In this document: piece by piece, positions 1 to 42,483 of the stretch
Position numbering within the stretch: the first letter of the stretch is position 1
Layout of the letters: every line of letters begins with the position of its first letter
Source of the DNA: a virus
Length of the DNA stretch: 42,483 bases
Direction: 5' to 3' (one strand)
IMG/VR virus record: IMGVR_UViG_3300035701_006044
Coordinates: 1-42,483 of that record
Made by a program: the position numbers and the translations under genes
Notes under the pieces: generated by a model
What the model saw: the letters and a program-made list of their open reading frames with translations, nothing else
The model's database searches: none
Told to the model about the DNA's origin: nothing

Positions 1-196
1 CTTCTTCGTAGTCGCCGCTGTCCTGCGTTGCGAAGTACACCCTCCCGCAGAACTCACAATCGACAACCATCCCCGAACTACCCTCCCTGAAGGCTTCGAG
101 GAACTCTTCGGAAGGCTCGGGAATCATCCCCAGGTTCGCCGCCGCCTGGGCTGGGTTCTTCGGGTCGTGCTCCGGGTTGGCTTGAGGCTCGCTCAC
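1..196 (-). CDS. Hypothetical protein with CxxC motif, 3' truncated by window edge
   Basis: A reading frame opens with GTG at 196, overlapping the TGA stop of the polymerase gene (GTGA overlap), and stays open to the left edge, so only about 65 N-terminal residues are visible. The start is Pro/Ala/Glu rich and is followed by the motif CEFCGRVYF, a CxxC knuckle typical of a small zinc ribbon; the second pair of ligands would lie outside the window. The tight overlap suggests translational coupling to the polymerase. I do not recognise a family. GTG is the first start codon after the polymerase stop. Confidence 0.6.
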   Translation of the reverse strand, partial: MSEPQANPEHDPKNPAQAAANLGMIPEPSEEFLEAFREGSSGMVVDCEFCGRVYFATQDSGDYEE

Positions 197-2355
197 TTCT
201 TGGCCGCCTCCCAATTCTCTGAAGACACGCCCACCTCGAAGATGATCGGCACCTCCAGCGAAAGCGCGGTCTCCGCCTTCTCCTTCGCCATCTTGGCGAC
301 CTCCTCGACGATCTCGGTGGGGGCCTCGATCACCAGCTCATCGTGGATCTGAATCAGGATCTTGACCGTGTTCCACCTGGAATCGGTCTTCCTGCGCTCC
401 TTGATCTCCCGGAAGATGTTCCGCATGGAAATCCGCACCAGGTCGGACTCGGCCATCTGGATGACGGAGTTCCATGCCTTCCAGCCGTCCCACCACAGGC
501 CGTCGTCCTTTTCACCCTTCTCACGACGGCGGAATTGATCCTTCCCCTTGTGCTGCATGAACCTCCTGCGCCTCCCCGTCAGGGATTCGATGTACCCCTG
601 ATCGCAGATGCACTGCCGCGCCCACATCGCCATCTTCTTGACCTCGGGGTAATTCTTGTGAAACCCCTCGTAGTACCCCTTCGCCATGGGGAAGGGGATA
701 TTGTCCTTCTCGGAAAGGGAATCCGCCCCGCGCCCGAAGAGGAAAGCGAAGTTCACGACCTTCGCCGCCGTGCGGTCGGGGAGCTTCATGTCGTCCTTGG
801 TCTTGGTGTGGAGATCCTTCCCTGCCAGATACGCCTCGTGGATCACCGACTTCTTGAGGACCCGCTTGGCGAAGTGACCGATCAGGCGGAACTGAAGCTG
901 GTTGAAGTCCCCGCACACGAAGGAGTGCCCATCGGCGGGGATGAACATTGGCTTGACCAGCCCCTTCTCCTTGGGGATCTGCTGGAGGTTGGGCCGCTTG
1001 CAGGCGAATCGAAAGGCGATGGTCCCAGCCTGCTTGAAGTCGGGGTGAACCCGCCCGTCCTCCTCGATGAGCTCTCGATACGAAGTCACATAGGTGTTCT
1101 TGGTCTTGGTCGCCCATCGGTGATCGAGGATCTTCTCGACGATCGGGTGCGCCCCCTTCAGCTTTCCGAGGATCTCGTCGTCCGTCGAGTAGAGCCCGTT
1201 CTTGCCTGGGGGCAGCAGCGCCCCCTTCATGTCGACCGGGAGAGGAAGAAGACCCTTCGGGGCCCCCCCGAAGAGATTCCCCCGGTCCGTCATCTTCGCC
1301 AGGATGTCCTTTGCCGACTTCCCCGTCTTGAAAGCCTTTTCGGCGACGACATCGGCGAGGGCTTCGTCAGAAGGAATTCCGAATAGAATCTCGGAAACCA
1401 CCGTGGGGCTCCCGATGTCGAATTCCTGCCCGTAGATCTTGATCGCGGCTTGCTTCGCCTGCTCCGCCTCATCCGTCATGCGCTTTTCCAGGGCGTCGAG
1501 ATACACCATGTCGATCCGAACGCCCATCAGCTCCGCTTCCACCAGAATCTCCACGATTTCCATTTCAACTTCGTGGAAGAGCCTCAGAAGGCGGGGCATC
1601 GTCTTGGGGTCGTCTTTGCACTTGGGGTCCTTGCTGAGCTCCTTCAGATGGATCTCTTTCCACACCTTCAAGACGTAGCGGGCGTCGTTCGTGGCGTACT
1701 CCGCAAACCGTTTGCGGTCGTCTTCAGCGATCCCCTCCTTCACCGCCTTGGCCTCGCCGTACTTCTCCAGCTTGATCTTGAAATACCTCTCCACGAGTTC
1801 CTTCAGGCCGTGCCGCTTGAGGTTCTCGTCGACAAGCCAGTCCGAGACGACCGTGTCGATGATCCGATTCTTGACGTCTACGCCCTGGACCTTCAGGCAC
1901 TCCAGGTCGAACTTGGTATTGGACCCGACGATGAACTTGGAAGGATCCTTGAGGATGGGATCGAGAGCGCGGAAGACCTCGACCTGCGAGAAGGTCTCTT
2001 CGGCGGGGACGTTCAGGAAGGGGAACCACCACGATTCGCTCGGCCTCATCCCGATCGCCAGGGCCACCCCCTCGATCCTGTTCCGCCTTGGATTCGTGGC
2101 ATCGGCCTTGTTCTTGGTCGTGCTCTGGGTCTCAAGGTCAAGGGCAAACGTATCCACCGCCTTGATCGCTGCCACCGCTGCATTGAGATCCGCCCTATTC
2201 ATGCTCTTCCCCCTTGGAGCGTCCGCCGCCTCCTTCACGCCGTTGATGGTCTCCAAGGCAGAGAGGATGGTCTTCTCCTGATCCGTGAGGCTCTCCTGAG
2301 CCCCCCGGAACAGCTTGTAGAGGCGAGCCTCGGCCTGAATCTTCCTGTCGGTCAT
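193..2355 (-). CDS. polA: Family A DNA polymerase (PolA-like) with 3'-5' exonuclease domain
   Basis: This is the replicative polymerase of the phage. The proofreading exonuclease motifs are visible: LDLET (D73, E75), SNTKFD (D150) and YATND (Y220, D224). The polymerase motifs are A at 482-490 (D483), B at 528-541 (R528, K532, F536) and C at 671-673 (HDE). There is no 5'-3' nuclease domain, as usual for phage enzymes. Motif A reads DFNQLQFR where Pol I has DYSQIELR, and motif B ends NFAFLFG instead of NFGLIYG, so the steric-gate Glu is Gln and its partner Tyr is Phe. The ATG at 2355 lies one base after the CCA end of tRNA-Met and has no ribosome binding site. An in-frame ATG at 2202 (residue 52) follows AAGGGGGAAG and begins just before the exonuclease domain, so it is a serious alternative start. 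Confidence 0.95.
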   Translation of the reverse strand: MTDRKIQAEARLYKLFRGAQESLTDQEKTILSALETINGVKEAADAPRGKSMNRADLNAAVAAIKAVDTFALDLETQSTTKNKADATNPRRNRIEGVALAIGMRPSESWWFPFLNVPAEETFSQVEVFRALDPILKDPSKFIVGSNTKFDLECLKVQGVDVKNRIIDTVVSDWLVDENLKRHGLKELVERYFKIKLEKYGEAKAVKEGIAEDDRKRFAEYATNDARYVLKVWKEIHLKELSKDPKCKDDPKTMPRLLRLFHEVEMEIVEILVEAELMGVRIDMVYLDALEKRMTDEAEQAKQAAIKIYGQEFDIGSPTVVSEILFGIPSDEALADVVAEKAFKTGKSAKDILAKMTDRGNLFGGAPKGLLPLPVDMKGALLPPGKNGLYSTDDEILGKLKGAHPIVEKILDHRWATKTKNTYVTSYRELIEEDGRVHPDFKQAGTIAFRFACKRPNLQQIPKEKGLVKPMFIPADGHSFVCGDFNQLQFRLIGHFAKRVLKKSVIHEAYLAGKDLHTKTKDDMKLPDRTAAKVVNFAFLFGRGADSLSEKDNIPFPMAKGYYEGFHKNYPEVKKMAMWARQCICDQGYIESLTGRRRRFMQHKGKDQFRRREKGEKDDGLWWDGWKAWNSVIQMAESDLVRISMRNIFREIKERRKTDSRWNTVKILIQIHDELVIEAPTEIVEEVAKMAKEKAETALSLEVPIIFEVGVSSENWEAAKK

Positions 2356-2356
2356 C

Positions 2357-2433
2357 TGGTAGCGGGGACGGGATTTGAACCCGTGGTCTCGGGCTTATGA
2401 GGCCCGCATGTTACCAGGCTACACCACCCCGCG
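2357..2433 (-). tRNA. tRNA-Met (CAT), initiator-like acceptor end
   Basis: The minus strand folds into a full cloverleaf with loop CTCATAA (anticodon CAT), a normal TTCAAAT T-loop and an encoded CCA. The first acceptor pair is C1.U72, a mismatch like the C1.A72 of bacterial initiators, and the acceptor begins CGCGGGG as in E. coli tRNA-fMet. Against pure initiator identity, the anticodon stem has G29 and G30 but C31-G39, and the D-stem has U11-A24 as in elongators. Confidence 0.92.
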
Positions 2434-2438
2434 TCATA

Positions 2439-2510
2439 AGCCACCTGTCGGACTTGAACCGACAACCTACGGTTTACAAAACCGTCGCTCTGCCTTTGAG
2501 CTAAGGCGGC
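2439..2510 (-). tRNA. tRNA-Thr (TGT)
   Basis: Cloverleaf with acceptor GCCGCCT/AGGTGGC, anticodon stem ACGGT/ACCGT and loop TTTGTAA, giving anticodon TGT for ACA codons. CCA is not encoded, unlike most of its neighbours, so the 3' end needs CCA addition. Its 5' end directly abuts the CCA of the next tRNA-Thr, with no spacer. Confidence 0.93.
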
Positions 2511-2585
2511 TGGAGCCACCCGTCGGAATCGAACCGACAGCCTACGCTTTACGAAAGCGTCGCTCTACCGTTGAGCCAGGGTGGC
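2511..2585 (-). tRNA. tRNA-Thr (CGT)
   Basis: Cloverleaf with acceptor GCCACCC/GGGTGGC, anticodon stem ACGCT/AGCGT and loop TTCGTAA, giving anticodon CGT for ACG codons. CCA is encoded and is immediately followed by the first base of tRNA-Thr(TGT). The two share most of the D-arm and T-arm sequence, which suggests a tandem duplication. Confidence 0.93.
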
Positions 2586-2648
2586 ACGGGAGGCGCCTCC
2601 GGGCCGGGATGGCGAACCATCACGTTGCCACGGCAGCATTCCTCCCTG

Positions 2649-2724
2649 TGGAGCGGGAGATGGGAGTTGAACCCACGACGGCCAGCTTGGAGGGCTGGCG
2701 CTCTGCCAACTGAGCTACTCCCGC
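2649..2724 (-). tRNA. tRNA-Gly (TCC)
   Basis: Cloverleaf with acceptor GCGGGAG/CTCCCGC, anticodon stem CCAGC/GCTGG and loop CCTCCAA, giving anticodon TCC for GGA codons. CCA is encoded. The T-arm GTGGG/CCCAT carries the usual TTCAACT loop with one G.U pair. Confidence 0.93.
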
Positions 2725-2853
2725 GTGAGAGGCCACCCGAGCCCTCGACGGGTCTGTTACCATCCCCGCCGCCTGGTTTTCTACTCACCCACGGTCGATC
2801 GCGATTCGCCGGGGTGCGGGGTGGAGGCACCAGGGGCACCCACTTCCTCTCCC

Positions 2854-2930
2854 TGGTGGGCGAAGGCGGACTCGAACCGCCGACCTCTTGCTTATCAGGC
2901 AAGCGCTCTAACCAGCTGAGCTACACGCCC
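2854..2930 (-). tRNA. tRNA-Ile (GAT)
   Basis: Cloverleaf with anticodon stem CTTGC/GCAAG and loop CTGATAA (anticodon GAT, ATC codons), and encoded CCA. The acceptor GGGCGTG/TTCGCCC has a U6.U67 mismatch and a G7.U66 wobble. The body resembles the neighbouring tRNA-Val, including the shared 3' end TTCGCCCACCA, suggesting a common origin. Confidence 0.92.
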
Positions 2931-2994
2931 ATAAGGCCCCACACCCTCGGTCGCCGCCGGACGCAATGCCGGTGAGGGTCCGAGTCGGAGCCTT

Positions 2995-3071
2995 TGGTGG
3001 GCGAAGGCAGGATCGGACTGCCGACCTCCTGCTTGTAAGGCAGGCGCTCTGACCGGCTGAGCTACTCGCCC
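2995..3071 (-). tRNA. tRNA-Val (TAC) with a non-canonical T-loop
   Basis: Cloverleaf with anticodon stem CCTGC/GCAGG and loop CTTACAA (anticodon TAC, GTA codons), and encoded CCA. The T-loop is TCCGATC rather than TTCGATC, so position 55, normally U modified to pseudouridine, is C. This would disturb the G18-psi55 tertiary pair. All stems are otherwise sound. Confidence 0.9.
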
Positions 3072-3481
3072 ATTGGTTTCCAGAGGTGTGCCGTTAAGCC
3101 AAACGCTCTTAGGGCGCTTGGAGGCATCGGGTTCACAGGGGTTCTTGGCAACCCTGGTCGGATTCTCAGGAGCCGTTTCAGTTTCCATCCCCGGCCCCCT
3201 ACTTCCGATTCCCCTCAGACCCCGGGCTCCTCTCGTACTACCGGGGCAAACCTCCTCGCATGGCTTATGGCGCTCTGATGCAAACGGACCAGAAGGAACC
3301 CTTCGATAGTACGAGCTCCGATCCGCCGCCGCACGCCACGCGCTTTCCCTGCGGCTCTAAGCCCCCGTTACCAAGAGGGGGGACTCTTTGGGCCCGGCCA
3401 CGGCGCGACCGTAGTCCTACCCATTGCCGCTGGCGACTCCTTAGATGATGGGGTCCTGGCCCTACATCCCAACTGGAAACC
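3072..3481 (-). ncRNA. Gene-free structured stretch carrying a sarcin-ricin-loop mimic
   Basis: These 410 bases separate tRNA-Asn from tRNA-Val, while the other gaps in the cluster are 0-130 bases. I see no convincing gene or further tRNA. On the minus strand, bases 3239-3228 read AGTACGAGAGGA, the invariant 12-mer of the 23S/28S rRNA sarcin-ricin loop, closed by a CCCCGG/CCGGGG helix (3241-3246 with 3220-3225). Other possible hairpins are CCAAGCG/CGTTTGG, CAGGGTT/AACCC and AGTCCCCC/GGGGGCT. The segment 3305-3315 is complementary to 3232-3242 and could pair with the loop instead. Being inside a tRNA cluster, it is probably co-transcribed and processed with the tRNAs; that is inference. Confidence 0.55.
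3220..3246 (-). ncRNA. Sarcin-ricin-loop-like hairpin
   Basis: Six-base-pair helix (3241-3246 with 3220-3225) enclosing T, the 12-mer AGTACGAGAGGA, and GC. In E. coli 23S rRNA the same order is helix, U, the identical 12-mer, CC, helix. The adenosine attacked by ricin and sarcin (A2660 in E. coli) and the bulged G (G2655) are both present. The helix sequence differs from rRNA, so this is not a simple rRNA fragment. Confidence 0.6.
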
Positions 3482-3557
3482 TGGCTGCCGGAGAGGGGCT
3501 CGAACCCCCGGCATCGAGCTTAACAGGCTCGCGCTCTTCCAACTGAGCTATCCGGCA
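3482..3557 (-). tRNA. tRNA-Asn (GTT)
   Basis: Cloverleaf with acceptor TGCCGGA/TCCGGCA, discriminator G, anticodon stem CGAGC/GCTCG and loop CTGTTAA, giving anticodon GTT for AAC codons. CCA is encoded. It is the first tRNA of the cluster in transcription order. Confidence 0.93.
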
Positions 3558-3607
3558 AACATGGGGAGGGGCGAGCCGTCTCGTCCCTCCCCACCGGAGT
3601 CCTTCTG

Positions 3608-4381
3608 TTAGTACTTCACCTCGGCACCCGCATCGGATCCCTTCGCGGCCTGCCCCCCGCCATGCCCTCCGCCCTGGCCGCCCTTGCCGTTGCGGTCGCC
3701 CGTCCAGGAATTCTTCCGCTTCGTGGCCTCGATGTCGACCCCCTCGAACGTCAGGTCGTTCTCGTCCTTGGGCTTCAGGATCTCCCGGTAGTTCATCGGC
3801 TGGACCCCCTCCAAGGGAAGGCTGAGCTCCTTGGAAATCAGCTCGCGCCTCGCCTGCGGGGTCATCTGAGCGTCCCCGCCGATCTTCCGATCGAACTGCC
3901 AGTCGTCCCCGATGGTGTAGGAGCGTTCGCCGGAACGGAAGATGTTCCAGACCGTCCCAACCAGCCCCTTCCGATGAGCGATGTGCCGCAGGATCTTCTG
4001 CATGGCCTCCTTCTTGGCGACCAGCAGCTTTCTCTCGTTCGTGTGCTCCTTGCCGTCCCGGTCCTTGTACACCGGGCTAATCTGGAGGATGGTGAACGGC
4101 CATCCGTCGTAGGGCCGAACGCCCCCCTTGCAGAAGACGACGCAGTCCTTGGGGCCGGGGCAGGTGCTGAAGTTCGGCCACTTGCCGTCCTTCGTCACGT
4201 AAGCGTGCTCCCGGAAGGACCCGATGGGCTCGGCGTCGGTGTTGTCCCCATCGAGGAAGAGAATCACCGCCTCGGAACCCGACTTCATGTAGAACCGGCG
4301 AGAAGCCGCAAACCCAGAGCTCTTCTGATTGACGCGGTCCACCGCGCCCTTCCCGGTGTCGAACCAATTCGGATCTGGCAT
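3608..4381 (-). CDS. Probable single-stranded DNA-binding protein
   Basis: The 257-residue product has a compact beta-rich body with a cysteine cluster at C74, C80 and C84 (TCPGPKDCVVFCKGG) near H59, reminiscent of the zinc site in T4-type gp32 proteins. The C-terminal 40 residues are a Gly-rich flexible tail (GGQGGGHGGGQ). I infer ssDNA binding from this layout and from its place between primase and polymerase; there is no diagnostic motif. The gene has its own TTGACA-N16-TATAGC promoter about 100 bases upstream and a weak ribosome binding site (GAAGG). It could instead be an unrelated zinc-binding replication accessory factor. Confidence 0.55.
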   Translation of the reverse strand: MPDPNWFDTGKGAVDRVNQKSSGFAASRRFYMKSGSEAVILFLDGDNTDAEPIGSFREHAYVTKDGKWPNFSTCPGPKDCVVFCKGGVRPYDGWPFTILQISPVYKDRDGKEHTNERKLLVAKKEAMQKILRHIAHRKGLVGTVWNIFRSGERSYTIGDDWQFDRKIGGDAQMTPQARRELISKELSLPLEGVQPMNYREILKPKDENDLTFEGVDIEATKRKNSWTGDRNGKGGQGGGHGGGQAAKGSDAGAEVKY

Positions 4382-4479
4382 TGGTACAACCCTTCACAAA
4401 CTTCCTCGTAAATCCTTCACACGCCTTTCTTTTGCCTTACGCCACAACACCTCCTTTCCACCTTGTTTTCCTACTCTAT

Positions 4480-4507
4480 GCTATAAATCGTTTATAGATT
4501 TTGTCAA
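4480..4507 (-). promoter_or_regulatory. Promoter of the N16 family, upstream of the SSB-like gene
   Basis: Minus strand TTGACA (4507-4502), 16-base spacer, TATAGC (4485-4480), in the AT-rich gap between primase and the SSB-like gene. The spacer AAATCTATAAACGATT nearly matches that of the promoter at 28340-28367. Confidence 0.75.
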
Positions 4508-4525
4508 GGGCTTTTCTGATTTTTT

Positions 4526-5548
4526 TCAAGATATTCTTTTAGCCGTTTCGAGCGACGTCCACGCCTCCTCCCTCGTGCATTGCTTCGGGTCGGTCTTGCC
4601 GTCGGGGAACCTAACCCGGAACAGAGGAAGGCGATCCCTCAGCGTCTTGAGCATGTCCGACACCCCCGACTCGCCCCCGGCATCTGCGTCCAGGGCGATG
4701 TAGATCCGCCCATACTCCTTGAGCATCTCGTATTGCTCCTTGCTCGGAGCAGACCCCATGATGGCGACGGTGGGAATCTCGTACTCCCACCACTTGATCG
4801 CGTCAAGGTAACCCTCCACCACGGAGAGGCCAGACAGGGGCTCGTACTTGTCCCCTTCCGCCGCCTTGATCACGGCCTCCCTCGCCAGGACCATGTTCTC
4901 CCCGAACAGGTAGTGACTCTTGGGAAAGTTCCAGTAGTTCCAATACTTCCCCTCCTTGATGTCGTCAATCGCCCTCCCCGCCAGCCCCACCAACTTCCCG
5001 TCCCGACGGCGAATGGGAATCGTCAGCCTCGGGCGCACGACCCCGTCGACCCTCCACTCCCTGTCGTACCCCAGCATCCACGCCTTGCACGTCTCGATCT
5101 CGAATCCCCGATCAAGGATGTACTGCGGAACCCTTCCGAGGAACGGGGCCAGCTCCTCCTCGCTAAAAATGTCGAATTCCTTCTCCCTAACGGCAGCGGC
5201 GTCCCTCTCTCCCCACTTCTCGTCCCACTTCCGATCCAGCCTTCCGCAAATGGCTTCGACGGAGTTCTCCTCCTTGTCAACCAGATCCAGGAGCAGTGTG
5301 GCGTCCTTCTTCGTCAAGAGCGCCCACCGGATGATCATCCCGGGAAGCGTCCCGTGCTGGTTGCAAGACCAACACTTCCATCCTGAACGACCCCCATCCA
5401 CCACGAATACGTTCAGGCTCGGAGTGTTGTCCGTCCCCTTCTCGTGATAGAAGGGGGCGAAGGGGCACTGCATGGAAACGTAGGTCTTCCGCGCCCTCGC
5501 GTCCGACCCCATCATCCCCGCCAGTTCAACAATCGCTTCGGCTCGCAT
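4526..5548 (-). CDS. DNA primase, DnaG-type with zinc finger and TOPRIM domain
   Basis: Makes RNA primers at the phage fork. The N-terminal zinc-binding domain shows C28, H35, C59 and C62 (QCPFAPFYH ... CWSC), matching the CHC2-type primase finger. The catalytic TOPRIM signature is VVEGYLDA (E245) followed by IALDADAGGE (D287, D289). At 340 residues it is shorter than bacterial DnaG and lacks the C-terminal helicase-binding domain. The start at 5548 follows AGAAGG and overlaps the upstream 73-residue gene by 37 bases. The helicase gene lies two genes upstream, as expected for a replication cassette. Confidence 0.9.
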   Translation of the reverse strand: MRAEAIVELAGMMGSDARARKTYVSMQCPFAPFYHEKGTDNTPSLNVFVVDGGRSGWKCWSCNQHGTLPGMIIRWALLTKKDATLLLDLVDKEENSVEAICGRLDRKWDEKWGERDAAAVREKEFDIFSEEELAPFLGRVPQYILDRGFEIETCKAWMLGYDREWRVDGVVRPRLTIPIRRRDGKLVGLAGRAIDDIKEGKYWNYWNFPKSHYLFGENMVLAREAVIKAAEGDKYEPLSGLSVVEGYLDAIKWWEYEIPTVAIMGSAPSKEQYEMLKEYGRIYIALDADAGGESGVSDMLKTLRDRLPLFRVRFPDGKTDPKQCTREEAWTSLETAKRIS

Positions 5549-5733
5549 AGATAACCTTCTGAATCACAAAGGCCCCGCGCAAAGGCCCACGCTCTCGCCG
5601 CCTCGTAGACCCGCCCTCGCACCTTGCGGTCGCGCTCTTTGCGTTCCTTGCGCTCCATCTCGTCACGTCCCGGAGCCCACCATAGAGCGCACGGCATACC
5701 GTCGGGCCCTCGCTCTATGACCCAATTTGGCAT
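5512..5733 (-). CDS. Small basic hypothetical protein
   Basis: The 73-residue product has a charged middle (MERKERKERDRKVRGR) that is probably helical, and two cysteines near the C-terminus. I do not recognise a family. The start at 5733 is supported by a very strong Shine-Dalgarno (GAGGGGGG) six bases upstream. It sits between helicase and primase and overlaps the primase start by 37 bases, so the two are probably translationally coupled. A role as helicase or primase accessory protein is possible but only guessed from position. Confidence 0.65.
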   Translation of the reverse strand: MPNWVIERGPDGMPCALWWAPGRDEMERKERKERDRKVRGRVYEAARAWAFARGLCDSEGYLCEPKRLLNWRG

Positions 5734-5775
5734 TATTCCCCCCTCAAGATCTATCCGGTTAAATCTGCCACAGGG

Positions 5776-7152
5776 TCAATACCCTGCAGAAACATCCGCC
5801 GCCTCATCGTCGTCGTCCGCGCCATCCCCGCCGTAGTTGTCCCCCTCCTCGTAAGGGGCAACCTCATCATAGGAACCGGTGTCAGGATCGAATTGAGTGA
5901 CCCAGATCCCGCTCTTTCCCCGCCGATTCTTGATGAGCTGAAGCAGCAGCTCCTTGTTGTCCCTCGTGCGCTTGGTGGAAACCAGCCCCACCACCACATC
6001 CGGGTTCATCCCCAGGGCGTCGGCGAAGGCCAGGTTCTCCAGCCCCATGATGGGGATGGCCTTCCCCTTTCCCTTCTTCGGCGACCCCACCTTCACCGCG
6101 CCCCGGTTGAATTGCGTCGTCCCGATGATCGGCACCCCCTTGGTCTTGGCGATCATGTCCAATTCATCCGCGATGTCGGTGATCTTCTCCCAGTTGCTCT
6201 TATACCTCCCGGCCCCGATCCGCAGCTTGTAGATCCCGTCGATGAACACCACGTCGGGCCGGACCTCTTCGATCACAACGGGGAGATCCCGAACATCCTG
6301 GACCTGCCGCCGCGTGGCCAGCAGCAGGGGATTCTTCCCCTTGAGGACTTCGAGGTGCTCCTTGTACTTGTCGTCGATGATCATGCCCAACGTCCCCGCC
6401 GTGATGCCCGTATAGGGCAAACGGGAATGGATCGAGTCCATCCGCTGCTTGATGTCCTCGTCCAGCATTTCCAGGGAGATGAAGAGTACCCGGCAAGGCC
6501 GCGTCTCGGAGATGGACCCGTCCTCATTGAACTTCACGGTGAAGAGGAAGACCCACGCCCCAATCGCCATCTTCGTCAGATACCAGGTCTTCCCCGTGCC
6601 GGGGCGTCCGACGATCAACCAGAAGTCCCCCTTGCGTATCCCATGAGTGACATCGTTCACGCTCGGCCATGGAGTCGGAATGCCAAGGATCCCCTTGAAC
6701 CGAGCCGCCTCCTTGTACGCCGCCCACCGCTCGTCCGTCCTTTGCGTCCAGTCGCTGACGGGCTCCCCCGTAAGACTCATCCTCCCGACTTCCGAGAGGA
6801 GATCCTTGGCCTGCTGAACGGCCCCCTTCGCATTCATCCGGTCAGACTTGGCGAGCTGCTCCTTGGTGTAGTCCTTGACGATTTTATCGAGCGCCCGCTC
6901 CTTCACCCGGCTGATGTAGTACTCCACCGGTTCGGGAACGTCCGAAATTAGAGGGATGGCGACCCGCAGGTCGTTCTCCACCGTGGCAGGCTCGGGCATC
7001 TTCCCGAACTTCCCGAAGTGCTCCATGGAATATCGGAAGATCACCTTCGCTTCGTCGAACAGCGCCTCTTCCTTCAAGCCAGAATCGCGCACCGCCCGAA
7101 GGTGTCCACCCCTCACAAGGTGGATCACCAGACACATATCAAGGCTGGGCAT
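5776..7152 (-). CDS. dnaB: Replicative DNA helicase, DnaB-like
   Basis: RecA-fold hexameric helicase that unwinds the fork. Walker A is GRPGTGKT (182-189), Walker B is VVFIDG, and TTQFNRG fits the conserved glutamine/sensor segment of DnaB family motif 3. The N-terminal 150 residues are helical and shorter than the bacterial N-terminal domain. The C-terminus is an acidic tail (DDDDEAADVSAGY). The start at 7152 is fixed by CGGAGG eight bases upstream and by a perfect promoter ending 23 bases upstream. It is followed by the small basic gene and primase. A DnaC-type loader is encoded at 11.3-11.9 kb. Confidence 0.92.
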   Translation of the reverse strand: MPSLDMCLVIHLVRGGHLRAVRDSGLKEEALFDEAKVIFRYSMEHFGKFGKMPEPATVENDLRVAIPLISDVPEPVEYYISRVKERALDKIVKDYTKEQLAKSDRMNAKGAVQQAKDLLSEVGRMSLTGEPVSDWTQRTDERWAAYKEAARFKGILGIPTPWPSVNDVTHGIRKGDFWLIVGRPGTGKTWYLTKMAIGAWVFLFTVKFNEDGSISETRPCRVLFISLEMLDEDIKQRMDSIHSRLPYTGITAGTLGMIIDDKYKEHLEVLKGKNPLLLATRRQVQDVRDLPVVIEEVRPDVVFIDGIYKLRIGAGRYKSNWEKITDIADELDMIAKTKGVPIIGTTQFNRGAVKVGSPKKGKGKAIPIMGLENLAFADALGMNPDVVVGLVSTKRTRDNKELLLQLIKNRRGKSGIWVTQFDPDTGSYDEVAPYEEGDNYGGDGADDDDEAADVSAGY

Positions 7153-7174
7153 CGGAACCTCCGATCTTTCCTAC

Positions 7175-7202
7175 ACTATATGCCGTTCCCGACTTTTGTC
7201 AA
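7175..7202 (-). promoter_or_regulatory. Promoter of the N16 family, upstream of the DnaB-like gene
   Basis: Minus strand TTGACA (7202-7197), 16-base spacer, TATAGT (7180-7175). The -35 box overlaps the stop codon of the preceding gene (7199-7201). The resulting leader to the helicase start would be only about 16 bases. Confidence 0.82.
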
Positions 7203-7591
7203 GGCAGATTCCCGTCACCTTGTTTCTTTTTCAAGACGTCGAAGAGCTTCTGCTCCTCCTCCGGCTTCATCCTCTCGACCAACGCACCGGCTTCTATGAG
7301 GATGGTCCCCTCCCACCCCGCTCTCGCACGGAGGCTCTGGGCCATGGCCAACCCAACCTCCGCGAGCGACTCGGTGGAAATCATCGGATTCGTCGTTGGC
7401 GGCTTGAGGATCAGGATGTCATTCTTCCCAAGGGTCAACGTCCTGACGTGCTCGCCGATCTTCATCGAGAGCGCCTGCTTCAAGGCATCCCTATCCCTCC
7501 GCAGCTCCTCGTTCTCCCTGGCGAGGTTCTCGGGGGCAACCTCCGCCAGCCGCCGCACCATGTTTCTCGATGGACCCTTCTTCCCCGGCAT
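7199..7591 (-). CDS. Hypothetical protein with N-terminal coiled coil
   Basis: The 130-residue product starts basic (MPGKKGPSRNMVRRLAE), continues with a likely coiled coil (ENLARENEELRRDRDALKQAL) cut here to its general region 20-42, and ends in a mixed alpha/beta part. I recognise no family. The start at 7591 follows TAGGAGG with good spacing and lies nine bases after the stop of the reductase gene, so it belongs to the same operon. Its stop codon lies inside the -35 box of the helicase promoter. Confidence 0.7.
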   Translation of the reverse strand: MPGKKGPSRNMVRRLAEVAPENLARENEELRRDRDALKQALSMKIGEHVRTLTLGKNDILILKPPTTNPMISTESLAEVGLAMAQSLRARAGWEGTILIEAGALVERMKPEEEQKLFDVLKKKQGDGNLP

Positions 7592-7600
7592 CTCGTCCTC

Positions 7601-10270
7601 CTACCCGCAGATTCCGTTCTTGGATTCCGGACACGAATCGTCCGTGCAGTACTTGCACGGGCCCTTCCGAACCGCGAGCGCCCCGCACCTGTCGCAGGTC
7701 TCCCCCGTGAGAACCGCCCCGGAAGAATCCCGAACCCTCCTGATGATCTTGTGGAGGCTGTTCTCGACCAGGAACTCCGCCTTCTCGCTTCCGCTGGTTT
7801 TGTCCTCGGAATTGACGAAGATCCCGTCCCCGTAGTTCATGTCGAGGAACTTGAAGATGTAGTCGATAAGGCTGGTGCAGCTCGGGATCTTGGGATCCGA
7901 CGTGAATCCCTTGGGCGAAAAGATGGTCCCAACGAACTTCTCCGCGAACACCTCCAGCGGGATGCCGTACTGGAGCCCGATGGAGACGGCGGTCAGCAAC
8001 GCTTCCACCAGCGCCTTGAGGGTCGAGCCATCCTTCCCGAGCCCGTTGATGAACACCTCCCCCAGCCTGCCGTCGGGGTAGAAGGAGGGGAGGATGTACA
8101 TCTTCGACCCACCGATCACGACCCGGTGCTTCTTGGCATCCGTGTCATCGGGCAACCTTTCCCTGGCAGGACCGTCGTCATCCAGCAACCCGTTTTCGGA
8201 GAGGGCATTCACCACCGGCTGGCTCATCTTACACCCGTCGCGGAACACCGACACGGCCTTCAGTCCGAGCTTCCACGCCTGGACGATGATGTCCCTTACG
8301 TCCTGAACCGGGGCGTTCTTGGGCAGGCCGAAGGTCTTCGAGATGGCCCCGCTGATGAAAGGCTGAACCGCCGCCATCATGAGCATCTGCCCCTGGATCG
8401 AAATGTGCCGATCGGTCGCGTTGAGAGGGTACACGGGATCGAAAATCGGGAGGTGCTGCGGCTTGATCGGGGACCCATCCAGGTTCCCGTTTTCCTTGAT
8501 GTACGCCAGAAGGATGTCCCTCTCCTGCGAGGGGTAGCCGAGGCCGGAGAGCGTTTCCCCGACCGATGGGCTAAAGGTCATCTCCCCTCCTCCGGCCAGC
8601 TTCTTCTTGGTGACGAGGAACAAGAGGGGCTCGATTCCCGTCGTCGCGCAATCCATCAGGTGCGAAATGGTTCCTGCCGGAGGCACCAGCGTCACCTGGC
8701 AGTTGCGGACCCCGTGCTTCGCCGCCGCCGTGTACGCCTTCTCCCAGAGGTCTTCCACCTTGTCCAACCCGGGGACGAGGGTTCCGAACTGATCCATCAC
8801 CCCCGCGAACTTCGTCCGGTGCTGCTTCAGGACGGAGAGGACCCCCTTCTTGTTCTCCTCGAAACCCGTGAACGGCCCAATCACCTTGGCGAGCTCGGAC
8901 GACGCGAGGTACGCCGTGGCCGTCATGCGAGAGGTGATCGACGAGGCCCACGTCCTCGCCGCGTCGCTGTCGTAGGGGATCCCCATCTTCAGGAACATCC
9001 CCCCCAGATTGGAAAACCCCAAGCCCAGCGGGCGGTAGGCGCGGGAGTTCTTCGTGATTTCCTCCGTGGGATACCCGCACATGTCCACCAGGATGTCCTG
9101 GGCGATGACCGAGAGCCTCACCGCCGCCTCGAACTCCGCATCCTTGAATCCGAGAGCGCGATCGTAAAAGGCCGCAAGGTTGAGCGAGGCCAAGTTGCAG
9201 GCCGTGTTCACGATGCAGCAGAACTCAACGCAAGGATTCGTGCAGAGGATCCTGGCGATCTTGATGAGGGGATTCCAGCGATTCATGGTGTCGTCAAACT
9301 GAACCCCCGGATCGCCGCAGTAATGCGAATTCCTGGCGATGGCGTCGAGCACGTCCGACGCCTTGACCACCCGGATAACCTTCCCTCCGACCACCGACTT
9401 CAACGCCCAGTCCTTCCCCTCCAGGGCCGCCCGCATGAAGGCATCCGAAAGCCCCACCGAGAGGTTCGCGTTCTGGCAGGCGACCGTCTGGTACGCCTCT
9501 TCCACCGTGAAGCCCTTCTTCACCAGCGCCCGCGCCTTCCGCTCCTCCTTCGCCTTCAGGCTGATGTAGTCGGTCCCGTTGTCCTGGCCGTTGTAGATGT
9601 CCGGGTGCCAATCATCCAGCCGGGCCAGCATCGCCGCCCGCCGCTGGATCCCTCCCGACTTGATGATCCCGCCCCATGCGTTGTACCCGATCAGAAACGA
9701 ATTCGGCCCGGACGCGGCCCCGCCCCGGGAGAGGGGGGCCCCCTGCTCGCGCAGGGCCGACAGGTTGAACCCGCTGCCCGACCCGTTGGAGAAGATGACG
9801 ATCATCACCCGCTGGGCCTCGCTTATGCTTCGGAGGTCGTCCTGGATCACGAGGATGAAGCAGGCCGCCCCCTGCGGTTCCTTCTCCGCCCCCACGTTGA
9901 AGTAGACGGGGCTGTTGAAGGAGTACATCTGCCTGGAGAGGAGGACCTTCATCTCGTTCCCGAAAAACCTACCGTTCACCTTGTCGAAGATGTTTCTCGC
10001 CATCCCCTGCTTGACGATCTCGTCCATGACACGGCTGAACATCTGCTTCGCGCTCGTCTCCCGACCGGAGGTCCCCAGAACCCCCCGGAAGTACTTGGTC
10101 GCCATCGTGGAGACCGCGTTGTTGCTCCACGACTTCGGGGCTTCCACCTCCTGCTTGACGGTTAAGCCTTCGTCCTTCGTCTCAACCGTGCGCCTGCTCC
10201 ACTCGATCTCCGCGTAGGGATCCCCTCCCTTGCAGAAAATGGGTTCAATGATCAAGCCTTTGCGGCTCAT
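7601..10270 (-). CDS. nrdJ: Adenosylcobalamin-dependent (class II) ribonucleotide reductase
   Basis: Converts ribonucleotides to deoxyribonucleotides with coenzyme B12 and no separate radical-generating subunit. The product of 889 residues carries FNSPVYFNVG, typical of class II enzymes, an active-site NPCVE (N345, C347, E349 counted from this start), paired redox cysteines C137 and C358, and a C-terminal zinc/redox element CDRCGALAVRKGPCKYC. A TSCPD-like segment precedes that element. I choose ATG at 10270 because AAGGAG lies seven bases upstream; an ATG at 10306 would add 12 residues and has a weaker GAGG. A separate TSCPD protein is encoded at 19.6-20.0 kb. No cobalamin riboswitch is visible upstream. 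Confidence 0.95.
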   Translation of the reverse strand: MSRKGLIIEPIFCKGGDPYAEIEWSRRTVETKDEGLTVKQEVEAPKSWSNNAVSTMATKYFRGVLGTSGRETSAKQMFSRVMDEIVKQGMARNIFDKVNGRFFGNEMKVLLSRQMYSFNSPVYFNVGAEKEPQGAACFILVIQDDLRSISEAQRVMIVIFSNGSGSGFNLSALREQGAPLSRGGAASGPNSFLIGYNAWGGIIKSGGIQRRAAMLARLDDWHPDIYNGQDNGTDYISLKAKEERKARALVKKGFTVEEAYQTVACQNANLSVGLSDAFMRAALEGKDWALKSVVGGKVIRVVKASDVLDAIARNSHYCGDPGVQFDDTMNRWNPLIKIARILCTNPCVEFCCIVNTACNLASLNLAAFYDRALGFKDAEFEAAVRLSVIAQDILVDMCGYPTEEITKNSRAYRPLGLGFSNLGGMFLKMGIPYDSDAARTWASSITSRMTATAYLASSELAKVIGPFTGFEENKKGVLSVLKQHRTKFAGVMDQFGTLVPGLDKVEDLWEKAYTAAAKHGVRNCQVTLVPPAGTISHLMDCATTGIEPLLFLVTKKKLAGGGEMTFSPSVGETLSGLGYPSQERDILLAYIKENGNLDGSPIKPQHLPIFDPVYPLNATDRHISIQGQMLMMAAVQPFISGAISKTFGLPKNAPVQDVRDIIVQAWKLGLKAVSVFRDGCKMSQPVVNALSENGLLDDDGPARERLPDDTDAKKHRVVIGGSKMYILPSFYPDGRLGEVFINGLGKDGSTLKALVEALLTAVSIGLQYGIPLEVFAEKFVGTIFSPKGFTSDPKIPSCTSLIDYIFKFLDMNYGDGIFVNSEDKTSGSEKAEFLVENSLHKIIRRVRDSSGAVLTGETCDRCGALAVRKGPCKYCTDDSCPESKNGICG

Positions 10271-10345
10271 GGTTCTACTCCTTGACTTCAAGTCCGTGGT
10301 TTTCATGCCAACCTCAGAGGTGTGACGCGAACCGGATCCTTTTCG

Positions 10346-10819
10346 TCACTTGCCCTCCTTTTTGATCATCATGACGCCGACTTCGATCTTCTCGTTTCCC
10401 TTGGCGAACTTCCGCTTTTTACCCAGGTCGATCTCGGTCATACCCGCGAACATGACATCGCCCTTCTGGTCCTTTTCCGAATGCACCGGGAACCCACCGA
10501 TCTCGCGGGCCACCTTGTCTTCAGAGACCAGGCGCTCGATCGGCTCCGACCAGACCCCGGCCTTTTCGAGTTCCTCCTTCCAGAACGCCTGCACCTCGGA
10601 CGTGCAGTGAGCGACCGCGTCACTCCACTGCGGATGCCGTCCGTGCGCGGCTTGAAATTTCATCTGGTAGAACAAGGAGTCCCGATTGTGAGGATCCCCA
10701 GGAGGATGCTTCGTGGCGCATTCTTGGCAAACGTCCGGCTTCGGCGGGATGAACATGAACTCGCCTTTTGCAACAGGCTGCTTCTCTGCCTTGATCGACT
10801 TGGATGTTTTCCGCGCCAT
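10346..10819 (-). CDS. Hypothetical protein with Cys/His cluster
   Basis: The 157-residue product begins MARKTSKSIKAEKQ and has a possible metal site formed by C and H residues in VCQECATKHPPGDPH plus a later HC pair (VAHC). The C-terminal third is strand-rich and basic (KKRKFAKGNEKIEVGVMMIKKEGK, abbreviated here to its general nature). No family is recognised. The start at 10819 is preferred over an in-frame codon 93 bases upstream because CAGGGGGTAGCG precedes it and because the longer version would overlap the neighbouring Cys-motif gene. Confidence 0.65.
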   Translation of the reverse strand: MARKTSKSIKAEKQPVAKGEFMFIPPKPDVCQECATKHPPGDPHNRDSLFYQMKFQAAHGRHPQWSDAVAHCTSEVQAFWKEELEKAGVWSEPIERLVSEDKVAREIGGFPVHSEKDQKGDVMFAGMTEIDLGKKRKFAKGNEKIEVGVMMIKKEGK

Positions 10820-10821
10820 CG

Positions 10822-11097
10822 CTACCCCCTGTCCATGGACCCCAACTTCCTGGCCACGCGGATTCCCCGCATGGTCTCCTGCAGCTTGCAAGACCAGCAG
10901 TCCTCCCGGCACTTGCCGTCCGGCCCGACCTGGTGGGTCGTCGTAATGGCCTCGATCAAAATGTCCATCTTCACCAGGAGATCCCGAAGAATTACCCCGA
11001 TGCCCTCCCCGTCAATTTCCATTTCAGGATTGGTGGAAGAAAACGGCGGCGGTGTCAGGGTATGTCCCCACTTTTCCGAATCGAAATTCTCTGCCAC
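10822..11097 (-). CDS. Small GPDGKC-motif protein, paralogue A
   Basis: The product has 91 residues. Its C-terminal half carries VGPDGKCREDCWSCKLQ followed by a helix ending RVARKLG. The same arrangement occurs in the next gene upstream and again at 17648-18010, so it is one of three paralogues in the window. The preceding helix (LRDLLVKMDILIEAIT) is hydrophobic on one face. The GTG start at 11097 follows GGGGAG with five-base spacing and lies directly after the stop of paralogue B. The three cysteines could bind a metal with a fourth ligand nearby; function unknown. Confidence 0.7.
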   Translation of the reverse strand: MAENFDSEKWGHTLTPPPFSSTNPEMEIDGEGIGVILRDLLVKMDILIEAITTTHQVGPDGKCREDCWSCKLQETMRGIRVARKLGSMDRG

Positions 11098-11098
11098 G

Positions 11099-11329
11099 TT
11101 ACTCCCCAATCTTCTTGGCGACCGCGAGGGATCGCATGGAGTCCTCAACCTTGCAGGACCAACAGCCATCGACGCACTTCCCGTCCGGCCCCTTCATGTG
11201 GTTCAGGGCGACGGCTTCCAGAAGATTGTTCAACTTGATGATCATCTTCTGGATGTCCGCGAGAGAAAGAGGCAGCCGGGCCGTCTTAAATGCCCCTTCT
11301 TCCTCGCCGATTAGCGTCGTGCTTCCCAC
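11099..11329 (-). CDS. Small GPDGKC-motif protein, paralogue B
   Basis: The 76-residue product shows KGPDGKCVDGCWSCKVE and a C-terminal helix SLAVAKKIGE, aligning along its whole second half with paralogue A and with the C-terminus of the 120-residue protein at 17648. The GTG start at 11329 lies next to the TAG stop of the DnaC-like gene, with AAGG eight bases upstream. Position between the helicase loader and other replication genes hints at a role in replication, but the motif itself does not reveal one. Confidence 0.65.
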   Translation of the reverse strand: MGSTTLIGEEEGAFKTARLPLSLADIQKMIIKLNNLLEAVALNHMKGPDGKCVDGCWSCKVEDSMRSLAVAKKIGE

Positions 11330-11923
11330 CTACTTCGCCTTCCAATGCCCCTCGGCACCCTTGACCAGGACCGGCGTCAGGTACTCGTCGATCAAGGCGA
11401 CGAATTTGTCGCCGTAGACCTTCTGCACCTCTTCGGGCATCATGTTCGTCGTGACGACCACGGGCATTAGCCGCTCCAGCCGGTATCGCATGGCTTCCCT
11501 GATCAGCGACCTCGGCCAATCCACCCCCGCGCTCTGCGCCTCCGTCCCCAAGTCATCGAGAACCACCAGATGGGCGGTTCGGAATCCCGCATATCGGTTG
11601 TCCTTCCACCTCCAGCCGTCCACCAGCTCGAATGCCTCCAGCCAGAAAGCGTTGCACCGATGACCCAGGACCTCCTTGCAGCAGAGAGCGGCAAGGCAAG
11701 ACTTCCCCGACCGGTAGGGGCCGAAGATAAGGAGGCCCCTCCCCTTCTCGATGTTCTCTTTCATCGCCGCGAGGTACGTCTGAATCTTCAGCCGGTAGGA
11801 CGCAACTCCGGGGATATTCTCCGGAAGGGCCTCCAGGCTCGCCCCCCACTTCCCCTCCGGGACATTAGCATCCAGCCAGTCTCCGCGCTTCACGCTCTGC
11901 GGTTTCCAGATTGGCACCCTCAT
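11330..11923 (-). CDS. dnaC: DnaC-like helicase loader ATPase
   Basis: An AAA+ ATPase of 197 residues with Walker A GPYRSGKS (68-75), Walker B VVLDDLG, and a sensor-1 segment VVVTTN, the arrangement of DnaC/IstB family loaders. These proteins deliver the DnaB ring to the origin. Its start overlaps the end of the upstream initiator gene by 59 bases, reproducing the O-P gene order of lambdoid phages, where P performs the loading step. It is therefore likely the partner of the DnaB-like helicase at 5.8-7.2 kb. The C-terminus is complete. Confidence 0.88.
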   Translation of the reverse strand: MRVPIWKPQSVKRGDWLDANVPEGKWGASLEALPENIPGVASYRLKIQTYLAAMKENIEKGRGLLIFGPYRSGKSCLAALCCKEVLGHRCNAFWLEAFELVDGWRWKDNRYAGFRTAHLVVLDDLGTEAQSAGVDWPRSLIREAMRYRLERLMPVVVTTNMMPEEVQKVYGDKFVALIDEYLTPVLVKGAEGHWKAK

Positions 11924-13370
11924 GGATCAACCTCGCTACAATCTCTTCCTTCTCCGCGTACTTCTTCTCCCGCACCTTCCCCTCCGGCGTGTTCCCCGAC
12001 CACTCGTCCACTCGCCCGCTCCCCCCCACCCCTCCCTGAACCTCCCGCACCAGCCGCTCGAACAACCCGATATTCTTGAGCAAGGACACCGTGGGCCTCG
12101 TCCCCCACTTGAACCTGGCCGGGAGCCCGTCGCTCCACCCCGCGTAGATGTGGTCGATGACCTTTTTCATCATGTCCGCGCCGATCCTCTCGGCCTTCAG
12201 CCACGCGATCCGCCCCTTGACCCCCGCGAGGTCTGCCACCCCCCAGGACGGCGCTCCCTCCCCCCGCCATGTCGCCTTGTACCGGTCGTTGAAGTACTTG
12301 ACCGCGTCGTTGCAGTTCCACTCGTTAGGGTCTTTTTCGGTATCGCCCTTCTTCTTCTTGGAAATCCGACCGTCGTCCTCGTCGTCACTTCCCGGCATCA
12401 GAATCTGGCCGCCCGACCTCTCGCTCTTGAAGGGAGCAGCGCAAAGCGTTTGCGGAGCCTTTCTCCCTCCCGTGGCCCCGGGCGCTGAGCCCCCCCCGGA
12501 ATCCGGCGGGGAACCGGCCTGGCCTTGGGCGGGTGCCGGGGATGCCCCCCATCCCCGCTGGTCCGGGTTGCCCTTTGGGGGCGACGCGTCCTGGGGGCAA
12601 CCAGCGGCCCCCGAAGCGATTTCAGAAGAAGCAGCGTTTGAATGAATTGTTTCCTTGAGGACGATGCCTTTGGCTTTGGCTTTGGCTCCTGTCTCTGCTT
12701 CTTCTTCCCCCTTCTCTTCAGCTGCCTTGAGCACGAGATGCGGTGTCGCCTCGGGCGACAACGCCCCTTTAGGGCTCTGCTCAAGATCATCTACTCCCCT
12801 ATTATCTATTCCAGAACGAACCGCTTTTCGCAAACCATTGTCGTCAATAGGACTTGCGCCGATTTTTGAGGCGGTAGGGGGGGACAATTTTGTCCGGGGT
12901 ACCCCGGACATTTTTGTCCGGGGTGGGGGGACATTTTTGTCCGGGGTCACACTTCCGCTTGTGGCTTCGGGGGGAGAGGTCCGCAATTCCTTGTTGGCCT
13001 TCTGGACGGTGGAGTAGAAGCTGTTGATGCCGTCTGCCCCGTAAATATCGAGAGGCTCCAGGATGAATATCCTGTTCGTCCTCCCGGCGCAGTTCTCCAC
13101 CTCGATCACCTTGGCCTCTTCCAGCTCCCGGATGTGCCTCCTCAGCGTTCTCTCGTCCATTCCCCGCAGCTTAGCGATGAGCGCCAGGCTGTGCTTCCCC
13201 TCTCGATCCGCCCCCTCCAGGAGGTCGAGGAGATGCAGGGTACGGTAGGCTCCATCGGAAAGGCGTTCGTCCCGGACCTGGGGACCGTAGACCATGACGA
13301 ATGGCCGGAGCCCCGTGCCCTTCCGGGCGATGATCACCCCCCCTTGTTCCTTGTCAGCATCCCAATCCAT
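11865..13370 (-). CDS. Replication initiator-like winged-helix protein (lambda O-like position)
   Basis: The 501-residue product has an N-terminal winged helix-turn-helix (about 38-91; ALIAKLRGMDERTLRRHIREL is the core, longer than quoted motifs of neighbours), a long disordered Pro/Ser/Lys/Ala-rich middle (about 125-335), and a compact C-terminal domain likely to contact other replication proteins. It overlaps the helicase loader gene. Three 19-base iterons lie inside the coding region at 12882-12947, next to an AT-richer stretch, as in lambda O where ori lies inside the gene. I infer that it binds these iterons. The ATG at 13370 follows AAGGA with seven-base spacing. It could alternatively be a DnaD-type primosome protein. 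Confidence 0.75.
   Translation of the reverse strand: MDWDADKEQGGVIIARKGTGLRPFVMVYGPQVRDERLSDGAYRTLHLLDLLEGADREGKHSLALIAKLRGMDERTLRRHIRELEEAKVIEVENCAGRTNRIFILEPLDIYGADGINSFYSTVQKANKELRTSPPEATSGSVTPDKNVPPPRTKMSGVPRTKLSPPTASKIGASPIDDNGLRKAVRSGIDNRGVDDLEQSPKGALSPEATPHLVLKAAEEKGEEEAETGAKAKAKGIVLKETIHSNAASSEIASGAAGCPQDASPPKGNPDQRGWGASPAPAQGQAGSPPDSGGGSAPGATGGRKAPQTLCAAPFKSERSGGQILMPGSDDEDDGRISKKKKGDTEKDPNEWNCNDAVKYFNDRYKATWRGEGAPSWGVADLAGVKGRIAWLKAERIGADMMKKVIDHIYAGWSDGLPARFKWGTRPTVSLLKNIGLFERLVREVQGGVGGSGRVDEWSGNTPEGKVREKKYAEKEEIVARLIHEGANLETAEREARRLAGC
12882..12947 (-). repeat. Three iterons, candidate replication origin
   Basis: On the plus strand GGACATTTTTGTCCGGGGT occurs at 12906-12924 and 12929-12947, and GGACAATTTTGTCCGGGGT at 12882-12900. 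Repeat spacing is 24 and 23 bases. Each repeat contains the palindromic half-sites GGACA/TGTCC. They encode the repeated PDKN/PRTK segments of the initiator. An AT-richer tract follows on one side (about 12780-12870). The arrangement matches an iteron-type origin within an initiator gene. Confidence 0.65.
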
Positions 13371-13444
13371 GTTTCATTCCTTCAGGCAGTCCTTGCCCCG
13401 CGCCCCGGTCACCTGGATTGCAGGGCATCCATCGCCGTCTTCCC

Positions 13445-13462
13445 GCGCCGGTCACTCGGCGC
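13445..13462 (-). promoter_or_regulatory. Hairpin in the initiator gene leader
   Basis: A 6-bp perfect stem GCGCCG/CGGCGC with a six-base loop sits about 75 bases upstream of the initiator start. Flanking it, CAGGCAG and CTGCCTG (about 13384-13390 and 13463-13469) could form an outer stem. A role as attenuator or operator is possible. Confidence 0.4.
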
Positions 13463-13470
13463 TGCCTGGA

Positions 13471-13518
13471 AACAAAACAGGCCGCAACCTCTTTCGAGGC
13501 GCGGCCTGGTTGTTTTTT
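13471..13518 (-). terminator. Terminator-like hairpin upstream of the initiator operon, possibly bidirectional
   Basis: CAGGCCGC (13478-13485) pairs with GCGGCCTG (13501-13508), with an inner CCTC/GAGG stem. On the minus strand it is followed by TTTTGTTTCC; on the plus strand by GTTGTTTTTT. It would end the second structured RNA described below. The plus-strand U-tract is better, but no plus-strand gene needs it. Confidence 0.6.
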
Positions 13519-13717
13519 CGGGGGCTACGCAGGGCGGATAGTGGGAAGATTCCCTACTTCGCCCCCTCGGAGTCGGTTGGCAACCGACACCGGTTTCTTC
13601 GGTGCTGTTATTCTTCGCTCCCACTATCCTTGCTTCCCTTCTCCGTTCTCAGGCCGTTGCCAGCGGCCATCTTGTTTCGCTTGTCAGGGTTTGTCCGTTG
13701 CCACGCTTCCCCCCGAC
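13471..13717 (-). ncRNA. Candidate structured RNA 2 (three-way junction)
   Basis: No gene is visible. A perfect 11-bp stem, 13536-13546 with 13619-13629 (GGATAGTGGGA on the plus strand), encloses two hairpins: GTCGGTT/AACCGAC (13572-13588) and CACCG/CGGTG (13588-13604). A further hairpin GGCCG/CGGCC lies at 13652-13668, and its loop is complementary to the apical part of the first hairpin. A terminator-like hairpin closes the unit. The start is estimated from a weak promoter at 13724-13753. Confidence 0.5.
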
Positions 13718-13723
13718 ACCCCT

Positions 13724-13753
13724 ATTCTTGCTCCCCTGTCTGAAAGCTGTCAA
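13724..13753 (-). promoter_or_regulatory. Weak candidate promoter for structured RNA 2
   Basis: Minus strand TTGACA (13753-13748), 18-base spacer, AAGAAT (13729-13724). The -35 box is perfect and lies directly after the terminator of unit 1, but the -10 box and spacing depart from the other promoters. Confidence 0.35.
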
Positions 13754-13765
13754 GGGGTTTCCAGC

Positions 13766-13800
13766 AAAAAAAAAGACCGCCTCCCGAAGGGAAGGCGGCC
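13766..13800 (-). terminator. Strong rho-independent terminator
   Basis: On the minus strand a GGCCGCCTTCCC/GGGAGGCGGTC type stem with a TTCG tetraloop (13800-13775) runs directly into nine T residues (13774-13766). It stops transcription coming from the methylase side or from the promoter at 13969-13996. Confidence 0.9.
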
Positions 13801-13962
13801 TGATGGTTATAGGGGGCTACCGGGGCAGCGCAGGAGAACCCGCGTAACCCCCCGCAGACGGCGTACCTTGGTGAAGGTGACGCCGAGATCCGAGCTTCGT
13901 TGCTGCGCTGCATCTTCTTCCTCCGGGAACCGTCACCACGATTCCCATCTCAACTCCCAGCA
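13766..13962 (-). ncRNA. Candidate structured RNA 1 (pseudoknot), about 200 nt
   Basis: The segment runs from a promoter-like sequence (13969-13996) to the strong terminator (13766-13800). Stem 1 is GGTGACG/CGTCACC (13931-13937 with 13876-13882). The 9-mer GCAGCGCAG at 13911-13903, inside the stem 1 loop, is perfectly complementary to 13833-13825, which lies 3' of stem 1, so the two stems form a pseudoknot topology. Small reading frames exist (for example from ATG on the minus strand near 13949 and 13913) and the second has a GGAGG before it, but that frame runs through the terminator. Confidence 0.5.
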
Positions 13963-13968
13963 CCCCCT

Positions 13969-13996
13969 ATCATAGGCGAGAGGGTCACCGAGTCAA
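13969..13996 (-). promoter_or_regulatory. Promoter of the N16 family upstream of structured RNA 1
   Basis: Minus strand TTGACT (13996-13991), 16-base spacer, TATGAT (13974-13969), located just after the methylase stop codon. The spacing equals that of the other promoters in the window although no gene follows. Confidence 0.65.
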
Positions 13997-14014
13997 GGGG
14001 CCTACACCAAGAAT

Positions 14015-15283
14015 TTATGCTTTTTCGATCTTGATCCCAGGAAAGGCCGTCGCCATGCGTTCCAGGCAAACCGCAACGTACTGGGGCACGATCTCAATCG
14101 CCCGGCATCTCCTGCCCATGTTCTCGCTGGCGACGACCGTCGTACCCGACCCGCTGAAGGGCTCGAAAACAATCGCTCCGTTCACCGAAGAGTTAGCCAG
14201 ACTTCTGGATACAAGCTCAACCGGCTTCATTGTGGGATGTTCTTCGCTCCGACTCGGGCGATCAATATCCCAGACGTCGTTTTGCTTCCGATCCTCGACA
14301 TCCTTTATTCTCGGCGCATCCCCCCTCCATCCATACCAAATAGGCTCGTACTTTGTGTGGTAGTCCTTCCTCGAAAGAACGGCGCAGTTCTTGTTCCAGA
14401 TGATGGTCGAAGACCAATGAAACCCCTCGTCCTCCAACAGCCTCATGATCAGCCCCCACTCTTGAGCAGACATCGCCATGTACAAAATTCCCCCCGGCAC
14501 CAGGGCCTCATATATCCGGGCGCAAAAAGACTCCGCGAAGGGGTCGAATTTTTCTCCGAGATTGTCGTTTTCAATCTTCCTTTTCTTGTAGGCGGGATGG
14601 TCGTCCTTCCCGTAATCCACGTTCCATGGTGGGTCCGTCCAGCAGATGCCAGCCCTCTCCCCGGCCATCACCCTTTTGACGTCCTCCTCCTTCGTGGAGT
14701 CACCGCACAGAAGAAGATGGTCTCCAATTTTCCAGAGGTCTCCTACCCCAGTTTGCCATTTTTTCAGAAGAGCGTCCGCGTGGTCGAGGTCGGGCTCCGC
14801 GTCCTTGCCCTTCCCGATGTGGTCCTTCTTCCCCTTCTCGATGAGAAGCTCGAGGTCCAGGTCGTTGAGCCGGAGCTGCTCACACAAATCCGGGAAGTCG
14901 TTGTTGGCCTGCCCCAGAACATCCTCAGCGGTCTCGGTCCACACCCCCTGGATCAGGTGGTTGTTGGCCGTGAGGTTCGCCAGCCGCTCCTTGTCCTCCG
15001 GCCAGTCCACGATCCGAATGGGGAATCGGTCCCCCTTCGGGGTGAGGATGGAAAAGCCCACCACCTCGTCCCCGACGATCTTGAGGTCGGGGCCGAACTC
15101 CGCCTTGAGGGCGCTCACCCGTTGATGCCCTGCAAACATCTGCTTCGTCCGCTCGTTGAAGCAGATCCCAGAGATGTCGCCGAGCTCCCGGACGCTGACC
15201 TGCAAGCCCTGCAAGGATTCCGCGTCGATCCGCCTCGGGTTGTAGGGCGCGGGATTGAGATCCTCGATGCTTCCGATCTTCAT
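14015..15283 (-). CDS. ParB-like domain fused to a DNA N6-adenine/N4-cytosine methyltransferase
   Basis: The 422-residue product begins with a ParB/Srx-like domain (AGHQRVSALK, 51-60), followed by a methyltransferase with catalytic TDPPW (216-220) before the AdoMet-binding FEPFSGSGTT (373-382), the order of beta-class enzymes. Such fusions are frequent in phages and modify phage DNA, probably against host restriction; target sequence unknown. The ATG at 15283 follows AAAGGAACAGGC; a longer frame from 15346 is rejected because it would overlap the next gene upstream and lacks such a site. A terminator and two structured RNAs follow downstream. Confidence 0.9.
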   Translation of the reverse strand: MKIGSIEDLNPAPYNPRRIDAESLQGLQVSVRELGDISGICFNERTKQMFAGHQRVSALKAEFGPDLKIVGDEVVGFSILTPKGDRFPIRIVDWPEDKERLANLTANNHLIQGVWTETAEDVLGQANNDFPDLCEQLRLNDLDLELLIEKGKKDHIGKGKDAEPDLDHADALLKKWQTGVGDLWKIGDHLLLCGDSTKEEDVKRVMAGERAGICWTDPPWNVDYGKDDHPAYKKRKIENDNLGEKFDPFAESFCARIYEALVPGGILYMAMSAQEWGLIMRLLEDEGFHWSSTIIWNKNCAVLSRKDYHTKYEPIWYGWRGDAPRIKDVEDRKQNDVWDIDRPSRSEEHPTMKPVELVSRSLANSSVNGAIVFEPFSGSGTTVVASENMGRRCRAIEIVPQYVAVCLERMATAFPGIKIEKA

Positions 15284-15311
15284 GCCTGTTCCTTTCGTCA
15301 AGGTCCGTCTT

Positions 15312-15650
15312 CTATTGATCCCCCCCATCATCGGGGTCATCCTCATCCCAGTCCTCGTCCTCCTCTTCGTCCTCCCAGACGTCTTCCTCCTCCGCCCCCT
15401 TCCTCCCCCATGCCCGTGCCTCTACGGCTTCGGCGATCTTGGTTTCCTCCTCGGGATCCTTCTCATCCACGATCATCCAAAAGAGAAGGTCTTCGTCGAG
15501 ACCGAACTGCTGGTGGATGCGTTGGGCCGCCTCCCGGGCGAACGTGCGAACAGCGTAGTCCGCCTTCAGAACGGGAGCCAACTGGCTCGCATCGGCAACG
15601 GACGGGGCCTTGATCTCCAACGCATCGAGAAGCCTGTCAATGGCTGACAT
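15312..15650 (-). CDS. Acidic hypothetical protein
   Basis: The 112-residue product has a helical N-terminal part (about 1-75) and a strongly acidic C-terminal tail made almost only of Asp, Glu and Trp (about 87-112). Acidic tails of this kind occur in DNA mimics and in proteins that bind basic partners, but nothing specific is visible here. It overlaps the start of the methylase leader region only in a non-used frame, and its own start overlaps the upstream gene by 14 bases. It sits directly before the methylase, so a restriction-related role is conceivable but unproven. Confidence 0.65.
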   Translation of the reverse strand: MSAIDRLLDALEIKAPSVADASQLAPVLKADYAVRTFAREAAQRIHQQFGLDEDLLFWMIVDEKDPEEETKIAEAVEARAWGRKGAEEEDVWEDEEEDEDWDEDDPDDGGDQ

Positions 15651-16056
15651 CGACTACCTCCCTCACCCCCCTCTTGAGGATCTCCCCCAGCGCACGAGCG
15701 TCATCGGCGTTGGCGAAGAGCCCGCTCTTCTGAAGCAACTTCGTCATCCGATTCATGTAGACGAAAATACACCCGGACCAAGGACGAACAAAATCCATCT
15801 CACTCTCCGGTAAAAAGTTGATCGTGACGTCCACGTGGGCGGACAAGTACTTGGCGAGATTTTCCCGATTCCACGACGACATGATGCCATAAGGCCGCAA
15901 CGCCTCCTCCGCCGCCTTCTGAACCGCCTTGGTAACCCCCCCTTCCATCCCCATCTTCGTGATGAAAAATGAGCGAACGACCGTCTCCGTCGCCGCGCTG
16001 ACCTTCTCCAGTATCTCGTTCCGAAGCCACAGATGATCTTCAAGTTTTACGATCAT
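15637..16056 (-). CDS. Hypothetical protein
   Basis: The product has 139 residues and appears soluble with mixed helices and strands; W/F residues in MDFVRPWSGCIFVYMNRM suggest a buried core strand pair. No family recognised. Its ATG at 16056 overlaps the stop of the upstream lipoprotein gene (ATGA), which supports co-translation, and its end overlaps the acidic protein's start by 14 bases. Confidence 0.65.
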   Translation of the reverse strand: MIVKLEDHLWLRNEILEKVSAATETVVRSFFITKMGMEGGVTKAVQKAAEEALRPYGIMSSWNRENLAKYLSAHVDVTINFLPESEMDFVRPWSGCIFVYMNRMTKLLQKSGLFANADDARALGEILKRGVREVVDVSH

Positions 16057-17270
16057 TCAAGGGCCCCCATGTACCGACCCATCCAGTAGGCGAGCAGAAA
16101 GTCCTGCCGGGAGTAGTCCAGAGTCGGGTCTCCTCCCTCCGCCTTGAGCAGCTCCTCGTATGCGCTCGAAGACCACGCGGTCGAGGTCACCGGACGGCAC
16201 TCCAGCGGAACCACCTTCTCGTGCGTCTTGGTGTTCTGGTACTGGTCAGCGTAGGGGTTGTACCGTTGGGTCAAATTCTTCAGCCGGGCGACGGCGTCCA
16301 TCACATCCCCGCTGTACTTGGTTCCCCCCACGAACTTGTAGGACAGGGCGTAGAACGCCATTTGCCAGGCGTGGCTCCGCTCCCAGAAGGAATCCGCGCC
16401 CGCGAGGTAGAACTCCCTCCGGTGCGGCGACTCGTCGTTCATCCAAAGGGTGATCATGTTCATGCCGTACATGAACGTGTTCGCCGCCGAATGGGGGAAC
16501 CACGGGTAGAAGTATTGGGCCTGCCGGTGGTAGTCCTTCTCAATCAGCCAGTTCAAGAATGCTTCACACTCCCCGTCCCCTGGGTTCAACTTCAAGGCGA
16601 GGTTGGCGAGGGCCATCATCGCCACGCCGTAGTGCCCGATGGGGACGCCCATGACCGGCGTGTTGAAGTCCCCGTAAGGGGTCGGCGTGTTCTCGTTCTG
16701 GTAGACCTTCAGGTGGTGCTTCCTCATGTGCATGGCGATGGCCTTCACGTCCGCCGCCGCTTCCGCCTTGGATGCGTCGTCGGCAGCCCGCCGCACGAAG
16801 ATGTTCGTCCCGAACAACCACCCGCCCTGCCCGTCTCCGCTCCCGTCCCTCCTGAAGGTCAGCGTCGTCTCCGATGGATCGTGCTTGCCGTAGGATCGCG
16901 CCACCAGACCGGAGTAGCCGGAGCCAGCGACCAGAAGATGGTGGGCCTTCCAGCAGGCCAGGGCCTTCGCTTGGTCCGCTGGATCCTTCGTCACCGCGTA
17001 CTTCAGGGACAGAGAAGCCAAGTAGATCCCGTTGTGAAACGCGCCATCGGCCTGGGCGGTCCCCTGCTCGTAAAGGGCCTTGAGGTCGCCCGGGGGCCGC
17101 TTGGCGTAGATGAGGAGCCCCTCGGGGAGAAGATGGGTCAGGATCTCCTGGGAGTGGGCCTTCTCGATCGTCGCGAGGTCCGTGTCCATCACCGGGGTCT
17201 CCCGAAGAAGCTTCGACGAAGGGCACCCTACCATGAAAACGACCGCCAGAAGCACGATCATGCGTCTCAC
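16053..17270 (-). CDS. Lipoprotein with a helical-barrel-like body
   Basis: The protein of about 405 residues starts MRRMIVLLAVVFMVGCPSS, a lipoprotein signal peptide with lipobox VGC, so it should be lipidated and held at the host membrane. The mature part is helical with repeated Gly/His/Trp/Tyr-rich helix ends (for example AFHNGIYLASLSLKYA and WQMAFYALSYK), which resembles alpha/alpha-toroid carbohydrate-active enzymes; I infer this from pattern only. I choose GTG at 17270, overlapping the previous stop (GTGA) and preceded by AAGGGAG; ATG at 17261 is possible. A larger frame to 17576 runs antisense-free over another gene and is rejected. A role in host-surface change or superinfection exclusion is plausible. 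Confidence 0.7.
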   Translation of the reverse strand: MRRMIVLLAVVFMVGCPSSKLLRETPVMDTDLATIEKAHSQEILTHLLPEGLLIYAKRPPGDLKALYEQGTAQADGAFHNGIYLASLSLKYAVTKDPADQAKALACWKAHHLLVAGSGYSGLVARSYGKHDPSETTLTFRRDGSGDGQGGWLFGTNIFVRRAADDASKAEAAADVKAIAMHMRKHHLKVYQNENTPTPYGDFNTPVMGVPIGHYGVAMMALANLALKLNPGDGECEAFLNWLIEKDYHRQAQYFYPWFPHSAANTFMYGMNMITLWMNDESPHRREFYLAGADSFWERSHAWQMAFYALSYKFVGGTKYSGDVMDAVARLKNLTQRYNPYADQYQNTKTHEKVVPLECRPVTSTAWSSSAYEELLKAEGGDPTLDYSRQDFLLAYWMGRYMGALE

Positions 17271-17644
17271 TTCATGTCTCCCTTCACCCACTTCCAATCG
17301 GCGGTGATCTCCTTGTCGAGATTGACAGACCCCATCTGGGCCACGTACTGTAGGAGCCGTTGCGCGATCTCCGGGGCACTCACCGGCTTGAACTGCATCA
17401 CCTCCGGCTCCATCATCTTCCTGGCGACCATCTCCTCTGCGGTCCACAGCACCTCGAACAGGTCCGGGTTGATGCAGTGGATCTCGCCCTGGTAGTCCTT
17501 CGCCAGTACGCATCCTCCGATGTCGGCCTTCCCCTCGATGAGGGTGAGGTGATCCCCCTTCGAGGACATGGACCATAGGAACCCTGGCCGATCCTCTTTT
17601 TCGATGACCCTCCCCTTCAAAATGACGGCATCGCCGGGCTTCAT
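17267..17644 (-). CDS. Hypothetical protein
   Basis: The 125-residue product opens with a strand-rich region (MKPGDAVILKGRVIEKEDRPG) that reads like a small beta-barrel, then helices with several Met and Glu residues. The first half mentions no diagnostic motif. The stop overlaps the GTG start of the lipoprotein gene. It lies three bases after the stop of the Cys-motif gene at 17648, so it belongs to the same operon. Confidence 0.65.
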   Translation of the reverse strand: MKPGDAVILKGRVIEKEDRPGFLWSMSSKGDHLTLIEGKADIGGCVLAKDYQGEIHCINPDLFEVLWTAEEMVARKMMEPEVMQFKPVSAPEIAQRLLQYVAQMGSVNLDKEITADWKWVKGDMK

Positions 17645-17647
17645 CTT

Positions 17648-18010
17648 CTACTCCATGATGCGATTGGCAACCAGCAGGGACTCGAACATGTCCCTAACGA
17701 CGCACCCGGGGCACCCCCTCTTGCACTTCCCGTCCTTGCCTCGTTCATGACTCAGCTCGACGGCCTCCATCGCCGCGTCAAGACCAAGGGTCTTCAGCCG
17801 ATACAGATCCTTCACCTTCTTCAACTCCTGCGGGGCCGGGTGAAGAAGGTCATCCCAGCGCCTCTCGGTATAGATAAAGAACCTGTCCATGACGACATTG
17901 TAGTAGACGTCGCCTTCCGCCGGGTGTGCGGGCTGGCCCGTGAGCGTCTTCAGCCTTGCAAGCCGTGAGCTGGGGAGGCCCAGCGCCCCGTCGTATTCTT
18001 CCGAGTTCAC
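17648..18010 (-). CDS. GxDGKC-motif protein, paralogue C, with a fibre-like N-terminus
   Basis: The product has 120 residues. The C-terminal half holds RGKDGKCKRGCPGCVVR and a final helix SLLVANRIME, aligning with the two small proteins at 10.8-11.3 kb. The N-terminal part contains GDVYYNVVMDRFFIYTERRW, which resembles the short GxxYYNxxxxxxxxYxxxxW element common in tail fibres and also seen in the fibre gene at 41.4 kb. The GTG start at 18010 follows AGGAGG with seven-base spacing and overlaps the stop of the DksA-like gene. Function unknown. Confidence 0.7.
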   Translation of the reverse strand: MNSEEYDGALGLPSSRLARLKTLTGQPAHPAEGDVYYNVVMDRFFIYTERRWDDLLHPAPQELKKVKDLYRLKTLGLDAAMEAVELSHERGKDGKCKRGCPGCVVRDMFESLLVANRIME

Positions 18011-18342
18011 CAATTGTCCTCCTCTTTCCTTTTGCAGGGAAGACACAGCCGAGAATTCGGAAGGGACTTGAGCCGGACGATAGAAATTCCCTTCCCGCAG
18101 GATTCACAGGTCCCGAAGGTCTTGTCCGCAATCCTCGCCAAAGCGTCGTCGATCTCGCGGATCTCCCTCTCTTCCGTCTCGATCAGGCCCCGCGTGATCT
18201 CGACCTCGTAGTCGAACTCCTCGGGATCCTTGCTGGGTATTCTCACCCCATCGTCGGCCTTCATGTTCCCGATGTCGTTGGAGAGCCGCTCCCGTTTCTC
18301 CAGGAGCCTCTTCTCCAGCGACTTCATTTGCTTCGCGTCCAC
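18007..18342 (-). CDS. DksA/TraR-type zinc-finger protein
   Basis: The 111-residue protein has an N-terminal coiled coil and a four-cysteine zinc finger, CESCG (C79, C82) and CLPCK (C100, C103), with the typical IADKTFGTCESCGKGI context of DksA/TraR proteins. These enter the secondary channel of bacterial RNA polymerase and change promoter choice. The canonical DxxDxA tip motif of DksA is not clearly present, so activity may differ. It could redirect host RNA polymerase during infection. It starts a run of overlapping small genes (its stop is in the GTGA of paralogue C). Confidence 0.88.
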   Translation of the reverse strand: MDAKQMKSLEKRLLEKRERLSNDIGNMKADDGVRIPSKDPEEFDYEVEITRGLIETEEREIREIDDALARIADKTFGTCESCGKGISIVRLKSLPNSRLCLPCKRKEEDNW

Positions 18343-18345
18343 TGC

Positions 18346-18666
18346 TCACCCTTTCTTTTCCATGGGAAGAAAATCGTCATGTCCAAGCGGGGGCCAATCG
18401 TGCGCTACCGCGAACAGGTTCCCACCCGACACCGCGAAGATGTAGAGACAATCGTGCGCCCAGTTCGCCTCGGGATACAGGTCCACGAAGATCAAGCGCG
18501 CCTTCATGGCGGAAGGGATGCAGGAAAGGAGCGCCCCCCTGGCATCCAGGAAGGTCCTCGGGGACTCCGCCGTCTTCGAGACGAAGACCTTCGCTCCTGG
18601 GGGTAGCTTGGCTCCGAAGGACAACCAGAACGCGTCCTCGGCTTCCTTGGGCATGCCCTCATTCAT
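18346..18666 (-). CDS. Hypothetical protein
   Basis: The 106-residue product has alternating strands and helices (ALLSCIPSAMKARLIFVDLYPEA region) and ends MEKKG. No family recognised. The ATG at 18666 overlaps the TGA of the upstream gene (ATGA) and is preceded by AGAAGAG; a longer frame to 18810 lies inside the upstream gene and is rejected. It is three bases from the DksA-like gene. Confidence 0.62.
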   Translation of the reverse strand: MNEGMPKEAEDAFWLSFGAKLPPGAKVFVSKTAESPRTFLDARGALLSCIPSAMKARLIFVDLYPEANWAHDCLYIFAVSGGNLFAVAHDWPPLGHDDFLPMEKKG

Positions 18667-18998
18667 GAGCTCTTCTGCCACTCCTTTTTGTCGAGAGGAA
18701 TCCCCATCATAATCTCCGCAACCGCCTCCTCCTTGGAGATGTTGCAGGGGAAACCCGCGAAGAGATGGTCGAAAAAGGAGGAATCCGTCGTCGATCCATG
18801 CTCGTACCACTTCAAGACCCTGGTGATGATTTGAAATTCCATCCCTTTCCCCATCTCGATGCTGAATTCCTTCGCCGCCTGGAGCAGGGCCGCTCGGACG
18901 CGCTTATGTCGATGCTTCTTCTCCTGAATGACCCCCATGACCAGCTTCCTGGCCGCCTGCCCCGCCATCCGAGCCCGAGCTAATCCTACCTTTTCCAT
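18663..18998 (-). CDS. Hypothetical helical protein
   Basis: The product has 111 residues, is basic in its N-terminal half (KKHRHKRVRAALLQAAKE) and acidic near the end. The C-terminal part FPCNISKEEAVAEIMMG looks like a helix after a turn. No family recognised. It lies in a run of short, closely packed genes and overlaps the next one by four bases. Confidence 0.6.
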   Translation of the reverse strand: MEKVGLARARMAGQAARKLVMGVIQEKKHRHKRVRAALLQAAKEFSIEMGKGMEFQIITRVLKWYEHGSTTDSSFFDHLFAGFPCNISKEEAVAEIMMGIPLDKKEWQKSS

Positions 18999-19002
18999 GC
19001 CC

Positions 19003-19257
19003 CTACTGCTTTCCCCTCTTTGTCGGGAGATTTGAGAACCCCTTGCAAACGATTCCCGATTTCTGGTCCGCTTTCACCTTGCGGTACGCCAGGATCTCGG
19101 CGGGCGACGCGTCGGCGCACAGGCGAACCTTCCAGATGGAGGCACCCGTCGCCTTGTCCGATTCGCCCGTGGGAACGGGCCATCCATGCTTCGTTCGATC
19201 CAACCTCTCCGCGTTGTCGTCCTTGAACTCCATCCGGCAGATGTCGCATCGGATCAT
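19003..19257 (-). CDS. Small protein with CxxC N-terminus
   Basis: The 84-residue product starts MIRCDICRMEF, a CxxC knuckle, and contains two more cysteines (VRLCADA, GIVCKG) that could complete a zinc site. No family recognised. The ATG at 19257 follows AGAGGAC and overlaps the stop of the upstream gene (ATGA); a longer frame to 19323 is inside that gene and rejected. Confidence 0.62.
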   Translation of the reverse strand: MIRCDICRMEFKDDNAERLDRTKHGWPVPTGESDKATGASIWKVRLCADASPAEILAYRKVKADQKSGIVCKGFSNLPTKRGKQ

Positions 19258-19646
19258 GATTTGTCCTCTGGCCCCTTGAGGCCGAACAATTCCTCGGGAG
19301 AAATGGGAACCATCTTCGGACACATGATTCCCATGTTCTCCGCCTTCACCTTCTTGATGTCATCGTATCCGATCCCGGCAAAAATCAGGTGCTTCTCGCA
19401 GACGCCCAGAGCCCGGTCTTCCTTGTGGACATGAACGGAAATCCTGGTCTCCTCCCCGCAAACGAAGCAGTGATCCGCGATGTACTTCGTCGTGAGCGGC
19501 CCCCGGTACTTGGGGTAGTCCATCCGCTTCTTCGGACCCCCGCAAGCCTTCCCGCACGACGCGCTGCCCGCGTCCTTCGCTTCGGCGAAGCACTCACAGA
19601 AGCGGCAGATGAACATGAACGAAAGGTCATTCACTGGGAGGGGCAT
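19254..19646 (-). CDS. Cysteine-rich probable zinc protein
   Basis: The product of about 130 residues has eight or more cysteines arranged as CRFCECF, SCGKACGG, CFVCGEE and VCEKH, so one or two zinc ribbons are likely. The start at 19646 follows GGAGG with five-base spacing; an ATG at 19658 lies within that ribosome binding site region. The start overlaps the TSCPD gene by about 20 bases. Function unknown; such proteins often bind nucleic acid or the host polymerase. Confidence 0.65.
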   Translation of the reverse strand: MPLPVNDLSFMFICRFCECFAEAKDAGSASCGKACGGPKKRMDYPKYRGPLTTKYIADHCFVCGEETRISVHVHKEDRALGVCEKHLIFAGIGYDDIKKVKAENMGIMCPKMVPISPEELFGLKGPEDKS

Positions 19647-19953
19647 TAGATCCTCCATGCTCGTCGAGCACCCCGGCGATCGCGTCGAGGCAGGACCTCT
19701 TGTCCTTCGCCTCGGGACAGGCCGTCCCCTTCATTGCTGCCACGACGGAGGAGATTGGCACCCCCAGCTGGATGGCCCTCCCGGCAAGATTTCCCGCAAC
19801 CCCGCAGAGGAGCCCTTTGCAGGTGAACCCCTTCCCAAGGCGGGGAAAAACCCCACTGACCTTTCCGCCAGAATTGAAGACGAGGGTGACGTCCATCACG
19901 CCGCACGCCGTCCACCTTTTGACGGTCACGCTGGGAAACGCCTGCTCCTCCAT
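19627..19953 (-). CDS. Stand-alone TSCPD-domain protein
   Basis: The 108-residue protein matches the TSCPD domain found at the C-terminus of class II ribonucleotide reductases: GKGFTCKGLLCGVAGNLAGR is the glycine/cysteine core (C45, C50), and TACPEAKDKRSCLDAIAGVL (C79, C88) is the signature region. Stand-alone copies are known, but their role is not settled. The phage also encodes a full NrdJ with its own TSCPD-like region at 7.6 kb, so this is a second copy encoded far from the enzyme. It may act in trans on NrdJ or do something else. Confidence 0.82.
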   Translation of the reverse strand: MEEQAFPSVTVKRWTACGVMDVTLVFNSGGKVSGVFPRLGKGFTCKGLLCGVAGNLAGRAIQLGVPISSVVAAMKGTACPEAKDKRSCLDAIAGVLDEHGGSNAPPSE

Positions 19954-19963
19954 GTGGTCCCCC

Positions 19964-20449
19964 CTACCCCTTGGGGAGCGCCTTGAGCTCCTTCATCAGG
20001 GCGTCGATCTCGGGCCGCTTGGCCTGCCTCGCCGTCGTCCAATTCGAGGACTTGGCGACCTCCTCCGCGAATTGCGTCACGGGAACGCAGTAGGCGGAAC
20101 CTTCGAGCGTGAAAATCGAGTAGGCGTCGCCCGTCTCCGCGTTGATGGCCTTGGCCTCCACCGCCTCGGGCATGGACGTCAACCCCGCCGCCGCGAACGC
20201 TTCGCGGAGGGCATCCCCCGGGTTATCGTTCTGACCGGTCCCGATCGGATGCCCCTCGATGTAGAGAACCCACTTCGGAACTTCCCCAAGGGAAAGAACG
20301 AATCCCTCCTCCAGGGTGCTGCCCTTCTTGGCGAGCGCGGCTTTCCACTTCTGGCCCGCGCTGTCCGCCACTCCGATCTTGGGATCCTCTCCCTTGAGGA
20401 TCTGTTCGATCATTTCTTTCCTGATGTAAACTGTCAGTATCCTTGCCAT
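19964..20449 (-). CDS. Hypothetical protein
   Basis: The 161-residue product starts MARILTVYIRKEMIEQIL and contains a beta-rich middle (VPKWVLYIEGHPIG) and a Lys-rich C-terminus. No family recognised. The ATG at 20449 has GGAGG seven bases upstream; the GTG at 20455 lies too close to that site. It follows the stop of the next gene upstream by three bases. Confidence 0.62.
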   Translation of the reverse strand: MARILTVYIRKEMIEQILKGEDPKIGVADSAGQKWKAALAKKGSTLEEGFVLSLGEVPKWVLYIEGHPIGTGQNDNPGDALREAFAAAGLTSMPEAVEAKAINAETGDAYSIFTLEGSAYCVPVTQFAEEVAKSSNWTTARQAKRPEIDALMKELKALPKG

Positions 20450-20451
20450 TC

Positions 20452-20727
20452 TCACTCCTCCAACTTCAAAACGAAAACTTCCACGTATGCCTGCTCATGC
20501 TTCTCGATGGCCCCCACAGAGGGTCTTCCATCGTTCGTGTCCAGCAGCCATCCCTTGGGAAGCGGGAAGTACACCCTCCCCAGTTGCGCCTTCCTGCTCT
20601 GACCGTGATACCACCTGTTCTCTTTCCCATCCATCCTCATGCGCCCGTCTTCAAGAGCCGCCGCTACCTTCAGGGCGCTGATCTCCTCCTCCAGAATCTT
20701 GACCTGCGCCTGAAGTTTCCGAGTCAT
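20452..20727 (-). CDS. Hypothetical protein with N-terminal coiled coil
   Basis: From ATG at 20727 the product begins MTRKLQAQVKILEEEISALK, a good coiled-coil start, followed by a strand-rich body (RVYFPLPKGWLLDT). This start overlaps the preceding gene by 77 bases, which is unusual. Alternatives are 20799, giving a larger overlap, and 20640, giving a 62-residue protein with almost no overlap but a weak ribosome binding site. Codon content looks real in this frame, while the overlapping frame encodes low-complexity sequence. Confidence 0.5.
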   Translation of the reverse strand: MTRKLQAQVKILEEEISALKVAAALEDGRMRMDGKENRWYHGQSRKAQLGRVYFPLPKGWLLDTNDGRPSVGAIEKHEQAYVEVFVLKLEE

Positions 20728-20956
20728 TCCCCTGGCCTTTTTGACCAGACTCCTTCTGATCATCGTCTGCTTTGACACAGGCCATTCCTTCCATCGCATC
20801 CCTGACTGCTTCGACCATTGCGGAAAAGTCGAGATCCTTCAGGCCAAATCGGATCCACCATTGGATCCCCCGCAGCTTCACCTCGACCTCGACGGGTCGA
20901 CCGGCTACGAGCCGCCGGAAATCCTCTTGGGTCAAAACAACCGTCACTTCCGGCAC
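20651..20956 (-). CDS. Hypothetical protein with low-complexity tail
   Basis: The 101-residue product has a folded N-terminal half (VTVVLTQEDFRRLVAGRPVE and a Trp/Phe-rich strand) and a Gly/Ser/Asp/Gln-rich C-terminal tail of about 35 residues. The GTG at 20956 follows GGAGG with five-base spacing and overlaps the end of the upstream gene by 13 bases. No family recognised. Confidence 0.55.
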   Translation of the reverse strand: MPEVTVVLTQEDFRRLVAGRPVEVEVKLRGIQWWIRFGLKDLDFSAMVEAVRDAMEGMACVKADDDQKESGQKGQGNDSETSGAGQDSGGGDQRPEGSGGS

Positions 20957-21525
20957 AACTCCCTCCGGTCGACAATCTTCTCGGGCACGATGGCCGCGTC
21001 GTCCTTCTGCGCGATCCAGAATCGGAAGGCGCTGAGCCACTTCAGCCCATGAAGATTCCTGGTCGTCTTCGCATTCCGCCCCTCGATTCGGTTGAGCTTC
21101 CGAAGGGCCCAGAACAAGCCGTTCCCAGCGCCGAAGACCGCCGCCTCATCGGCGTTCGAGAATGTCACGTCGTCGAACTCGTAGGTGAACCGGGCGTTCA
21201 TCAGAACCTGCGCCACCTTGTCTTCCACAGCGGTCGTCTTGGTCTTGACCTGGGTCGTGCAGGGGAAGGCGGCGAAAGAACTCACTCTCACCTTGGCGTG
21301 AAGCCACCCGTCTTTGGATTGGTAGGTCGAAATCGAAACGGGAAACTTGGCCTTGCTCCTTCGATGATGCGCGATGGTGAGGTACACCGTCTTGCCCAGA
21401 GGGTTGCCGGGGATCATCTTTTCCGCGAAGTACTTCATGGCGTGAAATTTCCGATCTGTCGTCCTGTCAAAGACCATCAGATCCGGCACCACACCCCCGG
21501 CCCCAGCGATTCGTCGCTTCGCCAT
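20944..21525 (-). CDS. Hypothetical protein
   Basis: The 193-residue product is basic with mixed secondary structure (AKRRIAGAGGVVPDLMVFDR at the start). No recognised motif. It is the first gene after the promoter at 21551-21578, with GAGG eight bases before the ATG. It may thus head a transcription unit that includes the following small genes. Confidence 0.68.
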   Translation of the reverse strand: MAKRRIAGAGGVVPDLMVFDRTTDRKFHAMKYFAEKMIPGNPLGKTVYLTIAHHRRSKAKFPVSISTYQSKDGWLHAKVRVSSFAAFPCTTQVKTKTTAVEDKVAQVLMNARFTYEFDDVTFSNADEAAVFGAGNGLFWALRKLNRIEGRNAKTTRNLHGLKWLSAFRFWIAQKDDAAIVPEKIVDRRELCRK

Positions 21526-21550
21526 CGTTTGCGCCTCAATCCACCTTTAT

Positions 21551-21578
21551 ACTATAAGGTACTTGTTTCTTTTGTCAA
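21551..21578 (-). promoter_or_regulatory. Promoter of the N16 family upstream of the 193-residue gene
   Basis: Minus strand TTGACA (21578-21573), 16-base spacer, TATAGT (21556-21551), placed in the short gap after the stop of the zinc-ribbon gene. Confidence 0.82.
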
Positions 21579-21585
21579 GCCCCAA

Positions 21586-21822
21586 CTAATCGTTCTCGTC
21601 ATCGTCCTCATCGTCGCCATCCTCCTCGTCCTCCTCGTCCTTTTTCTTTCCTTCCTGCCCTCCCTTCCCGGGGCACTCCTCGTGAAATCCTCCCTGGCAC
21701 TTGGGCCGGTGGATGATTCCGTAGGAGTCCACCCACGCGCCACAACCCGAGCACTTGCCGTCCCTCATCTCCGACTTGCAGTAGGGACAAGCCATCCCCC
21801 TCCCGATGTTTTCCTTCTTCAT
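21586..21822 (-). CDS. Zinc-ribbon protein with acidic tail
   Basis: The 78-residue protein has CPYCKSEMRDGKCSGCGAW, a CxxC-x8-CxxC zinc ribbon, then a further Cys/His pair (KCQGGFHEEC), and ends in about 25 mostly Asp and Glu residues. The ATG at 21822 shares its last base with the stop of the gene upstream. Ribbons of this kind often occur in transcription factors and nucleic-acid-binding proteins; nothing more specific is visible. Confidence 0.65.
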   Translation of the reverse strand: MKKENIGRGMACPYCKSEMRDGKCSGCGAWVDSYGIIHRPKCQGGFHEECPGKGGQEGKKKDEEDEEDGDDEDDDEND

Positions 21823-22247
21823 TAGTTGTTCCCTCCAGTCAATCGGTAGTCGATCTCCGAGGCGGCCTGCTCGGCGGTCAGCTCCCTGCCCGTTTTCTCC
21901 CGAATCATGTAGGCCAGCCCGAGCATGAACTCCCGCTCGGGGATTTCCATTCGCCTGTCAAGTTCAAGCAGGGGGAGGTCACGAAGGCAGAAAAGCTTGG
22001 GCCGATTTTTCGCAAATCGTCTGCGGAGCCCTTCGTGCAGAAGATTCTCCCTCACAACATCTTCCGACTGGTGAACCTGCTCGTCGCTCAGGTCCTCTCC
22101 TCCCCTGGCGGCCAGAACCATCCCGGCGATGAAGAAGGGATCCGCCCTCTCCTCGGGGGCTCTTTCCACCTCCTCCTTCGACACGTTCCCCAGGGGGATG
22201 TTCCTTGAGATGGCGTCCTGCCAGTAGGTCGCTCTGCCGTCTTCCAC
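21822..22247 (-). CDS. Hypothetical protein
   Basis: The 141-residue product is largely helical with many Glu and Arg residues (VERAPEERADPFFIAGMVL). No family recognised. The GTG at 22247 follows AGAGGAGG with good spacing and lies two bases after the stop of the 62-residue gene. An ATG-started longer frame (22328) lies inside that gene and is rejected. Confidence 0.6.
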   Translation of the reverse strand: MEDGRATYWQDAISRNIPLGNVSKEEVERAPEERADPFFIAGMVLAARGGEDLSDEQVHQSEDVVRENLLHEGLRRRFAKNRPKLFCLRDLPLLELDRRMEIPEREFMLGLAYMIREKTGRELTAEQAASEIDYRLTGGNN

Positions 22248-22249
22248 CC

Positions 22250-22438
22250 CTACCTCCTCTGCGCCCATCTGAAGGGACGACTCTGTCGGAGCTTTTTGAA
22301 TCCCTTGCTTCGGATACACGTCCCGCACGTCACGTGTTCAAGGACGAGGGTGGCATCCTCCTCCTCCACCAGCTTGCCACACTCGGTCTTTGGAAATCCG
22401 CACTCCCATTCCTTCAAGAGATGCTTCAGCCGTTTCAT
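22250..22438 (-). CDS. Small cysteine protein
   Basis: The 62-residue product carries ECGFPKTECGKLVEEE and VTCGTCIRSKG, four cysteines that could bind zinc. The ATG at 22438 overlaps the stop of the upstream gene (ATGA) and has GGGG before it. A longer frame to 22504 is inside the upstream gene. No family recognised. Confidence 0.55.
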   Translation of the reverse strand: MKRLKHLLKEWECGFPKTECGKLVEEEDATLVLEHVTCGTCIRSKGFKKLRQSRPFRWAQRR

Positions 22439-23163
22439 GATCGCCCCAAACCGACCTGAATTTCGATCGGTAGCATCTTCTGTGCAACCGCCTCGTTTTC
22501 CCATGGATAGGTGTCCTCCTTCAGGACCATCCTTGCCTCCCCCGGAATACCAAAGACCCTCCCATCGTAGGCGACCCTCAAAAGAACGTGGGCCTTGGCA
22601 CCCGCGAGGCCGGGGGGTTCATAGTCGTCTTCCCCTCCCCTACCCCCGCTGCCAGGGTAGTAGGTCCCCGTGTACGCCGTCCCCCAGCCAAGAACCTCCC
22701 ACGGACCACGCCATCCTTGCTGATCGGGAGGCAGGGCATTGAAAAAGATCTTCCTCTCTTGCCCGCCATGAACTTCCGACCGGAGACGATCTAAAACCAT
22801 ATTTCTCACGACCGCGTGGTCGATGGCCGCCACAACAACATCGATCCCCAGGTGCCCTATCGCCTCCTCAAGATTGTCCTTCAGGTGCTTCCGGAAGTTC
22901 GCCCGATCGTCCCAGTACTTCCACAGGCTGTTATGGAGAGAGACGATTTTGAGGTCGAAATCCTTGTCCTGTCGAACCGGCCAACCCGCCAACTCCGTCT
23001 TCGCATCTTCGATCCTGGGATCCCCTGGAACGAAAGTAGCCTCCCGCGCCACCATCCGGCAAGCCTCCTCGAAGTCCACCTCGTACCCCACGCGGCTAAC
23101 AAGACGGGGCTCCTTCAGGGCGACCAGCCGATTCCCCCTCTCCTTGTACTTCCTCCACTTCAT
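22435..23163 (-). CDS. Hypothetical protein
   Basis: The 242-residue product is basic at the start (MKWRKYKERGNRLVALKEPR) and contains an aromatic, Gly-rich stretch (GWRGPWEVLGWGTAYTGTYY) before a beta-rich end. No recognised motif. The ATG at 23163 follows GGGGG with five-base spacing. A GC-rich hairpin lies between this gene and the next upstream one. Confidence 0.62.
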   Translation of the reverse strand: MKWRKYKERGNRLVALKEPRLVSRVGYEVDFEEACRMVAREATFVPGDPRIEDAKTELAGWPVRQDKDFDLKIVSLHNSLWKYWDDRANFRKHLKDNLEEAIGHLGIDVVVAAIDHAVVRNMVLDRLRSEVHGGQERKIFFNALPPDQQGWRGPWEVLGWGTAYTGTYYPGSGGRGGEDDYEPPGLAGAKAHVLLRVAYDGRVFGIPGEARMVLKEDTYPWENEAVAQKMLPIEIQVGLGRS

Positions 23164-23185
23164 CCTTGCCCCCAACGGCGAGATG

Positions 23186-23213
23186 GGGGCGGGGCACTGT
23201 CGTGCCCGGCCCC
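23186..23213 (-). other. GC-rich hairpin between two genes
   Basis: The minus strand reads GGGGCCGGGCAC, a GACA loop, then GTGCCCCGCCCC, forming a stem with two opposing C residues unpaired. There is no T-run, so it is not a typical terminator; it may slow readthrough or protect RNA ends in the 66-base gap. Confidence 0.5.
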
Positions 23214-23229
23214 CTTCCCGACCACCCGG

Positions 23230-23793
23230 TTAGGCCACCGCCTTAGCGAGCCGTGCCTCCGCCTTCTTGGCGATCTGCGCGGCGACCTCGGCCCCGATCT
23301 CCTCCTCGACCAGGGTCCAGAGCTCCGCCATCGGCCCCTCGACGTCGTCCATCAGCCGGAAGGCCACCGCGAGCATCTTGCATTCCTTGATGCGCTTGAT
23401 GAACTTGCGCTGGATGGCGCGGGGGAGGCCCTCGCCAGCGGCCTTCTTGATCTGCTTCTTGAGGGAGTCGGTCGTTTCCGCGATGAGGCGGTTCATGCCC
23501 TCGATCGCCATCCGGAGGGCCTCTTCTCCCGTGGCGTTGTCGAACTTCAGGAAGGCGACCGAGAGGCGGTTGAGGGTCGCGGCCTCCTCGGGGTACTTGT
23601 CGGTGTAGGCGGCCTTCGCCCCGTCCACCACCCCCTGGAGGCGCGGAACGTCCGACCAGTTCACCAGGTAGACGCTCTTGGACGCCGGGAGGGCCTTGCC
23701 CTTCCGCAGCTCCTTGCGGAGCCAGATGCCGAACCTGCTGATGCTCACCGGGATGTCGTAGTGCAGGACTCCGCAGTTTTCGAGACCGGGCAT
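23230..23793 (-). CDS. Hypothetical helical protein
   Basis: The 187-residue product starts MPGLENCGVLHYDIPVSISR and consists of long amphipathic helices with a Lys/Ala-rich C-terminus (AAQIAKKAEARLAKAVA). No recognised family. The ATG at 23793 follows GAGGAGG with good spacing; a longer frame to 23910 is inside the phosphatase gene and is rejected. Confidence 0.65.
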   Translation of the reverse strand: MPGLENCGVLHYDIPVSISRFGIWLRKELRKGKALPASKSVYLVNWSDVPRLQGVVDGAKAAYTDKYPEEAATLNRLSVAFLKFDNATGEEALRMAIEGMNRLIAETTDSLKKQIKKAAGEGLPRAIQRKFIKRIKECKMLAVAFRLMDDVEGPMAELWTLVEEEIGAEVAAQIAKKAEARLAKAVA

Positions 23794-23806
23794 GTTCACC
23801 TCCTCG

Positions 23807-24319
23807 TTACATCGGTATGGTCGCGGGGGTCCCATGCTTCGTCCACGTCCGGCGAAGACCGTCGACCGCCCGCATGACTTTCTTGTCCACGATGTGGTTC
23901 GGGGAAACACAGGGCCGCGCTCGCTGAAGGATCTCGATGCCCTCGTCCAGGGAGTCCACCTCGCCCCTGGCGTACCAGTAGAGGGCGATGATTGTCGGCG
24001 ACCGGCTGACCCCCATCCCGCAGTGAACCAGGGTTGGCCCCGTCCGGTGCATCTCCCGCAGGGTCTTCAAGGCCGACCGCACCATCATCGGATTCATCGG
24101 GATGCCGTCCTCGATGCAGAAGTGGGCGACGTTGAAGTTGCCGTAGCACAGGTGAACGTCCCCCTGCTCCCGTGCCACGTTGAGGACGTTCTTGATCCCC
24201 AGGTCCCGAAGATTGTTCGCCTTTGGAACCGCGCTCAGGAAGAGCCCGCCCCCGACATCGCTGATCTCGTCCTTGCAGTCTTCCCAGGCCCTGTCCCAGT
24301 TTATTATGTTCTTGTTCAC
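23807..24319 (-). CDS. Dual-specificity protein phosphatase
   Basis: The 170-residue protein carries the cysteine phosphatase signature HCGMGVSRSP (C100, R106) and an upstream Asp in IEDGIP (D71) that fits the general acid. This is the dual-specificity phosphatase layout, acting on Tyr and Ser/Thr phosphates or on phosphorylated nucleic acid and sugar substrates. I choose the GTG at 24319, which follows AAAGGGGAAAGG; ATGs at 24337 and 24349 lack such a site. Its own promoter lies immediately upstream. It may reverse host phosphorylation during infection. Confidence 0.85.
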   Translation of the reverse strand: MNKNIINWDRAWEDCKDEISDVGGGLFLSAVPKANNLRDLGIKNVLNVAREQGDVHLCYGNFNVAHFCIEDGIPMNPMMVRSALKTLREMHRTGPTLVHCGMGVSRSPTIIALYWYARGEVDSLDEGIEILQRARPCVSPNHIVDKKVMRAVDGLRRTWTKHGTPATIPM

Positions 24320-24349
24320 CCTTTCCCCTTTCTCCATCATCCTAAGCAT

Positions 24350-24377
24350 AGTATATATCGTTTGAATAATTTGTCAA
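24350..24377 (-). promoter_or_regulatory. Promoter of the N16 family, upstream of the phosphatase
   Basis: Minus strand TTGACA (24377-24372), 16-base spacer, TATACT (24355-24350). The spacer contains the AAACGATA element seen in two other promoters of the set. Confidence 0.82.
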
Positions 24378-24385
24378 GGGTAAAA

Positions 24386-25174
24386 TCAGAAAGTTAAATC
24401 TATAGGTAAACCGGGAGAAGGTTCCGGAGGGGGCTCCGGGGGGGTCCATTCCCAGGGGCTTTTGGCGTCTTCCCCCTGCATGAGCCGAAGGGCCATCAGC
24501 TCGTCTTCCTGGACGATCCGCTTGCACTTCGGGTACGCCTTGCATCCATAGAACCTGTTTCCCTCGTTCCTTCCCTGCTTGGCGTACCGAATAACCAAGG
24601 GAGCGTCGCAATCGGGGCATTTGGCAAATGCCCACTTTCCCTCGTCGTTTTGCGCCCCCGCGTTCCATGGAAATCTCGCTCCCCGGCATTGCGGATACTT
24701 CGAGCAGCCGTAAAAAGACTCGCCCTTGTGGGCCCCCTCCACCCGGATCTTCCTCTCTTTCATCTTCCCGCCACAGTGAGGGCAGGTCAGATTCATGGCC
24801 TTCAGCCCGTGCTCGACTGCGGACTGGATCTTTTTGTTCAGCACGTCCTGCCAGTGGTGACTATCCTCCTCAATGGAAATAGCAACGGGAGAGACGTAGG
24901 AAACGTCCTCCCCCATCGCATCCCGCTCCTCGGAGTACACCCCGAGATGCACTTCCATCTTGAAGGAATTGAATCTCGGGAAGACCCGGATGACCGCCCC
25001 GAACCCCATCCCGCGCTTCCATACGGAAGGGGAGTAGTGGATTCCAAGTGGAGTCGGATCTTCAGCCGCCGACTCGAACCCAAGGGAAATGAGAAAGAGA
25101 CCTACCTGGACCTCGGTCGTCCGGTAGATCTCTTCGTAAGGCCCCCGCGCTTCTTCTTCGATTTCAAAGGACAC
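24386..25174 (-). CDS. Topoisomerase-type double zinc-ribbon protein
   Basis: The 262-residue protein has a beta-rich N-terminal half and two C-terminal ribbons of the topoisomerase I type: LTCPHCGGKMKERK...FYGCSKYPQC and AKCPDCDAPLVIR...FYGCKAYPKC, each with the typical RFYGCxxYPxC ending. The tail is Pro-rich. No topoisomerase catalytic domain is present, so this is a free-standing DNA-binding or repair-associated protein. The GTG start at 25174 follows GGAGG and overlaps the end of the VWA gene by 11 bases. Confidence 0.8.
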   Translation of the reverse strand: MSFEIEEEARGPYEEIYRTTEVQVGLFLISLGFESAAEDPTPLGIHYSPSVWKRGMGFGAVIRVFPRFNSFKMEVHLGVYSEERDAMGEDVSYVSPVAISIEEDSHHWQDVLNKKIQSAVEHGLKAMNLTCPHCGGKMKERKIRVEGAHKGESFYGCSKYPQCRGARFPWNAGAQNDEGKWAFAKCPDCDAPLVIRYAKQGRNEGNRFYGCKAYPKCKRIVQEDELMALRLMQGEDAKSPWEWTPPEPPPEPSPGLPIDLTF

Positions 25175-26684
25175 CGATGACCTCCGTGTCCAGGTCGTAC
25201 CGAACGGTGATTCCGAAGGGCGGTTTGGGAAGGCTCTCGTCGGGGGTTCCCGAATGGGCCGCGATCAACCAGATCGTCGGGATGCCGATGTCCTTCTCCG
25301 GGAAAGTCCCGTAGCCGTCCGTCAGGTACACGATCAGGGCAGGAGGAATCCCCTCCAGGCTGTCGACGATCTTCTTGAAGACGGGGCGGAAGTCCGTCCC
25401 ACCGCCGCCGGGGAAGTTCTCCGGCAAAGCGTCGGTCGGGAGGAGCGTCTCGTCCAGGGTGATCTCGGCGTCGCAGGCCATCAGCCTCATCGACGATACC
25501 CCCCTGCACCGCAGGATGCCCGTGATCTCCCCGACGAAAGTCTTCAGCTCTTCCCCCCCGATGGATCCGGAGGTGTCGGTCGCAACCACCACGCTCGCCG
25601 CGTTGCTTTGCAACTCGGGGAAGTAGATCCCCTGCATGAGGAAGCGTCGATCCTGGCAGCACATATCGTAGTCGTCGCGGATCGTGTCATTGATGTACAT
25701 CTCGATGATCCGCTGCCACGGCACCTTGGGCTTCGTGACTTCCCCCACCAGCCGCTCCAGCTGGCCGGGCAGGGTTCCCCGAGACTTCGCAACCATCGCC
25801 GCCTGGGTGAGGAGGCCCTTCCAAACCTCCTGCATGTCCTCTTTCACATCGTCGAGGCTTCCCTCGTTGAAGTCGGCGTTCCCGCCTTCCCCCTCCCGTT
25901 GCTGGTTGGGCGCTTCCCCATCCTGGTCGCCCTCCCCCTCGTCCTCTTCCTCTTCCTCGTTCTCCTCGGGTTTGCCCTTGCCCTGGTTGGCCTTCTTCTC
26001 CGCTTCCTGGCGCTGGCGCTCGGCCTCTTCCTTGGCCCCGCCATTGTCCTGCCCGGCCTTCTCCTGCCCCTTGCCCTTCCCGTCTTTCTTGTCGTTCCCC
26101 TTGCCATCCTTCTTGCTGTCTCCCTGCCCCCCGGCCTCCCTCCCCCCCTTCCCCTTTCCTCCGCCCTTTTCGTATTCCTTCTCCAGGTGCCCGTCGAGGA
26201 CTTTGCCTTCCTTCGCCCGCTTCCCCTTTCCCTTCCCTTGTTCCTGCTCCTTCAGAATGTGGTAGACCTGCTCGACCGACATCCCGGAGAACTGGCTATC
26301 GATGCACCCGCCGGGGGGGAGCTCGAATCCCGTTCCGCCCCCATTCTTCGTGTTGAGGATGATGTCGTTCACCACGAAGTCACAAGCCCGGTTCCAGGTC
26401 TCGGGCTCGCGAGCCCCGCGTCTCCAAAGGTGCTGAAGGGCGGGGTGCATGATCTCGTGGCAAAGGAGGCCCATCCGCTGCTTCTCGGGGAGGCTCTTCA
26501 CCCATTCGGCGTTGTAGTAGATCTTCTTCCCGTCGACCATCGCCGTGGGAGGGCACCCCAGCGCCACCATGATCGCGGGATCCATCGGCTCGGTCGGGAG
26601 GTGGCAGACCAGGACGCCGAAGAACGGATGGTTCAGAACCAGCTGAACCTTGCTCTTGGCGAAGAGGTTTTCGTTGTCGGCCAT
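25164..26684 (-). CDS. VWA domain protein with HExxH metallopeptidase-like N-terminus
   Basis: The 506-residue protein has an N-terminal domain with HEIMH (H76, E77, H80), a central Lys/Glu/Gly-rich linker (about 140-275), and a C-terminal VWA domain with the MIDAS motif DTSGS and a LTDGYG segment that fits the second metal contact. Such proteins occur next to MoxR-type AAA+ ATPases, as here, where the ATPase acts as a chaperone on the VWA partner. Whether the HExxH is catalytic is unknown. The ATG at 26684 follows GAGG, with its own promoter upstream. Confidence 0.85.
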   Translation of the reverse strand: MADNENLFAKSKVQLVLNHPFFGVLVCHLPTEPMDPAIMVALGCPPTAMVDGKKIYYNAEWVKSLPEKQRMGLLCHEIMHPALQHLWRRGAREPETWNRACDFVVNDIILNTKNGGGTGFELPPGGCIDSQFSGMSVEQVYHILKEQEQGKGKGKRAKEGKVLDGHLEKEYEKGGGKGKGGREAGGQGDSKKDGKGNDKKDGKGKGQEKAGQDNGGAKEEAERQRQEAEKKANQGKGKPEENEEEEEDEGEGDQDGEAPNQQREGEGGNADFNEGSLDDVKEDMQEVWKGLLTQAAMVAKSRGTLPGQLERLVGEVTKPKVPWQRIIEMYINDTIRDDYDMCCQDRRFLMQGIYFPELQSNAASVVVATDTSGSIGGEELKTFVGEITGILRCRGVSSMRLMACDAEITLDETLLPTDALPENFPGGGGTDFRPVFKKIVDSLEGIPPALIVYLTDGYGTFPEKDIGIPTIWLIAAHSGTPDESLPKPPFGITVRYDLDTEVIGVL

Positions 26685-26712
26685 CTTTCACCTCAATCCT
26701 GACTCTGCCTGT

Positions 26713-26740
26713 ATTATAGGTGATTCCCCGTATTTGTCAA
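26713..26740 (-). promoter_or_regulatory. Consensus promoter, upstream of the VWA gene
   Basis: Minus strand TTGACA (26740-26735), 16-base spacer, TATAAT (26718-26713). It lies after the MoxR-like stop codon, so the VWA gene can be transcribed separately from its partner. Confidence 0.85.
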
Positions 26741-26747
26741 GGAATTC

Positions 26748-27854
26748 CTACACCTCCAAAAGCTGGCCGAAGCACTTTGCGAAGTCGCGCCAGCCCTTGG
26801 TGACGATCACGTTCCGGTAGACCTCCTTGTATTCGGGCGTCCTGCCGAAGTCCTTCATGGTCAGGATGGCGAACTCCGCCGCATCGGCCCAGTGCTTGAC
26901 GCAGTACTGGGCGACGTTCTCGGTGGCCTTCACCCGCTTGTCCTTCTCCCTCCGGATGAGGGCGGCGGTGAGCGCACCGCAGAAGGCGTAGAGGGCGCTG
27001 GGTTCCGAGGGCGGGTTCAGGGCGATCTCGCCGTCGAGGACCCGGTCGGCGTTCGGCAGTTTGTCCGCAACCTTGAGGAAGGCCACGAACTTCTGGGCGC
27101 AAGCCCCGCCGATCATCCCGGCGATCGCCTCGGTGTTCATGGCCAGCCGGGGATTCACCCCGACGAAGTTGCTGACCTGGACCCAGGAGCGCGGGGTCGG
27201 GAAGGCCCCCGTCGCGTGGATCTTCGGGTCGAAGAAGAAGAGAAGGCCCCAGGGGGAGTCGGCGTTGAGCCCGACCCCGACCCGCGAAGTGAACTGGAGG
27301 AAGTTGATGATCCGCCCGTCGACCCCGGACTTCCAGGCCCACTCCTTCCAGTCGTCCAGGTGGGGTTCCACCTCGATGTGCGCCATCCTGTTCCGCAGGG
27401 GGGCGGGCATCTGGTGGACGAATGCCTGATCGGAGGCGCGGTTCCCGGCAGCGACGATCGTCTGCGCCGGGCGCTTGCACCCCGTCTTCGTGACCATCGG
27501 GGTGCGGTCCATCGCCCACTCGCCGATCCGCCCGTCCAGCACCCACTGGTAGGCTGCGGCCTGGGTCGTGGGCGGGGCGATGTTGATCTCGTCGAGGAAG
27601 AAGCGGCACGGCCCCTTGTTGACCAGGAACACGGGGGGGACCCACTCGACCCGGTCCCCCTTGACGATGGGGATGCCCCGCAGGTCGACCGGGTTGAGGA
27701 GGCTGAGGCGGATGTCGACATTGAGGACGCCGTCCTCGTCGCTCATCTGCCCGACCAGCGAGCTCTTGCCGACGCCCGGAGGCGACCAGAGCATGACCGC
27801 GTTGCCCGCCGATTCGTGCGCCCGCAGAACTTCCGGAACCTGACCGATCCGCAT
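26748..27854 (-). CDS. MoxR-like AAA+ ATPase
   Basis: The 368-residue protein has Walker A SPPGVGKS (24-31), Walker B FFLDEIN (D88, E89), and the arginine-rich sensor segments of the MoxR/AAA_5 group. With the VWA/HExxH protein encoded next to it, it forms a MoxR-VWA pair, known in bacteria to remodel or activate target complexes. The ATG at 27854 follows AAGGAGG, and a promoter of the N16 family lies upstream. The pair's target in a phage is unknown. Confidence 0.88.
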   Translation of the reverse strand: MRIGQVPEVLRAHESAGNAVMLWSPPGVGKSSLVGQMSDEDGVLNVDIRLSLLNPVDLRGIPIVKGDRVEWVPPVFLVNKGPCRFFLDEINIAPPTTQAAAYQWVLDGRIGEWAMDRTPMVTKTGCKRPAQTIVAAGNRASDQAFVHQMPAPLRNRMAHIEVEPHLDDWKEWAWKSGVDGRIINFLQFTSRVGVGLNADSPWGLLFFFDPKIHATGAFPTPRSWVQVSNFVGVNPRLAMNTEAIAGMIGGACAQKFVAFLKVADKLPNADRVLDGEIALNPPSEPSALYAFCGALTAALIRREKDKRVKATENVAQYCVKHWADAAEFAILTMKDFGRTPEYKEVYRNVIVTKGWRDFAKCFGQLLEV

Positions 27855-27897
27855 GGTTCGTCCTCCTTCGTCCTTCCTTCTTCCAGGATCTACCTAC

Positions 27898-27925
27898 AGT
27901 ATATACGTCTTGCCTTATTTGTCAA
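27898..27925 (-). promoter_or_regulatory. Promoter of the N16 family, upstream of the MoxR-like gene
   Basis: Minus strand TTGACA (27925-27920), 16-base spacer, TATACT (27903-27898), about 45 bases upstream of the start codon. Confidence 0.82.
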
Positions 27926-27943
27926 GGGGATAAATAACTTTTT

Positions 27944-28312
27944 TTAGACGTCTCCCGTGGTGGGGATCGCCAGCTCGGCGGCCTGGGCGTACACGAGATG
28001 TTTGCAGAGGCCCCCGCCCTTCCGGCTCCTGAAGGCGAAGTCAGGGCATCGGCACCAGGGATCGCCCGTCTTGGCCGACTTCCGCACCTCGTGCTTCGGG
28101 GGGTAGTCCGTCCCGACGAAGAGCTTGCCATCGCGGAACTCGTGCTGCAGCTTGCAGACCTTGTCCGCGAAGGTCTTCATCTCCTGGTCGTCGTCCCCCA
28201 TCATGAGCATGGTCTTCAGGTTCTGCCGGATCTTCGCCTTCAGGGGATCCTCCCTGCGAACGCGCAGCTGCGCCCGCTGGTCCGCCCAGCGCGATTTCGG
28301 AAGCGTCATCAT
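27944..28312 (-). CDS. Small SWIM-type zinc-finger protein
   Basis: The 122-residue protein carries CRCPDFAFRSRKGG...CKH, the CxCx13CxH signature of SWIM zinc fingers (C87, C89, C103, H105), in the C-terminal third. SWIM domains bind DNA or partner proteins in chromatin, recombination and transposition factors. The N-terminal part is helical. The ATG at 28312 follows GGAGGG, and a promoter of the N16 family is directly upstream. Its position next to the MoxR-VWA pair may mean a shared role. Confidence 0.75.
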   Translation of the reverse strand: MMTLPKSRWADQRAQLRVRREDPLKAKIRQNLKTMLMMGDDDQEMKTFADKVCKLQHEFRDGKLFVGTDYPPKHEVRKSAKTGDPWCRCPDFAFRSRKGGGLCKHLVYAQAAELAIPTTGDV

Positions 28313-28339
28313 CTTTAACCCTCCTCAATTCCTATATAT

Positions 28340-28367
28340 AGCATATATCGTTTAGAGATTTTGTCAA
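28340..28367 (-). promoter_or_regulatory. Promoter of the N16 family, upstream of the SWIM gene
   Basis: Minus strand TTGACA (28367-28362), 16-base spacer, TATGCT (28345-28340). It begins only about 12 bases after the terminator that ends the tail operon, so this point separates the late operon from the accessory genes. Confidence 0.82.
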
Positions 28368-28378
28368 GGGCAATTCTG

Positions 28379-28417
28379 TAAAAAAATCCGCCAGGAGGCG
28401 CGAACCCCCCGGCGGAT
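28379..28417 (-). terminator. Rho-independent terminator of the tail operon
   Basis: ATCCGCC and GGCGGAT (28411-28417 with 28386-28392) form the main stem, with a GC-rich loop, and a run of seven T residues follows on the minus strand. It lies about 30 bases after the stop of the 28448-28996 gene. Confidence 0.85.
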
Positions 28418-28447
28418 CGCGGGAAGGAAAGAAGGAGACCGATGATC

Positions 28448-28996
28448 CTACGGGCCCTTTCCTCCGGCCCATGTGATTTCCAATACCACGGGGATGTCCC
28501 CGAGTCCCTTCGCCCCCGGCCCACCCCAAACGATGAACGCCGAGGCCCCCGTCCCGATGCCCCGGAACAGCGCCAGAATGATTTCAGCCTGTCCTGGTTC
28601 CAGTTTCGTCGCGGGATTATCGGGCATCTTCAAGAGGGCCAGCGCCCCATTCACGGCCAGTTGGATCACTCCCTTGATCTCCGGGGGGATCTTCTCGTTC
28701 AGGAGGGCCAGGGCCTTGTCTGCCGTCGCCCGCGTTACGTCGGCCAGGTCCCCTCCCTTGATGATGGGGATCACGCTGGTCTCGATGATCTCCTGCACCG
28801 GCTTGACCACCGCCTTCACCTTCTCGAAGCCCTCGGCGTCCGACACCAGGGCCTTCAGCCCCAGCGTCGTCGTGATCGCCGCCCCCTTCTCTACCAGGGG
28901 TGCCGCGAAGGCCGAGTCGATCTTGAGGAAGTCCCCGTTGCACCCGACCGACATCATCAGGGTGATCCCGCCGAGCGCGTAGATGATCTTCCGCAC
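28448..28996 (-). CDS. Lipoprotein, hydrophobic, tail operon
   Basis: The 182-residue product starts with MRKIIYALGGITLMMSVGC, a lipoprotein signal peptide with lipobox SVGC. The rest is Ala/Leu/Val-rich with amphipathic helices. It is the last gene of the tail operon. A role at the host membrane, for example in lysis or superinfection exclusion, is possible, but the length does not suit an o-spanin and no specific match is visible. The GTG at 28996 follows AGGAGG with good spacing. Confidence 0.65.
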   Translation of the reverse strand: MRKIIYALGGITLMMSVGCNGDFLKIDSAFAAPLVEKGAAITTTLGLKALVSDAEGFEKVKAVVKPVQEIIETSVIPIIKGGDLADVTRATADKALALLNEKIPPEIKGVIQLAVNGALALLKMPDNPATKLEPGQAEIILALFRGIGTGASAFIVWGGPGAKGLGDIPVVLEITWAGGKGP

Positions 28997-29040
28997 GCCC
29001 CACCTCCTTCAGAATTCCTTGCAAGCCCCGTCCTTTAGGG

Positions 29041-29481
29041 CTACGTCATGTTCCACTTGACGTTCATCGTCGGGAAGAAGATCGGTGCGCCGATGTCCGT
29101 CAGGATGTAGCAGATCGGGACTCCTGCCGGGATGGAAATGCCGGGGATGAAGGACAGCGGCACCGGGACGCCGGGGGTCGAGGTAATGGCGGCAGGGGCC
29201 GTCAGGATCGAGGGGCCAGCGGGAGTGCCTACCTTGATGTCCACCAGCCCTCCGGGTCCGCTTCCCGGCATGCAGCAGCACGACCCCTCGATGGGGGTCA
29301 TCGTGCCCAGCGCCGTCCTGATCCGCACGTCGCCCCCCACCGGGGGAACGTCGTGGATGAAGTCCACCGAGGTCTCGATGATGCTGGAGGAGAAGGCGGC
29401 CTGGATCGCGTCGCGGTCCTCTTCCATCTTCTCGATGATGTTCGGATGGATCGCCTTGTCGGGTCTGATGTAGGGAGCCAT
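29041..29481 (-). CDS. Small tail-operon protein with an N-terminal helix shared with the next gene
   Basis: The 146-residue product starts MAPYIRPDKAIHPNIIEKM. The helix NIIEKMEEDRDAIQAAF resembles NLLEDMQADKEAIANGF in the next gene upstream, which suggests a shared attachment helix. The rest is Pro/Gly/Ile-rich with a CCC cluster (GSCCCMPGSG). It is probably structural. The ATG at 29481 follows AAGGAGG with good spacing. Confidence 0.62.
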   Translation of the reverse strand: MAPYIRPDKAIHPNIIEKMEEDRDAIQAAFSSSIIETSVDFIHDVPPVGGDVRIRTALGTMTPIEGSCCCMPGSGPGGLVDIKVGTPAGPSILTAPAAITSTPGVPVPLSFIPGISIPAGVPICYILTDIGAPIFFPTMNVKWNMT

Positions 29482-29514
29482 GCTGTCCTCCTTTTCCTCT
29501 CCGCCTTCAGCGGG

Positions 29515-30387
29515 TTACGTCCACGCGGTCACGAGCAGGGCGTCTCCTTCCAGGATGACTCCGCCCAGGTCGTGAACCGTGATGATCCAGAGCTCGTCCC
29601 CGATCTGCCGAACGCCGAAGCCGATGTCCGTCGTGAAGGGGACCACGTTGAGCCCCATGCTTCTCAGAAGGATCGCCCCCCCGAACTGCGGGGGGGTGCT
29701 GGCGATGCAGCACATGATCGGGATCTCGCACGGCGCTGCCAAGGCCGCGATGTCGCGCCCGTTCATGGCGTAGTTGCAGGTGATGACCTTCCTCTGCCGG
29801 GGGGTCGCCGCGCTCCGCGCTTCCCCCTCCCCCACCACCATGCGGACCCCCGCCGTGCTCTCCTCGACGGGGAAGTTCGAGTCGGCCCCCGCCCACCTGG
29901 CCGCCAGGAGCAGGACCGGCCCGGCTCCGTTGACGGCCCGGATGCCCCGGACGCCCGTGTAGATGTTGTTCTCGATCGCGGCGGCGGTACGGTCGATGGT
30001 CTGCTCGACATCGTCCCCGATGAGAATCCCCACGTCGAACTCGCCGGGCGGGATCTCCCTCGGAAGAATCTCCCTTTCGCGGAAGGGATCGAACGGCGGC
30101 CTCGGAGAGGGGGGCCTCCACGGCGGTCTCCACGGCGGGCGCGGCGGCCTCGGGGGCGACCCCTGGAAGTAGCGGTAGATCTGCCCGTCGATCATGATGG
30201 CATCCTCGGCGTTGGGCTGCGAAAGGAAGTGGACGTAGTCCACCCCCGCCCCTCCCGCGTCCATCATCTTCTCCTCTTCCTGAACCCCATGAAATCCGTT
30301 GGCGATGGCTTCCTTGTCAGCCTGCATGTCTTCCAGCAGGTTGCCTCGGACAACCATGTCGCTCGGGGTGTAATACCGATTCACCAT
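29515..30387 (-). CDS. Probable structural protein with a proline-arginine repeat
   Basis: The 290-residue product begins with the same type of helix as the previous gene, followed by a Pro/Arg/Trp repeat (RPPWRPPWRPP, about residues 80-100) that acts as a stiff linker, then a beta-rich C-terminal domain with several Cys. This layout suits a tail or fibre component. The ATG at 30387 follows CGGAGG, with the palindrome CGCAAACCATTTGCG just before it. Confidence 0.65.
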   Translation of the reverse strand: MVNRYYTPSDMVVRGNLLEDMQADKEAIANGFHGVQEEEKMMDAGGAGVDYVHFLSQPNAEDAIMIDGQIYRYFQGSPPRPPRPPWRPPWRPPSPRPPFDPFREREILPREIPPGEFDVGILIGDDVEQTIDRTAAAIENNIYTGVRGIRAVNGAGPVLLLAARWAGADSNFPVEESTAGVRMVVGEGEARSAATPRQRKVITCNYAMNGRDIAALAAPCEIPIMCCIASTPPQFGGAILLRSMGLNVVPFTTDIGFGVRQIGDELWIITVHDLGGVILEGDALLVTAWT

Positions 30388-30398
30388 TGAAGTTCCTC

Positions 30399-30413
30399 CG
30401 CAAATGGTTTGCG
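30399..30413. promoter_or_regulatory. Palindrome CGCAAAN3TTTGCG
   Basis: CGCAAATGGTTTGCG lies between the stop of the metacaspase-like gene and the ribosome binding site of the gene at 29515-30387. The exact palindrome CGCAAACCGTTTGCG occurs in an equivalent place at 40549. It resembles LacI/PurR-type operators. Confidence 0.45.
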
Positions 30414-30416
30414 AAA

Positions 30417-31349
30417 TCAGGGCAGGAACATCGTCTGGGACAGAAGGCTTTCGGGGCCTTCCAGCTGCGAGTCCTGCGTGTATCCCGCATCCAAGATCGA
30501 CTTCCGCGCCAGCGCGTGTACTTCTCGAATCGGCTTTCCCGGCATCAGCCGCATGGCCGTCACCAGGTAGCAGGTAAGAGCCCCGTTGTACCGTCTGTTG
30601 ATGAGGGCGTCTGCGCTGGTCTGGTCACTCCTGCACCCCGCGATGAGCACGTGGTTCATCGTGGCGACGGGGATGGAAATCGTGGCAGGCTTGGGCCGCG
30701 AGCAGGGATTCTTCCACCAGAAGAGGCTCTTTTTCTTGCCGTTCGCCTTGGCTTCCCGCCAGCCGTTTCGCTTCCCGCGCCCACGCCCGATCTTGACGCT
30801 GGTATCCACATCCTTCCGCGTGGCGAGCCCCTCGGCGCGGAGGGAGATATCCAAAGGGGGAGGGAGGTAGCGATCGGCCTTGTAGTGCGGGTTCTCCTGC
30901 GGGGGCCGAATCTCCCTGGTCCCGGTCCCGGAATGGCAGCAGTCGAGGACCACCGTGATTTTAGTTCCCTTCGGGAAGGTCTTGAGCCAGTCCCCGATGT
31001 CGTCGTCCGTGATGACCCTGGTGTTCCAGTCGAGGTCCACCGGGCAGAGGATCTCGTCCATGTTGTCGGCAAGCTCGTCGAGGACGCCCCGGTCCCGCAC
31101 CTGGGAGCCGTGGCCGGAGAAAGCGAAGAAGACCTCGTCGCCCGGCCCCTTCAGGCCCTCCTTGAGCCACGCCATGCGGTCCCGGATGCCTTGGGTCGTG
31201 GCGCGTTCGTCGCACACCGCCCGGATGCTGTCGGCGGGGTAGTGGCCGATGGAGGAGAGAAGCCTGTGCCAGTCCTCGACGTCGTTCACGCACCCCTTGA
31301 GGGGCGAAGACGGGTATCTGTTGATGCCGACGAGCAGAGCCTTCTTCAT
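30417..31349 (-). CDS. Metacaspase-like cysteine protease
   Basis: The 310-residue protein has the C14 caspase fold pattern: an N-terminal MKKALLVGINRYPSSPLKGC, the catalytic His in FAFSGHGSQ (H80) and the catalytic Cys in VVLDCCHSG (C138). A Lys/Arg/Gly-rich loop (about 205-240) follows, as in metacaspases, which cut after Arg or Lys. The ATG at 31349 follows AGGGG; a longer frame to 31391 is rejected. It lies inside the tail operon, between structural-type genes, an unusual place. It could process tail or fibre proteins or act in the host after injection. Confidence 0.87.
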   Translation of the reverse strand: MKKALLVGINRYPSSPLKGCVNDVEDWHRLLSSIGHYPADSIRAVCDERATTQGIRDRMAWLKEGLKGPGDEVFFAFSGHGSQVRDRGVLDELADNMDEILCPVDLDWNTRVITDDDIGDWLKTFPKGTKITVVLDCCHSGTGTREIRPPQENPHYKADRYLPPPLDISLRAEGLATRKDVDTSVKIGRGRGKRNGWREAKANGKKKSLFWWKNPCSRPKPATISIPVATMNHVLIAGCRSDQTSADALINRRYNGALTCYLVTAMRLMPGKPIREVHALARKSILDAGYTQDSQLEGPESLLSQTMFLP

Positions 31350-31369
31350 GGTGACCCCTATAGGAAAGC

Positions 31370-31389
31370 GGGCGGAGACTGCTCCGCCC
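31370..31389 (-). other. Perfect 8-bp hairpin before the metacaspase gene
   Basis: GGGCGGAG and CTCCGCCC (31382-31389 with 31370-31377) enclose a four-base loop, followed on the minus strand by GCTTTCC. It may be a weak terminator or attenuator that lowers metacaspase expression. Just upstream a second inverted repeat GTACGAG/CTCGTAC spans about 31404-31424. Confidence 0.5.
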
Positions 31390-31427
31390 ACTCCCTAATC
31401 GACGTACGAGAGACGTGCTCGTACCTG

Positions 31428-31700
31428 CTACGCCAGGGGTCCGCCGCCCGGCCCGAAGTTCCCCATGCCGGGGAAGATCGCGGCGTTGTTGGCCTTGACC
31501 TCGTTGCCCCAGAGGTCGGACAGGATGCCGCCGTTGAGGGAACGGTACGGCAGCCGGTTGATCTTCTGGATGAAGCCCACGACGATCTGGTCCCGCATCG
31601 CCAGGGCCTTGTCGAAGGGCGATCCCGGCATTCCCAGCGGGCTGGAGATGTGCTGGAACACGATGTCTTCGGTGATGACCGGAATGGGCGGCGGTGCCAT
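31428..31700 (-). CDS. Small tail-operon protein
   Basis: The 90-residue product is MAPPPIPVITEDIVFQ at the start, with the segment SPFDKALAMRDQIVVGF that weakly resembles the helix shared by the genes at 29041 and 29515, and ends in a Gly/Pro tail. Probably structural, function unknown. The ATG at 31700 follows AAGGAGG. Confidence 0.6.
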   Translation of the reverse strand: MAPPPIPVITEDIVFQHISSPLGMPGSPFDKALAMRDQIVVGFIQKINRLPYRSLNGGILSDLWGNEVKANNAAIFPGMGNFGPGGGPLA

Positions 31701-31779
31701 CGGCGTCCTCCTTCTTCAGATTCCTAAAGATGTCCAACGAAAGAATCCTACCAGAGCAATCACCAAGATACAATTCTTT

Positions 31780-31989
31780 TCAGATTCCCCCCAAGGCGAG
31801 GGCGCTGAAAACCCGTTCCCCCACCACCTTCAGATGGTGGGGGCGCTGGATTTCCTGCTCACTCAAGGAGGTCTTGACGACCCTGTAGCCCTGCTTCACG
31901 GTCTTCGGGTCTCGGAAGTAGAGGGCCTGCACCGCCCCCGACCCCTCGCTGTAGACCACCCAAACCACCCGTGTCTTCGGATTACCCAT
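31780..31989 (-). CDS. Small protein next to the giant tail gene
   Basis: The 69-residue product starts MGNPKTRVVWVVYSEGSGAV and is basic. No family recognised. The ATG at 31989 follows AGGAG with five-base spacing, eight bases after the stop of the 1990-residue gene, so it belongs to the same unit. A longer frame to 32016 is inside that gene. Confidence 0.6.
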   Translation of the reverse strand: MGNPKTRVVWVVYSEGSGAVQALYFRDPKTVKQGYRVVKTSLSEQEIQRPHHLKVVGERVFSALALGGI

Positions 31990-31997
31990 AACCGCTC

Positions 31998-34900
31998 CTA
32001 CATCGGGGGAATGCACACCCCGTACCGCCAGACCTGGATGTCGATGGGGGATCTGGTCCTTCCGGTGGACGGCGGAGCACCGTTCCTTATGATGAGGTCA
32101 AACACGTAGGCCCCCGCCGGAAGATCGACGACCCTGGATCCCACGGACCCGGCCCCGCCGTCAGCTTCCGCATCCGGCTGGCCGCCCTGCTCCTGGGCGC
32201 GAGCCATGAGAAGCCTGTCCATGATCTTGTAGGCAGCGGGGGATTGCAGGTCTTTGACCCAAAGCTCGGTCAAGCCCGTCATGTCCTTCCCCAGCTTGCT
32301 TCCCCAAACCACGTCAAACCCGAAGAAGGACACCCGGAACTCCACCCTCGACGGGGAGGAGAGGGTGAAGTTGATGGTCGATCCCAAGATGGGGAGATCC
32401 GCCCCTTGCGGCCCTACGTATTCCTGCTCCCCATCATTGAGCGTCTTGTGGAACAAAAGCGTCGGGCTCAACCCCACGCCGCAGTCCTCTGGCTCCGTCG
32501 ATTCCCCGGCAACCTTGATGGGCTTGCTCGGCGGGCTCTTGCACCCGCTCTTGTCGATCCCCTTCAGGAAGTAGATGCCAGGGAACAAAGGCTCGATCTT
32601 GATGCTTGAGTTGAGCGCCTTGAAGCAGACGCAGGGGTTGCTCACCACGACGTCCGGGATGAAGGTGAACAGCCCGGTCGCAAAGTCCACACCCACGAAG
32701 TTCTGCCCCTCAACCGGAACTCCGTTGGCATCGACCTTCGTGGTCGGGCTGTAGGCGTACCGCGCCACGTCGGGCTTCACGAACGCCCTGGCCCTCCGCG
32801 TCGTCTTGAATCCGTCGATGAGCCCACATCCGGTAACCGCCGCCGGGATCGCTGGGATGATCTTCAGGTGCCCCTCGGCGGCGTAGAGGGACGCACAGGT
32901 CTTCGCCAGGTCATCTGGCGTCGTCAGCGCGACCGACCCGATGTATCCGGGGCCGCCCCCCTCCTTGCCCGTGCAGTTCTCATCCACGATCTGAACGATT
33001 GAGCATGGCTGGAACAGGCAGTAGTCGCACACCCGGATGTCGTCCTGCGTGGGAAGGGCGTCGTTCGAGAGCTTGGTCTCCTGCACCGGGCTGCACAGGA
33101 GGTCCATCCAGTCCACGGGGTTGATGATCTCCTTCGCGGCCTCCCCGTGGAACTCGTAGAGGTAGCTCTCCCCGTCTCCGTCGCAGATGTACCCGGCCCC
33201 CTGTGTCTCGATGGCAGGGTACTTGGTCGAGTTCCAGTAGTGGAATCCCCACCGCAGTTCCGCCCTTCCGGATCCCAAGTACGGAAGGAGCTTGCAGATG
33301 TCAACCAGATCCGGGCTCGCCTCCCAGTAGTAGCCCCGCGACTGGTCCGGGGCGACCATGATGCAGGCCATCGCCAGCATGGTGAAACGCACTTGCTGGT
33401 TCGGTATGTCGTTGAACTGGACGGTGACCCGCATGAGAGCGGGGTCCACGGCGGTCACCACGCCGTAGAGGCCGGTGATCTCCTCGTTCGGGTCGATCAT
33501 CATTTCCTCGGCCTCGATGTCCAGGCCGGTGACCGCCCTGGCGGGGTTGTCCACAAAGTTCGTGTTGAAGATCCAGACAGGGAACCCGACGGCGAAGCCC
33601 TCGATGCCCGTCCCGCCGAGCTGGAAGGTGAAGCTGTTCGTGGGAGGAGGGGGGGCGGGTATCACCGCGTCCCCGAAGAGGTACTGCTCCCGCTTGCTCA
33701 GGCCCGCCGACCCCGGCCCGGCGTAGACCTTCGTCCACAATTTCACGTTCGGGGGGACCACCGGGTCCGGTCTTCCTCCCCCCGCCCAGAATACTTGGCC
33801 GTAGACGTTCGGGTTCTGGCTTCCGAAGGTGTGCCAGGAAACCGTGTCGCAATCCACGTCCATCGTGATGGCCGGAGAGACCAGGGTGACCGGAGGCGCG
33901 ACCGACCAGGCGGCCCCCGTGATGACGATCGAACCTCCCTGGAGCTGGGCGGTCTTGACGATGTACTCCCACTTGTAGGAATCCCCGATCCCCGCGAGGG
34001 CTGCCAATCCGGACATGGCCCCGCTGACCAGGGTCTCTCCGGGATTCAGAACGTCGGCCCAGTTCACCGTGATCAGCGCGGATTTGGCGACCACCTCGAC
34101 CTCGACGCGGTAGTACCCGTACATGGTGTTCAAGGGATCGTCAGGCCGCGAGCAGGTCGGCGTTCTCCTGGTGACCGTGAAATCCGGGTCCGTGTCGTCC
34201 ACCGTCTCCACGTCGCAGTCGGGGATGGCGCAGTACTCGAAATAGATGGACTCCGGGTAGCCCCCCGGAAGCGGCTGCGCCCCTGGCTCCAGGATGAACC
34301 GGTCATCCGGCAGGATGCGGTCCATCCACCCCGGCAGGGGCCTATTCGTCAGCGGAACTTTCCCCCGGTAGTGGGTTACGAGGGTGGAGATTTCTTGCTG
34401 CGGCCCCCAGCACGGGCAGGCCGTGTCCCAGAAATCGTAGATCGCCTTCCCCATGTCCTCGCCAAGGCAGATCACCTCCTCGATGTAGCAGAAGTCCATC
34501 CAGATGTTCCGGCACCCGGCGAACGGGGGCACCCGGAAGGCGATGTTTCCGTACCACGCCCGCGTGTCCCTGGCGAGGGCCTCCAGGACCCCAGGAAGCG
34601 GATTCCCGAGGGGATCGTACCCCCGATTTCCATTGATCCCCACGATGGTGTCGTCCCTGTACTTGGCCGGAACCAGCACGATGTCCGCGACCCGGATCCA
34701 GTTCTCGTCCATGCCCCAGTAGGCGATCTTCTTGGTCCGGTCGCAGTTCAGGGCGACCACCGGGGTCGTCATCGGGTCAATCGCCTTGCCCACCGAGAAC
34801 TGGTTCGACGGGTTCTGGAACCCGATGAGGTTCGTCCAGGTCGTCCTGTCCCAGTTGTAGATGAGGGTCGGGGCAATGAACGTCCCGTAGCAGTCCTGGA

Positions 34901-37900
34901 AGAACCACGTCTTGGACATTCTCCAGCCGTCATTGGCGTGATTCGACTTCAGCTCGTAGCCCGTGACGGCATTCCAGTTGAGACCAGCATCCGTGCTTTC
35001 GCTGAACCGGAACAGCATGGCATAGAGATTGTTTGTCGCCTGGAACCCAGATATCACCCACAGGTTGGCGATGTTCCATCCCTGCGGGGCTCCCAGGAGG
35101 CCGGAGCCCAATGCGCCCGTCCCAAGACTGATGGTTGCCGTCCCCCCTGTCCCGTCGCGGAGGATCAGCTGCACCTCGGAGATGGTCTCCAGGTTTAATC
35201 CCAAACCGAAGTTGGTCCCGTACGCGAAAATCTGGAAGAACGAGTTGGGATTCAAGACCTCCGCCGACAGGTTGATGGGCCTCGGGAACTGGACGCTCAT
35301 CACCCCCTGTCCTTCGATCAGCTTGTTGATCTTCATCCAGCCGTCGAACGCCTGGTGGTAAGGAGACACTTCCCCAGGGCCGCTGAAGGGCCACCCCGGA
35401 GGGGGGTCGCCCGTCAGGTTCCCCCCCGCCACGCCGCAGTCAGTTTCGTGGTGGACGTGCCCGTTGAAGTAGTCGGGCTGGTCGTCCCCGTAGGCGGCGA
35501 TGGAAGCCCACTGGCCGTTGTCCCTCACCGCCTCGACCGTGGGCCTTCCGCAGTTTCCGACGAAGTTCTGGTCATTTCCATCGCCGTGGGTTCTCACCCT
35601 GAGAAAGTCGAGCTCGTCCCCCATGTACTGATCCCTGCCCGTCGGAACAACCCCCGTCCTCGGCTGGTTTATCGTCTTCTCCTTCACCACGCGGAACAGC
35701 CGCCAGTAGTCCGACAGGATGTCTCCCATCGGCATGTTCATGTTCCATTTGTCGGTGGTGAATTGTCTCCATTGATCGAGCGGAAGAATCGGCGGTCCAC
35801 CGTCATGGCTGTTGAACTTGACCGTAGCCGTCTGCCCGCGCACGGTCTGGATCACGTAATACATGTCACACGGAACGCCAGGGGCGGGGGAATCGGGTCT
35901 CGCCCGGTAACGGAAGTCGAGATGGCTCCAGCCATGCCCCGCCATATACCCCGGATTGAACCCGGTCCCCGGCATCCAGACTTCCGTCCGCAGCTCCGAC
36001 CTGTCGTCGTGGACGGGGATCTTCCCCCTGTCGATCCCGATGTAGTTCTCGACAAAATTCGGATCCGTGTCCACCGTCACTCCCGCGCCCGCGAGGAACT
36101 CGAACGGCGTGTTGATGGGTACGACCTTGACCTGTCTCCAGTCCTCGTAGCAGGAGTAGCCCCCCTTGGCCTCGAAGTCGATCTTCCCGGTGTCCGGGTC
36201 GATGCCGTAGTTCTGGAACAGGAAAGCCTTCGTGACGTTCCCGTTCGCCCTGAACTGAAACCCCTCGAAATTGATGATGAAGGGGTAGACGATCGCGTCA
36301 ACCTCCACCCCGATGAATCCGATCTGCCAGTACATGACCCTGCGACCGTTGAACTTCCCCTTCGACTCCAGGGTTGGCTGCCCCGCCCCGGGCGTGGTGA
36401 GACCCACGGTGATGAGGTTGTCCCCGATCACAAGAGCGGGCGGGTACACCTGGATCATCAGCTCGCGGCCCGCCTCGTCGAACAGCGTCAAAAGGATCTC
36501 TCGCAGCACCAGCGAGGGGGGCAGGGCCGGGAGATTGAATCCGATCTGCACGTCATTGTTGCCCAACGGATCCTGGGGATCGTCGAACCCGAGATCCCAG
36601 TACCCGAGAGGATCGTCGCAGGGCTGGCTGGCCGTGGCGATGGTGAGAGGTCCCGTCCACGTGAGCGCGTCGAAATTCACGTTCCCAGCGGGAGGCGGAA
36701 CGTGCGGCAACACGGCGGGGAGGGCGACCCACTCACACTCCATCGTTGTGTTTGGTTCCTGGGGCTCCGGATCGTACCCGCAGTAGATGTCAGCGAGGGT
36801 GCTCATGTCGTTGATGAGAATGGCCCCGCCGTTCGTCCTCAACTCGTCCACGGCGAACCGGTCATCGGAGTTGACCCCCGCCGTTCCGAAGATCGTCCAC
36901 CATCCCGTCACGTTGGCGAAGTCGAAACCTCCGTCGGGATACGTGAAGGCAAGAAGGCTGACCGTGACCGTCTGCGACCCCCCGATAGCCACGAGGTTGT
37001 AGATCGCCCTGCGGCCAGAGAAATCAACCAGGATCACCCTGACGTTCACCCCTGGCCTCCAGGAGTAGATCGTGAAGGTGATATCCGTGGTGAGGGCGAA
37101 GGCGGACGAGATGTACCGAATGCTCGGGGGGTAGAACGGCTCGGGAATGGTATCCACGCAGAAGTGGATCGCCCCGTTTCCGTCGATGAGCGGCGGCCCG
37201 ACCACGCACTTGTCGCACTCCTCGGGAGTCGGAGACCTTGGCTCAGGGGCGTCGCAGGTCACCCGCTCAAGGGACTGCTCGCTGTCGAAGTTTTCCAGCA
37301 TGACGCAGACGTCAGTGGGATCGTTCGATCCGTAGGGCTCCGAGTCGGGATTGAACGAGAACCCCCCGATCCCCCCGGCGTTCGTGCAGATGCGGACGTT
37401 GTCCAGGGCCATCATGCACTCGGCCACCTGAAAATTATTCGTGAACCCAAAGTAGATGGAGCGGACCTTGTCCCAGTGGAAGATCCCCGCGTCGATGAGG
37501 GTGAAATCCCCCAGAGGGATGTTCACCCAGAGGATCGAGCCCACGGCGGGCTCAAAGGAAATGTAGGCCCGGTTCCCGGCATCGTCCACGAGGTAAACCT
37601 CGTAGAGCCCGACGGGCTTCCCGATGTAGAGGTTGAATCGGAGAGCCGTGTTGACCGGGGTGCCTCCACTCTGGAGGAAATCCGTATCCGCCGTGAGGGC
37701 CAGCTTCACGAAGAAGTGCGCTTCCAGGAACCCCACGGTCACCCCGAGCGCCCCGTCCGTGATGAGCGGGCACCCCTTGTCCAAGTCCCCGAGCTGAACG
37801 CCGTAGATGAAGCACTCGGTGAGCATGGGGAAGGGTGCGCCAGGGTTCGTGCAGTCGGAGAAGCACTCGCACACCCTGACGGGGAACCTCGCCAGCTCGA

Positions 37901-37970
37901 TCTGGTTCACGACGCACTGGCGCTGCGGGTCGATCACCAGACCCGGAAAATCCGTAGGCCACCTGCCCAT
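31998..37970 (-). CDS. Giant modular tail/fibre-like protein, 1990 residues
   Basis: The protein is made of many beta-rich domains with repeated Cys pairs and galactose-binding-like layouts (for example VRSIYFGFTNN...ALDNVRI). A module starting CDKCVVGPPLIDGNGAIHF, followed by WRPGVNVRVILVDFSGRRA and ending IYCGYDPEP (about 240-400), has a clear counterpart in the next upstream protein. The C-terminal half includes a compact domain ending near GVCIPPM. Length and repeat structure suit a tail tip or fibre. The ATG at 37970 lies eleven bases after the upstream stop. Confidence 0.75.
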   Translation of the reverse strand: MGRWPTDFPGLVIDPQRQCVVNQIELARFPVRVCECFSDCTNPGAPFPMLTECFIYGVQLGDLDKGCPLITDGALGVTVGFLEAHFFVKLALTADTDFLQSGGTPVNTALRFNLYIGKPVGLYEVYLVDDAGNRAYISFEPAVGSILWVNIPLGDFTLIDAGIFHWDKVRSIYFGFTNNFQVAECMMALDNVRICTNAGGIGGFSFNPDSEPYGSNDPTDVCVMLENFDSEQSLERVTCDAPEPRSPTPEECDKCVVGPPLIDGNGAIHFCVDTIPEPFYPPSIRYISSAFALTTDITFTIYSWRPGVNVRVILVDFSGRRAIYNLVAIGGSQTVTVSLLAFTYPDGGFDFANVTGWWTIFGTAGVNSDDRFAVDELRTNGGAILINDMSTLADIYCGYDPEPQEPNTTMECEWVALPAVLPHVPPPAGNVNFDALTWTGPLTIATASQPCDDPLGYWDLGFDDPQDPLGNNDVQIGFNLPALPPSLVLREILLTLFDEAGRELMIQVYPPALVIGDNLITVGLTTPGAGQPTLESKGKFNGRRVMYWQIGFIGVEVDAIVYPFIINFEGFQFRANGNVTKAFLFQNYGIDPDTGKIDFEAKGGYSCYEDWRQVKVVPINTPFEFLAGAGVTVDTDPNFVENYIGIDRGKIPVHDDRSELRTEVWMPGTGFNPGYMAGHGWSHLDFRYRARPDSPAPGVPCDMYYVIQTVRGQTATVKFNSHDGGPPILPLDQWRQFTTDKWNMNMPMGDILSDYWRLFRVVKEKTINQPRTGVVPTGRDQYMGDELDFLRVRTHGDGNDQNFVGNCGRPTVEAVRDNGQWASIAAYGDDQPDYFNGHVHHETDCGVAGGNLTGDPPPGWPFSGPGEVSPYHQAFDGWMKINKLIEGQGVMSVQFPRPINLSAEVLNPNSFFQIFAYGTNFGLGLNLETISEVQLILRDGTGGTATISLGTGALGSGLLGAPQGWNIANLWVISGFQATNNLYAMLFRFSESTDAGLNWNAVTGYELKSNHANDGWRMSKTWFFQDCYGTFIAPTLIYNWDRTTWTNLIGFQNPSNQFSVGKAIDPMTTPVVALNCDRTKKIAYWGMDENWIRVADIVLVPAKYRDDTIVGINGNRGYDPLGNPLPGVLEALARDTRAWYGNIAFRVPPFAGCRNIWMDFCYIEEVICLGEDMGKAIYDFWDTACPCWGPQQEISTLVTHYRGKVPLTNRPLPGWMDRILPDDRFILEPGAQPLPGGYPESIYFEYCAIPDCDVETVDDTDPDFTVTRRTPTCSRPDDPLNTMYGYYRVEVEVVAKSALITVNWADVLNPGETLVSGAMSGLAALAGIGDSYKWEYIVKTAQLQGGSIVITGAAWSVAPPVTLVSPAITMDVDCDTVSWHTFGSQNPNVYGQVFWAGGGRPDPVVPPNVKLWTKVYAGPGSAGLSKREQYLFGDAVIPAPPPPTNSFTFQLGGTGIEGFAVGFPVWIFNTNFVDNPARAVTGLDIEAEEMMIDPNEEITGLYGVVTAVDPALMRVTVQFNDIPNQQVRFTMLAMACIMVAPDQSRGYYWEASPDLVDICKLLPYLGSGRAELRWGFHYWNSTKYPAIETQGAGYICDGDGESYLYEFHGEAAKEIINPVDWMDLLCSPVQETKLSNDALPTQDDIRVCDYCLFQPCSIVQIVDENCTGKEGGGPGYIGSVALTTPDDLAKTCASLYAAEGHLKIIPAIPAAVTGCGLIDGFKTTRRARAFVKPDVARYAYSPTTKVDANGVPVEGQNFVGVDFATGLFTFIPDVVVSNPCVCFKALNSSIKIEPLFPGIYFLKGIDKSGCKSPPSKPIKVAGESTEPEDCGVGLSPTLLFHKTLNDGEQEYVGPQGADLPILGSTINFTLSSPSRVEFRVSFFGFDVVWGSKLGKDMTGLTELWVKDLQSPAAYKIMDRLLMARAQEQGGQPDAEADGGAGSVGSRVVDLPAGAYVFDLIIRNGAPPSTGRTRSPIDIQVWRYGVCIPPM

Positions 37971-37980
37971 CGTCCACCTC

Positions 37981-40521
37981 TCACTGCGGCCCTTCTGGTT
38001 CCTCGGGCTCCTGCACCAGGCAATCCTCTTCGAGGACTTCCAGAACGGTCGCCACTTGGTTGAATGCCGGGGTGAAGTTCACCGTTCCATCCAGTTGCAC
38101 GGTCGTGATGACCGGGATCTTGTTCGTCTTGCACCCGATTCCCGGGTCGATCTCTCCTTCCGGCCCGCTGATCCGGCGCATCTGCACAGCGCAGATCGAA
38201 ATCTCGAAGGGATCCGGCCCCACCTCACACGCGGGCGAGGGCGGGTTCGGGTCCGGAGGCACCGGCGTCGGCCCCCGATTCATCGAGCGAGGCTGGCCGG
38301 GCTCCTCCTGATACCCGCAGTAGGCCAGTTGCTGCTCGAATAGGGCTTCGATGTCATTCCACCCCTCGACCAGCACGTTGTCGATCTTCCAGTTGTCCGT
38401 GGCGTTGTCGTCGTACGCCTGGGGATCCTGCCAGTACTGGCACCAGGAGATGATGTTCTGCCAGTCCACCTGACCGTCGGGCATCGAGAAGGAGGGTCTG
38501 GTGACCAAGAACGAATCGAGACCCCCCGTCAGCACGTCGTCGTGGTAGGCCCGCTTTCCGCTGGCATCCAGAAGGATCGTCCTGACCGTGACCCCGGGGC
38601 GGCTGGACTGGATGTCGAAGGAGACCGCGTCCACCACCGCCTCGGGCGTCGGGAAGTTCCGGCAGATGGCGAACGGGGTGAGCTGCACCGGGTTCTCGAC
38701 GCAGAACCAGATGGCCCCCGTCCCCTCGGTCAGCGGATCGCCCTGCCTGCACTCGTCGCAGGTGATCGGCGGCGGGGGAGGGTTCAGCACCTTCAGCGGA
38801 ATGACCTGGAAGCACAGGGTCACCACCGCGTTGTCCACGCACTTCGGGAGGTCGATCTTCTTCTCCATCCTCACGAAGCCGTCGTACTTGTCGATGCCCA
38901 GCTTGTCGGGCTGATCCAGCGACGGGGTCCACATCTGGTACCGCCGCGTCCCGACGTACTGGCAAGAGGAGTAGAGGTCGAACACCAGGAAGGGGATCAC
39001 CGCCTCCTCGCCCTTGGTGACGCAGAGGGTATGGATGAGCATGAACTCCCCGCCGCACTTGATCCCGCCGCAGACCTCCTGCCGCACGGCGCAAACCGTG
39101 CAGATGCGGTTCCCGGCGGGGATGTAGACCTGAAGCGAGCGGCAGGAGCAGAATCCTCCTTCACAGGTCGCCCCGCACAGGCTGATCGCCACGATGATCT
39201 TGTCGGCCTCCATCTGCGGGTAGCCGTAGAGGGGCCTCGGGGCCAGGTTCTCCCACCCCACCAGCCCGTCGTCGAACAGGCCGTTGGAAATCAGGTTTGC
39301 CCCGATCATCGCGTCGAGGACGGACTTCTCGTAGTACCTGTTGTCGTGGACCTTGAAGTGGTTCGGGTCCAGCGGATTGTTCACCTGGCTCCAGGTCGGT
39401 ACTGCGTCGAAGCTCCCGAGAAGGTGGGAGTCCCTCTTCATGTGCCGCTGGGCAACCACGTTCTCGCAGAGGGCGTTCCCGTCAATCACGCAGGTCCCCA
39501 GCACCTTCCTGCCTGGGGCCATGATGATGTTCGCCTGCATGACCAGGGTGCCCGTCATGGTGTCCCCGGTCACGTTCACGAAACGGTCGTCGATCTCGTC
39601 CAGCCTGAAGATTTTCCGGCGGAGGTCCGTGATCATGGCGTCGGTGATGTTCGCGTTCCCGGCAGGCCGGTCGATGAGGGCCAGGGGGACGATCACGTGC
39701 GCGTTGCCGTCCGCGTCCGTCCACCCGGTCGGGATGCTCATCGGGAGGGTAACCCCCTCCTGCACCAGAACCGTCTGGATGATCTTCTCCCTGAACATCG
39801 CCTCGATGAGCATGGAGTCGAACTGATGCTTGAGGTTCGTGTCCTCCGTGGGGTTGATCTCGTCGAGGTAGCAGTCGAGGTACACCAGGTCTTTCCGGTT
39901 CGCCCCCGGCGTCGTCATCATCACCCGGTAATTCTGCCCGGCCACGACAACCATCGTCCCGTTCGCCTGGATCGTATTCGCCGTGTTGGCGACGATGGGG
40001 TACTGGTTCGCGGGAACGGTGATGTCGGGAACCAGGGTGAGCCCTACGAGGGATCCGGGAACGAATTGTGCCGCCGAATCCTCCAGCGTGTCGTCGGGGA
40101 AGGCTGTCGTGGAAATCTTGGTGGAGCCGGGGGCGGTCTCCGTCCCCACCTTATAAGTCTCGCTCGCCCATAGCTGGGCGTTGTGCCCCTTGTTGAACAG
40201 GCCCTCCGGCCCCGGTTGCGGAAGGGCCGTGACCTTGGGTGTGGCGTCGATGGTGATGGCCGCCGTGGCGAGGGTCTGCCCACCGGTGACCATGAAATTG
40301 TTCACGGGATCGGGGAGGTATTGCTGGATCTTGAAGGCGTCTCCCACCGACCCATCCCCGATCCCCGTCTGGACCACCCGGCGGAGTTGGGTGAAGAGGG
40401 AGAGCATTTGATCGTTGTAGTCGGCGTCAACGAGGGGAACCCCGGCCTGTAGCACCGTTAAAACGTAGCGACGAGCTTCGTCGTACATATTCCGCGTTAT
40501 GATTGCGGTGTTCTGACCCAT
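37981..40521 (-). CDS. Large tail-like protein, 846 residues, with a module shared with its neighbour
   Basis: The N-terminus contains QAGVPLVDADYNDQ, which resembles the VQLDADWNEQ signature of tail proteins in phage-like secretion systems. The C-terminal part (about 620-790) holds CDECRQGDPLTEGTGAIWFC, SRPGVTVRTILLDASGKRA and LAYCGYQEEP, matching the module in the 1990-residue protein segment by segment. A baseplate or fibre-network protein is likely. It is followed by the giant protein and preceded by a palindrome. Confidence 0.72.
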   Translation of the reverse strand: MGQNTAIITRNMYDEARRYVLTVLQAGVPLVDADYNDQMLSLFTQLRRVVQTGIGDGSVGDAFKIQQYLPDPVNNFMVTGGQTLATAAITIDATPKVTALPQPGPEGLFNKGHNAQLWASETYKVGTETAPGSTKISTTAFPDDTLEDSAAQFVPGSLVGLTLVPDITVPANQYPIVANTANTIQANGTMVVVAGQNYRVMMTTPGANRKDLVYLDCYLDEINPTEDTNLKHQFDSMLIEAMFREKIIQTVLVQEGVTLPMSIPTGWTDADGNAHVIVPLALIDRPAGNANITDAMITDLRRKIFRLDEIDDRFVNVTGDTMTGTLVMQANIIMAPGRKVLGTCVIDGNALCENVVAQRHMKRDSHLLGSFDAVPTWSQVNNPLDPNHFKVHDNRYYEKSVLDAMIGANLISNGLFDDGLVGWENLAPRPLYGYPQMEADKIIVAISLCGATCEGGFCSCRSLQVYIPAGNRICTVCAVRQEVCGGIKCGGEFMLIHTLCVTKGEEAVIPFLVFDLYSSCQYVGTRRYQMWTPSLDQPDKLGIDKYDGFVRMEKKIDLPKCVDNAVVTLCFQVIPLKVLNPPPPPITCDECRQGDPLTEGTGAIWFCVENPVQLTPFAICRNFPTPEAVVDAVSFDIQSSRPGVTVRTILLDASGKRAYHDDVLTGGLDSFLVTRPSFSMPDGQVDWQNIISWCQYWQDPQAYDDNATDNWKIDNVLVEGWNDIEALFEQQLAYCGYQEEPGQPRSMNRGPTPVPPDPNPPSPACEVGPDPFEISICAVQMRRISGPEGEIDPGIGCKTNKIPVITTVQLDGTVNFTPAFNQVATVLEVLEEDCLVQEPEEPEGPQ

Positions 40522-40548
40522 CGGTACCCCCCGCCACTCACTCGGCTT

Positions 40549-40563
40549 CGCAAACCGTTTGCG
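40549..40563. promoter_or_regulatory. Perfect palindrome CGCAAACCGTTTGCG
   Basis: A 7-bp inverted repeat around a central base, placed directly after the stop of the gene at 40564 and before the 846-residue gene. The same 15-mer occurs at about 1711-1725 inside the polymerase gene, and close relatives occur at 12440-12454 and 30399-30413. It resembles operators of LacI/PurR-type regulators. Confidence 0.45.
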
Positions 40564-41181
40564 CTAAAAGATGATGTTCCAATACCTTGTGATCTTCACG
40601 TTGCTGTCTTTCCACTTGGCAACATGGAAAATCACGCTCGCCAGAATACCAGAATTCAGGATTCCTGTCGCGGTCGCGCAGAAGAGTCCCTGCTCCCGGA
40701 TGTACTCCCCAGCCATCCCGTTGGCCTCCGTGTAGTCCAGCACCGTCTGGACGAGGATGGACCCAGTGATGACGGGGGAGGGGTTCCCCAGCGGGTCCAG
40801 GTAGGAGATCGAAGTCGGGGCCTTGCGGAAGTATTCATCCACCAGCTGGACCGTGCTGTAGACCGGCGTGGGGGGAATCGGGAGGGGATCCCATGCCGCG
40901 TTCCCCCGTCCCATCGCGTGGTAGAGGATGCCCCCGTTGTACGTAGGCTCGTTTCTCATCAGGCCCGCGAGAACCTTGGGCATCCCCTGGACGATGGTGT
41001 TCTTCTTCCAGCCCGTGTCCTCGACCACTTCCTCCGTGCCGTCAGGCCGCTTGCGGGTGACGATGTCCCTCCACCGCCCCTTCACGTTCTTGGCGGCGTC
41101 GTAGACCTCCTTCGGAGGCCCCATGAGGATCTCGGCAGTCCGCTCTTCGACGGACTTCGGCTTAGAGTTCGGGTCTTCCAC
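40564..41181 (-). CDS. Tail-operon protein, 205 residues
   Basis: The product has a charged N-terminus (VEDPNSKPKSVEERTAEI) and a body with motifs such as NGGILYHAMGRG and GLFCATATGILNSG that look like a tail-fibre connector. No specific family. The GTG at 41181 shares one base with the stop of the next gene and is preceded by GAGG. A longer frame to 41481 lies inside that gene and is rejected. Confidence 0.62.
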   Translation of the reverse strand: MEDPNSKPKSVEERTAEILMGPPKEVYDAAKNVKGRWRDIVTRKRPDGTEEVVEDTGWKKNTIVQGMPKVLAGLMRNEPTYNGGILYHAMGRGNAAWDPLPIPPTPVYSTVQLVDEYFRKAPTSISYLDPLGNPSPVITGSILVQTVLDYTEANGMAGEYIREQGLFCATATGILNSGILASVIFHVAKWKDSNVKITRYWNIIF

Positions 41182-41378
41182 TACACTACCTCGACCATCT
41201 CGATGGCCCCGTTCGTGACCTGAAGCTTGTACTTCTTGCCGTTGGTCGTGTCCTTGAAGACGAGGAAGCTGATGGCTTCGTCGGCGGAAGAAACCTCCCC
41301 GCCGATGAGGACGAGGTTGCGGAACCATCCCCCGTCCTCGGTCGTCTCCTCCCGCGTGATCCCGATCTTGATGGCCAT
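41181..41378 (-). CDS. Small tail-operon protein, 65 residues
   Basis: MAIKIGITREETTEDGG at the start and a strand-rich body (KYKLQVTNGAIEMVEVV). Probably a small structural connector. The ATG at 41378 follows AGGA with six-base spacing. The longer frame to 41666 overlaps the fibre gene and is rejected. Confidence 0.6.
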   Translation of the reverse strand: MAIKIGITREETTEDGGWFRNLVLIGGEVSSADEAISFLVFKDTTNGKKYKLQVTNGAIEMVEVV

Positions 41379-41386
41379 CGCTGTTC

Positions 41387-42483
41387 CTAAGCTCCCTGGT
41401 GGAGTTCGATGATCCAGGCGCGGACGTAGGTCGTCCCGCCTCCGGCATTGGTGTTCTGGATTCTCGCGGACCAGGTGGCACCCGTCGTCATCCAGTTGGC
41501 CCCGACTGCCAGGTCGGTCGTTCCTACGCCGCCGTAGTGATCGTAGTAATACTGGCAGTTCGATGTGTTGTCGGGGGCCACCCAGTCCCAAATATCGACC
41601 TTGTTGTGAGAGTAGGTCCACGCCCCGACATCGGTCAGTTTCGTTCCGCCGTAGTACGACCGGCACGCGATCTGCGGGTTGGATCCGTTCTTCACCACGA
41701 AGATCATGTGTACCATTGAGTTCGCGGTGAACTCGCTGGCCCCCGTGGCATAGCTACAGACAGTCACTTCCCCGGAAGCCGAGTTGAAACTCGTCGCGCC
41801 ATACGCCAGCACCCGGTAGCGGCTTCGATCATGGATCCAGTTCGTCCCGTCAAATTGCCATGCGTCTCCCTTCGCCGGGGCACCCGAGGTCATCGAGTAG
41901 CCCTGGACCTTCGCCACCGTCAACGTCGAAGGGTACGTTCCGCTCAGGTCTCCGCCCGTCGAGTCCCCAGCCTTCATCATCAGCTGCCCTGCGGCGTACA
42001 TCGCCGTCTTGGCATAGATGGTGTCTGGCCGGAAGGTGCCTGCCTGGCCGATGTACCCTCCGCCATCCGTCGTCCACCCGATGATGTTGGTCGAGGGCGC
42101 GGACCCGTCAAAATAGAGGCCCCCGTCTATCTTGATCGCGGCCCCATTGGTGTAGAAGTGCAGAGTTCCCTGGATCCTGTCCCCCGTCGCTGCCCCTACC
42201 GCATCCCAAGTCCCTCCTGAATTGTACTGAAGGATGTCGTTCGTGGCCTTCGTGCCGGGATTGGGAATCCCGGCTGCCCCCGTCGAAAGGTCGAGGGAGG
42301 ACGCCCCGTTGTAGTACCGGAGCTTCCCGGTGCCGGTGTGATACCAGAGGTCTCCGGCGACAAGGGTTCCTGGATCCCCGTTCGCCCCGGTGATGGAGAG
42401 GCGGTCCGACTTCAGGGCGGTGGACGCCCCGGCCTTGATCATGGTCGTGGCGTAGATGTTGGCCGGAGCGTTGGCGGGGCCTG
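41387..42483 (-). CDS. Tail-fibre protein, 5' part outside the window
   Basis: The reading frame is open to the right edge (GPANAPANIYATTM just upstream of an internal Met at 42442), so the true start lies beyond the window. The visible part contains the classic fibre element GDLWYHTGTGKLRYYNGASS and a C-terminal domain with TNWIHDRSRYRVLAYGATS and many Gly, Asn and Thr residues. It is likely a receptor-binding fibre or spike. Confidence 0.75.
   Translation of the reverse strand, partial: GPANAPANIYATTMIKAGASTALKSDRLSITGANGDPGTLVAGDLWYHTGTGKLRYYNGASSLDLSTGAAGIPNPGTKATNDILQYNSGGTWDAVGAATGDRIQGTLHFYTNGAAIKIDGGLYFDGSAPSTNIIGWTTDGGGYIGQAGTFRPDTIYAKTAMYAAGQLMMKAGDSTGGDLSGTYPSTLTVAKVQGYSMTSGAPAKGDAWQFDGTNWIHDRSRYRVLAYGATSFNSASGEVTVCSYATGASEFTANSMVHMIFVVKNGSNPQIACRSYYGGTKLTDVGAWTYSHNKVDIWDWVAPDNTSNCQYYYDHYGGVGTTDLAVGANWMTTGATWSARIQNTNAGGGTTYVRAWIIELHQGA

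Follow-up and report, generated by a model that had tools for sequence, protein, structure and literature searches.

The pyrBI attenuator of Escherichia coli, in which the leader reading frame contains the terminator (PMC4824070), responds to the level of UTP by way of polymerase pausing. The put element of phage HK022, which is close to an early promoter and precedes terminators and early genes, is about 70 nt long, consists of two stem-loops and acts on RNA polymerase (PMC9378689). In phage T4 the leader of a replication gene, gene 32, contains an operator in which a pseudoknot of about 28 nt is followed by less structured UUAAA repeats and which is bound by gp32 (PMC535899). Abundant noncoding RNAs are also known in phages, for example in mycobacteriophages (PMC5712189); lambda makes the short OOP RNA, antisense to cII, near its replication genes (PMC12197685), and GOLLD and ROOL are large ornate bacterial RNAs (PMC12286853).

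The RNA described here, termed unit 2, is structured, about 200 nt long and well supported. It is absent from the catalogue searched (Rfam) and holds a fixed place beside the replication genes of large uncultured phages. We analysed the 42.5 kb IMG/VR virus record IMGVR_UViG_3300035701_006044, and by the window we mean this whole stretch of 42,483 nucleotides. The large, well-annotated genes near the RNA region are on the minus strand, and the surroundings are as follows.

14015-15346: DNA methyltransferase gene (Pfam N6_N4_Mtase), the upstream neighbour of the RNA region
13371-14014, minus strand: RNA region, flanked by the methyltransferase and initiator genes
11865..13370, minus strand: replication initiator gene (phrog_270, E 7e-7)
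11330..11923, minus strand: DnaC-like helicase loader gene (phrog_50, E 7e-17)

A class II ribonucleotide reductase gene comes after the initiator and loader genes. We also noted seven tRNA genes (Met, Thr, Thr, Gly, Ile, Val and Asn) downstream of the replication genes, at 2357-3557 on the minus strand of the window.

Searching with the initiator protein identified L002 (IMGVR_UViG_3300035701_001952), which has both unit 2 and the neighbouring unit 1 at the equivalent place, and pattern scans added a near-identical copy, L092, together with the distant L100 (a 122-kb record) and L106 (a 109-kb record), which carry unit 2 alone. Unit 2 is therefore present in the window and in three other uncultured phage lineages, four distantly related lineages in total. 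In all four it lies upstream of the initiator, the DnaC-like loader and ribonucleotide reductase, and the upstream neighbours differ. No family was matched by Rfam covariance models at gathering or relaxed thresholds, the best scores being far below threshold. Among cultured phages, a DNA search of 50,697 phage records gave no match to the RNA, and in protein searches the initiator had no match and the loader matched just remote relatives (<60% identity). A pattern scan of bacterial and archaeal genomes returned eight matches, all judged to be chance when read; viral scans with other motifs returned just the known lineages plus chance matches, and no convincing further copy of unit 2 was found within the relatives' records.

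The features of unit 2 are listed below; P denotes its stems and T1 its 3' hairpin.

13724..13753, minus strand: promoter TTGACA-N18-AAGAAT, with a weak -10 (AAGAAT)
13724-13470, minus strand: unit 2 RNA
13683..13717, minus strand: P0, the 5' hairpin GUCGGGG/CCCUGAC, retained in L002; L100 and L106 have another hairpin, GGGGC/GCCCC
13652..13668, minus strand: P1 hairpin GGCCG(CUGGCAA)CGGCC, invariant in the four lineages, loop complementary to the P4 loop
13618..13629, minus strand: P2 5' arm, with an invariant GUGG, an in-frame GUG at 13624 and six positions changed on both sides
13588..13604, minus strand: P3 hairpin CACCG/CGGUG, in which two pairs stay as G-U in L106
13573..13587, minus strand: P4 hairpin UCGG(UUGCC..)CCGA, invariant, UUGCC being complementary to GGCAA of the P1 loop
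13552..13566, minus strand: pseudoknot 5' strand GGGGGC-GAA-GUAGGG
13536..13547, minus strand: P2 3' arm UUCCCACUAUCC
13520..13534, minus strand: pseudoknot 3' strand CCCUGC-GUA-GCCCCC, with both partners altered in one pair, a single partner altered in another and the rest invariant
13470..13508, minus strand: T1, CAGGCCGCG...GCGGCCUG with a UUUUGUUU tail (hairpin 13508-13478), arms invariant in the four lineages

It can be seen that, from 5' to 3', a 5' hairpin and P1 are followed by P2 enclosing P3 and P4, pseudoknot strands around the P2 3' arm, an A-rich linker and T1. P2 is a perfect 11-bp stem in the window (13619-13629 with 13536-13546) and has 11-12 bp across the lineages; it is crossed by a 12-bp pseudoknot helix, GGGGGC-GAA-GYNGGG with CCCUNC-GUA-GCCCCC. 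The complementarity of GGCAA (P1 loop) and UUGCC (P4 loop) in all lineages suggests a kissing contact. The U tract of T1 is poor in L100 and L106, both of which carry a second hairpin, T2, downstream. A T run follows T1 on the opposite strand as well (GGTTGTTTTTT; window 13501-13518, plus strand), so that T1 may also stop antisense transcription.

Unit 1 lies immediately upstream and has the following features.

13969..13996, minus strand: promoter TTGACT-N16-TATGAT (10/12 matches); L002 has TTGACT-N16-TATAAT at equal place and spacing
13924..13947, minus strand: 5' hairpin UGGGAAUCGU/ACGGUUCCCG; L002 has a hairpin of other sequence at the equal place
13825..13911, minus strand: perfect 9-bp crossing stem, GCAGCGCAG (13911-13903) with CUGCGCUGC (13833-13825)
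13811..13853, minus strand: G/C stem of the 3' pseudoknot, GGGGGGUUAC/GUAGCCCCCU (13853-13844 with 13820-13811); CUGGGGG/CCCCCAG in L002
13774..13801, minus strand: intrinsic terminator, 12 bp, then a T run

The crossing stem, which can also be written GCAGCGCAG/CTGCGCTGC (13903-13911 with 13825-13833), retains its core GCGCAG/CUGCGC in L002. Unit 1 shares the topology of unit 2, namely a G5/C5 hairpin with a loop that pairs to a strand upstream, and then a terminator, and a 3' module common to both consists of two 14-nt repeats with nearly equal spacing (294 and 292). Given these shared features, unit 1 is probably a diverged tandem copy that would work by the same logic. It was found solely in the window and in its nearest lineage, L002, with no significant match in the 109 and 122 kb records (L106 and L100).

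A first-pass annotation had proposed two tandem promoter-RNA-terminator units near the replication genes, and all of their elements are indeed present on the minus strand, with covariation in the relatives. For unit 1 the promoter, pseudoknot stems and terminator were found as described, as were the perfect P2 stem around two hairpins, the GGCAA/UUGCC loop match and the 3' hairpin (13508-13478) of unit 2. The unit 2 promoter does have TTGACA at 13753; its -10, AAGAAT, makes it weaker than had been stated. Both units are real, although just unit 2 is deeply conserved, and the pseudoknot of unit 2 and a reading frame that overlaps it had been missed. That the units exceed chance is borne out by fold stabilities relative to shuffled sequence (z-score -2.4 in unit 1, -5.1 in unit 2), by the two promoter-like sites in the RNA region itself (three in the stretch scanned) against 0.1 expected, and most of all by compensatory changes.

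Those changes came from the covariation check in related phages that had been named beforehand. Base pairs were counted on a manual alignment of the four lineages (window, L002, L100 and L106), as MAFFT misaligned P2. In P2 both partners have changed at six positions and a single partner at one, and 47 of 48 cells are paired, with a single mismatch; when arms were swapped, foreign arms paired at 0.77 as against 0.98 for own arms. In the inner pseudoknot helix one pair has changed on both sides (U-A, C-G, U-G) and another is A-U/G-U. No variation across the four lineages is seen in P1, P4, the kissing loops or the outer pseudoknot helix; being invariant, these are plausible candidate pairings that stand outside the covariation support. 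The stretch from P1 to T1 is 82-88% identical among lineages, compared with 63-79% (DNA) for the loader and initiator genes. Compensatory base-pair changes in independent lineages, the general mark of a conserved structured RNA, are thus seen in unit 2. Judging from these alignments we conclude that unit 2 is a real structured RNA, because its pairing has been maintained by matching mutations in distant phages, and the G-U pairs on the minus strand point to a minus-strand RNA rather than a DNA structure.

In L002, L100 and L106 a reading frame of 97-110 aa runs from a GUG in P2 through the pseudoknot, T1 and T2 (L002 5326-5619; L100 4008-4340; L106 420-728; the corresponding window frame is at 13409-13624, minus strand), so the earlier description of the region as having no gene was not strictly true. 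The end of the frame is close to the start of a downstream operon gene in all three, and its putative start GUG belongs to the invariant GUGG of the otherwise covarying P2. After T2, L002 and L106 differ at 5, 8 and 15 first, second and third codon positions, with 8 synonymous codons, and because these differences are mostly at third positions this part of the frame is probably translated; L092 and L002 differ here by a 3-nt indel. In the RNA core, L100 and L106 differ at 5, 11 and 3 positions, with no third-position bias. Taken together with the coding signal after T2, this indicates that the core is conserved as RNA and that transcripts passing the hairpins are apparently used. In L002 and L106 the interval that separates the RNA from the coding part contains no in-frame ATG, GTG or TTG; in L106 a CTG beside a good ribosome-binding sequence is another possible start. 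The window's own frame is broken or shortened, having six A instead of seven ahead of T1 and lacking the 3' part. A programmed frameshift at this A run, considered separately, would be possible in the window and finds no support in the other lineages.

The unit promoters appear, on soft evidence, to be the sole strong ones ahead of the replication operon. There are nine promoter-like sites (at least 10/12 matches) on the window's minus strand; seven stand 28-126 nt before a reading frame, and the other two are the unit promoters, 383 and 626 nt ahead of the initiator, the next listed gene start. In none of the four lineages was a promoter-like site found between the RNA and the initiator in the operon direction. 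The unit 2 promoter is TTGACA-N17-CAGAAT in L002 and TTGACC-N16-TATAAT in L100 and L106. As a side observation, near-consensus promoters of the TTGACA-N16-TATANT type stand directly before genes elsewhere in the window (minus strand, 28367, 27925, 26740, 24377, 21578 and 7202), and promoters of this phage as a rule have a spacing of 16.

Our tentative first choice, which we hold at slightly less than even weight, is that unit 2 serves the replication operon, made up of the initiator, loader and ribonucleotide reductase genes, as a structured leader and gates read-through into it; we favour this reading because of the fixed position, the lack of another promoter and the coding signal beyond the hairpins. 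Host RNA polymerase would start at the unit promoters and, with the pseudoknot formed, the GUG and ribosome-binding region would be buried and transcription would end at the 3' hairpins. Were the fold prevented or opened, for which the candidate triggers are a protein, a ligand and a ribosome that loads at the GUG, ribosomes or an altered polymerase would pass the hairpins and the replication genes would be made. The first-pass suggestion that the units might control replication has support only from position, unit 2 lying upstream of initiator, loader and ribonucleotide reductase in four of four lineages. Against a leader, no clear fold competes with the strong unit 1 terminator, the overlapping frame of the window itself is broken or shortened, and most of the same facts would also fit a terminated RNA acting in trans. 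A riboswitch with a competing antiterminator was considered and rejected, as inspection of the four lineages revealed no conserved, exclusive antiterminator pairing, the sole candidate being the GGCCGC carried by the 5' arms of both P1 and T1.

The closest competitor to the leader, possible though in our view doubtful, is that units 1 and 2 are independent RNAs of about 190 and 250 nt that accumulate early and act in trans by binding a protein or RNA of the host or phage, with terminators that just set their ends and a proximity to replication genes that reflects shared inheritance. The units' own promoters and terminators would suit this, as would the compact fold and extreme sequence conservation, the retention of termination potential by different means (T1 in the window, T2 in L100 and L106), the frequency of tandem paralogues among small RNAs and the phage precedent noted above (PMC5712189). 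However, the link to the same operon holds in four of four lineages despite changes of upstream neighbours, no other promoter was found for the operon, the coding signal past the hairpins implies that read-through is useful, and few conserved unpaired stretches are available for antisense pairing.

The next alternative concerns replication initiation. Origins of the lambda O type have iteron repeats within the initiator gene. Two to three iteron-like repeats of 22-24 nt with an A-rich core lie within the initiator gene in all four lineages (window 12878-12947; L002 6355-6426; L100 4695-4731; L106 1539-1595), 0.5-1.2 kb downstream of the RNA, and form a probable origin of this type, so that read-through would transcribe the origin too. 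Transcripts from the units would point at the repeats, and transcription from the unit promoters might enter the origin and activate or prime it, as at the lambda origin. We consider it improbable that this is the role of the units, as RNA and repeats are separate, an origin would need no more than the repeats, no skew inflection was seen at the RNA/repeat locus, and mere transcription does not need conservation at the RNA level. That the region holds no functional RNA, and is either GC-rich intergenic sequence in which a terminator stands among inverted repeats that arose by chance or a stretch conserved on account of the overlapping frame, can hardly be credited: GC-rich DNA folds easily and the frame overlaps unit 2 in three lineages, but the compensatory changes contradict it, the core differences (5, 11, 3) lack third-position bias, the loops contain frame-breaking indels, and conservation exceeds that of neighbouring genes.

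If the leader reading is true, the RNA would provide control at the RNA level of the step from early expression to replication, and its defined helices make the gating idea directly testable. We regard it as rather unlikely that the RNA typifies a new class of phage riboregulator, in which a kissing-loop and pseudoknot RNA would bury the codon from which a short frame starts and crosses the operon's own terminators, and the opening of the fold would switch on translation, read-through, initiator synthesis and downstream origin transcription together.

In its features unit 2 resembles the pyrBI attenuator, HK022 put and the T4 gene 32 operator without belonging with any of them. GOLLD and ROOL, some of which are phage-borne, are several times longer than unit 2 and have Rfam models, whereas unit 2 is shorter and matches none. 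Like lambda OOP, unit 2 would be a short phage RNA made near replication genes, although OOP is antisense and the unit 2 RNA is in the operon direction and highly structured. It resembles put in being a phage RNA element close to an early promoter and ahead of terminators and early genes; size and architecture set it apart, for it spans about 200-250 nt and has a pseudoknot and a 3' hairpin of its own in place of two stem-loops. Like the T4 operator, it would place a pseudoknot in a leader before a phage replication gene, but the unit 2 pseudoknot is far larger and encloses the putative start codon, and no UUAAA repeats before a start codon were found in the region. The parallel with pyrBI would lie in a putative short frame that passes through the hairpin of an intrinsic terminator before the operon is reached (in L002, L100 and L106, with a candidate start codon and, for L002 against L106, a coding signal after T2; in the window it is broken), and a close-following ribosome would suppress termination; here, in contrast to pyrBI, a long pseudoknot that also has a candidate kissing contact would bury the putative start codon.
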